Positions 1-64,000 of a DNA stretch of 64,000 nucleotides are shown piece by piece. The stretch is from Celeribacter sp. PS-C1 (lineage in GTDB: Bacteria; Pseudomonadota; Alphaproteobacteria; Rhodobacterales; Rhodobacteraceae): NCBI RefSeq assembly GCF_019429625.1, contig NZ_JAHXRW010000007.1, forward strand, positions 1 through 64,000, given 5' to 3'. The notes beneath the pieces were generated by a model. That model saw only the letters and a program-made list of their open reading frames with translations, did not search any database and was not told the DNA's origin. Made by a program: the position numbers and the translations under genes. Each line of letters starts with the position of its first letter. The first letter of the stretch is position 1.

Positions 1-434
1 TGAACGATGGCGCGGCTGCGCTGATCCTTGCCTCGAAAGACGCCGCCGAAAAGCACGGTCTGACACCCATCGCCAAGGTGCTGGGCGGGGCCGCCGCCGG
101 TGTTGCACCGCGGATCATGGGCTTTGGCCCGGCGCCCGCGTCGAAAAAGCTGATGGCCCGTCTCGGTCTCACGCAGGAAGACTTTGCGGTGATCGAGCTC
201 AATGAAGCCTTCGCCTCGCAGGGCCTCGCCACGCTGCGCGATCTGGGCATCGCCGACGACGACCCGCGCGTGAATCCGAACGGCGGCGCGATCTCCATCG
301 GCCACCCTCTGGGCATGTCCGGCGCCCGGATCACCGGCACCGCGATGCTGGAGCTGAAGCCAGGTGAAAAGTCGCTCTCGACCATGTGCATTGGCGTGGG
401 GCAAGGCATCGCGATTGCGCTCGAAGCCGTCTAA
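1..434 (+). CDS. pcaF: 3-oxoadipyl-CoA thiolase, C-terminal part (5' end outside window)
   Basis: Partial gene, readable in frame from base 3 to a TAA at 432-434. The roughly 143 visible residues are the C-terminal half of a thiolase: the NEAFASQ block, the GHPLG motif carrying the catalytic His, and the closing CIGVGQG block with the second catalytic Cys. Family knowledge: this enzyme thiolytically cleaves 3-oxoadipyl-CoA to succinyl-CoA and acetyl-CoA, the last step of the beta-ketoadipate pathway. The symbol pcaF rather than a general acetyl-CoA acetyltransferase rests on the variant CIGVGQG ending and on the adjacent pcaQ and pcaDCHGB genes. It ends 6 bp before the convergent stop of pcaQ. 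Confidence 0.85.
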   Translation, partial: NDGAAALILASKDAAEKHGLTPIAKVLGGAAAGVAPRIMGFGPAPASKKLMARLGLTQEDFAVIELNEAFASQGLATLRDLGIADDDPRVNPNGGAISIGHPLGMSGARITGTAMLELKPGEKSLSTMCIGVGQGIAIALEAV

Positions 435-439
435 CTCTT

Positions 440-1357
440 TCAGCGGGCGGAGAAGTCCTTCGCCCGCTGATGCAACAGACTGGCCAGAAAATCCGCCGGA
501 CTGTCCCGTGTGAAATCGAATTTCCGCGTCACCCCCACCGCCCCTGTCATATAATCGACGCCGAGATCGAGTGTCGAAAGCCGCCTCTCGGACAACTCTC
601 GTTCGACGACGCCGCGCGAGATGAACCAGAGCATGTCGGAGCGCTCCACAAGCGGAAGGCCCACAGGCCGCGCCACGGTTTCGAACCGCACATCCACATT
701 TTCATCAAGCCCTGCGGCAATGAGATATTGCATCACCTGTTGGCGAATGATCGAGCCGGGATTGGGCAAGATCACGGGATAGCGTCGCAGCGCCTCCACA
801 GGCGAGAGCGCCAGCCCCGGATGATCTTTGCGCCCGACCAAAAGCACAGTTTCGTCGTAAAGATATTCAAACGACAGCCCCGTCATCTCGCGCGCAGGCG
901 CCATACGGCCGACAACGAGATCCAGCCCGCCAGAGCGCATACGATCAATGAGATAGCGGTTCGGTCCGGTGATGACGGCGATACGCGCGTCCGGGCGCAA
1001 CTCGGAAAATTCCAGCGCCACGGCGGGAAACAACCCGCTCGCCACCGTCGGCAACACGCCGACTTTCACCACATCCATCCGCCCGCCGCCCGTCAGCGCC
1101 CGCACCCCGGCCTCAAGACTTTGCAAGGACGACAGGGCATGACGGCGAAAGGCCTCGCCTGCGGGCGTCAAAACCGCCTGTCGCCCCGTGCGGGTGAACA
1201 GTTCCGTGCCCAGCTGCGCCTCCAACTCGCCGATGGTTTTCGACAGTGCCGGTTGCGACACATTCCGCGCCCGCGCCGCAGCCGAGATCGTGCCCGCCTC
1301 CGCCACCGCGAGAAATGCCTCCAGATGGCGCAGTTTCATGCCGTTAGGTATATTCAT
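440..1357 (-). CDS. pcaQ: LysR-family regulator of the pca operon (PcaQ)
   Basis: A 305-residue LysR-type regulator. The N-terminal winged helix-turn-helix lies at about residues 7-66 (LRHLEAFLAVAEAGTISAAA, then SQPALSKTIGELE), followed by a two-lobed effector-binding domain. It is transcribed divergently from pcaD, the classical alphaproteobacterial PcaQ layout, so it probably activates pcaDCHGB in response to protocatechuate-pathway intermediates (in rhizobia, carboxymuconolactone). The start is the ATG at 1357; a second in-frame Met seven codons in (MKLRHLEAF) is an alternative. The 78-bp gap to pcaD should hold its operator; an ATGC-N5-GCAT inverted repeat lies 6 bp upstream of the start codon. 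Confidence 0.88.
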   Translation of the reverse strand: MNIPNGMKLRHLEAFLAVAEAGTISAAARARNVSQPALSKTIGELEAQLGTELFTRTGRQAVLTPAGEAFRRHALSSLQSLEAGVRALTGGGRMDVVKVGVLPTVASGLFPAVALEFSELRPDARIAVITGPNRYLIDRMRSGGLDLVVGRMAPAREMTGLSFEYLYDETVLLVGRKDHPGLALSPVEALRRYPVILPNPGSIIRQQVMQYLIAAGLDENVDVRFETVARPVGLPLVERSDMLWFISRGVVERELSERRLSTLDLGVDYMTGAVGVTRKFDFTRDSPADFLASLLHQRAKDFSAR

Positions 1358-1363
1358 TTGGTT

Positions 1364-1376
1364 ATGCTTTTTGCAT
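1364..1376. promoter_or_regulatory. Inverted repeat in pcaQ-pcaD intergenic region (candidate PcaQ operator)
   Basis: ATGC-TTTTT-GCAT is a perfect short inverted repeat; extended by flanking bases it fits the LysR T-N11-A pattern. It sits between divergent pcaQ and pcaD, directly upstream of the pcaQ start, where an autoregulating LysR protein could bind. A GGTTAT half-site (complement of the ATAACC half of the rhizobial PcaQ box) lies at 1360-1365, but I see no matching second half. Assignment to PcaQ is inference. Confidence 0.35.
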
Positions 1377-1435
1377 CATATTGTATTTTTCACAGAGAAA
1401 TACTTATGGCAATCTGACAAAAAGGGAAGAGAAGA

Positions 1436-2218
1436 ATGCACGCACTCAAACGCGACTGGGGCACCATGCATGTTCGCCACAAAGGCGGCACTGGGCCTGC
1501 TCTGGTCTTTATCAATTCACTCGGCACCGATCTTCGCATGTGGGACGAGGTTTGCGCGCACCTGCCGCAAGACTGGATCACTTTGCGCATGGACAAACGC
1601 GGGCATGGCCTGTCGGACACCGCGCCCGAAGGCTACGGCATCCCGGAGTTGACCGAAGACGTAATCGCTGTGATGGATGACGCGGGATTGACCACGGTCA
1701 TTCTGGTCGGTTGCTCCATCGGCGGGCTGATCGCACAACATGTGGCGCTCATGGCGCCGGAGCGGGTCACCGGGCTGGTTCTGTCAAACACCGCGTCGAT
1801 GCTGGGCGCGGCCGAGGGCTGGCTCACCCGTATCGAAGCTATCCGCGAAAACGGCATGGCGGCGATGGCCGAGGGCATTCTGCCGCGCTGGTTCGGCCCC
1901 GAGATGCTCGCAAATCCGAACGCGCCTTTGTGGCGCACGCTTTTGGCCCGCACCGATCAGGACGGCTACATCGCCACCTGCGCCGCGATTGCCGGCACCG
2001 ACATCACAGACCGCCTCTCCGAGATCACCCAGCCCGCGCTGGTTTTCGGCGGCAAACACGATCTGGCGACCCCGCCTGAAGTGGTCGAGGCACTGGCCCG
2101 CGCCCTGCCCCGCGCCGATCTGGTGATGTTCGACAGCACCGGGCACCTGCCCGCCATCGAGGCGCCGGAGGCCTTTACCGAGGCATTGACGAAATTCGTG
2201 GAAAGGATCGCCGCATGA
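1436..2218 (+). CDS. pcaD: 3-oxoadipate enol-lactonase
   Basis: A 260-residue alpha/beta hydrolase. The nucleophile elbow GCSIGG puts the catalytic Ser at 94; Asp209 (GGKHDL) and His237 (STGHLP) complete the triad. It hydrolyses 3-oxoadipate enol-lactone to 3-oxoadipate in the cytoplasm. It is the first gene of a tightly packed pcaDCHG run and overlaps pcaC by 4 bp (ATGA), implying translational coupling. A purine-rich ribosome-binding stretch (AAGGGAAGAG) precedes the ATG. There is no fused decarboxylase domain; PcaC is a separate gene. Function is secure because of the operon context. Confidence 0.93.
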   Translation: MHALKRDWGTMHVRHKGGTGPALVFINSLGTDLRMWDEVCAHLPQDWITLRMDKRGHGLSDTAPEGYGIPELTEDVIAVMDDAGLTTVILVGCSIGGLIAQHVALMAPERVTGLVLSNTASMLGAAEGWLTRIEAIRENGMAAMAEGILPRWFGPEMLANPNAPLWRTLLARTDQDGYIATCAAIAGTDITDRLSEITQPALVFGGKHDLATPPEVVEALARALPRADLVMFDSTGHLPAIEAPEAFTEALTKFVERIAA

Positions 2219-2595
2219 GCGAAAAATTTGATCAAGGCATGAAAACGCGGCGCGAAGTTCTGGGCGATGCCCATGTCGACCGCGCCGAGGCCGCGAAGAC
2301 CGAGTTCGACCTGCCGTTCCAAGGCCTCATCACCGAAGGCGCTTGGGGGACCGTCTGGTCCTCGGACAAAATCTCGCGCCGTGAGCGGTCTATGCTAACC
2401 ATCGCGCTTTTGGCGGCGACCGGAAATTTCGAGGAAATTCCAATGCATATCCGTGCCACCGCGCGCACGGGTGCGACGAAAGACGACGTGGCGGAGGCAC
2501 TGCAACACGTCGCAATTTATGCCGGTGTGCCGAAGGCGAACCATGCGCTCAAGCTCGCCAAACAGACCTATGCGGAAATGGAGGAGACCCAATGA
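2215..2595 (+). CDS. pcaC: 4-carboxymuconolactone decarboxylase
   Basis: A 126-residue member of the carboxymuconolactone decarboxylase family, normal length for a stand-alone PcaC. The family core (ERSMLTIALLAA, then PMHIRATARTGAT) spans about residues 60-90. It decarboxylates 4-carboxymuconolactone to 3-oxoadipate enol-lactone, feeding PcaD. It overlaps pcaD upstream and pcaH downstream by 4 bp each, so three consecutive genes are translationally coupled. Confidence 0.93.
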   Translation: MSEKFDQGMKTRREVLGDAHVDRAEAAKTEFDLPFQGLITEGAWGTVWSSDKISRRERSMLTIALLAATGNFEEIPMHIRATARTGATKDDVAEALQHVAIYAGVPKANHALKLAKQTYAEMEETQ

Positions 2596-3332
2596 CCAGC
2601 CTGATCAAAGATCAGGGCCCGCTGATCCCGCGCAACCGCGCGATTCACCCGGCCCCCTACGACCCCGATTACAAGACCTCTGTGGCGCGCTCGCCGAACC
2701 TGCCGCTTTTGTCGATGGAAAGCTCTCCGTCGGAGGAAACCGGCCCGACCTTTGGCCATGGCAAACTCGGCGCTTTGGACAACAACCTGATCCTGAACTG
2801 GACCAAGGGCGCGGCCCCTGCCGTGGGCGAGCGCATCCTGATGCATGGCCGGGTCCTCGATGAAAACAACCGCCCCGTTCCGCACACGCTGGTGGAGATT
2901 TGGCAAGCCAACGCCGGCGGCCGCTATCGCCACAAGAAAGACACCTATTTCGCGCCGCTCGACCCGAATTTCGGCGGCTGTGGCCGGACCATCACCGATG
3001 AGAACGGCTATTACGAATTCCTGACCGTGCGTCCCGGCGCCTACCCTTGGCCGAACCGCGCCAACGACTGGCGTCCGATGCACATTCACATCTCGGTCTA
3101 CGGTCACAGCTTCGGCCAGCGCCTGATCACGCAGATGTACTTCGAGGGCGACCCGCTGATCGATCACTGCCCGATCGCCGCAACGATCAAAGACCGTAGC
3201 CAGCTCGACCGCCTTGTCGCGCCGCTCGATTTCTCGAAATCGCGTCCGCTCGATTTCCTCGCCTATAAGTTCGACATCGTGCTGCGCGGCCGCCGCCAGA
3301 CCATGTTCGAAAACAAGATGGAGGGTATGTAA
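2592..3332 (+). CDS. pcaH: Protocatechuate 3,4-dioxygenase beta subunit
   Basis: A 246-residue intradiol dioxygenase beta subunit, the chain that carries the non-haem Fe(III) site. Candidate ligands Tyr112, Tyr151, His164 and His166 have the same spacing (39, 13, 2) as Tyr408, Tyr447, His460 and His462 in the Pseudomonas enzyme; the two histidines lie in RPMHIHISVYG. With PcaG it opens the protocatechuate ring between the two hydroxyls to give 3-carboxy-cis,cis-muconate. It overlaps pcaC by 4 bp and is followed 2 bp later by pcaG, as expected for obligate partners. Confidence 0.96.
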   Translation: MTSLIKDQGPLIPRNRAIHPAPYDPDYKTSVARSPNLPLLSMESSPSEETGPTFGHGKLGALDNNLILNWTKGAAPAVGERILMHGRVLDENNRPVPHTLVEIWQANAGGRYRHKKDTYFAPLDPNFGGCGRTITDENGYYEFLTVRPGAYPWPNRANDWRPMHIHISVYGHSFGQRLITQMYFEGDPLIDHCPIAATIKDRSQLDRLVAPLDFSKSRPLDFLAYKFDIVLRGRRQTMFENKMEGM

Positions 3333-3334
3333 TC

Positions 3335-3934
3335 ATGGTCCAGAAACTTGATGTTCTGCAAGAATCCCCGTCGCAAACCGCGGGCCCCTACGTCCACATC
3401 GGATTGATGCCGAGCCATGCGGGCAACGCGGGCGCTTATGAAAACGAAATCGGCCTTTCGCCCATCGACGGCGACGTCCAGGGCGAGGTGATCGAGATCA
3501 CCGGCTCCGTGTTTGACGGCACCGGCTGGGCACTGCGCGACGCCATGGTGGAAAGCTGGCAATGTGATGGCAACGGGATTTTCCCGGGCCAAGAAGGCGC
3601 CGACCCGAATTTCAACGGGCTCTGCCGCTTTGCCGCCGATGCCGAAAGCGGGGAATTCACCTTCCGCACCGTGAAACCGGGCGCCGTCAAAGGCCGTGGC
3701 GGAGTGATGAGCGCACCGCATATCTCGCTTTGGGTGGTCGCGCGCGGCATCAACATCGGGCTGAACACCCGGATTTATTTTGACGATGAGGACAACGCGA
3801 ACGATCCGCTGTTGAACCGGATCGAACAGCGCCCGCGTGTAGATACTTTGATCGCCAAGAAGACCGGAGAGGGCAAATACCGCTTTGACATCCGGCTTCA
3901 GGGCGAGCGGGAAACCGTGTTCCTCGACATCTGA
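3335..3934 (+). CDS. pcaG: Protocatechuate 3,4-dioxygenase alpha subunit
   Basis: A 199-residue intradiol dioxygenase alpha subunit (SPSQTAGPYVHIG N-terminus, then the WQCDGNGIFPG and FRTVKPGA blocks). As in other PcaG chains the iron-ligand His pair is absent (APHISLWV instead of HIHISV); this subunit shapes the active-site pocket. It is coupled to pcaH with a 2-bp gap. A very stable UUCG-capped hairpin follows the stop before pcaB. Confidence 0.95.
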   Translation: MVQKLDVLQESPSQTAGPYVHIGLMPSHAGNAGAYENEIGLSPIDGDVQGEVIEITGSVFDGTGWALRDAMVESWQCDGNGIFPGQEGADPNFNGLCRFAADAESGEFTFRTVKPGAVKGRGGVMSAPHISLWVVARGINIGLNTRIYFDDEDNANDPLLNRIEQRPRVDTLIAKKTGEGKYRFDIRLQGERETVFLDI

Positions 3935-3956
3935 ACGAAAATCTGACGGTATGGAG

Positions 3957-3976
3957 GGGGCGGCTTCGGCCGCCCC
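3957..3976 (+). other. GC-rich UUCG-tetraloop hairpin between pcaG and pcaB
   Basis: A perfect 8-bp stem GGGGCGGC/GCCGCCCC closed by a C(TTCG)G tetraloop. It is followed by TCTTGTTCT rather than a clean T-run. It lies in the only sizeable gap (61 bp) inside pcaDCHGB. It could be a weak or partial terminator or a 3'-end stabiliser of the pcaDCHG mRNA, reducing pcaB relative to upstream genes. The structure is visible; its role is inference. Confidence 0.6.
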
Positions 3977-3995
3977 TCTTGTTCTGAAAGGAAAA

Positions 3996-5054
3996 ATGAT
4001 GAGCCTGAGCGTCTTTGATCACCCTTGGCTGTCCGGTCTGTTTGGCGACCCTGAGATGGCGGCGGTTCTCGCGCCTGAGCGTCAGATGGCGCATATGTTG
4101 GCGTTCGAGGCGGCGTGGTCGCGGGCCTGTGGCAAGGCCGGATTGTTCGACGCAGCACAGGCCGAAGCCGCGGCTCTCGCCACTGAGACGGCTGAGATCG
4201 ATCTGGCGGATATTGCCGCCGGCATGGCGCAAGACGGCGTGCCGATCCCGCGTCTGGTGAAACAGTTGAAAGCCCTTGCACCCGGCGAAGCGGTGCACAA
4301 AGGCGCGACCTCTCAAGATGTGGTGGACACGGCTTTGGTGCTCGCATTGCGCGAGGCGTCTTTCCTGATCGCCGGACGACTGATGGAGCTGGACACCCAT
4401 CTCAAGGCGCTTGAAGACCGCTTTGGCGACACCCCACTGATGGGCCGCACCCGGATGCAGGCGGCGACCGAGATCACCGTGCGCGACCGCGTTCTGGCCT
4501 GGCGCCTGCCGATTTCCGATCACCTCAAGACACTCGATCAAAAACGCGCCGATGTTGAAAAAGTGCAAATTGGTGGAGCCTCGGGCGACCGCAAAGCGCT
4601 TAGGGACAAGGCCGATCTTGTCGTCTCTGAGGTGGCGAAAACGCTCGGCCTCGCGCCCACGGACAAGACATGGCAAACCATGCGCCACGGGATCGCGGGC
4701 TACGCCTCATTTCTGTCGCTTGTGACCGGGTCATTGGGAAAAATCGGCCAGGATATTGCCCTCATGGCACAGCAAGGCATTGAAGCTGTGTCAATTTCCG
4801 GCGCGGGGGGCTCGTCGGCCATGCCGCATAAACAAAATCCGGTCGCGGCCGAGCTTTTGGTCACGCTGGCGCGCTTTAACGCCACGCAAGTCAGCGCCAT
4901 GCACCATGCGGTCATACATGAACAGGAACGCTCCGGCACGGCCTGGAGCCTTGAGTGGATGGTCCTGCCGCAGATGCTGATGGCCACGGGGCGGTCGCTC
5001 TCAATCGCCATTCAACTCGTTCAAAACATTCAAAGATTGGGCGACCCGGCATAA
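3996..5054 (+). CDS. pcaB: 3-carboxy-cis,cis-muconate cycloisomerase
   Basis: A 352-residue member of the fumarase/aspartase superfamily, with the signature GGSSAMPHKQNP near residue 275. It converts 3-carboxy-cis,cis-muconate to 4-carboxymuconolactone. The start is the ATG at 3996 (another Met follows directly), preceded by GAAAGG; upstream codons in the same frame overlap pcaG and the hairpin and are not coding. At about 350 residues it is shorter than the roughly 450-residue Pseudomonas enzyme, which I recall as normal for alphaproteobacterial PcaB. It is convergent with pobA. Confidence 0.92.
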   Translation: MMSLSVFDHPWLSGLFGDPEMAAVLAPERQMAHMLAFEAAWSRACGKAGLFDAAQAEAAALATETAEIDLADIAAGMAQDGVPIPRLVKQLKALAPGEAVHKGATSQDVVDTALVLALREASFLIAGRLMELDTHLKALEDRFGDTPLMGRTRMQAATEITVRDRVLAWRLPISDHLKTLDQKRADVEKVQIGGASGDRKALRDKADLVVSEVAKTLGLAPTDKTWQTMRHGIAGYASFLSLVTGSLGKIGQDIALMAQQGIEAVSISGAGGSSAMPHKQNPVAAELLVTLARFNATQVSAMHHAVIHEQERSGTAWSLEWMVLPQMLMATGRSLSIAIQLVQNIQRLGDPA

Positions 5055-5072
5055 AGCGCCGGGCCGTTTGCC

Positions 5073-6251
5073 TTAGAACGGCAGACCGATGTAATTCTCT
5101 GCCAGATCACGCCGCGCGGTCTCCGACGTCGCCAAATGGGTCAGCGTCGCCTTGCGCATTTGCTCGGCAAAAGCATCCTCGCCATCAAATCGGTGCAACA
5201 TGGTGGTCATCTGCCAGCTAAAGCGCATCGCTTTCCAAATCCGCTCCAGCGCACGGGTGGAATATTCGTCCACGCCGGTCTTGCTGCCGCCTTTCACCGC
5301 GTCGATCAGCGCAGTGTAGAGATAGTACACGTCCGAGGCGGCAAGGTTCAGCCCCTTCGCCCCCGTCGGCGGCACGATATGGGCGCTGTCACCCACGAGG
5401 AACAGATTGCCCCAACGCAGCGGCTCGGACACAAAACTGCGCAGCGGCGCAATGCTCTTTTCGATCGACGGCCCGGTGACGAGACGGCTCGCTGCCTCTG
5501 ACGGAATGCGGCGCGAAAACTCGTCCCAGAACCGCTGATCCGACCAATCCTCGACCTTATCCGTGAGCGGCACCTGCACGTAGTAGCGCACAAGGTTCTC
5601 GTTGCGCATCGAGGCCAGCGCGAAGCCGTGGCGGGAATTCGAATAGATCAACTCGTCATGCACCGGCGGGGTCTCGGACAGGATGCCCAGCCAGCCAAAG
5701 GGATAGACCCGCTCGAACTCGCGACGTTTCTCTTCGGGAATGGTCTTGCGCGACACGCCGTGGAAGCCATCGCAGCCCGCCACATACAGGCATTCAAGCC
5801 GCTTGCGCGTGCCCTCATGCGTAAATTCGACATGGGACTTCGCCTGATCGAGATCGTGAATTTCCACGTCAGAGACTTCATGCAGCACGGTCGTGCCCAT
5901 GGCGTCCTGCGCGTTGTACAAATCCGTCGTTACCTCCGTCTGGCCGTAAACCATGACCTGCTTGCCGGTCAGATCTTTGAAGTCGATGTGCACCATCAAC
6001 TCCTCGTCGGTCAGATAACAACCGTCATGCGGAATGCCCTCAGCGTCCATTCGCGCGCCGACACCCGCCTCGCGGAGCAATTCGACAGTGCCCCACTCAA
6101 GGATGCCGGCCCGGATACGGGCCAAAACGTGATCTCGGGTGGAACGTTCGAGTATGACGGTCTCGATGCCCGCTTTGTTCAAAAGCTGCGACAAAAGCAG
6201 GCCGGATGGGCCGCCGCCGATGATGGCGACCTGGGTGGTCAAAGTGGTCAT
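5073..6251 (-). CDS. pobA: 4-hydroxybenzoate 3-monooxygenase
   Basis: A 392-residue class A flavoprotein hydroxylase, close to the 394 residues of Pseudomonas PobA. Visible motifs are the dinucleotide fold GGGPSG near residue 12, RAGILEWGTVELLREAG near residue 44, the CDGFHG block, and the FAD-ribose motif GDSAHIVPPTGAKGLN near residue 280. It converts 4-hydroxybenzoate to protocatechuate with NADPH and O2, feeding PcaHG. The start is the ATG at 6251 after GGAGGAGA at 5-bp spacing; the in-frame TTG five codons upstream lies within that ribosome-binding site. It is divergent from an AraC-type regulator. Confidence 0.94.
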   Translation of the reverse strand: MTTLTTQVAIIGGGPSGLLLSQLLNKAGIETVILERSTRDHVLARIRAGILEWGTVELLREAGVGARMDAEGIPHDGCYLTDEELMVHIDFKDLTGKQVMVYGQTEVTTDLYNAQDAMGTTVLHEVSDVEIHDLDQAKSHVEFTHEGTRKRLECLYVAGCDGFHGVSRKTIPEEKRREFERVYPFGWLGILSETPPVHDELIYSNSRHGFALASMRNENLVRYYVQVPLTDKVEDWSDQRFWDEFSRRIPSEAASRLVTGPSIEKSIAPLRSFVSEPLRWGNLFLVGDSAHIVPPTGAKGLNLAASDVYYLYTALIDAVKGGSKTGVDEYSTRALERIWKAMRFSWQMTTMLHRFDGEDAFAEQMRKATLTHLATSETARRDLAENYIGLPF

Positions 6252-6339
6252 ATGCGTCTCCTCCAATTTGAGAAGACTTTAAAGCGAGCGGCTTGACACC
6301 GGAATGGACCCGCGCGGCAATGAATGGTACTTTTCCGGC

Positions 6340-7194
6340 ATGAGTGAGCACAGCCAGATTCCCGCCTTCAACCTTTTTGGCGAAACCAGCGCATTCCCGG
6401 ACGTGATCCATTGCGAACGCATCTTTGATCGCGCACGGCTCCACGGTTGGAAAATCTCTCCGCATCGACATCACCAGATGGCGCAGGTGTTTCACATAGA
6501 AAAAGGCTTTGCGCAGGTCATTCTGGATGGGGAAGAAGCCACACTAAAAAACGGCGAAGTTCTCTATGTTCCGCCGAAAATTGTGCATGGGTTTACCTTT
6601 GAGAAGGGCACTGAAGGGTTTGTGCTGTCGCTGCCCTCTCCCGTAGTGCAGCGTCTCGGACCGCAATCGCAACCTCTGACGGCGTGGCTCAGTGGTACGC
6701 ATCACGCGCCCCTCTCCGACACAGCCAGAGGGCTCTTGTCCCAGATTGCACTATTTCATGATAAATCTGGTATATTTCGCGCACAGAAGCTTGTCGCCCT
6801 GTCACATGCGCTCTTGGTGACATTGGCGGAAGACAGCGCCCAGATCGACACTCCGGACCAAGATCAGACGCGGCAAATGCAGCAACTGGACGCCTTGATC
6901 GCCGATCATATGACGGAGGGCTGGAGTGCCACCGACTATGCCCGAGCGCTGCATATGACCGCCGGTCATTTGAACCGGATCGTGCGGCGCGACAGCGGGG
7001 TGACACTGACCGAATATCTCGAAACCGCGGTGATGACGGAGGCCTGTCGCCACCTCGCTTTTACGCGGCTCCCGGTGGCGGAGGTGGGCTATCGGCTGGG
7101 CTACACAGACCCGCCGTATTTCTCCCGCCGCTTCCGGGCGCGCATGGGGGAGACCCCCACGGCCTATCGCGCCCGGGTCGCGGGAGATATTTAA
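6340..7194 (+). CDS. AraC-family regulator, probable activator of pobA (PobR-type)
   Basis: A 284-residue AraC/XylS regulator. The N-terminal cupin effector domain (HRHHQMAQVFHIEKG, then VLYVPPKIVHGF) occupies roughly residues 25-110; the C-terminal double helix-turn-helix (SATDYARALHMTAGHLNRIV, then VGYRLGYTDPPYFSRRF) covers about 190-280. It is divergent from pobA, so 4-hydroxybenzoate-dependent activation of pobA is inferred. I chose the ATG at 6340 because a TTGACA -35 element at 6293-6298 would put transcription start downstream of the alternative ATG at 6304. Its stop overlaps the convergent dehydrogenase stop (TTAA, 7191-7194). Confidence 0.82.
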   Translation: MSEHSQIPAFNLFGETSAFPDVIHCERIFDRARLHGWKISPHRHHQMAQVFHIEKGFAQVILDGEEATLKNGEVLYVPPKIVHGFTFEKGTEGFVLSLPSPVVQRLGPQSQPLTAWLSGTHHAPLSDTARGLLSQIALFHDKSGIFRAQKLVALSHALLVTLAEDSAQIDTPDQDQTRQMQQLDALIADHMTEGWSATDYARALHMTAGHLNRIVRRDSGVTLTEYLETAVMTEACRHLAFTRLPVAEVGYRLGYTDPPYFSRRFRARMGETPTAYRARVAGDI

Positions 7195-8741
7195 GCGCTG
7201 AGTGGCAACCGCACCGGCAGAGGCCGACGCGCCACGCGTTTGGCCAGACGGACCATATCCGCCTCGCCCGTCGCCGCCAATTTGCACCAGACCGCTCGGA
7301 ACAAAACTTCGCCGGTCAACACCATGAAATCATGGGCTTTCTCCACGGCTTGCTCAGACATGCCTGCACGCGCGCTTTGCCAGTCGGACAAAAGCGCGAG
7401 ACAGTCGGCATCGCCAGACGCCAGCTCCTCAACAAGTGCCGCAAAGGCGTCCGGTCCCTCTGGCGCACGCAGACCGCGCGTCGCAATGGCCACCGCATGG
7501 ATGCCATTCGCACCCTCGTAGATCGAAGTGATCCGCGCATCGCGCCAGGTTTGAGACACGCGATATTCGGTCAGGTAGCCATAGCCGCCCAGCACTTGGA
7601 TGCCGAGATCAGCGGCATCGATGCCCGCATCCGTACAGAACACCTTGCAGATCGGCGTCAGAAAATCGACCAGCGCGCGATTCTGACCGAGGGTCAGCTC
7701 GGCCATGGTGAGATAGGTCATGGCGCGGGCGCCGAGCGCGAGGGCTTTTTGCGCGTCCAACATGCGCTGCACGTCCGGGTGATCGGCAAGCACAGCTTCG
7801 GCGCCATCGGGCTTGCGACCCTGTTTGCGTTCGGCGGCATAGTCCGCCGCGATGTCGTGCGCGCGCGAAGCATGCGCCACGCCTTGCAGCGACACATCGA
7901 GGCGGGCGTGGTTCATCATGGTGAACATCGCCATCAGCCCCGCGCCCTCTTCGCCGATCAGTTCCGCATGCGCACCATCAAAAGCCAGCTGACAGGTGGG
8001 CGAGGCATGGAGGCCCAGCTTTTCTTCGATCCGGGTCACCGTGACCGCGTTGCGCGTGCCATCAACCTCGGACGAACAAAGGAACAGCGACAGGCCTTTG
8101 ACACCTTCGCCGCCGGTTCGGGCAAGCACCAGATGCAACACGTCCTCGGACATGTCCTGATCGCCGCCGGAGATGAAAATCTTCTCTCCCTCGATCCGCC
8201 ATCTGTCACCCGAAGGCGTGGCCTTGGTGCGGATACGAGAGAGATCGGACCCCGCGCCCGGTTCAGTCAGGCACATGGTGGAGAGCGTCTTGCCCGCCGC
8301 GAGACGCGGAATCCAATGCTTTTTTTGCGCCTCAGTTCCGAATTTCATCAGCGTCGAAATGGCGCCCGGCACGAGGTTGCAAACCATCTGCATCGCGTGG
8401 TTCGCGCCAGAGAAAATCTCCGAGACGCCCGCCGCCAAAAGGGCGTTTTGCCCCATGCCACCGAAATCCTCGGGGGCTGTGAGGCCTTGCCATCCGCCCT
8501 CCGCGAGCTGGGTGTAGGCGTCTTTAAAACCATCGGGCATGGTGACACGGCCATCGGAGAGGGTGCAGCCCTGCGCGTCGCCCGGCTCGTCCAGCGGCGC
8601 GATGATGCCCTCGGCAAAGGCGGCGAAATGACCAAGAATGCCCTCGGCGAGTTCGTCGTCCCAGTCAGGCAAACGCTCCGCCCCAGCCACGTTGCGTAGG
8701 CAAAAGAGAATGTCATCAAGCGGCGCTTTGAACGGCGTCAT
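7191..8741 (-). CDS. Acyl-CoA dehydrogenase in the hydroxycinnamate operon (short form)
   Basis: A 516-residue flavin acyl-CoA dehydrogenase. Family blocks include CLTEPGAGSDLSRIRT, GEKIFISGGDQDMSE, and VLGGYGYLTEY followed by SIYEGANG, which holds the expected catalytic Glu. It resembles the 590-residue enzyme encoded at 36627-38399 but lacks about 70 C-terminal residues. As last gene of the operon containing feruloyl-CoA synthase, enoyl-CoA hydratase and an SDR, it may oxidise dihydro-hydroxycinnamoyl-CoA (aryl-propionyl-CoA) to the cinnamoyl-CoA level; this is inference. The start at 8741 overlaps the amidohydrolase stop by 4 bp (ATGA); longer in-frame codons upstream are not used. Confidence 0.85.
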   Translation of the reverse strand: MTPFKAPLDDILFCLRNVAGAERLPDWDDELAEGILGHFAAFAEGIIAPLDEPGDAQGCTLSDGRVTMPDGFKDAYTQLAEGGWQGLTAPEDFGGMGQNALLAAGVSEIFSGANHAMQMVCNLVPGAISTLMKFGTEAQKKHWIPRLAAGKTLSTMCLTEPGAGSDLSRIRTKATPSGDRWRIEGEKIFISGGDQDMSEDVLHLVLARTGGEGVKGLSLFLCSSEVDGTRNAVTVTRIEEKLGLHASPTCQLAFDGAHAELIGEEGAGLMAMFTMMNHARLDVSLQGVAHASRAHDIAADYAAERKQGRKPDGAEAVLADHPDVQRMLDAQKALALGARAMTYLTMAELTLGQNRALVDFLTPICKVFCTDAGIDAADLGIQVLGGYGYLTEYRVSQTWRDARITSIYEGANGIHAVAIATRGLRAPEGPDAFAALVEELASGDADCLALLSDWQSARAGMSEQAVEKAHDFMVLTGEVLFRAVWCKLAATGEADMVRLAKRVARRPLPVRLPLSA

Positions 8742-9613
8742 TCGGAGACCCCCAACAACCGCATCGCGTTCTCCTTCAAAATCAGCGGCCGCACTTCGTC
8801 GCGGAACTCGGCTTTGTCGAAGGCGTCGAGCCATTTCTCCGGCGCGATCATCGGCCAGTCGGAGCCGAACAACATCTTGTTTTTCAACAAAGTATTCGCG
8901 TAGCGCACCAGGATCGGCGGGAAGTATTTCGGCGACCAGCCCGACAGGTCGATGTAGACATTCGGCTTGTGGGTCGCGACCGACAGGGCCTCCTCCTGCC
9001 ACGGGAAAGACGGGTGCGCGAGGATGATCGGCATCTCGGGAAAATCGACCGCCAGATCGTCCATATACATCGGATTCGAGTATTTCAGCCGCATGCCATT
9101 GCCGCCCTTCATCCCCGATCCGACGCCGGTCTGACCGGTGTGAAACAACGCCGGTTTGCCGGCCTCGGCGATGGCCTCATAAAGTACATAGGCGCTCCGG
9201 TCGTTCGGATAAAACCCCTGCATCGTCGGGTGGAATTTAAAGCCCTGAATGCCGTGATTTTCCACCAGATCGCGCGCCTCGCGGGCGCCCAATTTGCCTT
9301 TCGCGGGGTCGATTGACGCAAACGGAATGAGGATGTCGGAATGCTTGGCGGCGGCGTCGGCGACCTCGTAATTGTCGTAGCGGCGGTAGCCCGTCTCGCG
9401 CTCGGCATCGACCGGAAAGATCACGGCGGCGATGTTTTTCTCGCGGTAATGCGCAGCGGTCTCGTCGATGGTCGGCGGATGGGCCCAGGGCGCGTTGAAA
9501 TATGTCGCCATCGCGGATTGCAGATCGTCATAGCCGTCATCGTGGTGACAGCCGCAGGCCTCCTCGGCATGGGTGTGAAAATCAATCGCGCGGACGCTGG
9601 AAAAATCTACCAT
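8738..9613 (-). CDS. Amidohydrolase-2 family protein (ACMSD-like metal hydrolase/decarboxylase)
   Basis: A 291-residue TIM-barrel metal enzyme of the amidohydrolase-2 family. Candidate metal ligands are the N-terminal His-x-His (DFHTH), FHTGQTG, AHPSFPW and the C-terminal Asp in FGSDWP. An unusual Cys/His-rich stretch (EEACGCHHDD) follows the HTH motif. The family includes decarboxylases and hydrolases of aromatic or beta-keto compounds. Placed between an acyl-CoA dehydrogenase and feruloyl-CoA synthase, it could release the shortened aromatic acid from a beta-keto intermediate, but the sequence does not prove this. The start at ATG 9613 follows AAGGAA; the TTG two codons upstream is less likely. 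Confidence 0.82.
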   Translation of the reverse strand: MVDFSSVRAIDFHTHAEEACGCHHDDGYDDLQSAMATYFNAPWAHPPTIDETAAHYREKNIAAVIFPVDAERETGYRRYDNYEVADAAAKHSDILIPFASIDPAKGKLGAREARDLVENHGIQGFKFHPTMQGFYPNDRSAYVLYEAIAEAGKPALFHTGQTGVGSGMKGGNGMRLKYSNPMYMDDLAVDFPEMPIILAHPSFPWQEEALSVATHKPNVYIDLSGWSPKYFPPILVRYANTLLKNKMLFGSDWPMIAPEKWLDAFDKAEFRDEVRPLILKENAMRLLGVSE

Positions 9614-9623
9614 ATTCAATTCC

Positions 9624-11441
9624 TTACACTCGGATCAGGGCCGGATCTTCGTTGTCGTAGAGACGCTCCAAAAGATCGGCGCGGCGGGTGATGATTTTGC
9701 GGGTGTTCAACGACCCTTTATCGGTGATCTCGCCATCTTTGACCGAGGGCGGCTCGGACAGGATGATGGCGCGGGCAATGCGTTTGGCAGAACCTGAAGC
9801 GGCGCGGGCCATTTTGCGCAAGACGTGGTGAATTTCGGCCTGAAGATGATCGTCGATCACGGCACCCTCAGAGGTGTTGTCGTCATGCACGTGATCGGGG
9901 CGCGGGAAGACGAAAAGGCCGATCTCGCCGCGATCATGACCACAGATCACGACATCAAGCACCAGCCCACGCAGGGCCTCCAACGCATCGAGACGCAGTT
10001 TGCCCGCCTGCACCCATGTGCCGGTCAGGAGTTTGAAATCCTCTGAAACGCGGCCATCAAAAACGAGGCCCCGGTTCGGATCGTCATTGTCGAGGAATTT
10101 GACCGCATCGCCGGTGATGAAAAAGCCGTCTTCGTCAAAGGCCTCTGCCGTTTTCTCCGGGTCATGCAGGTAGCCGGGCATGACGTTCGGGCCTTTGACC
10201 CGGATTTCACAGCGCATGTCGTCATCGGGCAAAAGCTTGATCTCGGTCCCCGGCAGCGGCACGCCGATCACGCCGGAGCGGCCGATATGTTCGTGCACCA
10301 TGACGTTGGCGGGTGCAGTCTCGGTGAGGCCCCAGCTTGAGATCATCAGCGGCAGGCGCCCGCGCACTTCCATCGCCATCTCTTCGAGCCGGGTCCAGAT
10401 GTCTTGCGGCAGCGACGCACCCGCGTAGAACAGCATGTCGAGGTCTTTGAAATAGGCCTCGCGCAGCGCCATGTTGTGCTCCATCTCATGCACCAGCATT
10501 GAGAAGCCCACAGGTACGTTGAAGGCAAAGGTGCCTGCCTTGTCGGTGATGTTGTCGACGGTGTGCTGGAACAGCGCCTTCGTGGGTTTGCCATTGTCGA
10601 TGTAGAAAGAGCCGCCATGCATGAGCATCATGTTGACGTTATGCGAGCCGCCGAAAACGTGGTTCCAAGGCAGCCAATCGACGATGCGCGGCGGACGTTC
10701 TTTGGTGAACGGCAGGACGGAGACCATCTGCGATTGGTTAGCGCACATCATGCGCTGGGTGGTCATGACGCCTTTCGGGTCCGAACTAGAGCCCGAGGTG
10801 AAGAGGATTTTCGCCAGCGTATCCGGCCCAACTTTTGCATGGACGGCCGCGAGGTCCACACCCGCATCCCCTTTCAGGAGATCGGCAAAGGGAGTCACCG
10901 GGCGCGGGGCGCCTTCGGGATTGACCGCGACAATCTCGATGCCGTCGAGATCGGAGAGGGCCAGCGCCTTCGCGTAGCGCGCGGCGTCATCGACAAACGC
11001 CATTTTCGGCTTCGTCTTACCGATCGCATATTGTAGGCGAAAATGCGCCTCTTCGATCAGGGAATATTGTTCGGCCAAGGGCACAGTGGGCACACCCGCC
11101 CATTGCGCGCCGAAAGACAGCAAAGCGTGATCGACGGAGTTGCCGGACATGATCAGGATCGGCGTCGTCTCATTGAGGCCGCGCGCGGCCAAGGAGGCAG
11201 CAATCGCTTTGACGCGCTCCAACACCTCCGCATAGCCCAACTCGCGCCAGCCCGCGCCGGAGCGTTCGGCGAGATAGGTGTGATCCGGGCGCTCAGAGGC
11301 CCATTTCTCCAACCAGACCCCGGTGTGTTCGACCACAGGATCGAGCGGCAGGGCCGAGGTCAGGATGATCTCACCCGCGCTTTTGCGGTCCATGTGCACC
11401 GAATGCGGTGCAAGCGTCAGCCCCGTCGTTTGATCTTTCAT
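9624..11441 (-). CDS. fcs: Feruloyl-CoA synthase (hydroxycinnamate-CoA ligase)
   Basis: A 605-residue adenylate-forming ligase. The P-loop-like motif TSGSSSDPKG is at 215-224, SSWGLTETAP near 380, and an ITGDAVKF block sits near the hinge. It activates ferulate, p-coumarate or caffeate to the CoA thioester with ATP. The SGSSSDPKG variant and WLPWNHVFGG block match feruloyl-CoA synthases better than 4-coumarate-CoA ligases of plant type. It follows a MarR gene in the same orientation and has a strong GGAGGA ribosome-binding site. Exact substrate range cannot be read from sequence. Confidence 0.88.
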   Translation of the reverse strand: MKDQTTGLTLAPHSVHMDRKSAGEIILTSALPLDPVVEHTGVWLEKWASERPDHTYLAERSGAGWRELGYAEVLERVKAIAASLAARGLNETTPILIMSGNSVDHALLSFGAQWAGVPTVPLAEQYSLIEEAHFRLQYAIGKTKPKMAFVDDAARYAKALALSDLDGIEIVAVNPEGAPRPVTPFADLLKGDAGVDLAAVHAKVGPDTLAKILFTSGSSSDPKGVMTTQRMMCANQSQMVSVLPFTKERPPRIVDWLPWNHVFGGSHNVNMMLMHGGSFYIDNGKPTKALFQHTVDNITDKAGTFAFNVPVGFSMLVHEMEHNMALREAYFKDLDMLFYAGASLPQDIWTRLEEMAMEVRGRLPLMISSWGLTETAPANVMVHEHIGRSGVIGVPLPGTEIKLLPDDDMRCEIRVKGPNVMPGYLHDPEKTAEAFDEDGFFITGDAVKFLDNDDPNRGLVFDGRVSEDFKLLTGTWVQAGKLRLDALEALRGLVLDVVICGHDRGEIGLFVFPRPDHVHDDNTSEGAVIDDHLQAEIHHVLRKMARAASGSAKRIARAIILSEPPSVKDGEITDKGSLNTRKIITRRADLLERLYDNEDPALIRV

Positions 11442-11471
11442 AGATTCCTCCCAAAAGCCGATAAGATGCGG

Positions 11472-11921
11472 CTATTTTCTCCCGACGCGGCCCAAAAGGG
11501 TCCGAAGCGTGGTCCGTTCTTCATCCGTCAGCGCAGCAAACAGAGCATCCTCATGGGCCTCGACCGCCCGCTCAGCTTCGCGCCATTTTTTATCGCCCAG
11601 CGCAGTGGTGCGCAGGGCATATTGCCGCCGGTCCCCTTCGACGCGTCCGCGTTCGATCAGATCGGCACTTTCCAATTCATCCACCAAGACCACCACGCCG
11701 GAGCGCTCGATATGCAGCGCCACGGCGAGGCGGCTCTGGGAGATGTCGGGGTTTTCCTGAATGATCGCGAGTGCGGAAAAAGACGTCATCCGAAGCCCCA
11801 GAGGCTCCAGCACCTGGGCCAGATCCTCGCGCACCGTCAGGAAGGCACGCTTCATGTTGTAGCCCACGAATTGGCGCAGGTTCTGGTCGGTGATTTCGGT
11901 ATCTTTATCGCACTTGCTCAT
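11472..11921 (-). CDS. MarR-family regulator inside the hydroxycinnamate operon
   Basis: A 149-residue MarR protein with a central winged helix (ISQSRLAVALHIERSGVVVLVDELE, then the wing RGRVEGDRRQYALRTT). Related regulators of hydroxycinnamate genes (HcaR, CouR, FerR) are derepressed by hydroxycinnamoyl-CoA thioesters, and this gene sits directly upstream of fcs. The likely target is the palindrome at 16532-16558 that overlaps the -35 region of the operon's first gene, which would make the operon autoregulated. Ligand and target are inference. Confidence 0.85.
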   Translation of the reverse strand: MSKCDKDTEITDQNLRQFVGYNMKRAFLTVREDLAQVLEPLGLRMTSFSALAIIQENPDISQSRLAVALHIERSGVVVLVDELESADLIERGRVEGDRRQYALRTTALGDKKWREAERAVEAHEDALFAALTDEERTTLRTLLGRVGRK

Positions 11922-11931
11922 CGTCTCTTCC

Positions 11932-13254
11932 TCAGTTGGCCACCAAATCCACCAGCCAATAGCTCAGCACCGGGAAGCTGACCAGAATGGCGATGCGGAA
12001 GAACTCCGCGATGATGAAAGGCGTAGTGCCGCGGAAAATCTGGCTCGTCGGGATGTCTTTCGCCATTGAGGAGATGACAAAGAGGTTCATCCCCACAGGT
12101 GGCGTGATCAGCCCCATCTCGACCACCACCAAAGAGATGATGCCGAACCACATGGCTTGCTGTTCCGGCATGAGACCGAAATCGAGCGCCATGATCGTTG
12201 GGAAAAACACCGGCACGGTGAGCAAGATCATCGAGAGACTGTCCATGAGGCAGCCCATGACGAGGTAGAAGACAATGATCCCCAGAAGCACGACCATCGG
12301 CGCCACATTCGCGGCGGCAAAATAATCGGCCACTTCGGAGGGCATACGAGACAGAGCCAAAGCGACGTTGAAGATGTCCGCCCCAAAGACGATGGCAAAG
12401 ATCATCGCAGTGGAGCCCGCGGTGTCGATCAGGCAATCCAGAATGGCCCGGCCATCCAGCCCACGGGTCAAAAGCCCCGCGACCAGCATCAGGATCACAC
12501 CGACGGAGGCGCCCTCTGCAGGCGTGAAGAACCCGCCATAAATGCCGCCCAGCACGACCACGAAGATCACGACCACATGCCAAATGTCTTTCAAGGCTTT
12601 CAGACGCTGCGCAAAACTTGCGGCCTGATGGGTCGGGCCCTCTTCAGGGTAGAGCCGGACATAGATCGCGATGGCGATACAAAATCCGATGACGGCCAGA
12701 ATGCCGGGAATGGTCGCAGCCAAGAACAGTTTGACAATGTTCTGCTCGGTCAAAAGTGCGTAGATGATCAGCACGACAGACGGCGGAATAAGAATACCCA
12801 AGGTGCCGCCCGCAGCCAAAGAGCCGGAGGCCAAAGCGCCAGAATAGCCATGTTTGCGCATCTCCGGCAGGGCCACGCGGGCCATGGTGGAAGCGGTCGC
12901 GAGAGACGAGCCGGAAATGGACCCGAACATCGCACAACCCGCCACAGAGGCCATCGCCAGACCGCCACGCAAATGTCCGATCCAAGAGTTCGACGCCGCA
13001 AAGATCGCCGCAGAGATGCCGGAGCGCGTTGCGAGATGTCCCATGAGAATGAACAAAGGCACGATGGCCAGCTCATAGGACATGAATTTATCGACCCAGG
13101 CCGTGTTGAAATAGGCCATGAGCGCGTAAGGCGAGGCGAGCGTGACATAGCCCACGGCGCCGACCAGCCCCATGCCCAAAGCAATCGGCATCCGGGCAAA
13201 AATCAGGAGCAACAGCCCCACGACCATCAGGGTGGCAATCGTCATCGGCTCCAT
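11932..13254 (-). CDS. TRAP transporter large permease (DctM), hydroxycinnamate cluster
   Basis: A 440-residue, highly hydrophobic protein with about 12 membrane segments, the large DctM subunit of a tripartite ATP-independent periplasmic transporter. Family stretches include the GSISGSSLATASTMARVALPE region and LAAGGTLGILIPPS. The start at 13254 shares an ATGA overlap with the dctQ stop; upstream in-frame codons belong to dctQ sequence. It forms the transport channel with the DctQ and DctP encoded upstream and probably imports a hydroxycinnamate, given the catabolic genes around it. Confidence 0.92.
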   Translation of the reverse strand: MEPMTIATLMVVGLLLLIFARMPIALGMGLVGAVGYVTLASPYALMAYFNTAWVDKFMSYELAIVPLFILMGHLATRSGISAAIFAASNSWIGHLRGGLAMASVAGCAMFGSISGSSLATASTMARVALPEMRKHGYSGALASGSLAAGGTLGILIPPSVVLIIYALLTEQNIVKLFLAATIPGILAVIGFCIAIAIYVRLYPEEGPTHQAASFAQRLKALKDIWHVVVIFVVVLGGIYGGFFTPAEGASVGVILMLVAGLLTRGLDGRAILDCLIDTAGSTAMIFAIVFGADIFNVALALSRMPSEVADYFAAANVAPMVVLLGIIVFYLVMGCLMDSLSMILLTVPVFFPTIMALDFGLMPEQQAMWFGIISLVVVEMGLITPPVGMNLFVISSMAKDIPTSQIFRGTTPFIIAEFFRIAILVSFPVLSYWLVDLVAN

Positions 13255-13793
13255 CAGCGCACCTCCAGACCGCGAAAGGCGGTGCTGATCATCGGCAGGC
13301 CTTGCAAAAAGGCCACGATGGCCGAAAGCCCGGTGCCCAAAAGCGCGGGCAGATAGACCCACCACACGGGCGCGCGCAGCAACATGGTGCGGTCGCCATA
13401 GTCATGCATTTCCAAAAGTCCCATTGCGAGCCGCCAGGTCAGAAACGCCCAACAGACGGCGAAAATCATCGTCCAGACGCCATCGAACCGGCGCTGGGTC
13501 ACGGGTTTCAGCCAGAGCGTGAAGAGATCGACCATGACGTGCCCCTTGTTGAATTGGCACAGAGGCAGGAACAGAGAGGCACAGGCCGCACAGGCCAGCT
13601 CGACCAATTCGAAATCCCCGCGGATGCCGCCCAAACCAAGGTTGCGCATCACAACCGACAGGGTGACGGCCAGAGAGGCGGCAAAAATCACAGCCCCCCC
13701 AAGCCCAGCAGAGGCCAGGCAAATCGCCCGGAGCGCGAGGAACAGGGGGGTGTGATCCCCCTGGTCCGTTTCAATGTTAAGCCGCTCGGCCAT
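13254..13793 (-). CDS. TRAP transporter small permease (DctQ), hydroxycinnamate cluster
   Basis: A 179-residue inner-membrane protein with four predicted hydrophobic segments, the DctQ subunit. The family block FNKGHVMVDLFT is near residue 82. It lies between dctP (6-bp gap) and dctM (ATGA overlap), so stoichiometric expression is expected. It bridges the binding protein and DctM. Confidence 0.9.
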   Translation of the reverse strand: MAERLNIETDQGDHTPLFLALRAICLASAGLGGAVIFAASLAVTLSVVMRNLGLGGIRGDFELVELACAACASLFLPLCQFNKGHVMVDLFTLWLKPVTQRRFDGVWTMIFAVCWAFLTWRLAMGLLEMHDYGDRTMLLRAPVWWVYLPALLGTGLSAIVAFLQGLPMISTAFRGLEVR

Positions 13794-13799
13794 GATGGA

Positions 13800-14840
13800 T
13801 CACCCGGCGTCCAGAAGTTCGTTGGCACGCGCCACGATGGCCGCCCCGTCGAGACCCGCGTCGTTCAGCTTGCCGATCCATTCGTCATAGACAGGCGCCG
13901 CCATTTCACGCCATTTGGCGATCTCTGCGCCCGGAATGGTGTGGATCTCATTGCCCTGCTTTTCGACGACACCGCGACCGAAGGCCTCAAACTCATCGAA
14001 TTGCGCGCCGAGGCGGCGGGACAGATCAGGGCCGGAATGATCGTCGATCACCTTGCGCAGATCGTCAGAGAGACCTTCATATTTGCGCTCGTTCATCACC
14101 AGCGCGAAGGTGTTTGCGTAAAGGCCACGCGCACCCGCTTCCGGCTCGTTGGAGATAGACGTCAGTTCCTGCAGCTTGAAGGCCGGAACAACCTCATACG
14201 GCAGGCAGCAGCCGTCGATCACGCCATTCGAAAGCCCCACGACCATCTCGGTCACCGGGAAGAACACGGTCTCGGCCCCCATGATCTCCAACATCTTGCC
14301 CGTCGCCTGATTGGGCGCGCGCAGTTTGAGACCCTTCACGTCGTCAGCGGTCGAGATTTTCTGGCCACGGGTGTGGAACTTGCCGCCATCATGGGTGTGG
14401 AATGCCAGCGGCTTCAGCCCGCGATATTCGTTCTGGCCGAACTCATCCATAAGCGTGTGCATCGCGACCGAAGTCTTCTCGGCATTGGTCACCATAAAGG
14501 GCAGCGCCATGGTTTCGGCCACCGGGAAACGGTCCGGCGTGTAGACCGGCAGGGTCCATGTGATGTCGGCAATGCCTTGACGCGCCTGATCGGCGAGTTG
14601 GGGCGGTTTGCCGCCAAGCTGCATCGAGGGGAACATCTGCATCTCGATGGCACCATTCGTGGCCTCGGAGATTTCCTGAGCCCAAACGTCAAAGAACCGG
14701 GTCTGCATCGGGGCCACGCCCGGCAGGAAATGCGCCACGCGAAGGGTCACTTCAGCGGCGTGGGCTTTTTTGAGAAAGGCGGGTGTCGCAAGGGCTGCGC
14801 CCATTGTGGCCATAGCCATACGGCGAGTCATATTTGTCAT
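13800..14840 (-). CDS. TRAP transporter periplasmic binding protein (DctP), hydroxycinnamate cluster
   Basis: A 346-residue solute-binding protein with an N-terminal export signal (MTNMTRRMAMATMGAAL, cleavage likely near AHA-AEV at about residue 29). The DctP fold markers FPSMQLGGKPPQL and LKLRAPNQATGKMLE follow; the Arg of the latter normally binds the ligand carboxylate. The start is ATG 14840 after GGGAGGA; the TTG at 14855 lies in the ribosome-binding site. Substrate is probably a hydroxycinnamate because it is encoded between enoyl-CoA hydratase and fcs. It is a divergent paralogue of the DctP at 17358-18407. Confidence 0.92.
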   Translation of the reverse strand: MTNMTRRMAMATMGAALATPAFLKKAHAAEVTLRVAHFLPGVAPMQTRFFDVWAQEISEATNGAIEMQMFPSMQLGGKPPQLADQARQGIADITWTLPVYTPDRFPVAETMALPFMVTNAEKTSVAMHTLMDEFGQNEYRGLKPLAFHTHDGGKFHTRGQKISTADDVKGLKLRAPNQATGKMLEIMGAETVFFPVTEMVVGLSNGVIDGCCLPYEVVPAFKLQELTSISNEPEAGARGLYANTFALVMNERKYEGLSDDLRKVIDDHSGPDLSRRLGAQFDEFEAFGRGVVEKQGNEIHTIPGAEIAKWREMAAPVYDEWIGKLNDAGLDGAAIVARANELLDAG

Positions 14841-14950
14841 GTGTAATCCTCCCAAATCATGACGGATGCCCGGTTTGTCTCGGGCTATGTTGTGATTGGA
14901 TGCGGGCCGCCTCCTCTGCCGCCCGCCTCAATACGCATTGCGAGAGCCCG

Positions 14951-15718
14951 TTAACGGAAGATAGGCACGCGCTTTTCCAAGAAAGCCTTGAGGCCCTCCT
15001 CGGCATCTTCACTGGTCTGCGAGACGGCGGCGCACATGCTTTCCATGAACAAGCCGTCCGCTTTGGACATATCCTCGATCCGGCTGATCGCCTGAATCAT
15101 CATGTAATTCGACAGGGTGGCGTTCTTGGCGATCTTGGCCGCGAGTTTCTGCGCCAGAGCCAAAGCCTCGCCTTCGCCCACCGCATAATGGGTGAGGCCC
15201 AGCGCCAAGCCTTCGTCCGAATTGTATTTGCGCCCGGTCAGCATCATCTCGCACATGCGATCCGCGCCAAGGATACGACCAATGCGCACCGTCGCGCCGC
15301 CGCCAACAAAGATGCCGCGCATGCCTTCGGGAAGTTGGAAAATTGTCGAAGGCTCCGAAATCCGCACATGAGTGGCAGCAGCCATTTCAAGCCCGCCACC
15401 GATAACAGCGCCGAACATCGCCGAAATCACCGGCAGCCCGCCGAACTGGATCTTCTCCATCACGGAATGCCAGTTGCGCGAGTGGCGCATGGTGCCCTCT
15501 GCGTTGCGAGCGACATGTTCGGACAGATCGAGGCCAGAACAATAATGCCCCTCCGTCCCGGTCATGATCACAACACGCACGCCCTCTGGCGGCGCTGAAA
15601 AGAACCCGTCGATGGCGTCCAAAAGCTCGTCGCACATGGCGTTGCGCTTGCCGGGGCGGTTCATGGTCAGAGTGGCGATCGGCCCCTCGATGTCGATTTT
15701 GAGAATCTCGCTGGTCAT
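14951..15718 (-). CDS. Enoyl-CoA hydratase/lyase (hydroxycinnamoyl-CoA hydratase)
   Basis: A 255-residue crotonase. The oxyanion-hole stretches are HYCSGLDLSEH (about 57-67) and GAVIGGGLEMAAA (about 103-115). LPEGMRGIFVGGG retains the Glu that aligns with the catalytic Glu of hydroxycinnamoyl-CoA hydratase-lyase. It would hydrate feruloyl- or coumaroyl-CoA; whether it also does the retro-aldol cleavage to an aldehyde is open. No aldehyde dehydrogenase gene is present in the window, while an SDR dehydrogenase gene lies immediately upstream, which favours a beta-oxidative continuation. Confidence 0.87.
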   Translation of the reverse strand: MTSEILKIDIEGPIATLTMNRPGKRNAMCDELLDAIDGFFSAPPEGVRVVIMTGTEGHYCSGLDLSEHVARNAEGTMRHSRNWHSVMEKIQFGGLPVISAMFGAVIGGGLEMAAATHVRISEPSTIFQLPEGMRGIFVGGGATVRIGRILGADRMCEMMLTGRKYNSDEGLALGLTHYAVGEGEALALAQKLAAKIAKNATLSNYMMIQAISRIEDMSKADGLFMESMCAAVSQTSEDAEEGLKAFLEKRVPIFR

Positions 15719-15730
15719 GGTGTTTTCTTC

Positions 15731-16495
15731 TTATTTGATCGGCATACGCGCAGCGGCGTCGAGGCGAATAACCGTCCCGTTCAGCATCGGGTTTTCAACA
15801 ATCGCCTGCGCGAGGCGGGCATATTCGTCCGGGTCGCCCATGCGGGACGGGTACGGCACGTTTTTGAGAATGTCGGCGCGGATATCATCCGGCAGACCGG
15901 CGCTCATCGCGGTCTCAAAGAGCCCCGGGGCGATCGCCATCACGCGAATGCCGAAGCGAGCAAGTTCACGCGCGGCCGGCAAGGTCATCGAGGCCACGCC
16001 GCCTTTCGAGGCGGAATAGGCCGCTTGCCCGATCTGACCGTCTTCGAAGGCGACCGAGGAGGTGTTGATGATCACGCCCCGCGCGCCGTCTGCGTCCACC
16101 GGATCAGCGGCGGCCATGGTGCGGGCGGCGATGTTCATCACCGCGTAGGTGCCCAACAGGTTGACGTTCAACGCCTTGGCGAAAGTGTCGATGGTGAGCG
16201 AGCCGTCCCGCGGCAGGATGCGCCCTGCCGTGCCGATGCCCGCGCAAGACACGACAATGCGCGGCGTGCCCAAGTCGCTTTCGATCTGCGCGAACGCCGC
16301 CTCGACCGCGCCTGCGTCGCTGACATCTACGGCATAGCCTGTGCCACCGATTTCAGCCGCCGCTTTGGCCGCCGCCTCCCCAGACAGATCGAGAATGGCC
16401 ACCGTGGCGCCCGCGCCAGCGAGGCGCTTTGCCGTGGCAAAACCCAGCCCGCTGGCAGCACCCGTCACAACGGCGACATGCCCTTTGATCTCCAT
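15731..16495 (-). CDS. SDR-family 3-hydroxyacyl-CoA dehydrogenase-like enzyme
   Basis: A 254-residue short-chain dehydrogenase. The NAD-binding TGAASGLG is at about 11-18, the N-A-G-type motif appears as SCAGIG near 83, and the YSASKGG active-site motif near 160. Asp at the end of beta-2 (ILDLSG) predicts NAD preference. The sequence resembles type-10 hydroxysteroid/3-hydroxyacyl-CoA dehydrogenases. As first gene of the hydroxycinnamate operon it would oxidise the beta-hydroxy aryl-propionyl-CoA made by the adjacent hydratase. Its promoter carries a long perfect inverted repeat. Confidence 0.85.
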   Translation of the reverse strand: MEIKGHVAVVTGAASGLGFATAKRLAGAGATVAILDLSGEAAAKAAAEIGGTGYAVDVSDAGAVEAAFAQIESDLGTPRIVVSCAGIGTAGRILPRDGSLTIDTFAKALNVNLLGTYAVMNIAARTMAAADPVDADGARGVIINTSSVAFEDGQIGQAAYSASKGGVASMTLPAARELARFGIRVMAIAPGLFETAMSAGLPDDIRADILKNVPYPSRMGDPDEYARLAQAIVENPMLNGTVIRLDAAARMPIK

Positions 16496-16531
16496 GATGT
16501 CTCCTCCCGTTTGAAGAAACCATGCAGAGGA

Positions 16532-16558
16532 TTAATTGTTCTGTCAATGAACAATTAA
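16532..16558 (-). promoter_or_regulatory. 10-bp perfect inverted repeat overlapping -35 of the hydroxycinnamate operon (MarR-type operator)
   Basis: Arms TTAATTGTTC and GAACAATTAA are perfect complements separated by 7 bp. On the minus strand the spacer contains TTGACA, a consensus -35 element, so a protein bound here would block RNA polymerase at the SDR promoter. It is 37 bp upstream of the SDR start. The likely ligand is the MarR protein encoded at 11472-11921 or the one at 16708-17178. The repeat is seen directly; the regulator is inferred. Confidence 0.75.
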
Positions 16559-16707
16559 ATGGATGACCTATCTCGCAGACGCAGCATGATCATGCGCCCA
16601 CTCAGAAACACCATAAACTTCAACGAATGCGCAAAGAGGCCCCTGCCGAGAGGCCCCCGCCCCTCAAGCACACGTTGCAATGCAGCAAAGCTCAGTTTGA
16701 GCGAATG

Positions 16708-17178
16708 TCAGGATTTCTTGCCGAGAATCAGAGGCGCACGACTGAGGCTGTTTCCGGCGTCGGCCGCCTTGGCCGCGAGGCGCAGAAACTCACTGCGCTC
16801 CTCATCCGAAAGACCCGACAGGATGTCATCCTGAAAACCACGCACCACGGGGATCAGGGTCTCCAGGAGCGCTTCGCCATCGGGCGTCAGATGCACCAAC
16901 CGCGCGCGCCGATCATGTTCAGAGACCTTCCGCACAATCAGCCCCTTGCTTTCGAGCCGGTCAATGACGCCACCAATCGTCGCACGATCATAGGCGATCA
17001 TCCCCGCCAGCCGCGCCTGATCGATGCCAGGATTGGCGTGCACCGCATTCATCGCCGCGAATTGCACCGACGTCATGGTCAGACCTTGGGCCTTCATCCG
17101 CTCCTGAAACACGGACATCGAGATCTGATTCAACCTGCGAATCAGATGCCCGGCCATGTTGTGAATCTCAAGAGCCAT
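16708..17178 (-). CDS. MarR-family regulator between hydroxycinnamate and gentisate clusters
   Basis: A 156-residue MarR protein (DNA-binding helices IDQARLAGMIAYDRATIGGVIDRLE, then the wing KVSEHDRRARLVHLT). I prefer the ATG at 17178 with GAAGGGA upstream; an ATG ten codons earlier (17208) is possible. It is divergent from the TRAP-gentisate operon, and the intergenic region carries tandem 26-bp repeats, so it probably controls 3-hydroxybenzoate/gentisate uptake and catabolism. The 212-bp gap after its stop holds only the hydroxycinnamate promoter and operator. Confidence 0.85.
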   Translation of the reverse strand: MALEIHNMAGHLIRRLNQISMSVFQERMKAQGLTMTSVQFAAMNAVHANPGIDQARLAGMIAYDRATIGGVIDRLESKGLIVRKVSEHDRRARLVHLTPDGEALLETLIPVVRGFQDDILSGLSDEERSEFLRLAAKAADAGNSLSRAPLILGKKS

Positions 17179-17234
17179 GATGAGTGTTCCCTTCGCATCT
17201 TGCGGCATGTCGCCCGCCTCATTGCCTTATTCGG

Positions 17235-17294
17235 GTGACGCAGGTCAATAATAAGTATGCTTACGGAATTGACTCAGATCAATAGTAAGTATAC
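17235..17294. repeat. Tandem 26-bp direct repeats upstream of gentisate-cluster TRAP genes (operator pair)
   Basis: Two direct copies, 17235-17260 and 17269-17294, match at 21 of 26 positions with a 34-bp period. Each contains TCAATARTAAGTATRC. The front half of the second copy reads TTGACTCAGATCAA, an FNR-type TTGAC-N4-ATCAA box; the first copy has GTGACGCAGGTCAA at the equivalent place. They lie between the divergent MarR gene and dctP. MarR binding to the shared 3' part is inferred; a role for a Crp/FNR protein is possible. Confidence 0.6.
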
Positions 17295-17357
17295 CAATCA
17301 TTCAAGGCGCAACGGGAGTGCGCCACAAAATTACGACAAATTTTCGGAGGAGCTCAC

Positions 17358-18407
17358 ATGTCCATTCGGGCCAAATTCACCCGAGCCAAGCTGCTCGGCA
17401 CCATCGCCGCAGCGACACTCGCATCCGCAACGTCTGCCTTTGCACAGGACGTCACCCTGATCATGCACCACTTCCTGCCGCCGGTGGCCAACGCTCATAA
17501 GGTGATGTTGGAGCCTTGGGCGCAGAAGGTCATGGATGAAAGCGACGGGCGCATCGAGGTTCAGATCTATCCGGCCATGTCGATGGGTGGCAAACCGGGC
17601 GAGCTCTACAACCAGGTGCGCGATGGCACAGCGGACATCGTCTGGACGCTTCTGGGCTACACCCCGGGCGTCTTCCCCCGCACCGAAGTCTTCGAGCTGC
17701 CCTCCGTGCACGAAGGCTCCGCCACTGACACAACCATTGCGCTGAACGCCTCGATGGATCTTCTGGCCGAGGATTTCAAAGACATCCACGTGCTGTTTCT
17801 GCACTCCAATGACGGCAACCTGATCCATTCCGGCAACAAGGAAGTCACCACCTTCGAAGATGTTGCGGGCATGAAACTGCGCACGCCGTCCCGCACCGGG
17901 GCCTGGCTGATCGAAGGCATGGGCGCCGAACCTGTGAGCCTTCCGGTGCCCGCCGTGCCCGAAGCCATGGCGAAAGGCGTGATTGACGGCGCGATGACCA
18001 CCTACGAGATCGTTCCCGCCCTCAAATTGCAGGAACTCGACAAATACACCGCAGAGCTGCCGAATGGCGACCGATTCGGCACCGCCGTCTTCATGGTGGC
18101 GATGAACAAAGACGTCTACGAAGACCTGCCTGATGACCTGAAGGCCGTGATTGACGCCAATTCCCGCGCCAATGTCGCCGCCGAGATCGGCGCGATGTGG
18201 GAAGGTTTTGAAGAGGCCGGCATCGGCGCGCTCGATGGCGCGGGCGTCACACGTCACACCTTCTCCGACGAGGAAGCCGCAAAATTCCATGCAGTGAGCG
18301 AAGAGGTCGTGGCCCGTTGGGTCGTTGAAGTGACCGAAAAAGGTATCGACGGCGCCGCTCTCGTGGAACAAGCCCGCGCGGCCGTCGCCGCCGCACACGG
18401 CGAATAA
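17358..18407 (+). CDS. TRAP transporter periplasmic binding protein (DctP), gentisate cluster
   Basis: A 349-residue solute-binding protein with a Sec-type signal peptide ending near residue 29 (SATSAFA-QDVT). DctP markers are YPAMSMGGKPGELYNQ and MKLRTPSRTGAWLIEG. A strong GGAGGAG ribosome-binding site precedes the ATG. It heads an operon that continues into DctQ, DctM and 3-hydroxybenzoate/gentisate enzymes, so 3-hydroxybenzoate or gentisate is the likely cargo. A stable stem-loop follows the gene, which may keep DctP in excess over the membrane subunits. Confidence 0.92.
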   Translation: MSIRAKFTRAKLLGTIAAATLASATSAFAQDVTLIMHHFLPPVANAHKVMLEPWAQKVMDESDGRIEVQIYPAMSMGGKPGELYNQVRDGTADIVWTLLGYTPGVFPRTEVFELPSVHEGSATDTTIALNASMDLLAEDFKDIHVLFLHSNDGNLIHSGNKEVTTFEDVAGMKLRTPSRTGAWLIEGMGAEPVSLPVPAVPEAMAKGVIDGAMTTYEIVPALKLQELDKYTAELPNGDRFGTAVFMVAMNKDVYEDLPDDLKAVIDANSRANVAAEIGAMWEGFEEAGIGALDGAGVTRHTFSDEEAAKFHAVSEEVVARWVVEVTEKGIDGAALVEQARAAVAAAHGE

Positions 18408-18431
18408 AGCCCGCGACTAATCATACATCCT

Positions 18432-18456
18432 GAGTGGCGGGATCCTCCCGCCGCTC
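18432..18456 (+). other. Intercistronic stem-loop between dctP and dctQ
   Basis: GAGTGGCGGGA-TCC-TCCCGCCGCTC forms an 11-bp stem with one T-G wobble and a 3-nt loop, with no T-run. Such structures between a binding-protein gene and its permease genes usually stabilise the upstream mRNA, giving more binding protein. The structure is direct observation; the role is inferred by analogy. Confidence 0.6.
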
Positions 18457-18492
18457 GCCCCAAACGAAACGCACCCAACCGGGAGGCATGCT

Positions 18493-18990
18493 ATGCACGC
18501 TCATGTGACGCGTCTGGCAGACATATTCGCTATGCTTGGAGGCGCGATCCTCTTTGTCATCGTGATGGTCACCACCACCAACACTGGCGCCTTTATTCTT
18601 GATCGGTTCATGGGCCTCTTTGGCCAAGACGTCTCCGGCCTGCCCGGCTACGAAGATTTCGTCCAACTCGCCATTTCCGGCGCAGCACTCATGTTTTTCC
18701 CCTACACGCAAGCCTCGCGCGGCCATGTCGCCGTGGATTTGTTCGTCGCCAATGCGCCGATGCCCGTGAAACGCGTGCTCGACCACATGTGGCTTACGTT
18801 GACTGCCGCGATCGCGCTGTTTCTGGCCTATTGGATGGTCCACGGCATGCTCGAATCCCGCTCTGACGCCGCCGAAGCCGGTGTCCTCGGCTGGCCGATC
18901 TGGCCCTTCTACATTCCCGGCATCGCCTCCATGGTCCTTTGGGCCGTGGTCTCCGTGAGCCAGATTTTCGGAGACGCGCGCTATGCTTGA
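18493..18990 (+). CDS. TRAP transporter small permease (DctQ), gentisate cluster
   Basis: A 165-residue protein with four hydrophobic segments and the DctQ block ASRGHVAVDLFV near residue 75. It overlaps dctM by 8 bp. It pairs with the adjacent DctP and DctM in uptake of the cluster substrate, presumed to be 3-hydroxybenzoate. Confidence 0.9.
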   Translation: MHAHVTRLADIFAMLGGAILFVIVMVTTTNTGAFILDRFMGLFGQDVSGLPGYEDFVQLAISGAALMFFPYTQASRGHVAVDLFVANAPMPVKRVLDHMWLTLTAAIALFLAYWMVHGMLESRSDAAEAGVLGWPIWPFYIPGIASMVLWAVVSVSQIFGDARYA

Positions 18991-20374
18991 TCCCATCACC
19001 ATCGGGGTTGTCGGCCTCGTCGTTCTCTTTGTCCTTCTGATCCTGCGCATGCCCGTCGGCATCGCGATGATCATCGTCGGCATCGGCGGCACCTATGCGC
19101 TCTCGCTGGCCCTGCCCTATGTGCGCTTCGTGCCCTACATCCGTCAGTTCAAATCGCTCCTGTGGGAGAATGTCGCGAGCTACGATCTCTCCGTCGTGCC
19201 TTTGTTCGTTCTGATGGGCTACATCGCCGCCGAAGCGCGATTGTCTTCTGATCTGTTCAAAGGTCTCGAAGCACTTCTCTCTCGCCTCAGAGGCGGCGTG
19301 GCCATGGCGGCCATCGCGGCCTGTGGCGGCTTTGGCGCGGTTTGCGGGTCTTCGCTAGCGACCGCCGCGACCATGGGCAAAGTGGCCCTGCCGGAACTCA
19401 AAGAACTTGGCTACAAGGACCGTCTCTCTGCAGGCGCTTTGGCCGCAGGCGGCACGCTTGGCATCCTGATCCCGCCCTCGGTGGCGCTGGTGATCTATGC
19501 GATCATCGTCGAAGGCTCAATCCTCAAGATGTTCCAGGCCGCCGTAATCCCCGGTCTTCTGGCCGTGCTGTCCTTCATCGGTGTGATCGCCATTCTGGTC
19601 CGTGTGAACCCGTCGCTGGCGCCAGAACCCCGCCCGATGCCGCGCGATGAACGCAACCTTGCGCTCAAGCGCCTCTTCCCCGTGATCCTTATCTTTGGCG
19701 CGATCATCCTTGGTCTGGGTTTTGGCCTCTTCACACCGACGCCCGCCGCCTCCATCGGCGTCTTCCTGATCGGCGCTTACGGCTTTGCGCTCCGCGCTCT
19801 GACTGGCGAAGGTCTGAACATGAAAGGCCTGCGCCGCGCGTTGCAAGCCACGGCGATCACCTCCGGCATGATCTACCTGATCCTGTTTGGCGCCGAAGTG
19901 CTTAAGGGCTTCTTCACCCGCTCCGGCCTGCCGCAAGCGCTCTCCGAGTGGGCCGCCACCTCCGGCATGGACCCGATGCTGGTGCTGGTGATCATGCTGA
20001 TCGCCTTTGTCATCCTCGGCTGTTTCATGGAAAGCCTCGCGATGATCCTCGTTGTGGTGCCGTTCTTCTGGCCGACGCTGATCGCACTCAATGGCGGCGA
20101 ATATGTCACCGCAGAGACCGCCGCCTACGGCATGGACACCGAGAGCCTCAAAATTTGGTTCGGTATCCTCGCGCTCATTGTCGTCGAGCTTGGGCTGATC
20201 ACGCCCCCTGTCGGCCTCAACGTCTTCATCATCTCCTCGCTTGCCAAGGACACCCCCATGTCCACCGTTTTTCGCGGCGTCATGCCCTTCCTTGGTTCCG
20301 AGGTCATTCGCGTGGCTCTGATCCTCATGATCCCGGCCCTCACCCTCACCATTCCACGCCTCATCGGCGGCTGA
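18983..20374 (+). CDS. TRAP transporter large permease (DctM), gentisate cluster
   Basis: A 463-residue polytopic membrane protein of the DctM family (GSSLATAATMGKVALPE, LAAGGTLGILIPPS, and the C-terminal GLITPPVGLNVFI block). Compared with the DctM at 11932-13254 it has extra residues in the N-terminal region (YVRFVPYIRQFKSLLW), so the two systems are not recent duplicates. It is coupled to dctQ by an 8-bp overlap and followed 17 bp later by the hydroxylase gene. Confidence 0.92.
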   Translation: MLDPITIGVVGLVVLFVLLILRMPVGIAMIIVGIGGTYALSLALPYVRFVPYIRQFKSLLWENVASYDLSVVPLFVLMGYIAAEARLSSDLFKGLEALLSRLRGGVAMAAIAACGGFGAVCGSSLATAATMGKVALPELKELGYKDRLSAGALAAGGTLGILIPPSVALVIYAIIVEGSILKMFQAAVIPGLLAVLSFIGVIAILVRVNPSLAPEPRPMPRDERNLALKRLFPVILIFGAIILGLGFGLFTPTPAASIGVFLIGAYGFALRALTGEGLNMKGLRRALQATAITSGMIYLILFGAEVLKGFFTRSGLPQALSEWAATSGMDPMLVLVIMLIAFVILGCFMESLAMILVVVPFFWPTLIALNGGEYVTAETAAYGMDTESLKIWFGILALIVVELGLITPPVGLNVFIISSLAKDTPMSTVFRGVMPFLGSEVIRVALILMIPALTLTIPRLIGG

Positions 20375-20391
20375 CATAAGGAGACACTACC

Positions 20392-21612
20392 ATGTCTGAT
20401 CTTCCCATTCTCATTGCCGGTGGCGGCATCGGTGGCCTTGCTGCCGCCTGTGGTCTGGCCCGCAAAGGACACCGGTCCATCGTTGTCGAACAAGCCCCCG
20501 CCTTGGGCGAAATCGGCGCCGGCATCCAGATCGGCCCGAACGCATTCCATTGTTTCGACTATTTGGGCGTCGGCGACGAGGCCCGCGAGAAGGCGGTCTA
20601 TATCGACAAGCTGCGCCTGATGGATGCACAAACCGCCGAGGACATCACCTCTATTCCCTTGGACGAGCCGTTCCGCGAGCGCTTCAAAAACCCTTACGCC
20701 GTGGTGCACCGCGCCGACCTGCATGGTGTTTTGCTGAAGTACTGCGAAGACAGCCCGCTGGTGGATATTCGCACCTCACACGTGGTCGAAGGCTACGAAC
20801 AAGACGGCACCTCCGTGACACTCAAAGTCAAAGACCGCGATCCGATCAAGGGTTCCTTCCTGATCGGCGCCGAAGGTCTGCGTTCTGCGATCCGCGGTCA
20901 GATGATCGGCGACGGCGAGCCGCGCATCTCCGGCCACACGACCTACCGTTCCGTCATTCCCACCGAGCAAATGCCCGAAGACCTGCGCTGGAACGCGGCC
21001 ACGCTTTGGGCCGGTCCGAAATGTCACATCGTGCACTACCCGCTCAAGGGCTGGAAAGTCTTCAACCTCGTCGTGACCTATCACCGCGACGTGCAAGAGG
21101 CCATCGCAGGCCGTCCGGTCTCTAAAGAAGAGGTCGCACAAGGTTTTGAGCACATCCACCCGAAGGCCCGTCAGGTCATCGAACATGGCTCCGACTGGAA
21201 ACTCTGGGTGCTCTGCGACCGCGATCCGATTTCCAACTGGGTCGACAACCGCGTGGCGCTTTTGGGCGATGCTGCCCACCCGATGCTGCAATACTTTGCG
21301 CAAGGCGCCTGTATGGCCATGGAAGACGCCGTCGCCATGTCCCATTGCATCGAGCATTACGGCGAGAACGTCGAGCGCGCGCTGCAAATCTATCAGGAAA
21401 TGCGCAAGGTCCGCACCGCCCGCGTCCAGATGAACTCCCGCCTCATCGGCGAATACATCTACCACCCGGACGACGCCAAAGCCGCCGTGCGCAACCACGT
21501 CATGTCGAACATGACCCAAGACGAATGGTACGACCAGCTCTCCTGGCTCTATGGCTCGACCGGCCTCGATGACACGACTGTGAACGCCGCGCTGAAAACC
21601 GCCGCCGAATAA
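20392..21612 (+). CDS. 3-hydroxybenzoate 6-monooxygenase (FAD-dependent)
   Basis: A 406-residue class A flavoprotein monooxygenase: GGGIGG dinucleotide fold near residue 10, the DG-type block LIGAEGLRSAIR near 160, and GDAAHPMLQYFAQGA near 300. It resembles 3-hydroxybenzoate 6-hydroxylases that make gentisate; a salicylate 5-hydroxylase role is unlikely because those are usually multicomponent. Location directly before fumarylpyruvate hydrolase, maleylpyruvate isomerase and gentisate dioxygenase genes supports gentisate as product. Confidence 0.87.
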   Translation: MSDLPILIAGGGIGGLAAACGLARKGHRSIVVEQAPALGEIGAGIQIGPNAFHCFDYLGVGDEAREKAVYIDKLRLMDAQTAEDITSIPLDEPFRERFKNPYAVVHRADLHGVLLKYCEDSPLVDIRTSHVVEGYEQDGTSVTLKVKDRDPIKGSFLIGAEGLRSAIRGQMIGDGEPRISGHTTYRSVIPTEQMPEDLRWNAATLWAGPKCHIVHYPLKGWKVFNLVVTYHRDVQEAIAGRPVSKEEVAQGFEHIHPKARQVIEHGSDWKLWVLCDRDPISNWVDNRVALLGDAAHPMLQYFAQGACMAMEDAVAMSHCIEHYGENVERALQIYQEMRKVRTARVQMNSRLIGEYIYHPDDAKAAVRNHVMSNMTQDEWYDQLSWLYGSTGLDDTTVNAALKTAAE

Positions 21613-21647
21613 CCTCCCCTTTCGAAGAAACGCAAAAAGGAACCGAT

Positions 21648-22346
21648 ATGTCCTATGTCTTCCCCCCCGCCCCGCAGGCCTCCGTGGCCGTCGACGGCAC
21701 TGACGACCGCCTGCCGGTCCGCCGCATCTTCTGCGTCGGGCGCAACTACGCCGCCCACGCCCGCGAGATGGGCAAGGACCCCGATCGCGATCCGCCCTTC
21801 TTCTTCACCAAACCGGCGGACGCCGTGGTGGACTCGGGCGAAGTGGTCGCCTACCCGCCGCAGACCGAGAATTTCCACTACGAAGCCGAGCTGATCGCCG
21901 TGATCGGCAAAGCGGGCAAGAACATCGCAGAGGAAGACAGTCTCAACCACGTTTGGGGCTATGCCGTCGGCAACGACCTGACGCGGCGCGACCTGCAACT
22001 CAAGGCCCGCGAGCAAGGCCGTCCTTGGGATTGGGGCAAGGCGTTCGACCGCTCTGCTGTTATCGGCCCGGTGTTCCCGGTTGAAAAAGTCGGCCACCCC
22101 GACAAGGGCGCGATCAAGCTGACCGTGAATGGCGAAGTCAAACAAGACGCCGATCTCGCAGAACTCATCTGGTCGGTGCCTGAGATCATTTCGATCCTGT
22201 CGCATTCCATCGCGCTTGAGCCCGGCGATCTGATCATGACCGGCACCCCCGCAGGCGTCGGGCCGATGGTTGAGGGCGACGTCTGCGTGGTCGAGATCGA
22301 AGGCCTCGGCAAGATCGAGACCCCCATCGGAAAACGCGAGGCGTAG
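21648..22346 (+). CDS. Fumarylpyruvate hydrolase (FAH family)
   Basis: A 232-residue member of the fumarylacetoacetate hydrolase family. The metal-binding acidic residues lie in FHYEAELIAVIGK (about 80-92); GYAVGNDLTRRDLQ and MTGTPAGVGPM are family signatures. It cleaves fumarylpyruvate to fumarate and pyruvate, the last step of the gentisate pathway. It is followed by the isomerase gene with a 3-bp gap. Confidence 0.9.
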   Translation: MSYVFPPAPQASVAVDGTDDRLPVRRIFCVGRNYAAHAREMGKDPDRDPPFFFTKPADAVVDSGEVVAYPPQTENFHYEAELIAVIGKAGKNIAEEDSLNHVWGYAVGNDLTRRDLQLKAREQGRPWDWGKAFDRSAVIGPVFPVEKVGHPDKGAIKLTVNGEVKQDADLAELIWSVPEIISILSHSIALEPGDLIMTGTPAGVGPMVEGDVCVVEIEGLGKIETPIGKREA

Positions 22347-22349
22347 GAC

Positions 22350-22997
22350 ATGCCTTTGAAGTTGCATAACTTCTTCCGCTCCTCCACTTCAACGCGGCTG
22401 CGTGCCGCGTTGAACCTCAAGGGGCTGGAGTATGACTATATCGCCTATGTGCTGCGCGACGGGGAAACCCGGACGCCGGAGTATCTGGTGAAGAACCCGC
22501 AAGGCCTCGTGCCAACGCTCGAGACCGAAGACGGCAGCTTTCTGACGCAATCTCTCGCCATTATGGAGTGGCTGGAGGAGACCCACCCGGAGCCCGCGCT
22601 TTTGCCCGCAGATGCCGCCGGTCGCGCCCGTGTGCGTGCGCTGTCATACATGATCGCCTGCGAGATTCACCCGCTCAACAATCTGCGCGTGCTCTTCCGC
22701 ATCCGCGATCAGTTTGGGGCCGATGAGGAAGCCCAAAAAGAGTGGTTCACCCATTGGGTCACCCTCACCTTCGACGCGCTGGAAGCAGAGCTTTCCGCCT
22801 CCGCTCAGACCGGCACCTATTGCCACGGCGACACGCCGACGATGGCCGATTGCTGCCTCTATGCGCAGGTCTGGAACAACAAACGCTTCGGCGTGCCGCT
22901 GGAGAACTGGCCGACGATTTCCCGCATCTATGCGGCACTCGACACGCTACCAGAGATGACCAAAGCGGCACCGCCCAACCAACCCGACGCCGCCTGA
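22350..22997 (+). CDS. Maleylpyruvate isomerase, glutathione-dependent (zeta-class GST)
   Basis: A 215-residue zeta-class glutathione transferase. The N-terminal motif RSSTSTRLRAALNLKG resembles the T-S-x-R-L-R form of maleylpyruvate isomerases such as NagL more than the SSCSxRVR form of maleylacetoacetate isomerases. The QSLAIMEWLEE block binds glutathione. It isomerises maleylpyruvate to fumarylpyruvate and stands between fumarylpyruvate hydrolase and gentisate dioxygenase. Confidence 0.9.
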   Translation: MPLKLHNFFRSSTSTRLRAALNLKGLEYDYIAYVLRDGETRTPEYLVKNPQGLVPTLETEDGSFLTQSLAIMEWLEETHPEPALLPADAAGRARVRALSYMIACEIHPLNNLRVLFRIRDQFGADEEAQKEWFTHWVTLTFDALEAELSASAQTGTYCHGDTPTMADCCLYAQVWNNKRFGVPLENWPTISRIYAALDTLPEMTKAAPPNQPDAA

Positions 22998-23053
22998 GGC
23001 GTCGCCCAATATGCGCGCGGCCTGACGCGTGACCAACCCGGAGGAAATTCACC

Positions 23054-24157
23054 ATGCTGACCGAAGATCGCAGCCACGACACCATCGAGCACGGCATGCA
23101 GCCGGAGGACACTCCGGAACTGCGAGAACTCTATAAAGGGTTCGAAGAGAACAACCTTTTGCCGCTCTGGACCCAGCTTGGCGACCTGATGCCGATGACG
23201 CCCAAATCCAAAGCTGTGCCACATGTCTGGCGGTGGGCCGATCTTTTGCCGCTGGCGGAAAAATCCGGCGAGCTGGTGCCCGTGGGGCGTGGCGGTGAGC
23301 GTCGCGCAATTGGCCTTGCCAATCCGGGTCTCGGCGGCAATGCCTATGTGACGCCCACGCTTTGGGCCGCGATCCAGTATCTTTGTCCGGGCGAGAACGC
23401 GCCGGAGCACCGCCATTCGCAAAACGCCTTCCGTTTCGTGGTCGAGGGCGAAGGCGTCTGGACCGTTGTGAACGGCGATCCGGTGCGCATGTCGCGCGGC
23501 GATCTGTTGCTGACGCCGGGCTGGAATTTCCACGGTCACCACAATGTCGCGACGGAGCCGATGGCCTGGATCGACGGGCTGGACATTCCGTTCTCGCAAC
23601 AGATGGATGTGGGCTTTTTCGAGTTCGGGTCTGACCGAGTGACCGACAATGCGACGCCGGATTATTCGCGGGGCGAACGGCTCTGGTGCCACCCGGGTCT
23701 GCGCCCGCTGTCGCAGTTGCAAAACACTGTGTCTTCCCCGATTGGCGCTTATCGTTGGGAGTTCACCGACCGGGCGCTGACCGAACAGCTTTTGCTCGAA
23801 GACGAGGGCCAGCCCGCCACGGTTGAACAGGGCCACGCCGCGATCCGCTACGTCAATCCGACCACCGGAGGTGACGTGATGCCGACGATCCGCTGCGAGT
23901 TCCACCGCCTGCGCGCAGGTACGGAAACCGCAACGCGCAACGAAGTCGGCTCGACCGTGTTCCAAGTGTTTGAGGGCAAGGGCGCCGTGGTGCTGAATGG
24001 CGTCACCCACAAGTTGGAGAAAGGTGACATGTTCGTCGTGCCGTCTTGGGTGCCGTGGTCCTTGCAGGCCGAGACGCAGTTCGACCTGTTCCGCTTCTCG
24101 GACGCGCCGATCATGGAACGTCTGGGCTTCATGCGTCAGATGGTCGAGGGGCAATAA
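23054..24157 (+). CDS. Gentisate 1,2-dioxygenase
   Basis: A 367-residue bicupin Fe(II) dioxygenase. The N-terminal cupin carries the metal ligands His119 and His121 (PEHRHSQNAFRF) and His160 (GWNFHGHH); the C-terminal cupin (EVGSTVFQVFEGKG) lacks the HxH pair, as usual in this family. It opens gentisate to maleylpyruvate. It has a GGAGG ribosome-binding site and is followed after 1 bp by the DinB/MDMPI-like gene. Confidence 0.94.
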   Translation: MLTEDRSHDTIEHGMQPEDTPELRELYKGFEENNLLPLWTQLGDLMPMTPKSKAVPHVWRWADLLPLAEKSGELVPVGRGGERRAIGLANPGLGGNAYVTPTLWAAIQYLCPGENAPEHRHSQNAFRFVVEGEGVWTVVNGDPVRMSRGDLLLTPGWNFHGHHNVATEPMAWIDGLDIPFSQQMDVGFFEFGSDRVTDNATPDYSRGERLWCHPGLRPLSQLQNTVSSPIGAYRWEFTDRALTEQLLLEDEGQPATVEQGHAAIRYVNPTTGGDVMPTIRCEFHRLRAGTETATRNEVGSTVFQVFEGKGAVVLNGVTHKLEKGDMFVVPSWVPWSLQAETQFDLFRFSDAPIMERLGFMRQMVEGQ

Positions 24158-24158
24158 C

Positions 24159-24713
24159 ATGTCTCTCACCGAGACAGACATCGCCGCCCGCGAAGCGCTA
24201 AAGGAACGTTTGGGCAAGGGGGCGCGGTTCGACGCCCCCAACGCCCCCGCCGAAGATTTGTTGCTCGCCCGTCGCGGCACCGCCTATTTCGCTCGCAAAC
24301 TCATGGAACTCACGGATGACGACCTCTATGCGCCCTCCGCTATCGACGGCCTGAGCCGCGCGCATATCATTGTCCGCGTCAGTTACGAGGCCCGCTATCA
24401 GGCGCTGGCTTTGGAGGCTTTGGACAAGGGCGAAGTCTTGGAGTTGCCTGAAGAACTGCCCTCGCTCGATCTCGCAGCGACCCTTCCGGCCCGCGCGCTT
24501 CGGCACCTATTCCAGCATTCCGAAGTGCATCTCAACGTCTGTTGGCGCGATCTGTCCGAGGACCAATGGGATGCGGCGCTCACATTGGCCGACGGCACGC
24601 AAACGACCCCACGCGCCCTGCCCTTGATGCGCGCGCAAGGCATCTGGCAAGGTGCCCTCGATCTCGGCAATGGTGCAAGGCTCAAGGATGTGCCGAAAGC
24701 GCTCGCGCTGTGA
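24159..24713 (+). CDS. DinB/MDMPI-like protein at the end of the gentisate operon
   Basis: A 184-residue protein starting at ATG 24159, 1 bp after the dioxygenase stop. It resembles the N-terminal DinB-like four-helix domain of mycothiol-dependent maleylpyruvate isomerases. Candidate metal ligands are His69 (LSRAHIIVRV) and His120-x3-His124 (FQHSEVHLNV); actinobacterial enzymes, as I recall, use Glu at the position of His120. Gram-negative bacteria do not make mycothiol, and a glutathione-type isomerase is already encoded in this operon, so its exact job is unclear: a second isomerase, an accessory protein, or one with another thiol cofactor. Its stop abuts the convergent peroxidase stop (TGA|TCA). 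Confidence 0.72.
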   Translation: MSLTETDIAAREALKERLGKGARFDAPNAPAEDLLLARRGTAYFARKLMELTDDDLYAPSAIDGLSRAHIIVRVSYEARYQALALEALDKGEVLELPEELPSLDLAATLPARALRHLFQHSEVHLNVCWRDLSEDQWDAALTLADGTQTTPRALPLMRAQGIWQGALDLGNGARLKDVPKALAL

Positions 24714-25841
24714 TCACTCGTCGAGCAAGTGCTCGTAACGCGCATCCGTCAGGGTCTTCATAAAGGCCACAAGCGCGTCAATCTCGCGATCCTCAAGCGC
24801 CGGTCCCGTGGTCAGCTCTTCCATCGAGAGGTTCTGCGGCACCTCCGGCGCACCAAAGCGTTCGCCGGTTTCCGGGTTGAGCATCCGCGCCTCGGATTTC
24901 GTGTTGTAGGTGTTGTAGAACAGCACGACCGTGCGCAGGTCCTGAAACACACCGTTGTGCATATAGGGCGCGGTCACGGCGACGTTGCGCAGCGTCGGCA
25001 CCTTGATCTTGCCTGCTAAACCCGCCGTATCCTCGACCAGCGCGTTCTGCGCCAGCCCCAGATCGACCTGCCCCCGCCCAACGCCGTTCATGTCGCGCAG
25101 CGCGCCATTCTCCGGCACGCCGATGTTGTGATATTCGTAATTGGTGAAGGTCTCGCCCTCCATCCCCGCACGCGGCAACAACTCGTGGCACAGGTTGCAA
25201 TTGGTGAATTGCTGAGAAAAGAACAGCGTCTCGCCCAGCATTTCCTCGCGCGTCAGTTCTGCTTCCCCGCGCAGGTAGCGGTCGTATTTGCTGTCAAAAG
25301 GAGAGAACAGATCGGTGCCTTCAAAGGCCGCAATCGCCTTGGTCATCGCCCCATAGGCCTCGTCTTGGTCGGCAAATATCTCGTCGCCGAACAGATCTTT
25401 GAAAGCCACGACATAGGCTGGGTTTTCCTCTAGTCGCGCCACCACGGAGGCCGCATCCGACATGCCCATCTCGATCGGGTTCAACGGCGGCCCGCCCGCC
25501 TGATCGGCCAAGGTCGCGGCGCGTCCGTCGTGGAACTGCCCACCGCGATAAACGCCCTCATCAAGCTTTTCGAACATCGGCGCGAAATGCGCGTAGCTCG
25601 CAGTCGGCGCGTTGCGGTCGCCCAAAGACACACCATCGTCGCCCGGCGAGGCCATGCCACGCGGATCGGCAAAGGCATATTCGGGATCATGGCAGGTCGA
25701 ACAGGATTGCGTGCGGTTCTTTGACAAGTTTTCGTCAAAAAACAGCGCCTCCCCCAGCCCTTCGAGTGTGGCGAGGTCTTCCGCCATCGCGGGCGTGACC
25801 AGCAAAGTGCAGAAGAGCGGCAGGGCGAGCGTTTTCATCAT
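24714..25841 (-). CDS. Di-haem cytochrome c peroxidase / MauG family
   Basis: A 375-residue exported protein with a signal peptide ending near residue 20 (VTPAMA-EDLA) and two c-type haem sites, CSTCH and CNLCH, spaced as in bacterial di-haem peroxidases. A distal Met candidate is in the APYMHNGVF block. It reduces H2O2 in the periplasm with electrons from cytochrome c or, if MauG-like, oxidises a protein or small substrate. Two adjacent ATG codons (25841, 25838) are possible starts. An FNR-type palindrome lies upstream. It is convergent with the gentisate operon and probably unrelated to it. Confidence 0.88.
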   Translation of the reverse strand: MMKTLALPLFCTLLVTPAMAEDLATLEGLGEALFFDENLSKNRTQSCSTCHDPEYAFADPRGMASPGDDGVSLGDRNAPTASYAHFAPMFEKLDEGVYRGGQFHDGRAATLADQAGGPPLNPIEMGMSDAASVVARLEENPAYVVAFKDLFGDEIFADQDEAYGAMTKAIAAFEGTDLFSPFDSKYDRYLRGEAELTREEMLGETLFFSQQFTNCNLCHELLPRAGMEGETFTNYEYHNIGVPENGALRDMNGVGRGQVDLGLAQNALVEDTAGLAGKIKVPTLRNVAVTAPYMHNGVFQDLRTVVLFYNTYNTKSEARMLNPETGERFGAPEVPQNLSMEELTTGPALEDREIDALVAFMKTLTDARYEHLLDE

Positions 25842-25922
25842 GGGCTTCCTGAAAAGCATGGGCAGATTTCCAAAGCACGGCGTCTATCGAGACGGCCTTA
25901 TCCGAGCTTTTCAATCAGGAAT

Positions 25923-25936
25923 TTGACCAAAGTCAA
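25923..25936 (-). promoter_or_regulatory. FNR/Crp-type palindrome upstream of the di-haem peroxidase gene
   Basis: TTGACCAAAGTCAA fits the TTGAC-N4-GTCAA symmetry of the FNR/Crp family (FNR consensus TTGAT-N4-ATCAA). Its centre is 88 bp upstream of the peroxidase start; an activator at -41.5 would give a leader of about 47 nt. Cytochrome c peroxidase genes are known FNR/Anr/FnrP targets, so oxygen-dependent control is a reasonable inference. Confidence 0.6.
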
Positions 25937-26002
25937 GCCCCGCACCCAAATCGTGATCGCACGTGCCGAAAGCCCTTCACAAATGGCATCGCCGTTGACC
26001 AC

Positions 26003-26031
26003 TTGACGCTCCAAAATCCATAGCCTAAACA
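26003..26031 (+). promoter_or_regulatory. Sigma-70 promoter of tRNA-Gly
   Basis: A TTGACG -35 (26003-26008), a 17-bp spacer and a TAAACA -10 (26026-26031) end 14 bp before the mature tRNA start, the right geometry for a tRNA promoter. Confidence 0.5.
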
Positions 26032-26045
26032 CAGGGCTCTACGCG

Positions 26046-26119
26046 GCGGGCGTTGTGTAGTGGTAAGACCTTAGCCTTCCAAGCTAATGACGCGGGTTCG
26101 ATTCCCGCCGCCCGCTCCA
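26046..26119 (+). tRNA. tRNA-Gly (anticodon UCC), CCA encoded
   Basis: A cloverleaf can be folded by eye: acceptor GCGGGCG pairs with CGCCCGC; anticodon stem TTAGC/GCTAA encloses loop CTTCCAA with anticodon TCC; T-arm GCGGG-TTCGATT-CCCGC; discriminator T followed by encoded CCA at 26117-26119. Length is 74 nt including CCA. It reads GGA and probably other GGN codons. No integrase gene or target-site duplication is seen beside it. Confidence 0.96.
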
Positions 26120-26193
26120 AAATCCCCCTCCATCTCGAAATCTGTGGCCCGGCGAAAGGTCGTCCTGCGGTTCTCTTTGGCAAAAATTCTCAT

Positions 26194-26219
26194 AAAAAAC
26201 GGGGCCGCAAAGGACCCCG
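26194..26219 (-). terminator. Rho-independent terminator of the DUF2892 gene
   Basis: On the minus strand CGGGGTC and GGCCCCG pair (7 bp with one wobble, 6-nt loop) and are followed by six T residues. It lies 25 bp beyond the DUF2892 stop codon. Confidence 0.75.
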
Positions 26220-26243
26220 CTTAAACGTCATGTCGCTCCGAGA

Positions 26244-26450
26244 TCACTTCTCGAAGGCACAGCCTGCCGGGATGCCGAGTTTGGCAAAGACTTTGGCCGC
26301 AGGGCACCAGCCGGTAAAGGACGATTGCAGCAGGTTGGCGCCGATAAAGACGGTGAACCAAACAAAGCCGGGGTGGACGAACTGGGTCAGCGCAACGCTG
26401 ATCAGGACCATGATGCCGGCAAAGCGGAACACAGCGCGGTCGATGGACAT
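26244..26450 (-). CDS. Small DUF2892 (YgaP-type) inner-membrane protein
   Basis: A 68-residue protein with two hydrophobic stretches (FRFAGIMVLISVALTQ and FVWFTVFIGANLLQSS) and the family ending WCPAAKVFAKLGIPAGCAF, whose two Cys are typical of DUF2892 proteins. DUF2892 is also the membrane domain of the rhodanese YgaP, whose partner regulator YgaV is an ArsR-family sulfide sensor. Here it is a stand-alone gene with its own terminator and an ATTC-N8-GAAT palindrome in the promoter, suggesting a role in sulfide or sulfane-sulfur metabolism. Function is not proven. Confidence 0.85.
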   Translation of the reverse strand: MSIDRAVFRFAGIMVLISVALTQFVHPGFVWFTVFIGANLLQSSFTGWCPAAKVFAKLGIPAGCAFEK

Positions 26451-26511
26451 GGGGGATTCTCCATAAAAGGTATGCCAAGTTTGGGACTAAGATATCAGGT
26501 CTTGAATACAA

Positions 26512-26527
26512 ATTCAATATATTGAAT
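26512..26527 (-). promoter_or_regulatory. ATTC-N8-GAAT palindrome (SqrR/BigR-type operator)
   Basis: ATTCAATATATTGAAT is a perfect 16-bp palindrome matching the ATTC-N8-GAAT motif reported for the sulfide-responsive repressor SqrR of Rhodobacter capsulatus. On the minus strand its TTGAAT arm could be the -35, with TATCTT 17 bp downstream as -10, so binding would repress the DUF2892 gene. No sqrR/bigR gene is in this window. Confidence 0.7.
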
Positions 26528-26532
26528 GCGAG

Positions 26533-26934
26533 TTATCCACCGGATCGCACCCGAAACGTCCCCTGCGCTGTGGCGATCAATTCTCCGGTCTCATCGGTTA
26601 AGTGCCCTTCAGTGAAAAACGTCTTGGCCCCGCCGCCCAGACGCCGCCCCACTGCGATCAGCCGCGTGCCTTTTGGACGCGACAGATAGTTGATGTTCAG
26701 CGACAAGGTGAGCGTCATGCGCCGATCTTCCGGGTCACCCGTGTAAGCCCCAGAATAGCCCATCGCGGTGTCGAGCATTGTGGCATAAACGCCGCCATGC
26801 GGAAGGCCCGAACGGTTCAGGTGCTCGGGCGCCACCGTCGCCTCGAAGCGCGCCACATCCCTGTCCCACCCGGTCATTTCAATACCCAGATGCGCCAGCG
26901 CCGCAGACGGCCCCTCCAGAAGCGATGTGTTCAT
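26533..26934 (-). CDS. PaaI-type hotdog thioesterase
   Basis: A 133-residue single-hotdog protein. LNRSGLPHGGVYATMLDTAMG (about 39-59) is the PaaI/YbgC-like active-site segment, with Asn/His and Asp in the usual places. It probably hydrolyses an acyl- or aryl-CoA thioester; the substrate is not deducible. Its ATG overlaps the stop of the SRAP gene (ATGA), so the two are co-translated. Confidence 0.85.
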   Translation of the reverse strand: MNTSLLEGPSAALAHLGIEMTGWDRDVARFEATVAPEHLNRSGLPHGGVYATMLDTAMGYSGAYTGDPEDRRMTLTLSLNINYLSRPKGTRLIAVGRRLGGGAKTFFTEGHLTDETGELIATAQGTFRVRSGG

Positions 26935-27608
26935 TCTTCGATCTCCTCGATCAGCTCAGGGCCACTGGCCCGATTGGAATTCACGGCCTTGCCGACGCGG
27001 TGAAACTTGAGCGAGTCGTCAGAAGCAGGCTGCATCAAACGTGCGGCGCCATGCCCTTCTTCACCCAGCCATTTGCCCCAGTCGTGGGGCTGCAAAATAA
27101 CAGGAATTCGGTGATGAATTTCGGCCATCCGCCCCGTGGCCTCGGTCGTGACCATAGCACAAGTCGTCAGCCGTTCACTGTTTTGCTCCCACGTTTGCCA
27201 AATGCCCGCAAAGACCATCGGGCCCTCACCAGAGGGCTGGATGTACCACGGCAGCTTCTCCCCCCCTTCGGGGCGAAACCATTCATAAAACCCATCCGCC
27301 GGAATGAGACACCGGCGCGCGCGACAGGCCTCGCGAAAGGCGGGTTTCTCGGCGAGGGTCTCGGCGCGTGCGTTGATCAAAAGCGGCCCGTCAGACGGCG
27401 TTTTATACCAATGCGGGACAAAGCCCCAGCGCATCGGCACGAGGCGGCGCTGGCCCTTATCCTGCTCGCTTTCCCGGTAGATCACATGAATCTGCGTCGT
27501 CGGGCATATATTATAATTAGGCAGGATCGGCAGGTCATTCGCGGGCGCGGCCTTGAAAAGCTGCGCCATGGCGTCACTGGGCATGGAAAGGGCAAAACGT
27601 CCGCACAT
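26931..27608 (-). CDS. SRAP-family DNA-protein crosslink sensor (YedK/HMCES-like)
   Basis: A 225-residue SRAP protein. Cys2 directly after the initiator Met (MCGRFAL) is the residue that crosslinks to abasic sites; the PNYNICPT block, the DGFYEW block with the active-site Glu, and HHRIPVIL with the active-site His are all present. It shields abasic sites in single-stranded DNA by forming a thiazolidine crosslink. Length is normal. It is transcribed with the downstream thioesterase gene. The 233 bp upstream of it (27609-27841) hold no gene I can support. Confidence 0.92.
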   Translation of the reverse strand: MCGRFALSMPSDAMAQLFKAAPANDLPILPNYNICPTTQIHVIYRESEQDKGQRRLVPMRWGFVPHWYKTPSDGPLLINARAETLAEKPAFREACRARRCLIPADGFYEWFRPEGGEKLPWYIQPSGEGPMVFAGIWQTWEQNSERLTTCAMVTTEATGRMAEIHHRIPVILQPHDWGKWLGEEGHGAARLMQPASDDSLKFHRVGKAVNSNRASGPELIEEIEE

Positions 27609-27841
27609 AGGCGCATTTTACGTGCTGGGGCGACGGGGGCCAGAGGCGATCGTGCAGGTGAGGGAATGAAATAGTGCGCTCCCTGCCCAATGGGCGAGGC
27701 CGCAGGAGAATCGATCTGACATTTCGCCAACTCGTCCGGCCCCCATCGCCACAACATCAGCTGTGCAGCGTAAGGGAAGCGGGCACGAAAAATGCGGCAA
27801 CGCCTCTAGAGCTTGTAAGTTCGAGAGCCAGCTGCGGTCTC

Positions 27842-28147
27842 TCACCGATGCGCCTTACGCGCCAGATCGATCTTGGCGTCCATCATCGACATCTCCTTCA
27901 TGATCTCGGTCCGCCGTGTCCGGTCTCCCGTTTCACGCAACTCCTCGCGCAGTTTTTCCAAATGCCGCGACAGAGTTACGAACTCTGGCACGCCACCGTT
28001 TTCCTTGATCACCCGATTGAGCAAGGCGTTCTCCGGGTCGTCCTCCTGCGGCAAGGGCTTGCCCGCCCCCGACAGGTTGTCAAAGGCGCCCTCACGCTCG
28101 GCCTCGGCGATCTTCTGATTGATCAGATCGATGAGTGGGTGATCCAT
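27842..28147 (-). CDS. DUF1992 / DnaJ-homologue subfamily C member 28-like protein
   Basis: A 101-residue DUF1992 protein: IAEAEREGAFDNLSGAGKPL is the family core, followed by a charged helical region (HLEKLREELRETGDRTRR). There is no J-domain. The molecular function of the family is unknown. It starts directly adjacent to the stop of the GFA-family gene, same strand. Confidence 0.85.
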   Translation of the reverse strand: MDHPLIDLINQKIAEAEREGAFDNLSGAGKPLPQEDDPENALLNRVIKENGGVPEFVTLSRHLEKLREELRETGDRTRRTEIMKEMSMMDAKIDLARKAHR

Positions 28148-28609
28148 CTACGCCTCCTTCGCGGCCCTGAACCGCGCGAGGCTTTGCGCGGACCAGACCT
28201 CTTTCGGCTTGTAGAAGCCCTCAAACACCTGCGCCCCTTCGGGCAAAACGACCCAAGGCAGTTTCGTCGAGGTGAAGATATGCACATCCGGCACGATCTC
28301 AGCGCGCTCCTCAAGCGTGCCGCAGCGCACGAAGGCAAAGGCCTCTCCCGAGCCCGCGTAGTGGGACCACAGCGCGACCTTGCAGGTCGGGCACCGCGCA
28401 ATGGTCTGGCCATGACCCGAGTTCGAGGGCGTCATCACCATATCAGGCAGACCCTTGGTGAGTTTAATCTCAGATGTCTCGACATAGGCATTCAGCGCAA
28501 AGGCCGATCCGGTTTCCCTCTGACACCAAGTGCAATGACAGCAATGCACAATCATCGGCGGGGCCGTGACCTCGAATTCCACCTCACCACATGTACACCG
28601 CCCGTGCAT
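28148..28609 (-). CDS. GFA-family zinc-binding protein
   Basis: A 153-residue protein of the GFA (glutathione-dependent formaldehyde-activating) fold. Zinc Cys residues are visible as CTCGE near residue 5, CCHCTWCQ near 23 and CPTCK near 73. Family members bind zinc and sometimes glutathione; most have no established enzyme activity, so I do not assign formaldehyde activation. It is transcribed with the DUF1992 gene. Confidence 0.88.
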   Translation of the reverse strand: MHGRCTCGEVEFEVTAPPMIVHCCHCTWCQRETGSAFALNAYVETSEIKLTKGLPDMVMTPSNSGHGQTIARCPTCKVALWSHYAGSGEAFAFVRCGTLEERAEIVPDVHIFTSTKLPWVVLPEGAQVFEGFYKPKEVWSAQSLARFRAAKEA

Positions 28610-28626
28610 CGTCGTCCCTCCATAAG

Positions 28627-28656
28627 AAAAGCCCCCGCATGTTCGCGAGGGCTTTT
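28627..28656 (-). terminator. Terminator after the 5'-nucleotidase gene
   Basis: AAAAGCCCCCGC and GCGAGGGCTTTT form a 12-bp stem with one mismatch and a 6-nt loop. A-rich and T-rich flanks occur on both sides, so it could act in both directions. On the minus strand it ends the nucleotidase transcript and insulates the GFA gene. Confidence 0.75.
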
Positions 28657-28703
28657 CCGTTTGTCTAGATCGAACCGCCTATTACCCATCGCGGCTCCGC
28701 GAT

Positions 28704-30266
28704 TTACTTCACGGTGATGCGACCGTCCGTGTAGGGCGTGTAGGGCGCGTTTGCGATCAGATAATCGGCCAGAACGTCGGCGACATCGGGGCCGAAGTCA
28801 TAGGCATTCTCAGCGCTCAGGAACATCTTGTAGCCATCACCGCCGTTGCGGACGTAGTTATTGGACGCCACGCCATAGACCTTGTCCATCTCGATCGGAG
28901 CGCCGCCGACCATCACGTCGGAAATACGGGCGCCGACCTCGGCGTTCGGGTCAACGGTGTAGGACATGCCGGACACTTGCGGGAAGCGGCCCGCGCCATC
29001 GGCCATCTCCGAGACACCGTTTTCAAGCGCTGCGACGATGGTTTCGCCTGTCACCTGGAAGGTCGAAAGCGTATTCTGGAACGGCAGAACCGTGAGCACG
29101 TCGCCCATGGTCACCTGGCCACTTTGAATGGAGGCGCGCAGGCCACCGCCGTTTTGGATCGCGATTTCGATGCCTTGATCTTTCACACGCTCCAGCATGG
29201 CGTCAGCCACGAGGTTGCCCATGGCGCATTCAACCGCACGGCAGGTTTCGCGAGCCCCATCGATGTCAGCGGCGGCTTCCGCGACGACCGTAGCTTTCAG
29301 CTCGTTGATCGGTCCGGCCAGTTCGGCAACACGCGCTTTGATGCTTTCATCTTCCGCCACGGAAGCGTCGAGCAGGATCGGCGCGCCCTCGGCGGAGATC
29401 AACGCGCCATCGTCGTCAAAGGTCAGCACGAGGTGACCGAGATATTTCGAGTAGGCATAGGCGGAGACCACCGGGACCTCGCCAACCATGGTCGGGTAAG
29501 CCATGGCGCCTTCGATCTCGTTGGAGAACAGCGTGTGGGAGTGACCTCCGACCACAGCGTCAATGCCAGCGACCTCTTCCGCGAGAGACATATCTTTTTT
29601 CACACCCACGTGGGTCAAGGCGATGATCTTGGTCACACCTTCGGCCTCAAGCGCGGCCACATCTGCGGCAAGGCTGTCGGCTTCGTCTTGGAAGATCACA
29701 TTCGGGCCGGGGCTGGAGGTCTCTGGCGTGTCGACTGCGAGCGCGGAGATGATACCGATCTTTTCGCCGCCCACCTCAAGCACAACATGGTTCTTCACCT
29801 TGTCCGCCAAAATGTTGGATTGCGACACATCGAGGTTGCCGGAGATCACCGGGAAGGAGACGTTATCAATCAGCTTGAGCGTGCCATCGGGACCATCGTC
29901 GAATTCGTGGTTGCCCAGCGCCATCACGTCATAACCGATCTTTTCCATCATCTCGGCTTCGACATCGCCCTTGTAGGTCGTGTACATCAGAGAGCCCTGA
30001 TACTGGTCGCCGGCGTCCAGCAGGAGCACGTTCTCACCGTCGAGTTCAGCGCGCATTTCGGCGACTTTCGTGGCCAGACGGGCATAGCCGCCAAAGCACT
30101 CACCCGCGGCGTTATCCTCTTCGGCGCAGGTGTTGTCGTATTTCGTAATCGGTTCGATTCGGCTGTGCAAATCGTTGGTGTGAAGAATGTGCAGCGTATA
30201 TTCGGCATGCGCCGCGCCGGCCATCAGAGCCATTGCAGCGGTGGTGGTGAGAACTTTTTTGAGCAT
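28704..30266 (-). CDS. Periplasmic 5'-nucleotidase / UshA-family phosphoesterase
   Basis: A 520-residue exported enzyme with a signal peptide ending near residue 21 (AGAAHA-EYTL). The N-terminal metallophosphatase domain holds HTNDLHS (Asp32, His34), GDQYQGS, GNHEFD and GGHSH; the C-terminal substrate-specificity domain has IQNGGGLRASI and NNYVRNGGDGY. It releases phosphate from extracellular nucleotides. A Pho-box-like triple repeat lies about 100 bp upstream, which fits induction by phosphate starvation. It stands alone between a terminator and a convergently organised TetR gene's stop. Confidence 0.9.
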   Translation of the reverse strand: MLKKVLTTTAAMALMAGAAHAEYTLHILHTNDLHSRIEPITKYDNTCAEEDNAAGECFGGYARLATKVAEMRAELDGENVLLLDAGDQYQGSLMYTTYKGDVEAEMMEKIGYDVMALGNHEFDDGPDGTLKLIDNVSFPVISGNLDVSQSNILADKVKNHVVLEVGGEKIGIISALAVDTPETSSPGPNVIFQDEADSLAADVAALEAEGVTKIIALTHVGVKKDMSLAEEVAGIDAVVGGHSHTLFSNEIEGAMAYPTMVGEVPVVSAYAYSKYLGHLVLTFDDDGALISAEGAPILLDASVAEDESIKARVAELAGPINELKATVVAEAAADIDGARETCRAVECAMGNLVADAMLERVKDQGIEIAIQNGGGLRASIQSGQVTMGDVLTVLPFQNTLSTFQVTGETIVAALENGVSEMADGAGRFPQVSGMSYTVDPNAEVGARISDVMVGGAPIEMDKVYGVASNNYVRNGGDGYKMFLSAENAYDFGPDVADVLADYLIANAPYTPYTDGRITVK

Positions 30267-30359
30267 ATCGTGCCCCCTGTTAAACTAGATGACCCCGAGC
30301 CTGACCAAAGTTTATCAAAGAGTCAAAGCCCAGTGCTGGGATTTGGCTACATTCGCAAC

Positions 30360-30388
30360 GTAACGGATTTGTAACGATGCAATGACAG
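30360..30388 (-). promoter_or_regulatory. Pho-box-like triple repeat upstream of the 5'-nucleotidase gene
   Basis: On the minus strand CTGTCAT, TCGTTAC and CCGTTAC follow each other at 11-bp intervals (7-bp unit, 4-bp AT-richer spacer), the layout of PhoB binding sites (consensus half-site CTGTCAT). The box begins 94 bp upstream of the nucleotidase ATG and 6 bp beyond the TetR gene end. Confidence 0.65.
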
Positions 30389-30393
30389 GCAGA

Positions 30394-31050
30394 TCATCCT
30401 TTTTCGACGTTTGGCCCACTCAGCCACCCGTCCAGCACCTCATGCGCCAGTCGTTCAGGGTCGGTCTCAAGCCTTCCGGTCAAAAGCCGCATCCAGGCCG
30501 CCGCCATAATCGTCTCCGCGATGCCCTCGGCGGACACACCCGGCTTTACCTCTCCCCGTTCGATCGCGATTTCAACCACATCACGCAGCGCCTCAAGCCG
30601 CTCAAGGCGATACCCCTCCAAGGCCTCCGCGACATCCGCGTTGCACTGCGCCTCCGCGATGATCAGTGCGAATATCTGCCCTTTCGGTGTCTGCCAATGC
30701 GTGAATACAAAGCGGTAAAACGCCGAGATTGTGGCAATCAAAGTGCCTTTATCCCCATGCGTATGGCTGCCCTTTGCGCGCTCATAGACCGCAACCAGCA
30801 AGGCACCGCGCGACGGCCACCACTTATATAGCGTCGCCTTGCCCGCCCGCGCACGCTTCGCCACGGCCTCCATGGTCAACCCCTTCACGCCCTTCTCGAC
30901 CAAAAGCGCCTCGGCCGCCTCCAAAATCGCCTCCTCGGTCGCGGGATTGCGCCGCGCTCCAATGGATCGACGTTGCGGCCGAGACTTTTTCCCCTCTCCG
31001 CCCATCGCCTCCGCGGAGGGGGCTGTGCGATTTGCCACAGGATTTGTCAC
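30394..31050 (-). CDS. TetR-family regulator
   Basis: A 218-residue TetR protein. The helix-turn-helix is at about residues 38-84 (AILEAAEALLVEKG, then MEAVAKRARAGKATLYKWW), preceded by a basic N-terminal tail (SRPQRRSIGARRN). The ligand domain continues to the end. It is divergent from a DUF2798 membrane-protein gene; two AAACGCATCGTTC repeats in the intergenic region are its likely operators. Ligand unknown. Confidence 0.88.
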   Translation of the reverse strand: MTNPVANRTAPSAEAMGGEGKKSRPQRRSIGARRNPATEEAILEAAEALLVEKGVKGLTMEAVAKRARAGKATLYKWWPSRGALLVAVYERAKGSHTHGDKGTLIATISAFYRFVFTHWQTPKGQIFALIIAEAQCNADVAEALEGYRLERLEALRDVVEIAIERGEVKPGVSAEGIAETIMAAAWMRLLTGRLETDPERLAHEVLDGWLSGPNVEKG

Positions 31051-31071
31051 AAGCTGATCCTTTACATATCA

Positions 31072-31111
31072 AAACGCATCGTTCATATAACTCTAACGAA
31101 ACGCATCGTTC
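31072..31111. promoter_or_regulatory. Tandem AACG-N3-CGTT operators between tetR and the DUF2798 gene
   Basis: AAACGCATCGTTC occurs at 31072-31084 and again at 31099-31111, 27 bp apart, each containing the inverted repeat AACG-CAT-CGTT. Location between the divergent genes points to TetR autoregulation and control of the DUF2798 gene. Confidence 0.7.
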
Positions 31112-31127
31112 TCTTTGGAGCTACCAT

Positions 31128-31370
31128 ATGTCTGCATCCACCGCCACCCCATCCAAAACTCCTCCCAGAAAACCCAACCGCCTTCGTTTCAGCTTTTTTG
31201 TCTTTATGGGCGTCTACCCTCTGGTGACCGCTGTGATCTACGCGCTCACCCCCTTCACCTCCGAGTGGCAGATCTGGCAACGCAACCTCATTATGGTGCC
31301 CATGATCGTCGGCTCCATGGTCTTTGTCATCATTCCGGCGATCCACAAGCACTGCCACCGCTGGCTCTGA
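31128..31370 (+). CDS. DUF2798 small membrane protein
   Basis: An 80-residue protein with two transmembrane segments (FSFFVFMGVYPLVTAVIYAL and LIMVPMIVGSMVFVIIPAI) after a Pro/Lys-rich cytoplasmic N-terminus. The family is commonly found next to TetR regulators and is of unknown function. The ATG at 31128 lies 17 bp after the second TetR operator repeat. The gene is too short for length-based calling but codon pattern and hydrophobicity are convincing. Confidence 0.75.
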   Translation: MSASTATPSKTPPRKPNRLRFSFFVFMGVYPLVTAVIYALTPFTSEWQIWQRNLIMVPMIVGSMVFVIIPAIHKHCHRWL

Positions 31371-31441
31371 ACCACGCGGCATTTTCGCCTCTGCGTGAAA
31401 GTGTCATTGACCGCGCGGCCCGGCACTGGCATCTGGAAGCC

Positions 31442-31777
31442 ATGCTGATTTACAAAATCTTCCGTGCCCCCGAATGGACGGCAATGCAGACCGCTGGCGA
31501 GACCCTCGGCGCCCCCGTGGATCTCGCCGACGGCTATGTCCATTTCTCCACCAAAGATCAGGTCGCCGAGACCGCCGCGAAATGGTTCGCGGGTGAAGAG
31601 AACCTGCATCTTCTTGCGCTCGAAAGCGATGCGCTTGCGCCCCATCTCAAATGGGAACCCTCACGCGGCGGCGCACTTTTCCCGCACCTCTACCGGGCGC
31701 TGACCATGGAGGACATCCTTTGGGTCAAACCCCTGCCGCTTGGCCCAGAAGGCCATATCTTCCCCGATCTGTCCTGA
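31442..31777 (+). CDS. DUF952 family protein
   Basis: A 111-residue protein with the DUF952 pattern: IYKIFRAPEW at the N-terminus, then GYVHFSTKDQVAETAAKWF and KWEPSRGGALFPHLY. The conserved His and Arg/Glu suggest a small ADP-ribose or nucleotide-binding fold, but function is unknown. It lies 17 bp upstream of pyrD and is probably co-transcribed. ATG 31442 is the first start that gives the family N-terminus. Confidence 0.85.
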   Translation: MLIYKIFRAPEWTAMQTAGETLGAPVDLADGYVHFSTKDQVAETAAKWFAGEENLHLLALESDALAPHLKWEPSRGGALFPHLYRALTMEDILWVKPLPLGPEGHIFPDLS

Positions 31778-31794
31778 GCCCCTAGGAGCCGCAA

Positions 31795-32868
31795 ATGTCT
31801 ATTTTCGAACAATTCGGCATGATGGTCCTGCGCAGCTTTGACCCGGAAAAGGCGCACACGCTTTCTCTTTCCGCGCTGCGTGCAGGGCTTGCCCCCCTGC
31901 CCGGTCCGGTCACCTCGCCCCGGCTCAAAACCACCTTCGCCGGGATTGAGATGCCTAACCCTGTCGGCCTCGCGGCAGGGTTCGACAAGAATGCCGAAGC
32001 CATCCCGCAGCTCTCGCGCGCGGGTTTTGGCTTTATCGAATTGGGTGCGGCCACGCCACGTCCGCAGCCCGGCAATCCAAAGCCGCGCCTGTTTCGCCTC
32101 ACAGAAGACCGCGCGGTGATCAACCGCTTCGGTTTCAACAACGACGGCATGGAAGAGATCGCCAACCGCCTCGCCCGCAGCCGTCACGCCGCCAACGGCA
32201 TCGACATTCCCGTTGGCCTCAACCTCGGCGCCAACAAGGACAGCGAAGATCGTGCCGCGGATTTCGCCAAGGTTCTGGCGCATTGCGGCAATTTCATCGA
32301 TTTTGCGACGGTCAATGTGTCGAGTCCCAACACCGAGAAGCTGCGCGACCTGCAAGGTGCCGAAGCGCTCGAAGCGCTCTTGGCCGGCGTCCTCGACGCC
32401 CGCAAGGGCCTGAAACGCGCGGTGCCGGTTTTGCTGAAAATCGCCCCCGATCTTGAGCTGACAGAGCTACAGGAAATCGCCGAGGTCGCCCGCAAATCCG
32501 GCATCGACGGCGTCATCACCACCAACACCACGCTGTCGCGCGAAGGTTTGAAATCTGCACATAGAGGCGAAGCAGGCGGGCTTTCCGGGCGTCCATTGTT
32601 CGAAAAGTCCACGCGCGTGCTCGCAACGCTCTCCCGCGAATTGGGCGACGACGTGCCGCTCATCGGCGTTGGCGGCATCTCTTCGGCGCTCGATGCCTAT
32701 GCGAAAATCCGCGCGGGCGCCTCTTTGGTCCAACTCTATTCCGCGATGGTCTACCAAGGCCTCTCGCTCGCCCCTCGCATCGCGCGCGGCCTCGACGACT
32801 TGCTGGCGAAAGACGGTTTCGACCACGTCTCGGAGGCGGTTGGCACAGGACGCGGCGACTGGCTCTAA
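31795..32868 (+). CDS. pyrD: Dihydroorotate dehydrogenase (quinone), class 2
   Basis: A 357-residue class-2 enzyme. The N-terminal amphipathic extension (about 1-40) binds the membrane and quinone; [15 protein letters not shown] binds FMN; the catalytic base is Ser176 in [11 protein letters not shown]; and TNTTLSR and LIGVGGISS complete the FMN site. It oxidises dihydroorotate to orotate in UMP synthesis, passing electrons to ubiquinone. It is convergent with the MATE gene after a 33-bp gap without an obvious terminator. Confidence 0.94.
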
Positions 32869-32901
32869 GCCGCCGTTTCCTTTGCTGCCCAAATACTCAA
32901 A

Positions 32902-34218
32902 TCAGACCTCAGCACTCCGCTCCAGCCCCGGATATTTCGCAAACAGCGTCGCGCCACGGGCGATGTAGCTGATCATAAGCGCCGCCCAAAGCCCGTGATT
33001 GCCCCATAGCGGGATCAACACGGCCACCGCCGCCAGATAGACCAAAAGCGACAGCACCATCATATTGCGCATGTCGCGGGTGCGCGTCGCGCCGATGAAA
33101 ATCCCGTCGAGCATCCAGGCCGCCAGCCCCAACAAAGGCCCGGCCACCATCCACGGCAGATAGGTGCGCGCCTCCGCACGCACATCTGGCGCGGTGGTCA
33201 TCACGTCGATGATCGTGCCGCCCAAGACGGCAAATCCCAATGCCAGCAAAGCGGACACGATCAGCCCCCAAAAGGACGCCAAAACCGCGCCTCGGCGCAG
33301 CGCCATGCGCGACCGCGCGCCCAAGGCATTCCCGACAATGGCCTCGGCGGCAAAAGCAAAGCCGTCGAGCGCGTAGGCAGTGATTTCGATGAATTGCATC
33401 AGAATCTGGTTGGAGGCCAGCGTCAGATCGCCGAAACCCGCGCCAAAGAACGTGAAGCTCACCATGATGCCCAAAAGCAGGACGGAGCGGATCAGGATAT
33501 CCGTGTTGACCCGCAGCATATGCATCAACCGCGCGCCATCGAAGACCTGCGCCCAATCGCGCCAGAGTGTGGTTTTGAAGGCATCTCGACAGAGCCAGAG
33601 GCCAAAACCCGCGCCGGAGACCTCGGCCAGAACCGTCGCGATTGCCACGCCCTCGACGCCCCACCCCAGCCCCAGAACGAACCAGAGATCGAGCCCGATG
33701 TTGAGACCGTTCATCCAGAGTTGCAGCAGAAGGACCCCGGTCGTGCGCTCTTGTGCGATGAGCCAGCCGGTGAGGCCAAAAACCGCGATGTTAAACGGCG
33801 CGGACCAAATGCGGATGCCGATATAACTGCGCGCAAGGCTTTCGACCTCGATTGAGGCCGGCGCCACTTGAAACGCCGCCCAGAGGAGCGGCGCTTGAAA
33901 GAGGATCAAGAGCCCGCCACCGATGACGCCGATCATCAGCGCGCGGGTCAAAAGCGCGGCCACTTCGGCCGTATCGCCTGCGCCCCGCGCCTGGCTGACC
34001 ATACCGGTCGTGCCCATACGTAGAAAGCCGAAGACCCAGTAAAGAGACGCTAGAATAATCGCGCCAAGCCCGACCGCTCCGATGGGCGCGGCCTCCCCCA
34101 TTTGCCCCACGACGCCGGTGTCGACCGCGCCCAAAATAGGGACAGTGGCGTTGGACAAGACGATGGGCAGCGCGATTTTCAGGACCCGTCGATGGGTCAG
34201 GGGAAGCGCTTCAGTCAT
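32902..34218 (-). CDS. MATE-family efflux transporter (DinF-like)
   Basis: A 438-residue membrane protein with about 12 transmembrane helices in two similar halves. Markers are ALPIVLSNATVPILGAVDTGVVGQ near the N-terminus and GNALGARSRMALRRG in the second half. It exports organic cations, drugs or metabolites using Na+ or H+; the substrate cannot be inferred. It starts inside the 3' end of the upstream thioesterase gene (8-bp overlap), so it is the last gene of a three-gene operon. Confidence 0.9.
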   Translation of the reverse strand: MTEALPLTHRRVLKIALPIVLSNATVPILGAVDTGVVGQMGEAAPIGAVGLGAIILASLYWVFGFLRMGTTGMVSQARGAGDTAEVAALLTRALMIGVIGGGLLILFQAPLLWAAFQVAPASIEVESLARSYIGIRIWSAPFNIAVFGLTGWLIAQERTTGVLLLQLWMNGLNIGLDLWFVLGLGWGVEGVAIATVLAEVSGAGFGLWLCRDAFKTTLWRDWAQVFDGARLMHMLRVNTDILIRSVLLLGIMVSFTFFGAGFGDLTLASNQILMQFIEITAYALDGFAFAAEAIVGNALGARSRMALRRGAVLASFWGLIVSALLALGFAVLGGTIIDVMTTAPDVRAEARTYLPWMVAGPLLGLAAWMLDGIFIGATRTRDMRNMMVLSLLVYLAAVAVLIPLWGNHGLWAALMISYIARGATLFAKYPGLERSAEV

Positions 34219-34711
34219 TGGGAGTGCGAGTGTCCGGCATCAGGAAATGCCCTGTCGCATGCACAGTCGGGCGCGCGCGGTTGTCCTGCCAGGCCTCAAC
34301 CTGCACCGAGGCGTAACGCCGCCCGGCGCGTGTGATCTCGGCACGGGCATAGGCATCGCGCGGCAGGCCGGAACGCAGGTAATCAACGGTCAGGTCGATG
34401 GTTTTCGGAAACTTCGGCAGCACATCCACGGTCTCACCCGCTTCGATCTTGGGCCAGACCATCGACCAGCTCAAAGTGATCAAGGCGGTCACCTCGAGAA
34501 AGGCTGCCAAAGCTCCACCATGCAACGCAGGCAGCGCTGGATTGCCGATCAAATCGGGGCGATAGGGCATCACGGCGGTCAACTCATCACCGCGGCGTTC
34601 GAATTCGAACCCCATGAAAGCGATATAGGGCACGCGCGCCACCAGGGCTGAGAGCGCGGCATCACGGCGTTCCTTAACGACCTGAATCGGTTCGGGTTTT
34701 GCGCGGCTCAT
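34211..34711 (-). CDS. PaaI-family hotdog thioesterase (longer form)
   Basis: A 166-residue hotdog protein. LPALHGGALAAFLEVTALITL is the active-site helix region, and KTIDLTVDYLRSGLPRD the following strand. The start is ATG 34711, which overlaps the stop of the preceding paralogue (ATGA). It probably acts on a CoA thioester and may form a heteromer with the upstream-encoded paralogue; this is inference from tight coupling. Confidence 0.82.
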   Translation of the reverse strand: MSRAKPEPIQVVKERRDAALSALVARVPYIAFMGFEFERRGDELTAVMPYRPDLIGNPALPALHGGALAAFLEVTALITLSWSMVWPKIEAGETVDVLPKFPKTIDLTVDYLRSGLPRDAYARAEITRAGRRYASVQVEAWQDNRARPTVHATGHFLMPDTRTPND

Positions 34712-35136
34712 GAGTTGCCCCTTTCCACAGTAAAGGCGCCAGTGGCGGCGGCGACCGGCACATCGGAGGCCCCATCGGTGGCGGAGACCCGCACGAATCC
34801 CACAGCACGCGTCATGTGATAGCAAATTGCATGGGCCGTGATCGTCGCGCCGGGTTTGGCTGCGCGCATATAGTCGATTCTGAGATCGAGCGTGGCGGTC
34901 GCAAGCCCTGCGTTCGGATGGCTCATCACCGCAGCGCCCGCGCAGGTGTCCATCAGGGCCGAAACGGCGCCACCGTGGATCACGCCGCTTTCCGGGTCCC
35001 CAATGAGCTTTTCCGAATAAGGCATGTAAACCTCTGCCTCGCCTTCCCCAATGGTTGTCAAAACCATGCCAAGCGCCTCGCAGTGCGGCAGGCTCGCAAT
35101 GAATTGGCGGGCGATTTCGGTGCGGTCGGCGGACAT
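34708..35136 (-). CDS. PaaI-family hotdog thioesterase
   Basis: A 142-residue hotdog protein with ESGVIHGGAVSALMDTCAGAAV as active-site segment (His-Gly-Gly followed by Asp/Thr) and a TLDLRIDYMRAAKPG strand. It is the first gene of the thioesterase-thioesterase-MATE operon. The order suggests hydrolysis of acyl-CoAs followed by export of the free acid, but no direct evidence is visible. The 222 bp upstream carry no supported gene. Confidence 0.85.
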   Translation of the reverse strand: MSADRTEIARQFIASLPHCEALGMVLTTIGEGEAEVYMPYSEKLIGDPESGVIHGGAVSALMDTCAGAAVMSHPNAGLATATLDLRIDYMRAAKPGATITAHAICYHMTRAVGFVRVSATDGASDVPVAAATGAFTVERGNS

Positions 35137-35358
35137 GATCTTCTCTTTATGGTCTTGCGTCTCGGCTCTGTCGGCGCGCTTTTAGTGAGGTGGCTGACAG
35201 GCGTGTTCATAATGTGTCCTGCCGCTCTCGCTGCAAGGAGAAAATCATGCAAAGCACATACGCGCGCCCTGAGCTGACGCAACGAAACCTGTGTGCGGAA
35301 CATGGCTTGATCCGTCCCCTCGCGCGTGGCTATGGTCGCGCACGACAGCGGAATAGAG

Positions 35359-35387
35359 TTGCCAAACTGAACTCATCAGTTTAGATG
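35359..35387 (+). promoter_or_regulatory. Promoter of the first MerR gene with an inverted repeat in the spacer
   Basis: TTGCCA (-35, 35359-35364), a 17-bp spacer and TAGATG (-10, 35382-35387). The inverted repeat AAACTGA-ACTCA-TCAGTTT (35364-35382) fills the spacer almost exactly. Operators between -35 and -10 are characteristic of MerR-family regulators, which suggests autoregulation by the MerR encoded 21 bp downstream. Confidence 0.55.
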
Positions 35388-35408
35388 CGACGTGAGGAGA
35401 GAGAAGCC

Positions 35409-35780
35409 ATGTCCGATCAACGTCTCACGTTCAAAGAGATGTGCGCCGAGTTCGATGTGACCCCGCGCACGTTGCGATACTACGAATATATCGAGTTGTT
35501 GGCCCCCGAAAAGGAGGGTCGGTCACGGTTCTATACGCCGCGTGAAGTGGCGCGCATGAAACTGATTTTGCGCGGGCGTAAATATGGGTTTTCTCTGGAA
35601 GAAATCCGGCAGTGGCTGTTGATCTACGGCGAAAAGGGCACGGCGGCGCAAGCACAGGCTTTCCTTGAACTTGCCGATCGTCAGCTGACCGCGCTCGAAG
35701 AGCAAAAACGTGAGCTTGATCAGGCCTTGGCTGAACTCAAAGAGCTGCGTGAAGAGACAGCGAAGAGCTTTTCTGGCTAA
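35409..35780 (+). CDS. MerR-family regulator (first of two)
   Basis: A 123-residue short MerR protein. The winged helix is at about 5-70 (FKEMCAEFDVTPRTLRYYEYI, then RSRFYTPREVARMKLI), followed by a C-terminal dimerisation coiled coil (LADRQLTALEEQKRELDQAL). There is no metal- or drug-binding domain. The start is ATG 35409 after GAGGAGAGAGAAG; the ATG at 35385 lies within the promoter region. With the paralogue at 36195 it precedes fatty-acid oxidation genes and is probably an acyl-CoA-type or stress-type regulator of them; ligand unknown. Confidence 0.87.
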   Translation: MSDQRLTFKEMCAEFDVTPRTLRYYEYIELLAPEKEGRSRFYTPREVARMKLILRGRKYGFSLEEIRQWLLIYGEKGTAAQAQAFLELADRQLTALEEQKRELDQALAELKELREETAKSFSG

Positions 35781-36194
35781 ACCGCGTCCGACCGTTGTCG
35801 CCCTTGCGACGTTACGTTCCATTACAAGCCCCCCAAGACTCGCCCCACACACGCAGCCTGAAACCGGCTGCGCGATACGTCATTTATAGGAACGACCGGC
35901 CGACCACCAAAGCGCTTTAAATAACTATATTCCTTTAAAAACATTCACTTCTCCAAATCTAAACCAAATCGTTTGCATTGACGTGCGCGAAAGAATATTT
36001 TGTCGGAGTTCAGCAGAGCTTTTATCCTCGTCGCGTCGCCCAAAAGTGACGCCACGTTTCGATTAAAGAGGCCTCTGTGATAAGATTAGAGTAAGTGCGA
36101 AGGCAAAGCTTCGCGCCTCAGAACAGGTCGCCACGTCCCGAGGGTTTACCCCATAGGACCAGCCACCTAAGCGACGAGACCGGAGCACGCCGAC
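35781..36194. other. Intergenic region between the two MerR genes
   Basis: There are 414 bp without a supportable gene. It is AT-rich at 35920-35970 with two CTTTAAA copies, then a TTGACG -35-like element at 35978-35983, and a GCGAAG-N6-CTTCGC inverted repeat at 36097-36114. It most likely holds the promoter and 5' leader of the second MerR gene and possibly the end of the first transcript. No tRNA or small-RNA structure was recognised. Confidence 0.4.
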
Positions 36195-36584
36195 GTGACG
36201 AATGAGGTTATGACGATCCGTGAAATGTGTGATGCGTTCGACGTGACGCCCCGCACATTGCGCTTTTACGAAGCCAAGGAGCTTTTGTTTCCGATCCGCG
36301 AGGGTCAGAAACGGCTCTTTACCAAACGGGACCGGGCGCGATTGACGCTGATCCTGCGCGGCAAGAAATTTGGCTTCGCCCTTGAAGAGATCCGGCAGCT
36401 GCTCGATCTCTACAAGGAGGAAGATCACGGCGAAAAGCAGTTGCGTGAGACGCTAACGGCCTATCACGCGAAGCGCGCGGAAATGGAAGCGCAGAAACAG
36501 GCGCTGATCGCGGTCATGACCGATCTGGAGGATGAAATCGCATTTGTCGAAGGACAAATCGAAGGATTGAAACGCGTCGGGTGA
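36195..36584 (+). CDS. MerR-family regulator (second of two)
   Basis: A 129-residue MerR protein starting with GTG (ATG five codons later is an alternative). The DNA-binding part (IREMCDAFDVTPRTLRFYEAK, then KRLFTKRDRARLTLILRGKKFGF) closely parallels the MerR at 35409; the C-terminal helix is acidic. It lies 42 bp upstream of an acyl-CoA dehydrogenase gene in the same direction, so control of the beta-oxidation genes is inferred. Confidence 0.87.
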   Translation: MTNEVMTIREMCDAFDVTPRTLRFYEAKELLFPIREGQKRLFTKRDRARLTLILRGKKFGFALEEIRQLLDLYKEEDHGEKQLRETLTAYHAKRAEMEAQKQALIAVMTDLEDEIAFVEGQIEGLKRVG

Positions 36585-36626
36585 CGAAAAAGTCTCCCCG
36601 CGCGCTGAGTGAAAGGGAGACACGCC

Positions 36627-38399
36627 ATGCCGAGCTACACGGCTCCGACCAAAGACATTCAATATGTTCTGCACGATGTGCTGAACATTTCGGGCTCCGA
36701 TATTCCGGGCTACGCCGATCTTGAACCCGAGTTTACCGAAGCCATTTTTGAAGCTGCGGGCCAACTGGCCTCCGAGGTGATCGCACCCTTGAACGTGATC
36801 GGCGATCAGGAAGGCTGCAAACTCGAAAACGGCGTTGTGACAACGCCCACAGGTTTCAAAGAGGCTTTCGAGCAAGTGAAAGAAGGCGGATGGCCCGGTC
36901 TCGACATGCCGGAGGAATACGGCGGTCAGGGCATGCCCTATGTGATCAACACCGCCGTGGGCGAAATGTTCTCCGCCGCGAACCAGGCGTTCACCATGTA
37001 TCAGGGCCTGACCCATGGTGCGGCCTCCGCAATCCTCGCCCATGGCACGGATCAGCAAAAGGCCACCTACCTGCCGAAGATGACGTCCTGCGACTGGACC
37101 GGCACGATGAACCTGACGGAACCGCATTGCGGCACCGACTTGGGCCTCATGCGCACCAAGGCAGAGCCGCAAGCGGACGGCAGCTACAAGATCTCCGGCC
37201 AGAAGATTTTCATCTCGGCGGGCGATCACGACATGTCCGAAAACGTCATCCACCTCGTGCTGGCAAAGATTGTCGGCGGGCCTGAGGGGATCAAAGGCGT
37301 GTCCTTGTTCATCGTGCCGAAATTCATCGTCGATGAGGATGGCAATCCGGGCGCGCGCAACGGTGTGTCTGTCGGCTCCATCGAAGAGAAAATGGGCATC
37401 CACGGCAACTCGACCTGCGTGATGAACTACGATGAGGCGACCGGCTATCTCTTGGGCACCGAACACAAAGGCATGCGCGCCATGTTCACCATGATGAACG
37501 AAGCGCGTCTGGGCGTCGGCATGCAAGGTCTCGCCCAAGCCGACGCCGCTTACCAAAACGCGGTGATCTACGCCAAGGACCGCCTGCAAGGCCGCGCCGT
37601 GACCGGCGTCGAAAATCCGGACGGCCCCGCCGATCCGCTGATTGTCCACCCGGACATCCGCCGCAACCTGATGGATCAAAAGAGCTTCATCGAGGGCGCC
37701 CGGGCCTTCATGCTTTGGGGCGCGCAGCTCATCGACCAGGCGCATCGTTCCGAGGACAAGGACGCCGACGGCCTCATCTCTTTGATGACCCCGGTGCTCA
37801 AGGGCTTCCTGACCGACAAAGGCTATGAGGCAACCGTGAACGCGCAGCAGGTCTACGGTGGCCATGGCTATATCGAAGAATGGGGCATGTCGCAGTTCAC
37901 CCGCGACGCCCGGATTGCCATGATCTACGAAGGCGCCAACGGCGTGCAAGCGCTCGATCTCGTGGGCCGCAAACTGGCAACCGATGGCGGCAAACACGTC
38001 ATGGCCTTCTTCGAGATGGTGAAATCTTTCTGCAAAGAGAACGGCGACGGCGACATGGCCGAATTCGTCGACCCGCTGAAAGCCGCCTCAAAAGACCTTC
38101 AGGGCGCGGGCATGTTCTTCATGCAGAACGGCATGAAAAACCCGAACGCGGCTCTGTCCGGCTCTTATGACTTCATGCATCTCTTCGGCTATGTCTGCCT
38201 CGGTCTGATGTGGGCGCGGATGGCGAAAGTCTCGCTGGCGGCGTTGGAAAACGGCACGGATGATGCGGAGTTCCACCAGAACAAGCTCACCACCGCGCGC
38301 TATTACATGGCCCGCCAACTGCCGATGACCGGCACGCTTTTGAAACGCATCGAATCCGGTGCCGATCCGGTGATGACTCTCCCCGCCGAGGCGTTCTAA
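36627..38399 (+). CDS. Acyl-CoA dehydrogenase (FadE-type, with C-terminal extension)
   Basis: A 590-residue acyl-CoA dehydrogenase: [19 protein letters not shown] near residue 160, [15 protein letters not shown] near 190, [11 protein letters not shown] followed by [14 protein letters not shown] with the catalytic Glu. The extra C-terminal helical domain places it with 3-methylmercaptopropionyl-CoA dehydrogenase/long-chain FadE-like enzymes. It does the first oxidation of beta-oxidation, or possibly the DmdC step of DMSP demethylation; the adjacent thiolase and FadJ-type genes favour general fatty-acid oxidation. Start ATG 36627 follows AAAGGGAGA; the GTG at 36609 is upstream of that site. Confidence 0.88.
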
Positions 38400-38423
38400 A
38401 CTGCATTCAACCCGAAACATGAG

Positions 38424-38456
38424 GCCCCTGCCCTTCGCGGCGGGGCTTTTTCTTTT
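38424..38456 (+). terminator. Rho-independent terminator after the acyl-CoA dehydrogenase gene
   Basis: The stem GGCCCC(T)GCC / GGCGGGGC with one bulge and a CTTCGC loop is followed by TTTTTCTTTT, so it is a clear intrinsic terminator. Confidence 0.8.
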
Positions 38457-38492
38457 GATGCGTCTGAAAAGACGAAATGACGGAGCGTAACC

Positions 38493-38705
38493 ATGGCAAA
38501 GCGGTTCAGAATGACGCGGCGTTTTCCTGTTTCCATGACCGAAGACGGGTATCGTCGTCTCAGAAGTTTCGCGAGGGAGGCGGGACTCGATGAAGGGGAG
38601 GCGCTGTCTTTCCTGTTCGAGAATTTCAACTCCGTCACGGATGAAGAAAAGCTGACGCACAGGCTGCGCCTGTTCAATTCGGATTTGGAGACAAGAAAGA
38701 GATGA
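38493..38705 (+). CDS. Small basic hypothetical protein (ribbon-helix-helix-like)
   Basis: A 70-residue basic protein. RFPVSMTEDGYRRLRSFARE, then LDEGEALSFLFENF resembles the strand-helix-helix pattern of ribbon-helix-helix DNA-binding proteins, but I cannot assign a family. It lies between a terminator and the GST gene, with GGAG 10 bp before the ATG. Codon usage looks like neighbouring genes. It could be a regulator or a small structural protein. Confidence 0.55.
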   Translation: MAKRFRMTRRFPVSMTEDGYRRLRSFAREAGLDEGEALSFLFENFNSVTDEEKLTHRLRLFNSDLETRKR

Positions 38706-38832
38706 AACGCCCGGCGCATCATACCCAACAGGCCCGCAAGGGGCATGTGATGCGCCAAGAGTGTTTTATCCGAGAAAACGCCCTCAAAACCCGCGCCATC
38801 CGCCCTAGCTATAACAGGAAGGGAGACGTGGA

Positions 38833-39471
38833 ATGAGCATTCAACTCTATTGCTTTGGAGAGAGCGGCCACTCCTACAAGGTGGCGCTTGGCCTGACGTT
38901 TGCGGGCCTCGACTGGACCCCGGTCTATGTCGACTTCTTCCATGGCGAGGCCCGCTCCGAGACCTTCCGCGCACTGAACCCGATGGGCGAATGCCCGGTC
39001 TATGTCGACGGCGATCTCGTGCTGACGCAATCGGGCGTGATCCTCGATTATATCGCGCGTCAGACCGGCAAGCTCGAGGGCCAAACCGAGGCAGAGCGGC
39101 GCGAGGTCCTGCGCTGGGTCCTGTGGGACAATCACAAGATGTCCGCACAGGCTGGCACAACGCGGTTCTTGATGAACTTCCTGCCCGAGGACAAACGCCC
39201 GACTGAGGTGATCGCCTTTATGCAAGGCCGCCTCAAAGCCGCCTTTACGGTCCTGAATGACGCACTTGCGGAGCGCACATGGCTGGCCGGAACGGAGGAG
39301 ATCAGCGCCGCCGATCTGTCCTGTTGCTCCTATCTCTTTTACCCGGAGCCTTTCGGATTTGACCGCACCGACTGGCCCCATATCGACGCCTGGCTGGATC
39401 GCATCAGCGCCCTGCCCGGCTGGAAACACCCATACGACATGATGCCCGGAAATCCATCGGACCGACTTTGA
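38833..39471 (+). CDS. Glutathione S-transferase family protein
   Basis: A 212-residue GST with a thioredoxin-like N-terminal domain (YCFGESGHSYKVALGLTFAG, NPMGECPVYVDGDLVLTQS) and an all-helical C-terminal domain (LAGTEEISAADLSCCSYLF). The Ser in GESGHSYK is the probable catalytic residue. It lies 43 bp upstream of the thiolase gene, in a beta-oxidation cluster; the substrate is not known. Confidence 0.9.
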   Translation: MSIQLYCFGESGHSYKVALGLTFAGLDWTPVYVDFFHGEARSETFRALNPMGECPVYVDGDLVLTQSGVILDYIARQTGKLEGQTEAERREVLRWVLWDNHKMSAQAGTTRFLMNFLPEDKRPTEVIAFMQGRLKAAFTVLNDALAERTWLAGTEEISAADLSCCSYLFYPEPFGFDRTDWPHIDAWLDRISALPGWKHPYDMMPGNPSDRL

Positions 39472-39514
39472 TATCCGGGCCTGAAACGCCACTGCCAAGA
39501 CTTTGGAGGAGACT

Positions 39515-40726
39515 ATGACCGAAGCCTATATTTATGACGCCCTGCGCAGCCCGCGCGGGAAAGGGCGCAAGGACGGGAGCCTGCACGAGGTGACCTCGGC
39601 CGCGCTCTCCGCGCAGATGCTGAATGCCGTCAAAGACCGCAACGGGCTTGAGGGCCATGCCGTTGAGGACGTGATCTGGGGCAACGTGACCCAAGTGGGC
39701 GAACAGGGCGGCTGCCTCGCGCGCACCGCCGTTCTGGCCTCTGAGTTGGACCAATCCATCCCCGGCCTCGCGATCAATCGCTTCTGTGCCTCGGGCATGG
39801 AGGCCGTGAACCTCGCCGCCAACCAAGTCAAAGGTGGCGCGGGCATGGCCTATATCGCCGGTGGCGTCGAAATGATGGGCCGGGTGGCCATGGGTTCCGA
39901 CGGGGCGGCGATTGCCGTCGATCCGGCGATTGCGATGAAGACCTATTTCGTGCCGCAGGGCATCTCGGCGGACATCATCGCCACCGAATACGGCTTCACC
40001 CGCGAAGAGGCCGATGCACTGGCGGTCGAGAGCCAGAACCGCGCCGAAGCGGCATGGAAAGACAACCGTTTCGCGAAATCCATCGTGCCGGTCAAAGACA
40101 TCAACGGGCTGACCATTCTCGACCATGATGAATACATGCGTCCGGGCACGACCGTGGACGCGCTCGGCCAACTCAAGGCCTCGTTCAAAGACATGGGCGA
40201 AGTCATGCCGGGGTTCGATAAAATCGCCCTGATGAAATACCCGCATCTGGAACTGATCAACCACATCCACCACGCGGGCAACTCGTCGGGGATCGTCGAC
40301 GGCTCCGCCGCCGTCTTGATCGGCAACAAGGAATTCGGCGAAAAATACGGCCTCAAGCCGCGCGCCCGTATCCGCGCGACCGCCAAGATCGGCACCGATC
40401 CGACCATCATGCTGACGGGTCCGGTTCCTGTGACCGAGAAAATCCTGCGCGACAGCGGCATGTCGATCAACGACATCGACCTGTTCGAAGTGAACGAGGC
40501 CTTCGCCTCTGTCGTCATGCGCTTCATGCAGGCCTTTGACGTGGACAGTTCCAAGGTCAACGTCAACGGCGGCTCCATCGCCATGGGCCACCCACTTGGC
40601 GCGACCGGCGCGATCATCATCGGCACACTGTTGGACGAGCTGGAGCGGTCTGGCAAAGGCGTGGGCCTTGCCACGCTCTGCATCGCATCCGGCATGGGTG
40701 CGGCCACCATCATCGAACGCGTGTAA
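39515..40726 (+). CDS. Acetyl-CoA C-acyltransferase (FadA-type thiolase)
   Basis: A 403-residue thiolase. The nucleophile is Cys91 (NRFCASGMEAVN); His359 in GHPLGATGA and Cys389 in TLCIASGMGAA complete the site. It cleaves 3-ketoacyl-CoA in beta-oxidation, immediately upstream of its natural partner, the hydratase/dehydrogenase. Start ATG 39515 follows GGAGGAG; the TTG at 39503 is in the ribosome-binding site. Confidence 0.92.
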   Translation: MTEAYIYDALRSPRGKGRKDGSLHEVTSAALSAQMLNAVKDRNGLEGHAVEDVIWGNVTQVGEQGGCLARTAVLASELDQSIPGLAINRFCASGMEAVNLAANQVKGGAGMAYIAGGVEMMGRVAMGSDGAAIAVDPAIAMKTYFVPQGISADIIATEYGFTREEADALAVESQNRAEAAWKDNRFAKSIVPVKDINGLTILDHDEYMRPGTTVDALGQLKASFKDMGEVMPGFDKIALMKYPHLELINHIHHAGNSSGIVDGSAAVLIGNKEFGEKYGLKPRARIRATAKIGTDPTIMLTGPVPVTEKILRDSGMSINDIDLFEVNEAFASVVMRFMQAFDVDSSKVNVNGGSIAMGHPLGATGAIIIGTLLDELERSGKGVGLATLCIASGMGAATIIERV

Positions 40727-40739
40727 GGGAGGGAACGCT

Positions 40740-42947
40740 ATGACCGATTTTCACTACTCCGTAGACGCGGACGGCGTCGCGATCATCACATGGGACATCC
40801 CGAACAAGAGCATGAACGTGCTCTCGATGGAGGGGATTTCCGAACTGGACGCCTGTATCGACAAGGCGTTGGGAGACGAGGCCGTCAAAGGCATCGTGCT
40901 CACCTCCGGCAAGGACACATTCGCTGGTGGCATGGATTTGAACATCATCGCCCGGATGCGCGACGAGGCCGGTGACGAGCCCGCCAAGGGGCTGTTCGAC
41001 GGCATCATGAACATGCACGCGATCCTGCGCAAACTGGAACGCGCAGGCATGGACCCGAAGACCAACAAAGGTGGCAAGCCGGTCGCGGCGGCCCTGCCGG
41101 GCACGGCGCTTGGCATTGGCTTGGAGCTTCCGCTGGCCTGTCATCGCATCTTTGCTGCCGACAATCCGAAGGCCAAGATCGGCCTGCCGGAAATCAAAGT
41201 CGGCATCTTCCCCGGCATGGGCGGCACCACACGCGTCTCGCGCATGGTCGGCGCGATGGCGGCGGCGCCGATCTTGCTCGAGGGCAAGATGCTGGACCCG
41301 AAGAAAGCCAAGGGCGCGGGCATCATTCAAGAGGTGGTGGAACCCGGCGAACTTTTGGCGAAAGCCAAAGAGTGGGTGTTGAACGCGAAAGACACGGACA
41401 TCGTGAAACCTTGGGACGCGAAAGGCTGGAAAATGCCCGGTGGCGCGCCCTACCATCCGGCAGGTTTCATGACCTTCGTCGGTGCCTCCGCTATGGTCAA
41501 CGGCAACACGCAGGGCGTCTACCCGGCGGCGAAAGCCCTGCTCTCGGCGGTCTATGAAGGCGCGCAGGTGCCGTTTGACACCGCCCTCAAGATCGAAGCC
41601 CGTTGGTTCACCCATGTGCTGATGAACCCGTCGTCGTCGTCGATGATCCGGTCGCTGTTCATCAACAAAGAAGCGCTTGAAAAGGGTGCGAACCGTCCCG
41701 AGGTCGCGGACCAGACCGTCAAGAAAGTCGGCGTCTTGGGCGCAGGCATGATGGGCGCGGGTATCGCTTATGTCTCCGCCAATGCGGGCATCGAGGTCGT
41801 GTTGATCGACATGAAACAAGAGGCCGCGGACAAGGGCAAAGCCTATTCCGAAGCCCTCCTCGACAAGGGCATTTCCCGCAAGAAGGTAACGACGGAGAAG
41901 AAAGAGCAAGTGCTGTCGCGCATCACCGCGACCACCGATCTCGACGCTCTCAAGGGCTGTGACCTGATCGTCGAAGCCGTATTCGAAGACATCGGCGTCA
42001 AGGCGGAGATGACCAAGAAAGTCGAGGCCATCGTGGGCCCGGACTGCATCTTTGCGTCAAACACCTCGACGCTGCCGATCACCGAGCTGGCCAAGGCGTC
42101 TGTGCGCCCGGAGCAGTTCATCGGCATCCACTTCTTTAGCCCCGTGGACAAGATGCTCCTCGTGGAGATCATCAAGGGCAAGGAAACCGGCGACGTGGCA
42201 GTGGCGAAAGCGCTCGATTACGTGCGCCAGATCCGCAAGACCCCGATCGTCGTGAATGACGCGCGCTTCTTCTACGCCAACCGTTGCATCATCCCCTACA
42301 TCAACGAGGGGGTGCGCATGGCGGCCGAGGGTGTGGATCTGCCGCTCATTGAGAATGCTGCGAAGCTTCTGGGCTTCCCGCTCGGGCCGCTTCAGCTCAT
42401 TGACGAAACCTCGATTGATCTCGGTGTGAAGATCGCGAAAGCCACAAAAGCCGCGATGGGCGATGCCTACCCGGATGAGGCCGTGGACGAGGTGGTGTTC
42501 TGGATGTTCGATCAGGGGCGTCTGGGCAAAAAGGCCAACGCGGGCTTCTATGACTACGACGAGAAGGGCAAGCGCGGCTATCTCTGGGAAGGCTTCAACG
42601 AAGAGTTCCCGGTGGCCGACGCCCAGCCCGACCTCGACGAGGTCCAGCACCGTCTGATGATGGCGCAGGTGTTGGAAGCCGTCCGCGCGCTTGAAGAGGG
42701 CGTGTTGGAAGACATCCGCGAGGGCGACGTGGGCGCGATCCTCGGCTGGGGCTTTGCGCCTTGGTCCGGTGGGCCGTTTAGCTGGCTCGACATCATCGGA
42801 GCAGGCAAAGCGGTGGAGATTTGCGACAATCTCACCGCCACGCACGGGCCGCGGTTTGAGACACCGAAGCTCCTGCAAGAGATGGCGGCTTCGGGCGAGA
42901 CCTTCTACGGTCGCTTCGGCACGGGAGTGGACAGCAAAGCCGCCTGA
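40740..42947 (+). CDS. Bifunctional enoyl-CoA hydratase / 3-hydroxyacyl-CoA dehydrogenase (FadJ/FadB-type)
   Basis: A 735-residue fusion. The crotonase domain (about 1-190; SGKDTFAGGMDLNII, ALPGTALGIGLELPLACH, LPEIKVGIFPGMGGT) is followed by a Rossmann domain beginning near residue 329 (GVLGAGMMGAGIA) and two dehydrogenase C-terminal domains. It hydrates enoyl-CoA and oxidises the 3-hydroxyacyl-CoA with NAD. The gene starts 13 bp after the thiolase stop. It forms the FadAB-type complex with the upstream thiolase. The true N-terminus is MTDFHYSV at 40740. Confidence 0.93.
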   Translation: MTDFHYSVDADGVAIITWDIPNKSMNVLSMEGISELDACIDKALGDEAVKGIVLTSGKDTFAGGMDLNIIARMRDEAGDEPAKGLFDGIMNMHAILRKLERAGMDPKTNKGGKPVAAALPGTALGIGLELPLACHRIFAADNPKAKIGLPEIKVGIFPGMGGTTRVSRMVGAMAAAPILLEGKMLDPKKAKGAGIIQEVVEPGELLAKAKEWVLNAKDTDIVKPWDAKGWKMPGGAPYHPAGFMTFVGASAMVNGNTQGVYPAAKALLSAVYEGAQVPFDTALKIEARWFTHVLMNPSSSSMIRSLFINKEALEKGANRPEVADQTVKKVGVLGAGMMGAGIAYVSANAGIEVVLIDMKQEAADKGKAYSEALLDKGISRKKVTTEKKEQVLSRITATTDLDALKGCDLIVEAVFEDIGVKAEMTKKVEAIVGPDCIFASNTSTLPITELAKASVRPEQFIGIHFFSPVDKMLLVEIIKGKETGDVAVAKALDYVRQIRKTPIVVNDARFFYANRCIIPYINEGVRMAAEGVDLPLIENAAKLLGFPLGPLQLIDETSIDLGVKIAKATKAAMGDAYPDEAVDEVVFWMFDQGRLGKKANAGFYDYDEKGKRGYLWEGFNEEFPVADAQPDLDEVQHRLMMAQVLEAVRALEEGVLEDIREGDVGAILGWGFAPWSGGPFSWLDIIGAGKAVEICDNLTATHGPRFETPKLLQEMAASGETFYGRFGTGVDSKAA

Positions 42948-42968
42948 ACTGCTTTCACATGAAAATCG

Positions 42969-42998
42969 GCCCTTCCCAAATTGGGAAGGGCTTTTTTT
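42969..42998 (+). terminator. Rho-independent terminator after fadJ-type gene
   Basis: GCCCTTCCC and GGGAAGGGC form a perfect 9-bp stem with an AAATT loop followed by seven T residues. The last T-run bases overlap the stop codon of the convergent 65-residue gene. Confidence 0.9.
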
Positions 42999-43194
42999 AT
43001 GCGTCTTCTTTGGCCAGTTCAGCGAACATTTCGCGGCCTTGGATTTGCGGCGCCATGGTGCACCAGCGGTCTTCGACCTGCACCCAGTGGGCGTCCTGTT
43101 CCGTGGCATGCACGATGATCCGCCCCGGCTCCGAGGTGACCGGCGCGACGATGAGATTGAGGAAAAGCGCGAGCGCTTCGGCTGAGATACACAT
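42997..43194 (-). CDS. Small conserved-looking hypothetical protein (65 aa)
   Basis: A 65-residue ORF with ACGGAGC upstream of the ATG and Rhodobacteraceae-like codon choice. The N-terminal MCISAEALALFLNLIVAPVT is hydrophobic, then a polar part with IIVHATEQDAHWVQVEDRW. I do not recognise a family. The upstream region carries a CTGC-N3-GCAG palindrome about 100 bp before the start. Independent promoter-like structure supports a real gene, though its size leaves doubt. Confidence 0.5.
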   Translation of the reverse strand: MCISAEALALFLNLIVAPVTSEPGRIIVHATEQDAHWVQVEDRWCTMAPQIQGREMFAELAKEDA

Positions 43195-43293
43195 GGATCG
43201 GGCTCCGTAGTTGTGAACCCTCGCGCCCTAATCATTCCCCCTGCACGAGGCGTGGTCTCAGTTTAAAAGCTGGCTTTCCCAAAAAAGATCAAC

Positions 43294-43312
43294 AATGCTG
43301 CATCGCAGCATT
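43294..43312 (-). promoter_or_regulatory. AATGCTGC-N3-GCAGCATT palindrome (PhaR-type box)
   Basis: A perfect 8-bp inverted repeat with a 3-bp centre. The core CTGC-N3-GCAG equals the site described for PhaR, the polyhydroxybutyrate-sensing repressor of Paracoccus denitrificans. It sits upstream of the 65-residue gene; a TTGACC element lies just upstream on the minus strand. A further GATGCTGC half-site is at 43364-43371. No pha gene is in the window. Confidence 0.6.
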
Positions 43313-43378
43313 ATCTCGGGTCAAATGATACATTTTCAGGCAAAAAAGCCCACATAAGCTCAAAGATGCTGCAACCAA

Positions 43379-44026
43379 TCAGTCAAAACCATAGCCAAAT
43401 CGGGCAATATCCTCCGCCGCGATCCGGGCCACAAGCGCCGCATCGGCCTCCGAATAATAGGTCCGATAATCGCGGTTGCGCATCGACTCATTCACCGGCG
43501 CAATTGGCGAGAGATCAAAGCCCAAATGATCCCAGAGCGGTGCCAGATCCTCATCGAGCGCCTCAAGCCGCACGTAAAGATTGGCCCGCTCCCGCCCTGC
43601 CCCGTCGCACATGTAAGCGCGGGCGGGGACAGAAAGGCCTTTCACGGTTTCAGGCGCATTCAGAAATTCGGAAAACTGAGACGCCTTGGCCAGGGCCACC
43701 GCAGGATGCTCGAAACGTTGCGCCCCGAGCCAGTGATAATAGGACACGAAACGATCCCAAGGATTGCGCACAAGGGTGAAGATGAAGTGATCCGCAAAGT
43801 CCTCGCGCGCGACCACCCCTTCGATGTCCGCAAGGCCCGAGTGTTTCCACAACCGCCCCGCAGCACTCAGTCCCTTGACCCGCCCGCGTCGCTTAACGGC
43901 CTTGGGTGTGTCGCCGATCAGAATGTCATCGGCCATCGCACGCGACTCCAACGCCTGCGCCAGCGCCGTGCCCCCGGTTTTGGGAATGTGAACAAAGATA
44001 TAGCGGCGGCCCGGCGAGATGATCAT
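43379..44026 (-). CDS. Sulfotransferase family protein
   Basis: A 215-residue protein with the PAPS-binding motifs of sulfotransferases: the 5'-phosphosulfate loop HIPKTGGTAL near residue 14 and the 3'-phosphate motif RNPWDRFVSYY near 87. It resembles the family-2 (carbohydrate-type) group. It probably sulfates a polysaccharide or a small hydroxylated molecule; no acceptor can be inferred from neighbours. Start ATG 44026; a TTG two codons upstream is possible and no clear ribosome-binding site is seen. Confidence 0.82.
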   Translation of the reverse strand: MIISPGRRYIFVHIPKTGGTALAQALESRAMADDILIGDTPKAVKRRGRVKGLSAAGRLWKHSGLADIEGVVAREDFADHFIFTLVRNPWDRFVSYYHWLGAQRFEHPAVALAKASQFSEFLNAPETVKGLSVPARAYMCDGAGRERANLYVRLEALDEDLAPLWDHLGFDLSPIAPVNESMRNRDYRTYYSEADAALVARIAAEDIARFGYGFD

Positions 44027-44129
44027 GACCAAAGACTAATGCTTTTTATCTTCGCTTCCCAGAACGATTGTGGCGCCCGACGTTCCGCGATAGATTGCCC
44101 GAAACAACGATGAAAAGAGCAGCCCGCGC

Positions 44130-45155
44130 ATGATCGCGCTTACGGAATTCGAACGGCTTGAAGCCCCCGGCCTCTGGCTTCCCGAAGGGGAAAGCCAGCG
44201 CCGTTCCGTGATCGTGTCCGTCGGTGAGGCGACCTTGACGCTCAGCGATGATCGCACCGACGGCAAGCCTCTGACGCATTGGTCCCTGCCCGCCATTGAA
44301 CGCCTCACCGCCGAGGGGGAGACCCCCGCCCGCTACCGCCCGGCATCCGATAGCGGCGAAGAACTGGAGATCGACGACGAACTGATGATCGAGGCGATCG
44401 ACCGCATCCGCCGTGCGATTGATCGCGCCAGACCGCATCCCGGTCGGTTGCGCGGGGCGATGATCGGGCTTGGGGCGGCTGCGATCCTTGGGCTGGGCGT
44501 GTTCTGGCTTCCGGGCGCACTCATTCGTCAGGCCGTCACCATCGTGCCCCCCGTCACCCGCGCCGAAATCGGCCAAGAGCTTTTGGACCGAATTCAGCGC
44601 CTCGCCGGTGCGCCTTGTGACACAGTTCATGGGGCTCGCGCGCTCAACACATTGAAAAAGCGTCTCATGCCCGGCGGTGGTGGCCAAATCGTCGTGCTTA
44701 CCAGCGGAGTCGCCCTGTCGCAGCACCTTCCCGGCAAGATCATCCTGTTGAACCGCTCCATCGTGGAGGATCATGAAGACCCCGAGGTTTTGGCGGGCTA
44801 TGTGCTCGCTGAACTGGTGCGAGCGGAGGAACAGGACCCGCTTGAACGCCTGTTGCAAGACGCAGGTCTCACCACCTCGCTCAGACTTTTGACCACCGGG
44901 CATATCCCGCCCGAAATCCTCGACGCCCATGCCGAGAGCCTGTTGACGGCCCCCGTGGCTCCGGTCGAGGACACGATGCTGATCGCAGCGTTTGAAACAG
45001 CCGAGGTGCATAGCGCCCCCTATGCCTATGCCCGCGACATCACCGGCGAAAGCGTCCTCCCCCTGATCGAGGCCGATGGAGTCCAGATTGAGACCACTCG
45101 ACCCGTGTTGTCAGATGGCGATTGGGTTGCTCTACAAGGAGTGTGTGGCGGTTGA
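44130..45155 (+). CDS. Single-pass membrane protein with an M48-like, metal-site-less domain
   Basis: A 341-residue protein with an N-terminal cytoplasmic part, one transmembrane helix at about 108-130 (AMIGLGAAAILGLGVFWLPGAL) and a C-terminal domain. The stretch GKIILLNRSIVEDHEDPEVL, then AGYVLAELVRAEEQDP aligns by eye with M48 metallopeptidases, but the HExxH position reads ELVRA, so zinc binding and catalysis would be lost. It is probably a conserved alphaproteobacterial protein of unknown function. It ends at a strong terminator opposite the SPOR-domain gene. Confidence 0.7.
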   Translation: MIALTEFERLEAPGLWLPEGESQRRSVIVSVGEATLTLSDDRTDGKPLTHWSLPAIERLTAEGETPARYRPASDSGEELEIDDELMIEAIDRIRRAIDRARPHPGRLRGAMIGLGAAAILGLGVFWLPGALIRQAVTIVPPVTRAEIGQELLDRIQRLAGAPCDTVHGARALNTLKKRLMPGGGGQIVVLTSGVALSQHLPGKIILLNRSIVEDHEDPEVLAGYVLAELVRAEEQDPLERLLQDAGLTTSLRLLTTGHIPPEILDAHAESLLTAPVAPVEDTMLIAAFETAEVHSAPYAYARDITGESVLPLIEADGVQIETTRPVLSDGDWVALQGVCGG

Positions 45156-45183
45156 CGATACGCGACAAAGCCAACTGCAGATA

Positions 45184-45220
45184 AAAGAATACCCCCGCCA
45201 GATGCGGGGGTTTCTTTTTT
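45184..45220. terminator. Bidirectional terminator between the M48-like and SPOR genes
   Basis: ACCCCCGC and GCGGGGGT pair around CAGAT, with AAAAGAAT on one side and TTTCTTTTTT on the other, so it can terminate both convergent genes. Confidence 0.85.
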
Positions 45221-45246
45221 ATTGTTCTGCCTCGTCTAACTCAACG

Positions 45247-46716
45247 CTATTTGCGCGCGAATGCGTCCCCATAGCCTGCCCCACGAACGGCAGACAAAGC
45301 GGACAGGGTTTGCTCGGGCCGGGCGAAGGGGCCGGCCAGAACAATCTTCAAAGGCTTTCCGCCTCGGCGCAGAATCTGCGACGAAACCGGATAGCCCATG
45401 GCCGAAAGGCGCGCGATTGAGCGCTCGGCATTTTCGGGGACACCGAAGGTGCCCACCTGAACATAGCGCAAAGCCTGCGCCTGTTGTTGTTTTTGCACCT
45501 GAGCCACCGCCGTATTGACAACAGTCGGCGTGCGGGCGGGCGCGACAGATTTGGTCGAAATCTGGACCAGCGCCTCTCCTTGCGGTGCATAATACGGAGC
45601 CTGAACCGTGACGGCCCGCGTCTTGACCGGCGTGCCGAAGAGCCATTCCCAAAAGGTCTTGCGGCGCGGCGTGTATAGGTCATAGGCGGGCGTGGTCTGG
45701 GTCCAGACTTGCGCCATCTGCAAATCGCCCCGCGCGGTTTGCGGACCACGGTTCGGATTGAGACGTCCGTCGGTCCAAGCGCGGCTATAGCCCTCCGGCA
45801 GAGTTCCCACCACAGGGCGCGGCAGCGCGTAGGGCTCAATCCCTGCAGCGCGGGCCACGGCCTGCTGATTGGCGCTCTGCGTCGAGAGGCGCAATTGGAC
45901 CCTTTGCTGAATGTAAGCAGAGGGATGCACTGCCTGAGGACCACAACGCACGGCATAGCGTCCGTTGGTGTTCAAATATTGCGCCGCATTGCCCGAAAGA
46001 CCGCCGCATTGCGTCAGGGCGACCGTGCCAGTTGGCGCAACGTTGGCCGGAGCAGTAGTCGCGACCATGATCGGCGCAGGCATGGGCGCGGCACGTTTGA
46101 CCGGCACACGCACCAGCGTCGGCTCCGTCGTGGTCATACGGCGACCGTCGGCGGTGCGCACGGTGACGCCTGCGGGCAGACGCTTGAGAATATATTCGAC
46201 AGTATCGGTGGCACAGCGTACTTGGCCGTCCGCCACGGAAGCCACACAGCCGCGCTCGCCGACGGTCTTCCCGGCGAGCTGCGCGAGCGGCGGCAGGCTT
46301 GGCTGTTGTGGCTTGGGGGCATTCTCAGCACTTACGGAAACAGGGGCCACCGGAGCGCCACTTTGCGGCACGGGTTTCGCAATCGCGGCCGCCACCGTGT
46401 TCGGCGTCGCACCGACAGGATCCGGGATCACCGGCAGGCTTTTTTCGGTCTGGGCCAATGTCGGTTTGAAGCCGCACAACACCCGACGATCCCGCGACAC
46501 GCGCGGCACCCATTGCACCGCGCCGCCAGAGCCTGCACGCACATAGGCACAGCCCCGGCTGTCGACATATTGCAGTCCTTTATAGGACGCTGGCGGGAAT
46601 TCTGCCGGGTGATCGGCATCGTAGAGCGAACGGGCCCCTGCCTCGGACAAGCCGAGGACGGACACTCCCAAGGCCGCTACCATCACTGCGACAGAAATCG
46701 TTCTCAAACCCTGCAT
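45247..46716 (-). CDS. SPOR-domain cell-envelope protein
   Basis: A 489-residue exported protein with a signal peptide (about 1-27). The long Pro/Ala/Gln-rich middle is probably unstructured and contains several Cys pairs (RGCAYVRAGSG, RRVLCGFKP, RGCVASVADGQVRC, TQCGGLS, VRCGP). The C-terminal SPOR domain is at about 413-487 (RYVQVGTFGVPENAERSIARL) and binds denuded peptidoglycan glycan strands. It probably acts at the division septum or in the envelope. ATG 46716 is preferred; GTG 46731 is the alternative. Confidence 0.85.
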   Translation of the reverse strand: MQGLRTISVAVMVAALGVSVLGLSEAGARSLYDADHPAEFPPASYKGLQYVDSRGCAYVRAGSGGAVQWVPRVSRDRRVLCGFKPTLAQTEKSLPVIPDPVGATPNTVAAAIAKPVPQSGAPVAPVSVSAENAPKPQQPSLPPLAQLAGKTVGERGCVASVADGQVRCATDTVEYILKRLPAGVTVRTADGRRMTTTEPTLVRVPVKRAAPMPAPIMVATTAPANVAPTGTVALTQCGGLSGNAAQYLNTNGRYAVRCGPQAVHPSAYIQQRVQLRLSTQSANQQAVARAAGIEPYALPRPVVGTLPEGYSRAWTDGRLNPNRGPQTARGDLQMAQVWTQTTPAYDLYTPRRKTFWEWLFGTPVKTRAVTVQAPYYAPQGEALVQISTKSVAPARTPTVVNTAVAQVQKQQQAQALRYVQVGTFGVPENAERSIARLSAMGYPVSSQILRRGGKPLKIVLAGPFARPEQTLSALSAVRGAGYGDAFARK

Positions 46717-46787
46717 TAAGCTGCCCCGCACAAGATATGGGGGACAGCGTAGCGCAGAACTGATTCGCTGTTAAGAGGGGAAATCGC

Positions 46788-47420
46788 TTATTTTGTACCA
46801 AACATGCGATCGCCCGCATCCCCTAGCCCGGGGACAATATATCCATGCTCGTTGAGCTTTTCGTCCACTGCTGCTGTCACGATCGGCACATCCGGATGGG
46901 CCGCTTCCATCCGCTTCACGCCTTCAGGTGCCGCCAAGAGGCAGAGAAAACGAATGTTTTTCGCGCCTGCCTCTTTCAGCTTGTCAATAGCCGCGACCGA
47001 GGAATTGCCGGTTGCAAGCATCGGATCGACTGCAATAACGAGACGGTCACCAAGATCTTCGGGCACTTTGAAGTAATATTCAACCGGCTCGAGCGTCTCT
47101 TCGTCTCGGTAGAGCCCGACAAAACCGACGCGCGCGGAGGGGATAAGCTCCAAAATCCCGTCCATCAGACCGTTGCCCGCGCGCAGGATCGAGATCAGCG
47201 CCAGTTTTTTGCCATCTAGCGTCGGCGCCTGCATGGTCTGCATCGGTGTTTCGATGGTTTTCTCCGTCATGTCCAACTCGCGGGTCACCTCATAGGCGAG
47301 CAGCAGGGAAATCTCCCGTAGCAGCTGCCGGAACCCGGCGGTGGAAGTGTCTTTGTCCCGCATAATGGTCAGCTTGTGCTGCACCAGCGGGTGTTTCACG
47401 ACGGTCAAATGATCAAGCAT
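46788..47420 (-). CDS. upp: Uracil phosphoribosyltransferase
   Basis: A 210-residue enzyme. Markers are [25 protein letters not shown]-binding [21 protein letters not shown] near residue 128, and the C-terminal uracil site [16 protein letters not shown]. It converts uracil and PRPP to UMP. The start is ATG 47420, overlapping the end of add by 8 bp; the upstream in-frame extension is part of add. It is the last gene of the cdd-deoA-deoB-add-upp salvage operon, using uracil released by DeoA. Confidence 0.95.
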
Positions 47421-48405
47421 CGGTTGGCTCCAGTTTCTTTGCGACCGCCCCTCGGGTCGCCTCATTACAGAAGGCCGCCTCAATCGCGACCTTGTTCAAG
47501 TCTTTGAAATCATCCTCTTCCCAACCGAAAGTCTCGGCAAGGCGGTCGAATTCATACCGCATGGTAGAATGAAAGAATGGCGGATCGTCTGTTGAGACGG
47601 TCACCTTCACACCGCGCTCGCGCAGTTTGGCAATCGGGTGATCGGACCATTTCGGATAGACACCCAACGCAATGTTCGAGCCCGGACAGACCTCCAACAC
47701 GATCCCCGCTTCGGCAATCTCATCGACCAGAGCAAGGTCTTCGATGGCACGCACGCCATGGCCAATCCGCTCGACCTTGAGGTCGCGAATGGCGTCGCGG
47801 ACACTGTCCGGCCCGCCCCATTCGCCCGCATGAGAGGTGAGCCGCAGCCCCGCCTCGCGCGCCATGTCGAAAGCGTATTTGAAATCGCCCTGCTTGCCCA
47901 TCGCCTCGTCACCCCCCATGCCAAAGCCGGTCACGAAATCGCCCCCAGTTTCCTGCGCGCAGGCAGCAGTTTTCTTGGCCTGATCCGGACCAAAATGGCG
48001 CACACAGGTCGGGATCGCTCGCATCACGATGCCCGCCTCCTGCTCAATCTCGTCAGCGGCCTGTTTGATCGCGGCGAGGTAGTCTTTCCACGCCGTGACA
48101 TCGCCGCCGCCACAAAAATCAGGCGCGAGGAAGCTTTCGGTGTAGATCACATTCGACGCCACACTTTCTTCGAGAACGGCGCGGGTCAGGCGGTAGTAAT
48201 CCTGAGGTGTTTTCAGGACCGAGGTGGCGGCCTCATAGACCTTGAGAAAGTCCCAGAAGTCTTTGTATTTATAGGCGCCTCTCTCGTCGAAAACGCCCGA
48301 GAGATCGACCTTTTTCTCAGCCGCCAAGCCGCGAATAAAGGCCGGCGGCGCGGCCCCTTCGAGGTGCATGTGCAGCTCGATTTTCGGCATATCAGAGACT
48401 GTCAT
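47413..48405 (-). CDS. add: Adenosine deaminase family enzyme
   Basis: A 330-residue amidohydrolase-fold deaminase: metal-binding ELHMHLEG at the N-terminus, TSHAGEWGG with the catalytic Glu region, ERIGHGVRA, and [12 protein letters not shown] with the metal-binding Asp pair. It deaminates adenosine/deoxyadenosine. The TDDPPFF form is also seen in adenine deaminases of the same family, so adenine cannot be fully excluded; the deoB/deoA setting favours the nucleoside. It overlaps deoB by 4 bp. Confidence 0.85.
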
Positions 48406-49613
48406 AGGAAACTCCGTCCGGGCCCTTGCGCCTCAATCCCGAGGTGTTTGGCAATCGAGGCCGCTACATCGGAAAAGGCCACAGGGCCAATGGGTTTAAG
48501 ACCGACACCATAGCCCAGCACCGGCACCTGTTCGCGGGTGTGGTCCGTGCCCGACCAAGTCGGGTCGTTGCCATGGTCGGCGGTGAAAATCAAAAGATCG
48601 CCCTCGCGCGCCCGCTCGAACAGTCGCGGCATCTGGCTGTCGAACCATTCGAGATGGCGGGCATAGCCGGAGACGTCGCGCCGGTGGCCGTAGAGGCTAT
48701 CGAATTCGACGAAATTGGCGAAGGTAAAGGAGCCGTCAGGCGCCTCTTCCATCACATCACAGAGGTGATCGAAGAGCAGATGATCGTTGCCCTTGCGCAC
48801 CTCATCCAACCCCTGCATCGAGAAAATATCGCCAATCTTGCCAATAGCATAGGTTGCACGCCCGGCGGATTTCGCCCAATCGCAAATCGTCGGACTTGGC
48901 GGCGCGATGGCGTAGTCGTGACGATTTCCGGTGCGGGTGAAACCGTCTTCCAGCGTGCCTATGAAAGGCCGCGCAATGACGCGCCCGATCTTCATGGCAT
49001 GGAGCGTGGGCGCGAGGTCTTCGCAGAGCTTCAACAGCCGGTCGAGGCCGAAATGATCCTCATGCGCGGCGATCTGAAACACGGAATCCGCAGAGGTGTA
49101 GCAAATCGGCCAACCGGTCGCGATGTGCTGCGCGCCGAACTCTTTGATGACTTCGGTGCCGGAGGCGTGGCAATTCGCCAAAGTGCCCCCTGCACCACAA
49201 AGCTCCGCCGCCTTCTCCATCAAATCCTTCGGAAAAGATGGCTGCTCATTCGGGAAATAATGCCAATCCCACGGCACCGGCACACCGGCCAATTCCCAAT
49301 GGCCCGAAGGCGTGTCCTTGCCGGGAGAGATTTCTGCTGCCACACCATAAAGCCCCTTGGGCATCGCCTCCAAACCCGGCGCGGGATCAGTGGTCGCGTG
49401 CGCCATCGCCGCGCCCAAACCAAGCGCGTCTAGGTTCGGCAGATGCAAGGGCCCGGAACGCCCCTCTTCGGCGCGGCCCTCGGCACAGGCCTGCGCAATA
49501 TGGGCGATGGTGTTGGCGCCCGTGTCGGGCCGCTCCCCGTTGAAAAACGCGTCCGCATCCGGTGCGCCGCCGAGGCCCACCGCGTCCATCACGATCAAAA
49601 ATGCCCTGCTCAT
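48402..49613 (-). CDS. deoB: Phosphopentomutase
   Basis: A 403-residue alkaline-phosphatase-superfamily mutase. Metal and phosphate motifs are VMDAVGLGGAPDA at the N-terminus with DTGAN (Thr nucleophile region) and FTADHGNDPTWSGTDHTRE near the C-terminus. It interconverts (deoxy)ribose 1- and 5-phosphate, linking the DeoA product to central metabolism. It overlaps deoA (ATGA) and add (ATGA). Confidence 0.95.
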   Translation of the reverse strand: MSRAFLIVMDAVGLGGAPDADAFFNGERPDTGANTIAHIAQACAEGRAEEGRSGPLHLPNLDALGLGAAMAHATTDPAPGLEAMPKGLYGVAAEISPGKDTPSGHWELAGVPVPWDWHYFPNEQPSFPKDLMEKAAELCGAGGTLANCHASGTEVIKEFGAQHIATGWPICYTSADSVFQIAAHEDHFGLDRLLKLCEDLAPTLHAMKIGRVIARPFIGTLEDGFTRTGNRHDYAIAPPSPTICDWAKSAGRATYAIGKIGDIFSMQGLDEVRKGNDHLLFDHLCDVMEEAPDGSFTFANFVEFDSLYGHRRDVSGYARHLEWFDSQMPRLFERAREGDLLIFTADHGNDPTWSGTDHTREQVPVLGYGVGLKPIGPVAFSDVAASIAKHLGIEAQGPGRSFL

Positions 49614-50926
49614 ACCGATACCTTCTCATATACAAGAGGCGGCTCGTCGGGGGCTTCAGGCGCCAGCCGAACCGCCGCACGGATCGCGGCCTCCGCCCGG
49701 TCAGCCTCATCCACGGATTTGGCATGGATGGTCGCGATCAGGTTGTCCGCATCGAGATATTCCCCGATCATACAACAATTGGAAAGCCCAACCGCCGGGT
49801 CGACTTTGTCGCCCCCCTTCATGCGCCCGCCGCCCAGATGCACCACCGTCATGCCAAGCGCATGGCCGTCCATCTCTGAAACATACCCCGGCTGCTCTGA
49901 CAAAACATCGCGCACGACGGGGGCCGAAGGCAAACGGTCGCGCCAGTGATCGACGAAATCGGCGGGTCCACCCAATTCGGAAATCATCCGGCCAAACCGC
50001 TCGGCGGCGGAGCCATCGGTGAGCGTGTCGCGCACCGCCCAAGCGGCTTGGTCCGCATCCTCGGCCAATCCGGCCAAAACCATCAACTCTCCCCCCAATG
50101 CACAGGTCACATCGCAAAGGATATTGTCCACTTCGCCCGTGGTCAGCGCCTCCATCACCGTCATGACTTCCAAGGCATTGCCCAGCGTCGGACAGAGCGG
50201 CTGGTTCATATCGGTGATCAGCGCGGAGGTCTTGCAGCCTGCGCCATTGGCTGTGGTGACGAGGCTCTGCGCCAAGGCGCGGGCGTCCTCGGGCGTGGTC
50301 ATGAAAGCCCCCGAGCCGCATTTAACGTCGAGCACCAACGCCTCAAGGCCCGCCGCGAGTTTCTTCGATAGGATCGAAGCGGTGATCAGGTCGATGCTCT
50401 CGACCGTGCCGGTGACGTCGCGGATCGCGTAGAGCCGTTTGTCCGCAGGCGCGATGGAGCCGGAGGCGGAGACGATGGCGCATCCAACGCGCTCGACAAT
50501 CTCGTGGAACCGCGCATCCGTGACTTCGGTTTTGAGGCCGGGAATGGATTCGAGCTTATCCAAAGTGCCGCCCGTGTGACCAAGCCCGCGCCCCGAGACC
50601 ATCGGCACACAGGCGCCCAAGGCAGCCAAGGCGGGCGCGAGCAAAAGCGACACACAATCGCCGACACCGCCTGTGGAATGTTTGTCGATCGCGGGGGACG
50701 GCAAGTCCCAGCGCATCACTTCGCCACTATCGCGCATCGCAAGCGTCAAAGCCACGCGGTCAGGGTCGGACATACTGTTTAGCAAAGCGGCCATGGCAAA
50801 AGCACCCGCTTGCGCGTCGGTCACGGCACCGCTGGCGAGACCCTGCGCAAAGCCGGTCAGCTCCGTTGGCGACAGCTCGCGCTTGTCCCGCAATTTCTCA
50901 ATGATTTGGCGCGCATCAAACGTCAT
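49610..50926 (-). CDS. deoA: Thymidine (pyrimidine-nucleoside) phosphorylase
   Basis: A 438-residue enzyme with the signature SGRGLGHTGGTLDKLES near residue 112 and DKHSTGGVGD near 84, plus Lys/Ser phosphate ligands. It phosphorolyses thymidine/deoxyuridine to base and deoxyribose 1-phosphate. The start is ATG 50926; a much longer in-frame extension runs back through cdd and is not used. It follows cdd with a 5-bp gap. Confidence 0.95.
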   Translation of the reverse strand: MTFDARQIIEKLRDKRELSPTELTGFAQGLASGAVTDAQAGAFAMAALLNSMSDPDRVALTLAMRDSGEVMRWDLPSPAIDKHSTGGVGDCVSLLLAPALAALGACVPMVSGRGLGHTGGTLDKLESIPGLKTEVTDARFHEIVERVGCAIVSASGSIAPADKRLYAIRDVTGTVESIDLITASILSKKLAAGLEALVLDVKCGSGAFMTTPEDARALAQSLVTTANGAGCKTSALITDMNQPLCPTLGNALEVMTVMEALTTGEVDNILCDVTCALGGELMVLAGLAEDADQAAWAVRDTLTDGSAAERFGRMISELGGPADFVDHWRDRLPSAPVVRDVLSEQPGYVSEMDGHALGMTVVHLGGGRMKGGDKVDPAVGLSNCCMIGEYLDADNLIATIHAKSVDEADRAEAAIRAAVRLAPEAPDEPPLVYEKVSV

Positions 50927-50931
50927 GAGGA

Positions 50932-51330
50932 TTAATCCATATGATCCGGCGTAAACGCCCCCGGCAAAAGCTCGCCCACCGTCATGGTCAACACTTCGCC
51001 CGTGCGCGACATCATAGAGACCTTCACATCCGGCCCTGCAAATTCGCGAATTTTCTGACGACAGCCCCCGCAAGGCGGCACCGGTGCGTCACTGTCCCCG
51101 ATCACGGCAACCTCGGCGATTTTGGTCTCCCCGCCCAAAACCATCGCCGCGATCGCGCCCGCTTCGGCACAGGTGCCTTCGGGATAGGCGGCATTTTCCA
51201 CATTCACGCCAGTGAAAACCGCGCCCGATGCGGTGCGGATCGCTGCGCCGACGCGAAACTTGGAATAGGGCGCATAGGCTTTGTCCTGAATTTTTGCAGC
51301 TTCATCCAAGAGAGAGGTGGGCGCAGACAT
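50932..51330 (-). CDS. cdd: Cytidine deaminase
   Basis: A 132-residue homotetrameric-type cytidine deaminase. The zinc site is CAEAGAIAAM (Cys, catalytic Glu) and PCGGCRQKI. It converts cytidine/deoxycytidine to uridine/deoxyuridine, supplying DeoA. It is the first gene of the five-gene nucleoside salvage operon; its promoter lies in the 325-bp region shared with maeB. Confidence 0.95.
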   Translation of the reverse strand: MSAPTSLLDEAAKIQDKAYAPYSKFRVGAAIRTASGAVFTGVNVENAAYPEGTCAEAGAIAAMVLGGETKIAEVAVIGDSDAPVPPCGGCRQKIREFAGPDVKVSMMSRTGEVLTMTVGELLPGAFTPDHMD

Positions 51331-51569
51331 GGGAAACCCTCATTTTTGACTATCCGGTCCAGAGTGAAGCCTCACCCGTCCAGATGCAAGTGCGATACGC
51401 TGTCCAGACCACGACCTTGCCGATTGTGCGGTTCCCCACACAGGTTTGCTCGTCTTTTACGCGCAGCCATATGCCCTCAAGCAGATGCCGACCATTTTAC
51501 ATGTCTCCCCTTGCATCAGCCCCCTCCTGCGGCGTAGAGGCTTGCCGAGGGAGAGGCCTTGAGGCAAAC

Positions 51570-51587
51570 TTGTTTAACATTAAACAA
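51570..51587. promoter_or_regulatory. 18-bp perfect palindrome in the cdd-maeB intergenic region
   Basis: TTGTTTAA-CA-TTAAACAA is a perfect inverted repeat with a 2-bp centre, 68 bp upstream of the maeB ATG and 239 bp upstream of cdd. The closeness to maeB suggests an operator for the malic enzyme gene. The regulator is unknown. Apart from this the 325-bp intergenic stretch (51331-51655) shows no gene. Confidence 0.6.
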
Positions 51588-51655
51588 TACCCCCGCGCAC
51601 CGCAACCGCGGACATGAGCACAGACAAGGCAGCAGACAAGATTGGGAGATCACCA

Positions 51656-53938
51656 ATGGCGACGGACAAGCGCAACGACAGCCTGAGACAAGCCGCGCTC
51701 GACTATCACGAATTCCCCAAGCCCGGGAAATTGGAAATTCGCGCCACCAAGCCGATGGCCAACGGCCGCGACCTCGCGCGGGCCTATAGCCCCGGCGTCG
51801 CCGAAGCCTGCCTCGAAATCAAGGCCGACCCGACCACCTCAAGCCGCTACACTGCGCGTGGCAACCTCGTCGCCGTCGTGACCAACGGCACCGCCGTTTT
51901 GGGCCTCGGCAACATTGGTGCCGCAGCCTCGAAACCGGTGATGGAGGGTAAGGCGGTGCTCTTCAAGAAATTCGCCAACATCGACTGTTTCGACATCGAA
52001 GTGAACGAAAGCGACCCGGAAAAACTCGCCGAGATCGTCTGCGCGCTGGAACCGACCTTTGGCGCGATCAACCTCGAAGACATCAAGGCGCCGGATTGCT
52101 TTATCGTTGAACAACTCTGCCGCGAGAAGATGAACATTCCGGTGTTCCACGACGACCAACACGGCACCGCCATCGTCGTCGGAGCCGCCGCGACCAATGC
52201 GCTGCGCGTGTCGGGCAAAAAGATCGAAGACATTAAAGTGGTGTCCACCGGCGGCGGGGCGGCGGGAATTGCCTGTCTCAACATGCTTTTGAAACTCGGC
52301 CTCAAACGCGAAAACGTTTGGCTCTGCGACATCGCCGGGCTGGTTTACGAGGGCCGCGAGGAAGAGATGACGGCGCAAAAGGCCGCCTTTGCGCAAAAGA
52401 CCGACCTGCGGACGTTGGACGAGGCGATCGAAGGCGCGGATATGTTCCTCGGCCTCTCCGGTCCGGGCGTCCTGAAGCCCGAGATGGTCAAGAAGATGAC
52501 CAAACAGCCGATCATTTTCGCGCTCGCCAACCCGACGCCGGAAATCATGCCCGACGAGGTCAAAAAGGTCGCCCCCGATGCGATCATCGCCACGGGGCGC
52601 TCGGATTATCCCAACCAAGTCAATAACGTGCTATGTTTCCCCTTCATCTTCCGCGGCGCGTTGGATGTCGGTGCAACCGAGATCAACGACGCGATGCAGA
52701 TCGGTTGCATCGAAGGGATCGCAGCCCTGGCCCGCGCCACGACGAGCGCAGAAGCTGCCGCCGCCTATCAAGACGAGCGGATGGAGTTCGGCCCGGATTA
52801 TCTGATCCCGAAACCTTTTGACCCGCGCCTTATGGGCGTTGTCGCCTCTGCGGTCGCGAAAGCCGCAATGGAGAGCGGCGTGGCGACCAAGCCGGTCACG
52901 GACATGAAGGCCTACAAGGACGCGCTCGACGGTTCGGTGTTCAAATCCGCGCTGATCATGCGCCCGGTCTTTGCCGCCGCAAGCCACGCCGAACGCCGCA
53001 TCGCCTTTGCCGAAGGCGAAGACGAACGCGTGCTGCGCGCCGCCCAAGGCATGATTGAGGAAACCACCGATAAACCGATCCTGATCGGCCGCCCGGAGGT
53101 GATCGCCATGCGGGCCGAACGCGCAGGCGTGAAAATTCGCCCCGGCATCGATTTCGAGGTGGTGAACCCGGAAAACGACAGCCGTTACAAACAATATTGG
53201 CAAGCCTATCATGACCTGATGGCCCGCAAAGGGGTGACACCGGATCTGGCAAAAGCGATCCTGCGCACCAACACCACGGCGATTGGCGCCATTATGGTGC
53301 AACAGGATCACGCCGACAGCATGATCTGCGGCACTTTCGGTCAATATCTGTGGCACCTCAACTATGTGACGCAAATTCTCGGCACCAAGGAGCGCCAGCC
53401 GGTCGGCGCGCTCTCCTTGATGATCCAAGAAGACGGCCCGCTGTTCATCGCAGACACCCATGTGCACACGGAACCGACGCCGAAACAGATCGCCGAAACG
53501 GTGATCGCCACGGCGCGCCATGTGCGTCGTTTCGGGATCGAGCCCAATATCGCCCTGTGTTCCCACAGTGAGTTCGGCAACCTCAATTGCATGACGGGTC
53601 GACATATGCGCGAAGCCATGGAAATCCTCGACTCGGAGCCGCGAGACTTCAAATACGAGGGCGAGATGCACATCGACAGTGCCCTGACCCCGGATTTGCG
53701 CGAACGCAACTTCCCACACTCGCGACTTGAAGGCCCGGCGAATGCGCTGGTCTTTGCGATTGCCGATGCGGCCTCCGGCGTGCGCAACATCCTCAAGACC
53801 AAAGGCGGCGGCCTCGAGGTCGGTCCGATCCTGATGGGGATGGCGAACAAGGCGCATATCGTCACACCCTCGATCACCTCGCGCGGACTTTTGAATATGT
53901 CCGCCATCGCGGGAACGCCGGTCGCACATTACGGCTAA
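51656..53938 (+). CDS. maeB: NADP-dependent malic enzyme with phosphotransacetylase-like domain
   Basis: A 760-residue two-domain protein. The malic-enzyme part (about 1-430) has SPGVAEACLEI, FHDDQHGTAIV and the dinucleotide motif VSTGGGAAGIACL; the C-terminal part (about 440-760) resembles phosphate acetyltransferase (RRIAFAEGEDERVLRAAQG, TKGGGLEVGPILMG) and is known in MaeB proteins as a regulatory acetyl-CoA-sensing domain. It decarboxylates malate to pyruvate with NADP. Start ATG 51656 follows GGGAGA; the ATG at 51614 lacks a good site. Confidence 0.92.
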   Translation: MATDKRNDSLRQAALDYHEFPKPGKLEIRATKPMANGRDLARAYSPGVAEACLEIKADPTTSSRYTARGNLVAVVTNGTAVLGLGNIGAAASKPVMEGKAVLFKKFANIDCFDIEVNESDPEKLAEIVCALEPTFGAINLEDIKAPDCFIVEQLCREKMNIPVFHDDQHGTAIVVGAAATNALRVSGKKIEDIKVVSTGGGAAGIACLNMLLKLGLKRENVWLCDIAGLVYEGREEEMTAQKAAFAQKTDLRTLDEAIEGADMFLGLSGPGVLKPEMVKKMTKQPIIFALANPTPEIMPDEVKKVAPDAIIATGRSDYPNQVNNVLCFPFIFRGALDVGATEINDAMQIGCIEGIAALARATTSAEAAAAYQDERMEFGPDYLIPKPFDPRLMGVVASAVAKAAMESGVATKPVTDMKAYKDALDGSVFKSALIMRPVFAAASHAERRIAFAEGEDERVLRAAQGMIEETTDKPILIGRPEVIAMRAERAGVKIRPGIDFEVVNPENDSRYKQYWQAYHDLMARKGVTPDLAKAILRTNTTAIGAIMVQQDHADSMICGTFGQYLWHLNYVTQILGTKERQPVGALSLMIQEDGPLFIADTHVHTEPTPKQIAETVIATARHVRRFGIEPNIALCSHSEFGNLNCMTGRHMREAMEILDSEPRDFKYEGEMHIDSALTPDLRERNFPHSRLEGPANALVFAIADAASGVRNILKTKGGGLEVGPILMGMANKAHIVTPSITSRGLLNMSAIAGTPVAHYG

Positions 53939-53957
53939 GCCCAAGTCCTAAAACAAA

Positions 53958-54077
53958 TTTGCAACGCCTCCGCCTCACCCGCGGGGGCGTTTCTGTTTGC
54001 AACATCAATCTCTTGTGTCAAAGTTTGCAAACTACATTTCTAGAGATGTTTGCGAATTTTATATAAACATTTGCGGC
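53958..54077 (+). promoter_or_regulatory. Cluster of five TTTGC motifs upstream of prpE (ScfR/PccR-type sites)
   Basis: TTTGCAAC (53958), TTTGCAAC (53996), TTTGCAAA (54024, inside the perfect palindrome AGTTTGCAAACT), TTTGCGAA (54049) and TTTGCGGC (54070) all read in the same direction within 120 bp. TTTGCAAA repeats are the reported target of the propionyl-CoA-responsive ScfR-family regulator PccR in Rhodobacter sphaeroides. Position upstream of a propionyl-CoA synthetase gene fits this. The spacing is wider than the published X4 spacing. Confidence 0.6.
53963..53998 (+). terminator. Rho-independent terminator after maeB
   Basis: AACGCCTCCGC and GCGGGGGCGTT form an 11-bp stem with one wobble and a 7-nt loop, then TCTGTTT. 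It separates maeB from the prpE control region. Confidence 0.75.
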
Positions 54078-54216
54078 GCGCTCTGGTAACAACATTGCCG
54101 GAGCGGGCCAAATTACCAGCGGCCCCCGTGATTGTTGCGCGTGATATTCCTACGTAGCCCCGCAGGGAATCACTGACTGAGCCAATCACGCCAAGTCAGC
54201 GAGGAGGACGCGAAGA

Positions 54217-56109
54217 GTGGCATATAAAGACGTTTACGAGGCCTGGAAATCCGACCCGGAAGCATTTTGGATGGAGGCCGCGGAGGAGGTCCATTGGTTC
54301 AAAAAGCCGTCGAAGGCGCTGTTTGACGACAATGCACCGATTTACGAATGGTTCTCGGACGGGTTGACCAACACCTGTTACAACGCGGTGGACCGCCATG
54401 TCGAAGCCGGTCGCGGCGATGAGATTGCGATCATGCACGAGAGCCCGATCACCCATTCGACCAAGGGCATCACCTACAAGGAATTGCAGGCCCGCGTGTC
54501 CTCTCTGGCGGGTGCGCTCAAGATGCGCGGCGTCGAAAAAGGCGACCGCGTCATCATCTATATGCCGATGGTGCCCGAAGCGCTTGAGGCGATGCTGGCC
54601 TGTGCCCGAATTGGCGCGGTGCACTCCGTCGTTTTCGGCGGCTTTGCGGCGCATGAGCTTGCGGTGCGAATCGACGACTGTACGCCCAAGGCGATCATTG
54701 CCGCCTCTTGCGGCCTCGAACCGAACCGCGTGGTGCATTACAAACCGCTTCTGGATGAAGCCATTGAGGTGGCCACCCACAAACCTGAGTTCTGCGTGAT
54801 TTTCCAACGCGAACAAGAAGTTGCCAAGCTGATCGAAGGCCGTGACTTCTCCTGGCATGGCTTCCAATACGGCGTGAAACCGGCGGAATGTGTTCCGGTC
54901 GAGGGCAATCACCCGGCCTATATTCTCTACACCTCGGGCACCACCGGCGCGCCGAAAGGCGTGGTACGCTCCACCGGCGGGCACCTTGTGGCGCTGAACT
55001 GGACGATGAAGAATATCTACAACATCGAGGCAGGCGACCGGTTCTGGGCAGCCTCCGATGTGGGTTGGGTCGTGGGCCACAGCTACATCTGTTACGGCCC
55101 GCTGATCAAAGGCGCGCAAACCATCGTCTTCGAAGGTAAGCCGGTCGGCACGCCGCATGCCGGTGTGTTCTGGCGGATCATTCAGAACCAGCGGGTGAAG
55201 TCGTTCTTCACCGCGCCCACGGCGCTGCGCGCAATCAAGCGTGAGGACCCGAATGGCGAATGGATCAAACGTTACAAGGCGCATGAACTTCAAGCGATTT
55301 TCCTTGCCGGTGAACGCGCGGACCCCGACACGATCAAATGGGCGCAGGAGAAATTCGGCGTGCCAGTGATCGACCACTGGTGGCAGACGGAAACCGGCTG
55401 GGCCATCGCCGCAAACCCGCTGGGCATCGAGGAACTGCCGGTCAAGATCGGCTCGCCGTCTGTGGCCATGCCGGGCTATGACATCGACATTCTCGACGAG
55501 GCAGGTCATCCGGTGGCCGACGGTGAGTTGGGTGCCATCGCGATCAAGCTGCCGCTGCCGCCGGGCACGTTGCAGACGCTATGGAATGCCGAAGATCGCT
55601 ATAAAAAGAGCTATTTGACCACTTTCCCGGGTTATTACGAGACGGGGGATGCCGGGATCAAGGATGAGGACGGCTATGTCTACATCATGGCCCGCACCGA
55701 TGACGTGATCAACGTCGCCGGGCACCGCCTCTCCACCGGCGCGATGGAAGAGGTTCTGGCGAACCACCCCGATGTGGCAGAATGCGCCGTGATCGGCGTG
55801 GCGGATCAACTCAAGGGGCAATCGCCCCTGGGCTTCTTGTGCCTCAATGCCGGTTGTGACCGCGATCACGCCGAGATCGTCAAAGAGGTGGTGGCTTCGG
55901 TCCGCAAGGACATCGGCCCCGTGGCGGCGTTCAAAATGGCCTGTGTCGTGGACCGTTTGCCGAAAACCCGCTCGGGCAAGATCCTGCGCGGCACGATGGT
56001 GAAAATTGCGGACAGCCAGCCATTCAAAATGCCTGCGACCATCGACGATCCGGCGATTCTGGATGAGATCAAGGTGGCGCTTCAGGGACTTGGCTACGCA
56101 AAAGAGTAA
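54217..56109 (+). CDS. prpE: Propionyl-CoA synthetase
   Basis: A 630-residue acetyl-/propionyl-CoA synthetase. The N-terminal TNTCYNAVDRHVE is typical of PrpE rather than acetyl-CoA synthetase. YTSGTTGAPKGV is the P-loop, HWWQTETGW follows, and Lys588 in TRSGKILRG is the catalytic, acetylation-prone lysine. It activates propionate (and less well acetate or acrylate) with ATP and CoA; in roseobacters this also serves DMSP-derived acids. It starts with GTG after GGAGGAC. A TTTGC motif cluster precedes it and a strong terminator follows. Confidence 0.9.
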   Translation: MAYKDVYEAWKSDPEAFWMEAAEEVHWFKKPSKALFDDNAPIYEWFSDGLTNTCYNAVDRHVEAGRGDEIAIMHESPITHSTKGITYKELQARVSSLAGALKMRGVEKGDRVIIYMPMVPEALEAMLACARIGAVHSVVFGGFAAHELAVRIDDCTPKAIIAASCGLEPNRVVHYKPLLDEAIEVATHKPEFCVIFQREQEVAKLIEGRDFSWHGFQYGVKPAECVPVEGNHPAYILYTSGTTGAPKGVVRSTGGHLVALNWTMKNIYNIEAGDRFWAASDVGWVVGHSYICYGPLIKGAQTIVFEGKPVGTPHAGVFWRIIQNQRVKSFFTAPTALRAIKREDPNGEWIKRYKAHELQAIFLAGERADPDTIKWAQEKFGVPVIDHWWQTETGWAIAANPLGIEELPVKIGSPSVAMPGYDIDILDEAGHPVADGELGAIAIKLPLPPGTLQTLWNAEDRYKKSYLTTFPGYYETGDAGIKDEDGYVYIMARTDDVINVAGHRLSTGAMEEVLANHPDVAECAVIGVADQLKGQSPLGFLCLNAGCDRDHAEIVKEVVASVRKDIGPVAAFKMACVVDRLPKTRSGKILRGTMVKIADSQPFKMPATIDDPAILDEIKVALQGLGYAKE

Positions 56110-56181
56110 ATTTTAACAAAAAACCACTGTTTCCCGGCGCGAGGTTGGTTCAGACTTTGTTAACCAACATGCCGGGGAACG

Positions 56182-56210
56182 ACGCGGCCCCATTTGGCCG
56201 CGTTTTTTTT
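56182..56210 (+). terminator. Rho-independent terminator after prpE
   Basis: ACGCGGCC and GGCCGCGT form a perfect 8-bp stem with a 6-nt loop followed by seven more T residues. Confidence 0.9.
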
Positions 56211-56277
56211 CATGCCCAATTTGGCGATCGGCAACAGGTGCTCAATTTCAGCATCAGGTGAGACGTAAGGGGACAAT

Positions 56278-57876
56278 TTGACTCAAAAGAACGAACAAAG
56301 CCACACGCTTCAAATCAAAGATGCAGGACGTATTTCCCTGCTATCACACGATATTCGTTCGACTTTCGGAGAATTACAAAGCACCCTAAAAATGTTGGCG
56401 CAGAACACCTGTCTGCCGCGGCACATCCAAGACGAGCTGTCCCGCCTGAGCCATACCGGCGCGCATCTCGGTCGCCTTCTCGACGAGGCCTCCGAAGCGC
56501 TGTTCCACGATCACCAAAAGCGCCCTCCCCCCATTTTGAGCAGTGCGCCGCGTCTGGTTCTGACGGGCCTCGTACAGCGTTGGCAGAGGATCACCGAAAA
56601 GCTTGGCTGTGAACTTTTGTTGAGCGGCACCGATCACCTGCCGGACATTGCGGATCTCGACATGCTGGCACTGGAACAGGCGCTTTCCAACCTCGTGTCC
56701 AACGCGCTGCATCACGCCGGACCGGGGCCGATTTCCATCGACATCGCACGTTCCGGCCAAGGCGCAAATGAAGAACTGGTGTTTCGCATCCGTGACAGCG
56801 GCCCCGGATATCCAAAACGCGTTTTGGACACGGAGAAACAGGCCACTCCCCCGATTGGAGCAGGTGAGCCGGGATCGGGGTTCGGCCTTCATGTGGCCTT
56901 TGACGCAACCCGGCGTCTGAACGGAAAACTAACGCTGCACAATCCGCCAGACGGAGGTGCGGAGGCCTGTTTGACGCTGCCGTTTCCACGGCCCAACGAG
57001 ACCAAAAGCGACACGATCGTACACTCGCAACATTTACCCGCCGGACTCGTGGCGCTTTTGGTCGAAGACAGCGCTGCCATGAGACTTGGGCTCCGTCACG
57101 ACCTTGAGGCGCTCGGACTGACCGTGATCGAAGCCCATGACGGCATCGAAGCGCTTGATCGCCTCACCGACCCCGACATCCGGATCGACATCGTATTTCT
57201 CGACGTCGAATTGCCGCTCCTGTCCGGCCTTCAAGTGTTGTCCCGGCTCAAAGTGCAAAACCATCCCATTCCGCCAACTGTCGCCATCACCTCTCATGTG
57301 TTTCTGGTGAACCGCCGAACGATTCTGGCCCATGGAGCAAAGGCAGTTCTGAGCAAACCGATCAATGCCCAGCGCGACATCCTCGACGCTATCGCCACGG
57401 CGCTGGATCTTGAAAACCTCGTGCCACCGCAGCAGGTCTCACATTATACACCCCACGTGATCGACTGGCTTCGCACGCCGCAGCGCAACGCCCTGGAGAA
57501 CTGCCTCAACACATTGATCGGCCATCTGCCCTGTCCGACCGCTGCCGTGGTTCTGGCGCAGATGTCCGAGGATCTGGACCAGTATCTCGACGAAGCCAAT
57601 CGCGCGATGCAAGGCCCGGAAGGACCCCAGCGCCACGCCCTTTTGTCGCGCGCCTGCCATTCCCTCTCCGCGCTTTTCGCCGCCGTCGGCATGGAAGCCG
57701 CACAGCAGGAATCGCGTCTTCTGTCAGAGCGCTCGGAACAGGTTCTGCCGTCGGAAATCATTGAAATTCTAGGCCACCTTCGGCAGTATGCATCCCATAT
57801 TCAAACTGAAATTCATTCAATCTTAACGCGCGAGATGGACACAGATGTCCCACCCCCCCATTTTAATCGTCGATGA
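56278..57876 (+). CDS. Soluble hybrid histidine kinase (HisKA-HATPase-REC-Hpt)
   Basis: A 532-residue protein starting with TTG (TAAGGGGACA just upstream). HisKA His24 (SLLSHDIRS); ATPase N-box NLVSNALHHA near 145, G1 DSGPGYP, G2 GSGFGLHV; REC phospho-acceptor Asp309 (FLDVELP) and Lys near KPINAQ; C-terminal Hpt domain with His461 (RACHSLSALF). There is no signal peptide, membrane helix or extracytoplasmic sensor, so it reads an internal signal or a partner. It overlaps the response-regulator gene by 32 bp, so the two form one phosphorelay. Confidence 0.88.
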   Translation: MTQKNEQSHTLQIKDAGRISLLSHDIRSTFGELQSTLKMLAQNTCLPRHIQDELSRLSHTGAHLGRLLDEASEALFHDHQKRPPPILSSAPRLVLTGLVQRWQRITEKLGCELLLSGTDHLPDIADLDMLALEQALSNLVSNALHHAGPGPISIDIARSGQGANEELVFRIRDSGPGYPKRVLDTEKQATPPIGAGEPGSGFGLHVAFDATRRLNGKLTLHNPPDGGAEACLTLPFPRPNETKSDTIVHSQHLPAGLVALLVEDSAAMRLGLRHDLEALGLTVIEAHDGIEALDRLTDPDIRIDIVFLDVELPLLSGLQVLSRLKVQNHPIPPTVAITSHVFLVNRRTILAHGAKAVLSKPINAQRDILDAIATALDLENLVPPQQVSHYTPHVIDWLRTPQRNALENCLNTLIGHLPCPTAAVVLAQMSEDLDQYLDEANRAMQGPEGPQRHALLSRACHSLSALFAAVGMEAAQQESRLLSERSEQVLPSEIIEILGHLRQYASHIQTEIHSILTREMDTDVPPPHFNRR

Positions 57877-59236
57877 TGTTGCCACCCATTTGACCCTCTT
57901 TTCAGCCACCTTAGAAGCGCAGGGACATGTCGTTCTCACCGCCCGCAGCAAACAAGAAGCGCTGGAATTGGCACAAACCCATTCCCCCCGCATCGCTCTG
58001 GTCGATCTCGTTCTACCCGATGGCGACGGCGCGGAATTGATCGAGAGATTGACCTCACGGTGCCCCGAACTGAAAGCCATTGCGGTCACAGCCTTCGCGA
58101 CCGTCGACCGGGCCGTTGCCGCGATGCGCAATGGTGCGGTCGACTTTCTGGTCAAACCGCTGGCTCCGGATCAATTGATCTCTGCGATCGACAATGCGCT
58201 GGCCGGACGCAGCATCGGGACCTTGCCCGGCGAGGCGATTGGCCATGGCGACGGTTTGGAGGGCGCTCTCAGTTCGTCGCAGCCTATGAAAGACGTCTAC
58301 GAGACCATCCGTGCCGTCGCTGGCTCTGCTGCACCGGTGTTCATCACCGGCGAGAGCGGCACCGGAAAGGTCAAGGCCGCGGTCACCCTCCACGCGCAAT
58401 CCGGGTTCCAAGACGGGGCCTTTGTCAAACTCGATTGTTCCACCGCCGATCCGGAGCGGATCGAGGAAGAGCTGCTCGGCCATGTCGCGACATCGGACAG
58501 CCCCGCCAAATCCGGCGCCGTTGAGCGCGCCAACGGCGGCACTCTGTTGCTCGACGAGGTCTGCGCCTTGTCGCCCGCGATGCAGGCACGACTTTTGAAT
58601 GTGCTCCAGACCGGTGAGATCACGCCGCTTGGGGGGCCCTCCCCTTTGCCTGTCTCTTTGCGCCTGATTTGCACCTCCACGCCAGAGCCTACCGAAGAGG
58701 TGGCCGAAGGACGGTTTCGTCCTGATCTGTTCTATCGCCTGAACGTGGTGCCGATCCACCTACCGCCACTGCGCGAGCGCGGATTGGAAGTGATCGAGAT
58801 CGCGGAAACCGAATTGGATCGTCTCTGTGCGCAAGAAGGTCGGAACTTTCGCACCCTCTCCACCCCTGTCAAAGCAATCTTTCTCGAGCACAATTGGCCC
58901 GGCAACATTCGAGAGTTGATGAACGTGCTCTGGAATGTCGCACTTTTGAATGACGGGCCGATTGTGGAGATATCGGACCTGCCCCCCTATCTGCGCGGCG
59001 TCGGCATATCGTCGCCGCCGGGCTCTGACGGCGCCACGCCCCGGTTTCCCGGGCGGGCCGATCCGTTCGAAGGGCGAACTTTGGCAGAGATCGAAAGACA
59101 TGCCATCGAAACCGCAATTCAGTCAGCGGACGGGTCGATCCCGGCGGCAGCAAGGGTGCTCGATGTCTCGCCCTCGACGCTTTACCGCAAACTGGAAACC
59201 TGGGGCAAACCCGTGCGCGGCGCACGCAGAGGCTGA
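57845..59236 (+). CDS. NtrC-family response regulator lacking the GAFTGA loop
   Basis: A 463-residue protein: receiver domain with Asp54 (ALVDLVLP), Lys104; AAA+ domain with Walker A GESGTGK (169-175) and Walker B LLLDEV (Asp237, Glu238), FRPDLFYRLN and WPGNIREL; C-terminal Fis-type helix-turn-helix (ETAIQSADGSIPAAARVLDV). Where sigma-54 activators have GAFTGA after the E-L-x-G-H block, this protein has a shorter VATSDSPAKSGAVERAN. It therefore may not contact sigma-54; Rhodobacter NtrC is a known precedent working with sigma-70. It is coupled to the hybrid kinase gene. Confidence 0.9.
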   Translation: MSHPPILIVDDVATHLTLFSATLEAQGHVVLTARSKQEALELAQTHSPRIALVDLVLPDGDGAELIERLTSRCPELKAIAVTAFATVDRAVAAMRNGAVDFLVKPLAPDQLISAIDNALAGRSIGTLPGEAIGHGDGLEGALSSSQPMKDVYETIRAVAGSAAPVFITGESGTGKVKAAVTLHAQSGFQDGAFVKLDCSTADPERIEEELLGHVATSDSPAKSGAVERANGGTLLLDEVCALSPAMQARLLNVLQTGEITPLGGPSPLPVSLRLICTSTPEPTEEVAEGRFRPDLFYRLNVVPIHLPPLRERGLEVIEIAETELDRLCAQEGRNFRTLSTPVKAIFLEHNWPGNIRELMNVLWNVALLNDGPIVEISDLPPYLRGVGISSPPGSDGATPRFPGRADPFEGRTLAEIERHAIETAIQSADGSIPAAARVLDVSPSTLYRKLETWGKPVRGARRG

Positions 59237-59251
59237 GGCTAGCGCCTCACC

Positions 59252-60010
59252 TCAGACGAATTGTTCGCGTAATAGCCGCTCTTCGAGACCATGCCCCGGA
59301 TCGAAGAGGATGCGGTGTTTCACCTTGGGCTCCGAGGCGATCTCGACCCAGAGCACCTTATCCGTGTGGCGGCTGTCGGCATCGGCCATGACCGGGCGTT
59401 TTTCCGGTTCAAGCACATCGAACCGCACCTTGGCGGCACTGGGCAGCAACGCCCCGCGCCAGCGCCGGGGCCGGAACGCAGCCATGGCGGTGAGGGCCAG
59501 AACGTCCGACCCGATGGGCAGGATCGGCCCGCGCGCAGAATAGTTATAGGCGGTCGAGCCCGCGGGCGTTGAGACCAGAACCCCGTCACAAACCAGCTCA
59601 TCCATGCGGATTTTGCCGTCGATCGAAACCCGAAGCTTCGCAGCCTGCGGCCCCGCACGTAGCAAAGACACCTCGTTGATCGCCAGCGCCTTATGCTCGC
59701 GCCCGTCCTCGCCGCAGGCCACCATAGAGAGCGGGTTGATCACCTCTTCCTCGGCCTCGCGCAAGCGTTCGATCAGATCGTCCTCACGAAACTCGTTCAT
59801 CAAAAAGCCGATGGTGCCGCAATTCATGCCGTAAACCGGCGTGTCGAGATGCATGGTCCCGTGCAGGGTCTGAAGCATGAAGCCATCGCCACCAAGTGCG
59901 ACGATCACCTCGGCCTCCTCCAACGGCACCGCCTTATACTGCGCAGACAGCCGTTCGAACGCGCGCTGCGCGATCTGGGCATCGCTGGCTGCAAAGGCGA
60001 TTTTAACCAT
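59252..60010 (-). CDS. nadK: NAD kinase
   Basis: A 252-residue NAD kinase with the GGDGFML motif near residue 40 (catalytic Asp), NCGTIGFLMNE, and STPAGSTAYNYSARGPI near 150. It makes NADP from NAD with ATP. Length is normal for alphaproteobacteria. It is convergent with the response-regulator gene (15-bp gap) and divergent from glyA. Confidence 0.93.
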   Translation of the reverse strand: MVKIAFAASDAQIAQRAFERLSAQYKAVPLEEAEVIVALGGDGFMLQTLHGTMHLDTPVYGMNCGTIGFLMNEFREDDLIERLREAEEEVINPLSMVACGEDGREHKALAINEVSLLRAGPQAAKLRVSIDGKIRMDELVCDGVLVSTPAGSTAYNYSARGPILPIGSDVLALTAMAAFRPRRWRGALLPSAAKVRFDVLEPEKRPVMADADSRHTDKVLWVEIASEPKVKHRILFDPGHGLEERLLREQFV

Positions 60011-60277
60011 GATGTGTCCCTTTCAGAACCGGTGTTTGGTTTTCAGTATCAAAGCTGATTAGGGATTTCACCTGAATTCCTGCGGGGTTGCGCAATCCTC
60101 CTGTCGTCAAAATTGTGCCCTCAAACGGCCGCGCGGGCGCGGATCGGAAACTTTCGTCGCCGCAAAAGACCCAAACGGGCCCGAATTCATGATCATTATG
60201 CAACGACAAAGGGTTTTCCAAATGTGACAGAATGGCTAAGACAACCGCGACACTCCCAGTCTGCCAAGGAGCATATC

Positions 60278-61573
60278 ATGACGGCCAATGTCCGCGATTC
60301 CGGTTTCTTCACCGAGGCACTCGCCTCCCGTGACCCCGAGCTGTTCGACAGCATCACCAAAGAGCTTGGCCGTCAGCGCCACGAGATCGAGCTGATCGCC
60401 TCTGAGAACATCGTCTCCGCCGCAGTGATGGAGGCCCAAGGGTCCGTCCTCACCAACAAATATGCCGAAGGCTATCCGGGCCGTCGCTACTATGGTGGCT
60501 GTCAGTTCGTCGACATCACCGAGAACCTCGCCCGCGACCGCGCGAAAGAGCTGTTCGGTTGCCAATATGTCAACGTCCAGCCGAACTCCGGCTCTCAGGC
60601 GAACCAAGGCGTGTTCAACGCGCTTCTGCAACCGGGCGACACGATCCTCGGCATGAACCTCGCCTCCGGCGGCCACCTGACTCATGGTGCGACCGTGAAC
60701 CAGTCCGGCAAATGGTTCAAAGCCGTGCAATACGGTGTGCGCCAACAAGATCAGCGCATCGACTATGACGCCGTTGCCGAGCTGGCCCGCGAGAACAAGC
60801 CGAAACTGATCATCGCCGGCGGTTCCGCCATTCCGCGTCAGATCGACTTTGCGAAATTCCGTGAGATTGCCGATGAAGTCGGCGCGATCCTCATGGTCGA
60901 CATGGCCCACTTCGCCGGTCTCGTCGCCGGTGGCGCGCATCCGTCGCCCTTCCCCTATGCCGATGTGGCGACCACCACGACGCACAAGACGCTCCGCGGT
61001 CCGCGCGGCGGCATGATCCTGACCAACGACGTCGAGATCGCCAAAAAGGTGAACTCCGCCATCTTCCCCGGCATTCAGGGCGGCCCGCTGATGCATGTCA
61101 TCGCCGCGAAAGCCGTGGCCTTTGGCGAGGCGCTGCGTCCCGAGTTCAAAGAATACGCCAAGCAGGTGATCGTTAACGCTCAGGCGCTGGCCGATCAGCT
61201 GATGAAGGGCGGTCTGGACATCGTTACCGGTGGCACCGACACCCACGTTTTGCTCGTCGACCTGCGCCCCAAAGATGTGACCGGCAAGGACACGGAAAAG
61301 GCGCTGGAGCGCGCGCATATCACCTGCAACAAAAACGGCATTCCGTTTGACCCGCAGCCGCCGATGGTCACCTCCGGTGTCCGTCTCGGCACCCCTGCGG
61401 GCACGACGCGCGGCTTCGGTGAGGCTGAATTCCGCCAGATCGCCGACTGGATCGTTGAAGTCGTCGACGGCCTTGCGGCCAATGGCGAAGAGGGCAATGC
61501 AGAGGTCGAGGCCAAGGTGAAAGCCGAGGTCGAGGCGCTTTGCGAGAAATTCCCCCTCTACCCGAACTTGTAA
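60278..61573 (+). CDS. glyA: Serine hydroxymethyltransferase
   Basis: A 431-residue PLP enzyme. The Schiff-base Lys237 is in [29 protein letters not shown] and GGHLTHG are substrate and cofactor regions. It interconverts serine and glycine with tetrahydrofolate, in one-carbon metabolism. Start ATG 60278 follows AAGGAG; the in-frame codons upstream lack family similarity. A UUCG-type terminator follows. The 267-bp region before it, shared with nadK, shows no riboswitch I recognise. Confidence 0.96.
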
Positions 61574-61596
61574 GTTTCGAACATTCGAGACAGGTT

Positions 61597-61623
61597 AAGG
61601 GGCCTTCGGGCCCCTTTTTCTTT
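61597..61623 (+). terminator. Rho-independent terminator after glyA
   Basis: AAGGGGCC and GGCCCCTT pair around a TTCG loop, followed by TTTCTTT. It is a classic strong terminator. Confidence 0.9.
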
Positions 61624-61643
61624 CACAATTGCGATGTTACCCG

Positions 61644-62492
61644 ATGTCTCAGCCCACCACACTTGAACGCCGTCTCGGCGACTGGCTCCGCGCCCGTCTG
61701 CCGCATGTCGTCACTGAATTTGTCATGTTCACGGTCAAAATGGGCTGGGCCTCGCTCTTTGGCGGGCTGCTGTTGATCGCCATGATGGCGACGCATGCGA
61801 TCTGGCAGGACGACTGGCTGATCGCGCGCTATGACGCCCTATTGCTCTACGCGCTCGGCCTGCAAATCCTTTTCCTGATCTTTCGGTTGGAGACACTGGA
61901 CGAGGCCAAAGTCATTCTCCTGTTCCACATGACCGGCACCGTGATGGAGATTTTCAAACTCCACATGGGCAGTTGGGATTACCCCGGCGCTGGGGCAATC
62001 AAAATCGGTGGCGTGCCGCTGTTCTCAGGCTTCATGTATGCCTCAGTCGGTAGTTTCATGGCCCGTGCAATCCGGCTCTTCAACATGCGGTTTGCGCCCT
62101 ACCCGCCCTATTGGGCCTCGCTTCTGTTTGCGCTCGCGATCTATCTGAACTTCTTCACGCATCACTTCGGCCCGGACATCCGCATCGGGCTTTTCATCGC
62201 CTCGCTCATACTTTTTGCCCGCACCCGCGTCTGGTATCGTATCGGCCACTGGCACTGGATGCCCCTGCCTCTGGCCGCCGTGCTCTCTGCTTTTTTCCTC
62301 TGGATCGCCGAGAACATCGGCACGGCAACACGGATCTGGCTCTACAACGGTCAGATCTCCGGCGAGATGGTCAGTTTTTCAAAAATGGGGTCGTGGTATC
62401 TGCTGCTTTACGTCAGCTTTGTCACGGTCACATTGGTGCAGCGCGATGCGCTTTGCCCGAGCGCCTTTACACCAGACCGCGCCAAACCATAA
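61644..62492 (+). CDS. DUF817 family integral membrane protein
   Basis: A 282-residue polytopic membrane protein with about 7-8 helices. Conserved-looking polar motifs are RLETLDEAKVILLFH, FKLHMGSWDYPG, PLFSGFMYASVGSFMAR, and the C-terminal MVSFSKMGSWYLLLY. This matches DUF817 (YoaT-like) proteins of unknown function. The repeated His/Asp/Tyr residues in membrane segments suggest an enzyme or metal-binding site. The start is ATG 61644. Its 3' end overlaps the convergent gene by 26 bp. Confidence 0.82.
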   Translation: MSQPTTLERRLGDWLRARLPHVVTEFVMFTVKMGWASLFGGLLLIAMMATHAIWQDDWLIARYDALLLYALGLQILFLIFRLETLDEAKVILLFHMTGTVMEIFKLHMGSWDYPGAGAIKIGGVPLFSGFMYASVGSFMARAIRLFNMRFAPYPPYWASLLFALAIYLNFFTHHFGPDIRIGLFIASLILFARTRVWYRIGHWHWMPLPLAAVLSAFFLWIAENIGTATRIWLYNGQISGEMVSFSKMGSWYLLLYVSFVTVTLVQRDALCPSAFTPDRAKP

Positions 62493-62838
62493 CCGCCAGC
62501 CCCAGCGCGATGGTGGCAAAAACCACAAAGCCGATCGTCGCGATCAGGTCCAAAACCCGGTTCTTCCGCCTAGTCTTCACATCCTGACGTTCTAGGAAAT
62601 AGCGCAATTCTTTAAAGGCCTTGTCGACCTTTTTATGCGGCACCTGCTGCGCCAGCTTGGGATGCGCTTCCAAAGCCATCGCCTCAATGATGACCGCGGA
62701 CTTCTTACGCGCCCAACGTGGCAAACGGCGGCCTGCGTGTTTCACCTTGGCCTCGAATCCCTCGCCCATACGCACGCCCAAATGGTCGCGCATTAGCGCG
62801 GCAAGCTCATCTGATCTGTGCGTCACGGAATGGTCCAT
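62467..62838 (-). CDS. Hypothetical protein with C-terminal membrane anchor
   Basis: A 123-residue protein. A basic cytoplasmic part (HAGRRLPRWARKKSAVIIEA, VPHKKVDKAFKELRYFL) is followed by a single transmembrane helix near the C-terminus (VLDLIATIGFVVFATIALGLAV). I do not recognise the family with certainty. It overlaps the end of the DUF817 gene and is divergent from the alpha/beta hydrolase gene 52 bp away. Confidence 0.75.
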   Translation of the reverse strand: MDHSVTHRSDELAALMRDHLGVRMGEGFEAKVKHAGRRLPRWARKKSAVIIEAMALEAHPKLAQQVPHKKVDKAFKELRYFLERQDVKTRRKNRVLDLIATIGFVVFATIALGLAVMVWRGLV

Positions 62839-62890
62839 GGGCTTCTTTTAGGGGGTTTGCGACGAGGCGCCAAGGCGCTATCTCTCAACC

Positions 62891-63673
62891 ATGCTGCACA
62901 TTGAATTGACCGGTCAGCCGACCGACGCCTCGCCCCTTTTGATCGTCCACGGCCTCTTCGGCTCCGCCCGCAACTGGGGCGTGATCTCGAAACGCCTCTC
63001 TGACGAACGCCTTGTCGTCGCCGTCGACCAGCGCAACCACGGCGAAAGCCCGCGTTTCCCGACGCAAAGCTATCCGGATATGGCGGGTGATCTGGCTGAA
63101 GTCTTGGAGCCTCTGGTGGCCGAACACGGGCCCATGCACGTCATGGGGCATTCGATGGGCGGCAAGGCGGTGATGGTGCTGGCGCTCACACGTCCTGAAT
63201 TGATCAAGTCGCTGGTTGTGGCCGATATTTCGCCCGTCACCTACAGTCATGACAACACGCCGCTGATTGAGGCGATGCGCAGGATCGACCTGTCCATCGT
63301 GGAGAAACGCTCCGACGCCGACAAACAACTCGCCCGCGATGTGTTGGACGCGGGCGTGCGGGCGTTTTTGCTGCAAAGCCTTGTGGTCAAAGAGAAACGC
63401 TGGCTCTTGAACCTCGACGTGCTGGAAGCCGAGATGCCGAAGATCACCGCCTTCCCCGAGGTCTCCGGGCAATACGACGGCCCCACGTTCTTCCTCTCAG
63501 GCGGCGAAAGCACCTATGTCGAGCGCGATCATCGCGAGCGCTCCAAGGCACTGTTCCCAGAGGCCAAATTCGCATCCATCCCCGGCACGGGCCATTGGCT
63601 TCATGCCGAGAAACCCCGCGAATTCGAGGCCGCGATGCGGGCCTGGATGCATGCCGTCGACGCGAAGGCTTAA
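62891..63673 (+). CDS. Alpha/beta hydrolase (YbfF-type esterase)
   Basis: A 260-residue hydrolase: oxyanion region VHGLFGSARNWG near residue 19, QRNHGESP near 48, nucleophile elbow GHSMGGKAVM with Ser near 93, acidic residue region FFLSGGES and C-terminal His in PGTGHWLHAEKP. It resembles bacterial YbfF/ABHD11 esterases, which act on short acyl esters or thioesters. Substrate unknown. Its TAA overlaps the convergent gene's stop (TTAA). Confidence 0.88.
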   Translation: MLHIELTGQPTDASPLLIVHGLFGSARNWGVISKRLSDERLVVAVDQRNHGESPRFPTQSYPDMAGDLAEVLEPLVAEHGPMHVMGHSMGGKAVMVLALTRPELIKSLVVADISPVTYSHDNTPLIEAMRRIDLSIVEKRSDADKQLARDVLDAGVRAFLLQSLVVKEKRWLLNLDVLEAEMPKITAFPEVSGQYDGPTFFLSGGESTYVERDHRERSKALFPEAKFASIPGTGHWLHAEKPREFEAAMRAWMHAVDAKA

Positions 63674-63858
63674 GAGAATTCTTCCATGATCTTCTTGGCC
63701 ACGACCCACGTCACCGGGATCGCGATCACAAAGCCGATGGCCGCCGCGATCAAAATGGGCTGAAGCGTATCTTTGCCCATCGTCAGCGCCACGACGACGG
63801 CTGTGCCCATCAGGGTGGTGGAAATCAGCGAAAAAAGAATGCCGGCAAGTCGGTTCAT
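63670..63858 (-). CDS. Small two-helix membrane protein
   Basis: A 62-residue protein with two transmembrane segments (GILFSLISTTLMGTAVVVAL and ILIAAAIGFVIAIPVTWVVA) and a short charged tail (KKIMEEFS). Start ATG 63858 with AGGAAGAG upstream; longer in-frame codons are not supported. Similar short proteins in Rhodobacteraceae are sometimes labelled CTP synthetase by error; nothing here supports that activity. An FNR-type box is 62-75 bp upstream. Confidence 0.75.
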   Translation of the reverse strand: MNRLAGILFSLISTTLMGTAVVVALTMGKDTLQPILIAAAIGFVIAIPVTWVVAKKIMEEFS

Positions 63859-63919
63859 GGATCTCTTCCTCATATTCAATCGCGCGCATATGACCTTAAG
63901 ATGATTCCACGATGTTTCT

Positions 63920-63933
63920 TTGATCGGCGTCAA
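63920..63933. promoter_or_regulatory. FNR/FnrL-type box
   Basis: TTGATCGGCGTCAA fits TTGAT-N4-RTCAA, the FnrL consensus with one symmetric deviation. Its centre is 68 bp upstream of the 62-residue membrane-protein ATG; an activator at -41.5 would give a leader of about 27 nt. A gene beginning beyond base 64000 on the plus strand is the alternative target. The rest of 63859-64000 shows no gene I can call. Confidence 0.6.
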
Positions 63934-64000
63934 ATGGCCGCTCAATGAAATGCCTGACATGCGCCGACATCCCTCGTCCGCGACACAGCCTGTCACCCGG

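Follow-up and report, generated by a model that had tools for sequence, protein, structure and literature searches.

A metal-less relative of mycothiol-dependent maleylpyruvate isomerase that accompanies one type of gentisate dioxygenase

Why would a gentisate operon that already encodes a maleylpyruvate isomerase end on a gene for another protein with the fold of such an enzyme? The question is raised by an open reading frame in the window (the whole stretch of 64,000 nucleotides from Celeribacter sp. PS-C1 that was analysed). The frame is real, encodes a protein of 184 aa and is the final same-strand gene of a 3-hydroxybenzoate/gentisate operon with the following order:

20392..21612, + strand: 3-hydroxybenzoate 6-monooxygenase (NF006021, 582 bits vs a cut-off of 459)
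21648..22346, + strand: fumarylacetoacetate-hydrolase (FAH) family protein, likely a fumarylpyruvate hydrolase (profile matches)
22350..22997, + strand: MaiA-type (zeta GST) maleylpyruvate/maleylacetoacetate isomerase (TIGR01262)
23054..24157, + strand: gentisate 1,2-dioxygenase, the proposed partner gene (TIGR02272; PDB relatives 3nst/2phd)
24155..24161, + strand: junction TAA-C-ATG of dioxygenase stop and terminal gene start, with a 1-nt gap (sequence)
24159..24713, + strand: the terminal gene, encoding an MDMPI_N-fold protein without metal ligands, 184 aa (ORF, domain, alignment and model)

The operon, the fold and the thiol background

An earlier reading of this DNA, made from the sequence alone, had placed a DinB/MDMPI-like protein in a gentisate operon that was already equipped with a glutathione-type isomerase, and the latter is borne out by the TIGR01262 match (257 bits vs a cut-off of 171); this MaiA-type protein is likely the working isomerase of the operon. 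The dioxygenase scores below the cut-off of TIGR02272 (282 vs 442 bits), has 3nst and 2phd, which we take to be the Pseudaminobacter salicylatoxidans gentisate dioxygenase, as its nearest PDB entries (E 4e-221), and is 85% identical to the enzyme of P. salicylatoxidans DSM 6986. At position 106 it carries Ala, as do 77 of 78 sequences, vs Gly in the P. salicylatoxidans enzyme; since Gly106 presumably matters for the cleavage of salicylate by that enzyme, the Celeribacter dioxygenase is probably gentisate-specific.

The predicted DinB/MDMPI-like fold of the terminal protein was confirmed. It matches the Pfam domain MDMPI_N, named after mycothiol-dependent maleylpyruvate isomerase (MDMPI), above cut-off (E 7e-7, 30.5 bits vs 24.2) and stays below the curated cut-off of NCBIfam TIGR03083, the mycothiol-dependent enzyme family (21.5 vs 50 bits). 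Its best PDB relative is the MDMPI of Corynebacterium glutamicum (phmmer E 2.2e-18), and the proposed comparison of a structure prediction with that enzyme gave the same answer: the AlphaFold2 model (pLDDT 93.5, pTM 0.85) has 2nsg/2nsf as best fold match (TM 0.75, Foldseek E 3.1e-10), these two being the only ones among 167 Foldseek matches with E < 0.001. The C-terminal domain of MDMPI is absent at a length of 184 aa and with no second domain in the domain search, vs 217-313 aa for the complete relatives that have kept the zinc-binding His/Glu/His (HEH) set. Where relatives lie on annotated plasmids, most carry the name 'maleylpyruvate isomerase N-terminal domain-containing' or 'mycothiol-dependent'.

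The host does not appear to supply the thiol of the actinobacterial enzyme, in line with the sequence-only reading. The Celeribacter genome has no MshC match over the cut-off, its sole match (281 bits vs 485) being, as we read it, a CysS-like protein, and mycothiol in this host was rejected on this ground; among 14 control genomes some MshC match was found in all 14, and one over the cut-off in a single genome. Glutathione synthetase was found over its cut-off in the Celeribacter genome.

Loss of the zinc ligands and conservation of a second residue set

The zinc ligands of MDMPI are His52, Glu144 and His148, as given in the excerpt of PMC4351081 used here. Entry 2nsg is titled an H52A mutant and, within the aligned stretch, departs from 2nsf at chain residue 72; chain numbering therefore runs 20 ahead, which puts E144 and H148 at chain residues 164 and 168. 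All three ligands are lost from the terminal protein. The positions that bear on its metal site are:

24375..24377, + strand: R73 codon, column of zinc ligand H52 of C. glutamicum MDMPI (alignment)
24639..24641, + strand: G161 codon, column of zinc ligand E144 (alignment)
24651..24653, + strand: G165 codon, column of zinc ligand H148 (alignment)
24516..24530, + strand: H120 to H124 codons, the HxxxH of the second conserved set (alignment columns)

The sequence-only reading had instead proposed His69, His120 and His124 as a metal triad, which the alignment contradicts. H69 aligns to a His four residues before C. glutamicum H52 that is not a ligand, and H120 and H124 lie, in the AlphaFold2 model, in another helix. 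Over 96 aligned rows, H120 is found in 96 and H124 in 95, with H69 in 72. We rejected this triad also as a replacement site, because H69 is not conserved and because H120 and H124 are conserved as well in relatives that have a normal metal site.

We collected relatives from a contig scan (the best 80 of 322, i.e. 72 alphaproteobacterial and eight actinobacterial), from genomes of the same family and from plasmids; their start codons, and hence the gap lengths between genes, were chosen by script. Among 81 distinct alphaproteobacterial sequences the HEH set is complete in one and no ligand is left in 46. The alphaproteobacterial members, mostly of 180-200 aa, have thus lost one to three ligands with a single exception (L010/L170, genome G219), a protein of 224 aa with intact H/E/H and a MaiA gene in the same operon. 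Some long alphaproteobacterial proteins, two-domain by length only, have lost ligands as well (L020, L056, L081, L089, L092, L093 and L096). The actinobacterial members of the collected sets have H/E/H and 257-313 aa. The former ligand columns fall in the more variable part of the protein (ranks 25, 13 and 50 of 184).

Conservation is found elsewhere, outside the metal site: 25 columns, of which 23 are non-glycine positions, are invariant in 69 alphaproteobacterial rows (alignment A2), including R23, D25, R38, R46, R79, H120, H124, R130 and D131. From these rows we defined a second set (R38, F44, R46, R79, H120, H124, R130 and D131), which may form one site. It is intact in 78 of the 81 distinct alphaproteobacterial sequences, the exceptions being three divergent rows (L014, L015 and L176) broken at one or two positions; the set was picked for invariance in alphaproteobacterial rows, so that its intactness among them is in part a product of this choice and only the contrast between groups is informative. 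Likewise, H124 belongs to one of the two scan patterns, and its invariance in scanned loci is therefore partly selected, with rows from the genome-sample searches free of this effect.

The contrast is as follows. All eight residues are present in 16 of 16 actinobacterial relatives, 15 of which also have HEH; 13 of the 16 are accompanied by a dioxygenase with a measured identity of at least 72% (the contigs of L098 and L101 end before the dioxygenase, and for L017 the identity was not measured). The sixteenth relative without full HEH (L211, genome G826) has Arg for H148, is 185 aa long and apparently represents a separate decay. The nine classical MDMPIs in the comparison are that of C. glutamicum (dioxygenase not compared) and eight from genomes in which the nearest dioxygenase has 58-71% identity. 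They have kept their metal ligands (two sequences are cut off before the E and H) and carry 0-4 of the eight residues, with four in C. glutamicum. In the sequences compared, the metal site and the second set doubly dissociate between groups, the groups being also clades.

Such an Arg- and His-rich invariant set would suit dicarboxylates, and the gene adjoins that of the enzyme making the dianionic ring-fission product and is present in the 12 loci where no MaiA gene was found. The set might therefore bind this product (or its keto or enol form) and catalyse, independently of metal, a tautomerisation or product release that is separate from the isomerisation by MaiA. We regard such new chemistry as unlikely, though as the most credible of the alternatives to a partner function: to our knowledge, no gentisate pathway requires a tautomerisation or product-release step.

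Far less probable is that the protein is a decaying remnant without function that sits in the operon by chance. Its ligands and C-terminal domain have been lost, probably repeatedly on a weak tree (rough Dollo counts of ligand loss were 15, 15 and 21), some members are short (160-164 aa in L014 and L015, with script-chosen starts), and it evolves faster than the dioxygenase. Against this, of 24 usable pairs 20 give a Nei-Gojobori dN/dS of 0.07-0.24 for the gene (the other four 0.31-0.60), most of the low-value pairs being without a full metal site; 25 pairs were chosen, of which one is identical and two are actinobacterial. The dioxygenase gave values below 0.07 in 20 of 25 pairs (others 0.11-0.33, one of these with dS near 0). 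By this measure the terminal gene is under constraint, at a faster pace than its neighbour, and the 23 invariant non-glycine positions as well as the genomic association described below point the same way.

Association with one type of gentisate dioxygenase

Refutation of a role in gentisate breakdown had been tied, in the sequence-only reading, to the lack of a link with gentisate operons in other genomes; this link holds. Of 295 genomes of the same family, 16 encode the dioxygenase type (at least 72% identity) and 15 of these have a relative of the terminal protein, vs 0 of the 279 others; all 15 relatives lie on the strand of the dioxygenase and within 40 nt of it. The other full-length matches of the dioxygenase search in these genomes are at most 39% identical. 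The sixteenth genome (G176, L117/L132) has a dioxygenase of the clade (72% identity) without the partner gene, located between apparent P450 and tartrate/isocitrate dehydrogenase genes (assigned by eye), and its neighbours look unrelated to gentisate breakdown. In a class-wide sample of 385 genomes, which shares at least five with the same-family sample, three have both genes and none of the other 382 has either gene alone. The class of Georgenia (394 genomes) yielded 43 genomes with a dioxygenase match, of which 33 were searched for a relative: a member with the complete second set is present in each of the eight whose dioxygenase is at least 72% identical, and the other 25 gave five matches, all of them classical MDMPIs, and 20 without a match at E 1e-8. 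Four of these 20 were inspected, and in three of them a classical MDMPI is encoded two genes downstream of the dioxygenase. Such co-inheritance can result from nothing more than operon linkage and common descent.

The coupling is also tight at the level of the gene order. Among the best 80 of 322 scanned loci, 77 contain the dioxygenase; two of the remaining three are cut by contig ends (L098 and L101) and the third is described below. The dioxygenase is the gene immediately upstream in 71 of the 72 alphaproteobacterial loci among these 80, with gaps of -17 to +21 nt (-4 in 37 and -1 in 13 of the 71), and the start of the relative usually overlaps the dioxygenase stop codon. The gaps of -4 and -1 nt indicate translational coupling, and the preservation of this coupled start, like the presence in 15 of 16 genomes with the dioxygenase type, speaks against a chance remnant.

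Two loci deserve separate mention. In L054, from a MAG, an apparent short N-terminal remnant of the dioxygenase (about 2941-3050) lies between MaiA and the relative, by deletion or by an assembly fault. On plasmid pP73C of Celeribacter indicus (L018, 1598-9536) a cassette of FAH, MaiA, dioxygenase and terminal gene is flanked on both sides by two transposase genes, one of IS5 and one of IS110; both IS110 genes have the same protein accession, those of IS5 have different ones, and the cassette may move as a unit.

The position of MaiA is variable. In the 71 alphaproteobacterial loci with a dioxygenase it is encoded directly upstream in 41, downstream in 14 and nowhere in the locus in 12, with four outside these bins (some loci are short, and L065, one of the four, is probably an upstream case). 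The pair of dioxygenase and terminal gene is kept in every layout, e.g. in A. vitis VAR03-1 where FAH and MaiA stand apart. A search of 11 genomes with MaiA-less loci recovered a MaiA match elsewhere in six and none at E 1e-25 in five (G677, G678, G683 with only 1.9 Mb, G684 and G400), where a weaker relative is possible. Gentisate operons in genomes without a MaiA match at E 1e-25 include those of Tropicibacter naphthalenivorans (L040) and Nisaea denitrificans (L035).

These MaiA-less operons, together with the naming by homology, are what favours the protein being still a maleylpyruvate isomerase, with glutathione as its thiol or none at all and either metal-free or with a new H120/H124 site, and thus the second isomerase using another thiol that the sequence-only reading had offered as one alternative. 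We consider this improbable. The zinc ligands and the C-terminal domain are gone, each of the eight DinB/STL enzymes of B. subtilis that were tested depends on a metal according to the excerpt of PMC5815605 used here, and H120 and H124 occur just as well in relatives whose metal site is intact. HEH was found in none of the MaiA-less loci checked, and the sole alphaproteobacterial HEH protein has MaiA in its own operon; the idea that the metal site is retained where MaiA is absent was rejected accordingly. Of the two alternatives in that reading, the evidence favours the other one, by which the protein would contribute a new accessory activity to gentisate breakdown.

A retained function and its relation to known systems

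We infer that the protein does not isomerise maleylpyruvate by the mechanism of MDMPI and that the function for which it is retained involves the dioxygenase. Our main reading (a probability of roughly 55%) is that it would be a metal-less descendant of MDMPI, kept for a second function tied to the dioxygenase, most likely as a partner protein. The ancestor would have been an actinobacterial-type MDMPI encoded in one operon with a P. salicylatoxidans-type gentisate dioxygenase. In the Alphaproteobacteria, usually with a MaiA-type isomerase nearby, the metal site and mostly also the C-terminal domain would have decayed, so that the zinc-thiol mechanism of MDMPI would no longer be possible. Selection would keep a second function, seemingly common to the actinobacterial relatives beside the same dioxygenase type, that would depend on the Arg/His-rich residues outside the old metal site, and the protein would most likely act on or with the dioxygenase, as a partner or stabiliser that may bind it. 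A quick tree covered 85 of 110 rows (left out were the C. glutamicum fragment, L007 and 23 rows with close neighbours in the set); it was rooted on five classical MDMPIs, and 39 of its 82 inner branches have a support below 80. A branch with support 91 sets the alphaproteobacterial rows apart, and the long alphaproteobacterial proteins with lost ligands are among the rows nearest to the actinobacterial ones; the tree fits one transfer followed by decay and does not prove it.

More tentatively, and with somewhat less than even odds, the proposal may be widened: P. salicylatoxidans-type dioxygenases, which have been studied on their own, would have a dedicated partner in the cell, namely an isomerase that has lost its active site, the actinobacterial relatives would be bifunctional (isomerase and partner), and after transfer into glutathione-using bacteria the partner function alone would have been kept. 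Purification from E. coli has yielded the P. salicylatoxidans dioxygenase with 70-80% iron, and steady-state kinetics were measured on it (PMC11264262, in excerpt); it works in this form, so that a partner is not essential in vitro and would modulate how stable the enzyme is, how it retains iron, where it is located or how its product is handled, not enable catalysis. For a Roseobacteraceae cluster with another dioxygenase type, the table in the excerpted part of PMC11705938 gives NagK and NagL and no such protein.

Among the literature titles and abstract openings searched, there was no description of a metal-less MDMPI relative in gentisate operons; an earlier one may exist in the paper on the MDMPI structure or in that of 2004 on P. 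salicylatoxidans, both outside this scope. If the main reading is true, the MDMPI-type annotation of the relatives is misleading and a partner of a much-studied dioxygenase has been missed; the members, ranging from two-domain enzymes to metal-less single domains, would then record how an enzyme turns into a non-enzyme with its second function kept.

Comparison with known systems places the protein as follows. MaiA/NagL-type maleylpyruvate isomerase (zeta GST) is encoded in the same operon and has an unrelated fold. The DinB/STL thiol S-transferases (BstA-H of B. subtilis) have the fold in common, with 1rxq (YfiT) as a weak Foldseek match; they carry three conserved His and have metal-dependent activity (PMC5815605, same excerpt), and the terminal protein is without such a site. 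The C. glutamicum MDMPI (Cgl3021, PDB 2nsf/2nsg) shares the fold at 31% identity in the fold alignment, and the terminal protein differs from it by the missing three zinc ligands and C-terminal domain, by a host without MshC over the cut-off and by the coupling of its gene to the dioxygenase. The two-domain MDMPIs of Georgenia, Microbacterium, Naasia, Leucobacter and Rhodococcus sp. p52 have 46-49% identity to the terminal protein and all eight residues of the second set; unlike it, they have kept H/E/H, are 257-313 aa long and, where this was seen, have an FAH-family gene between them and the dioxygenase.
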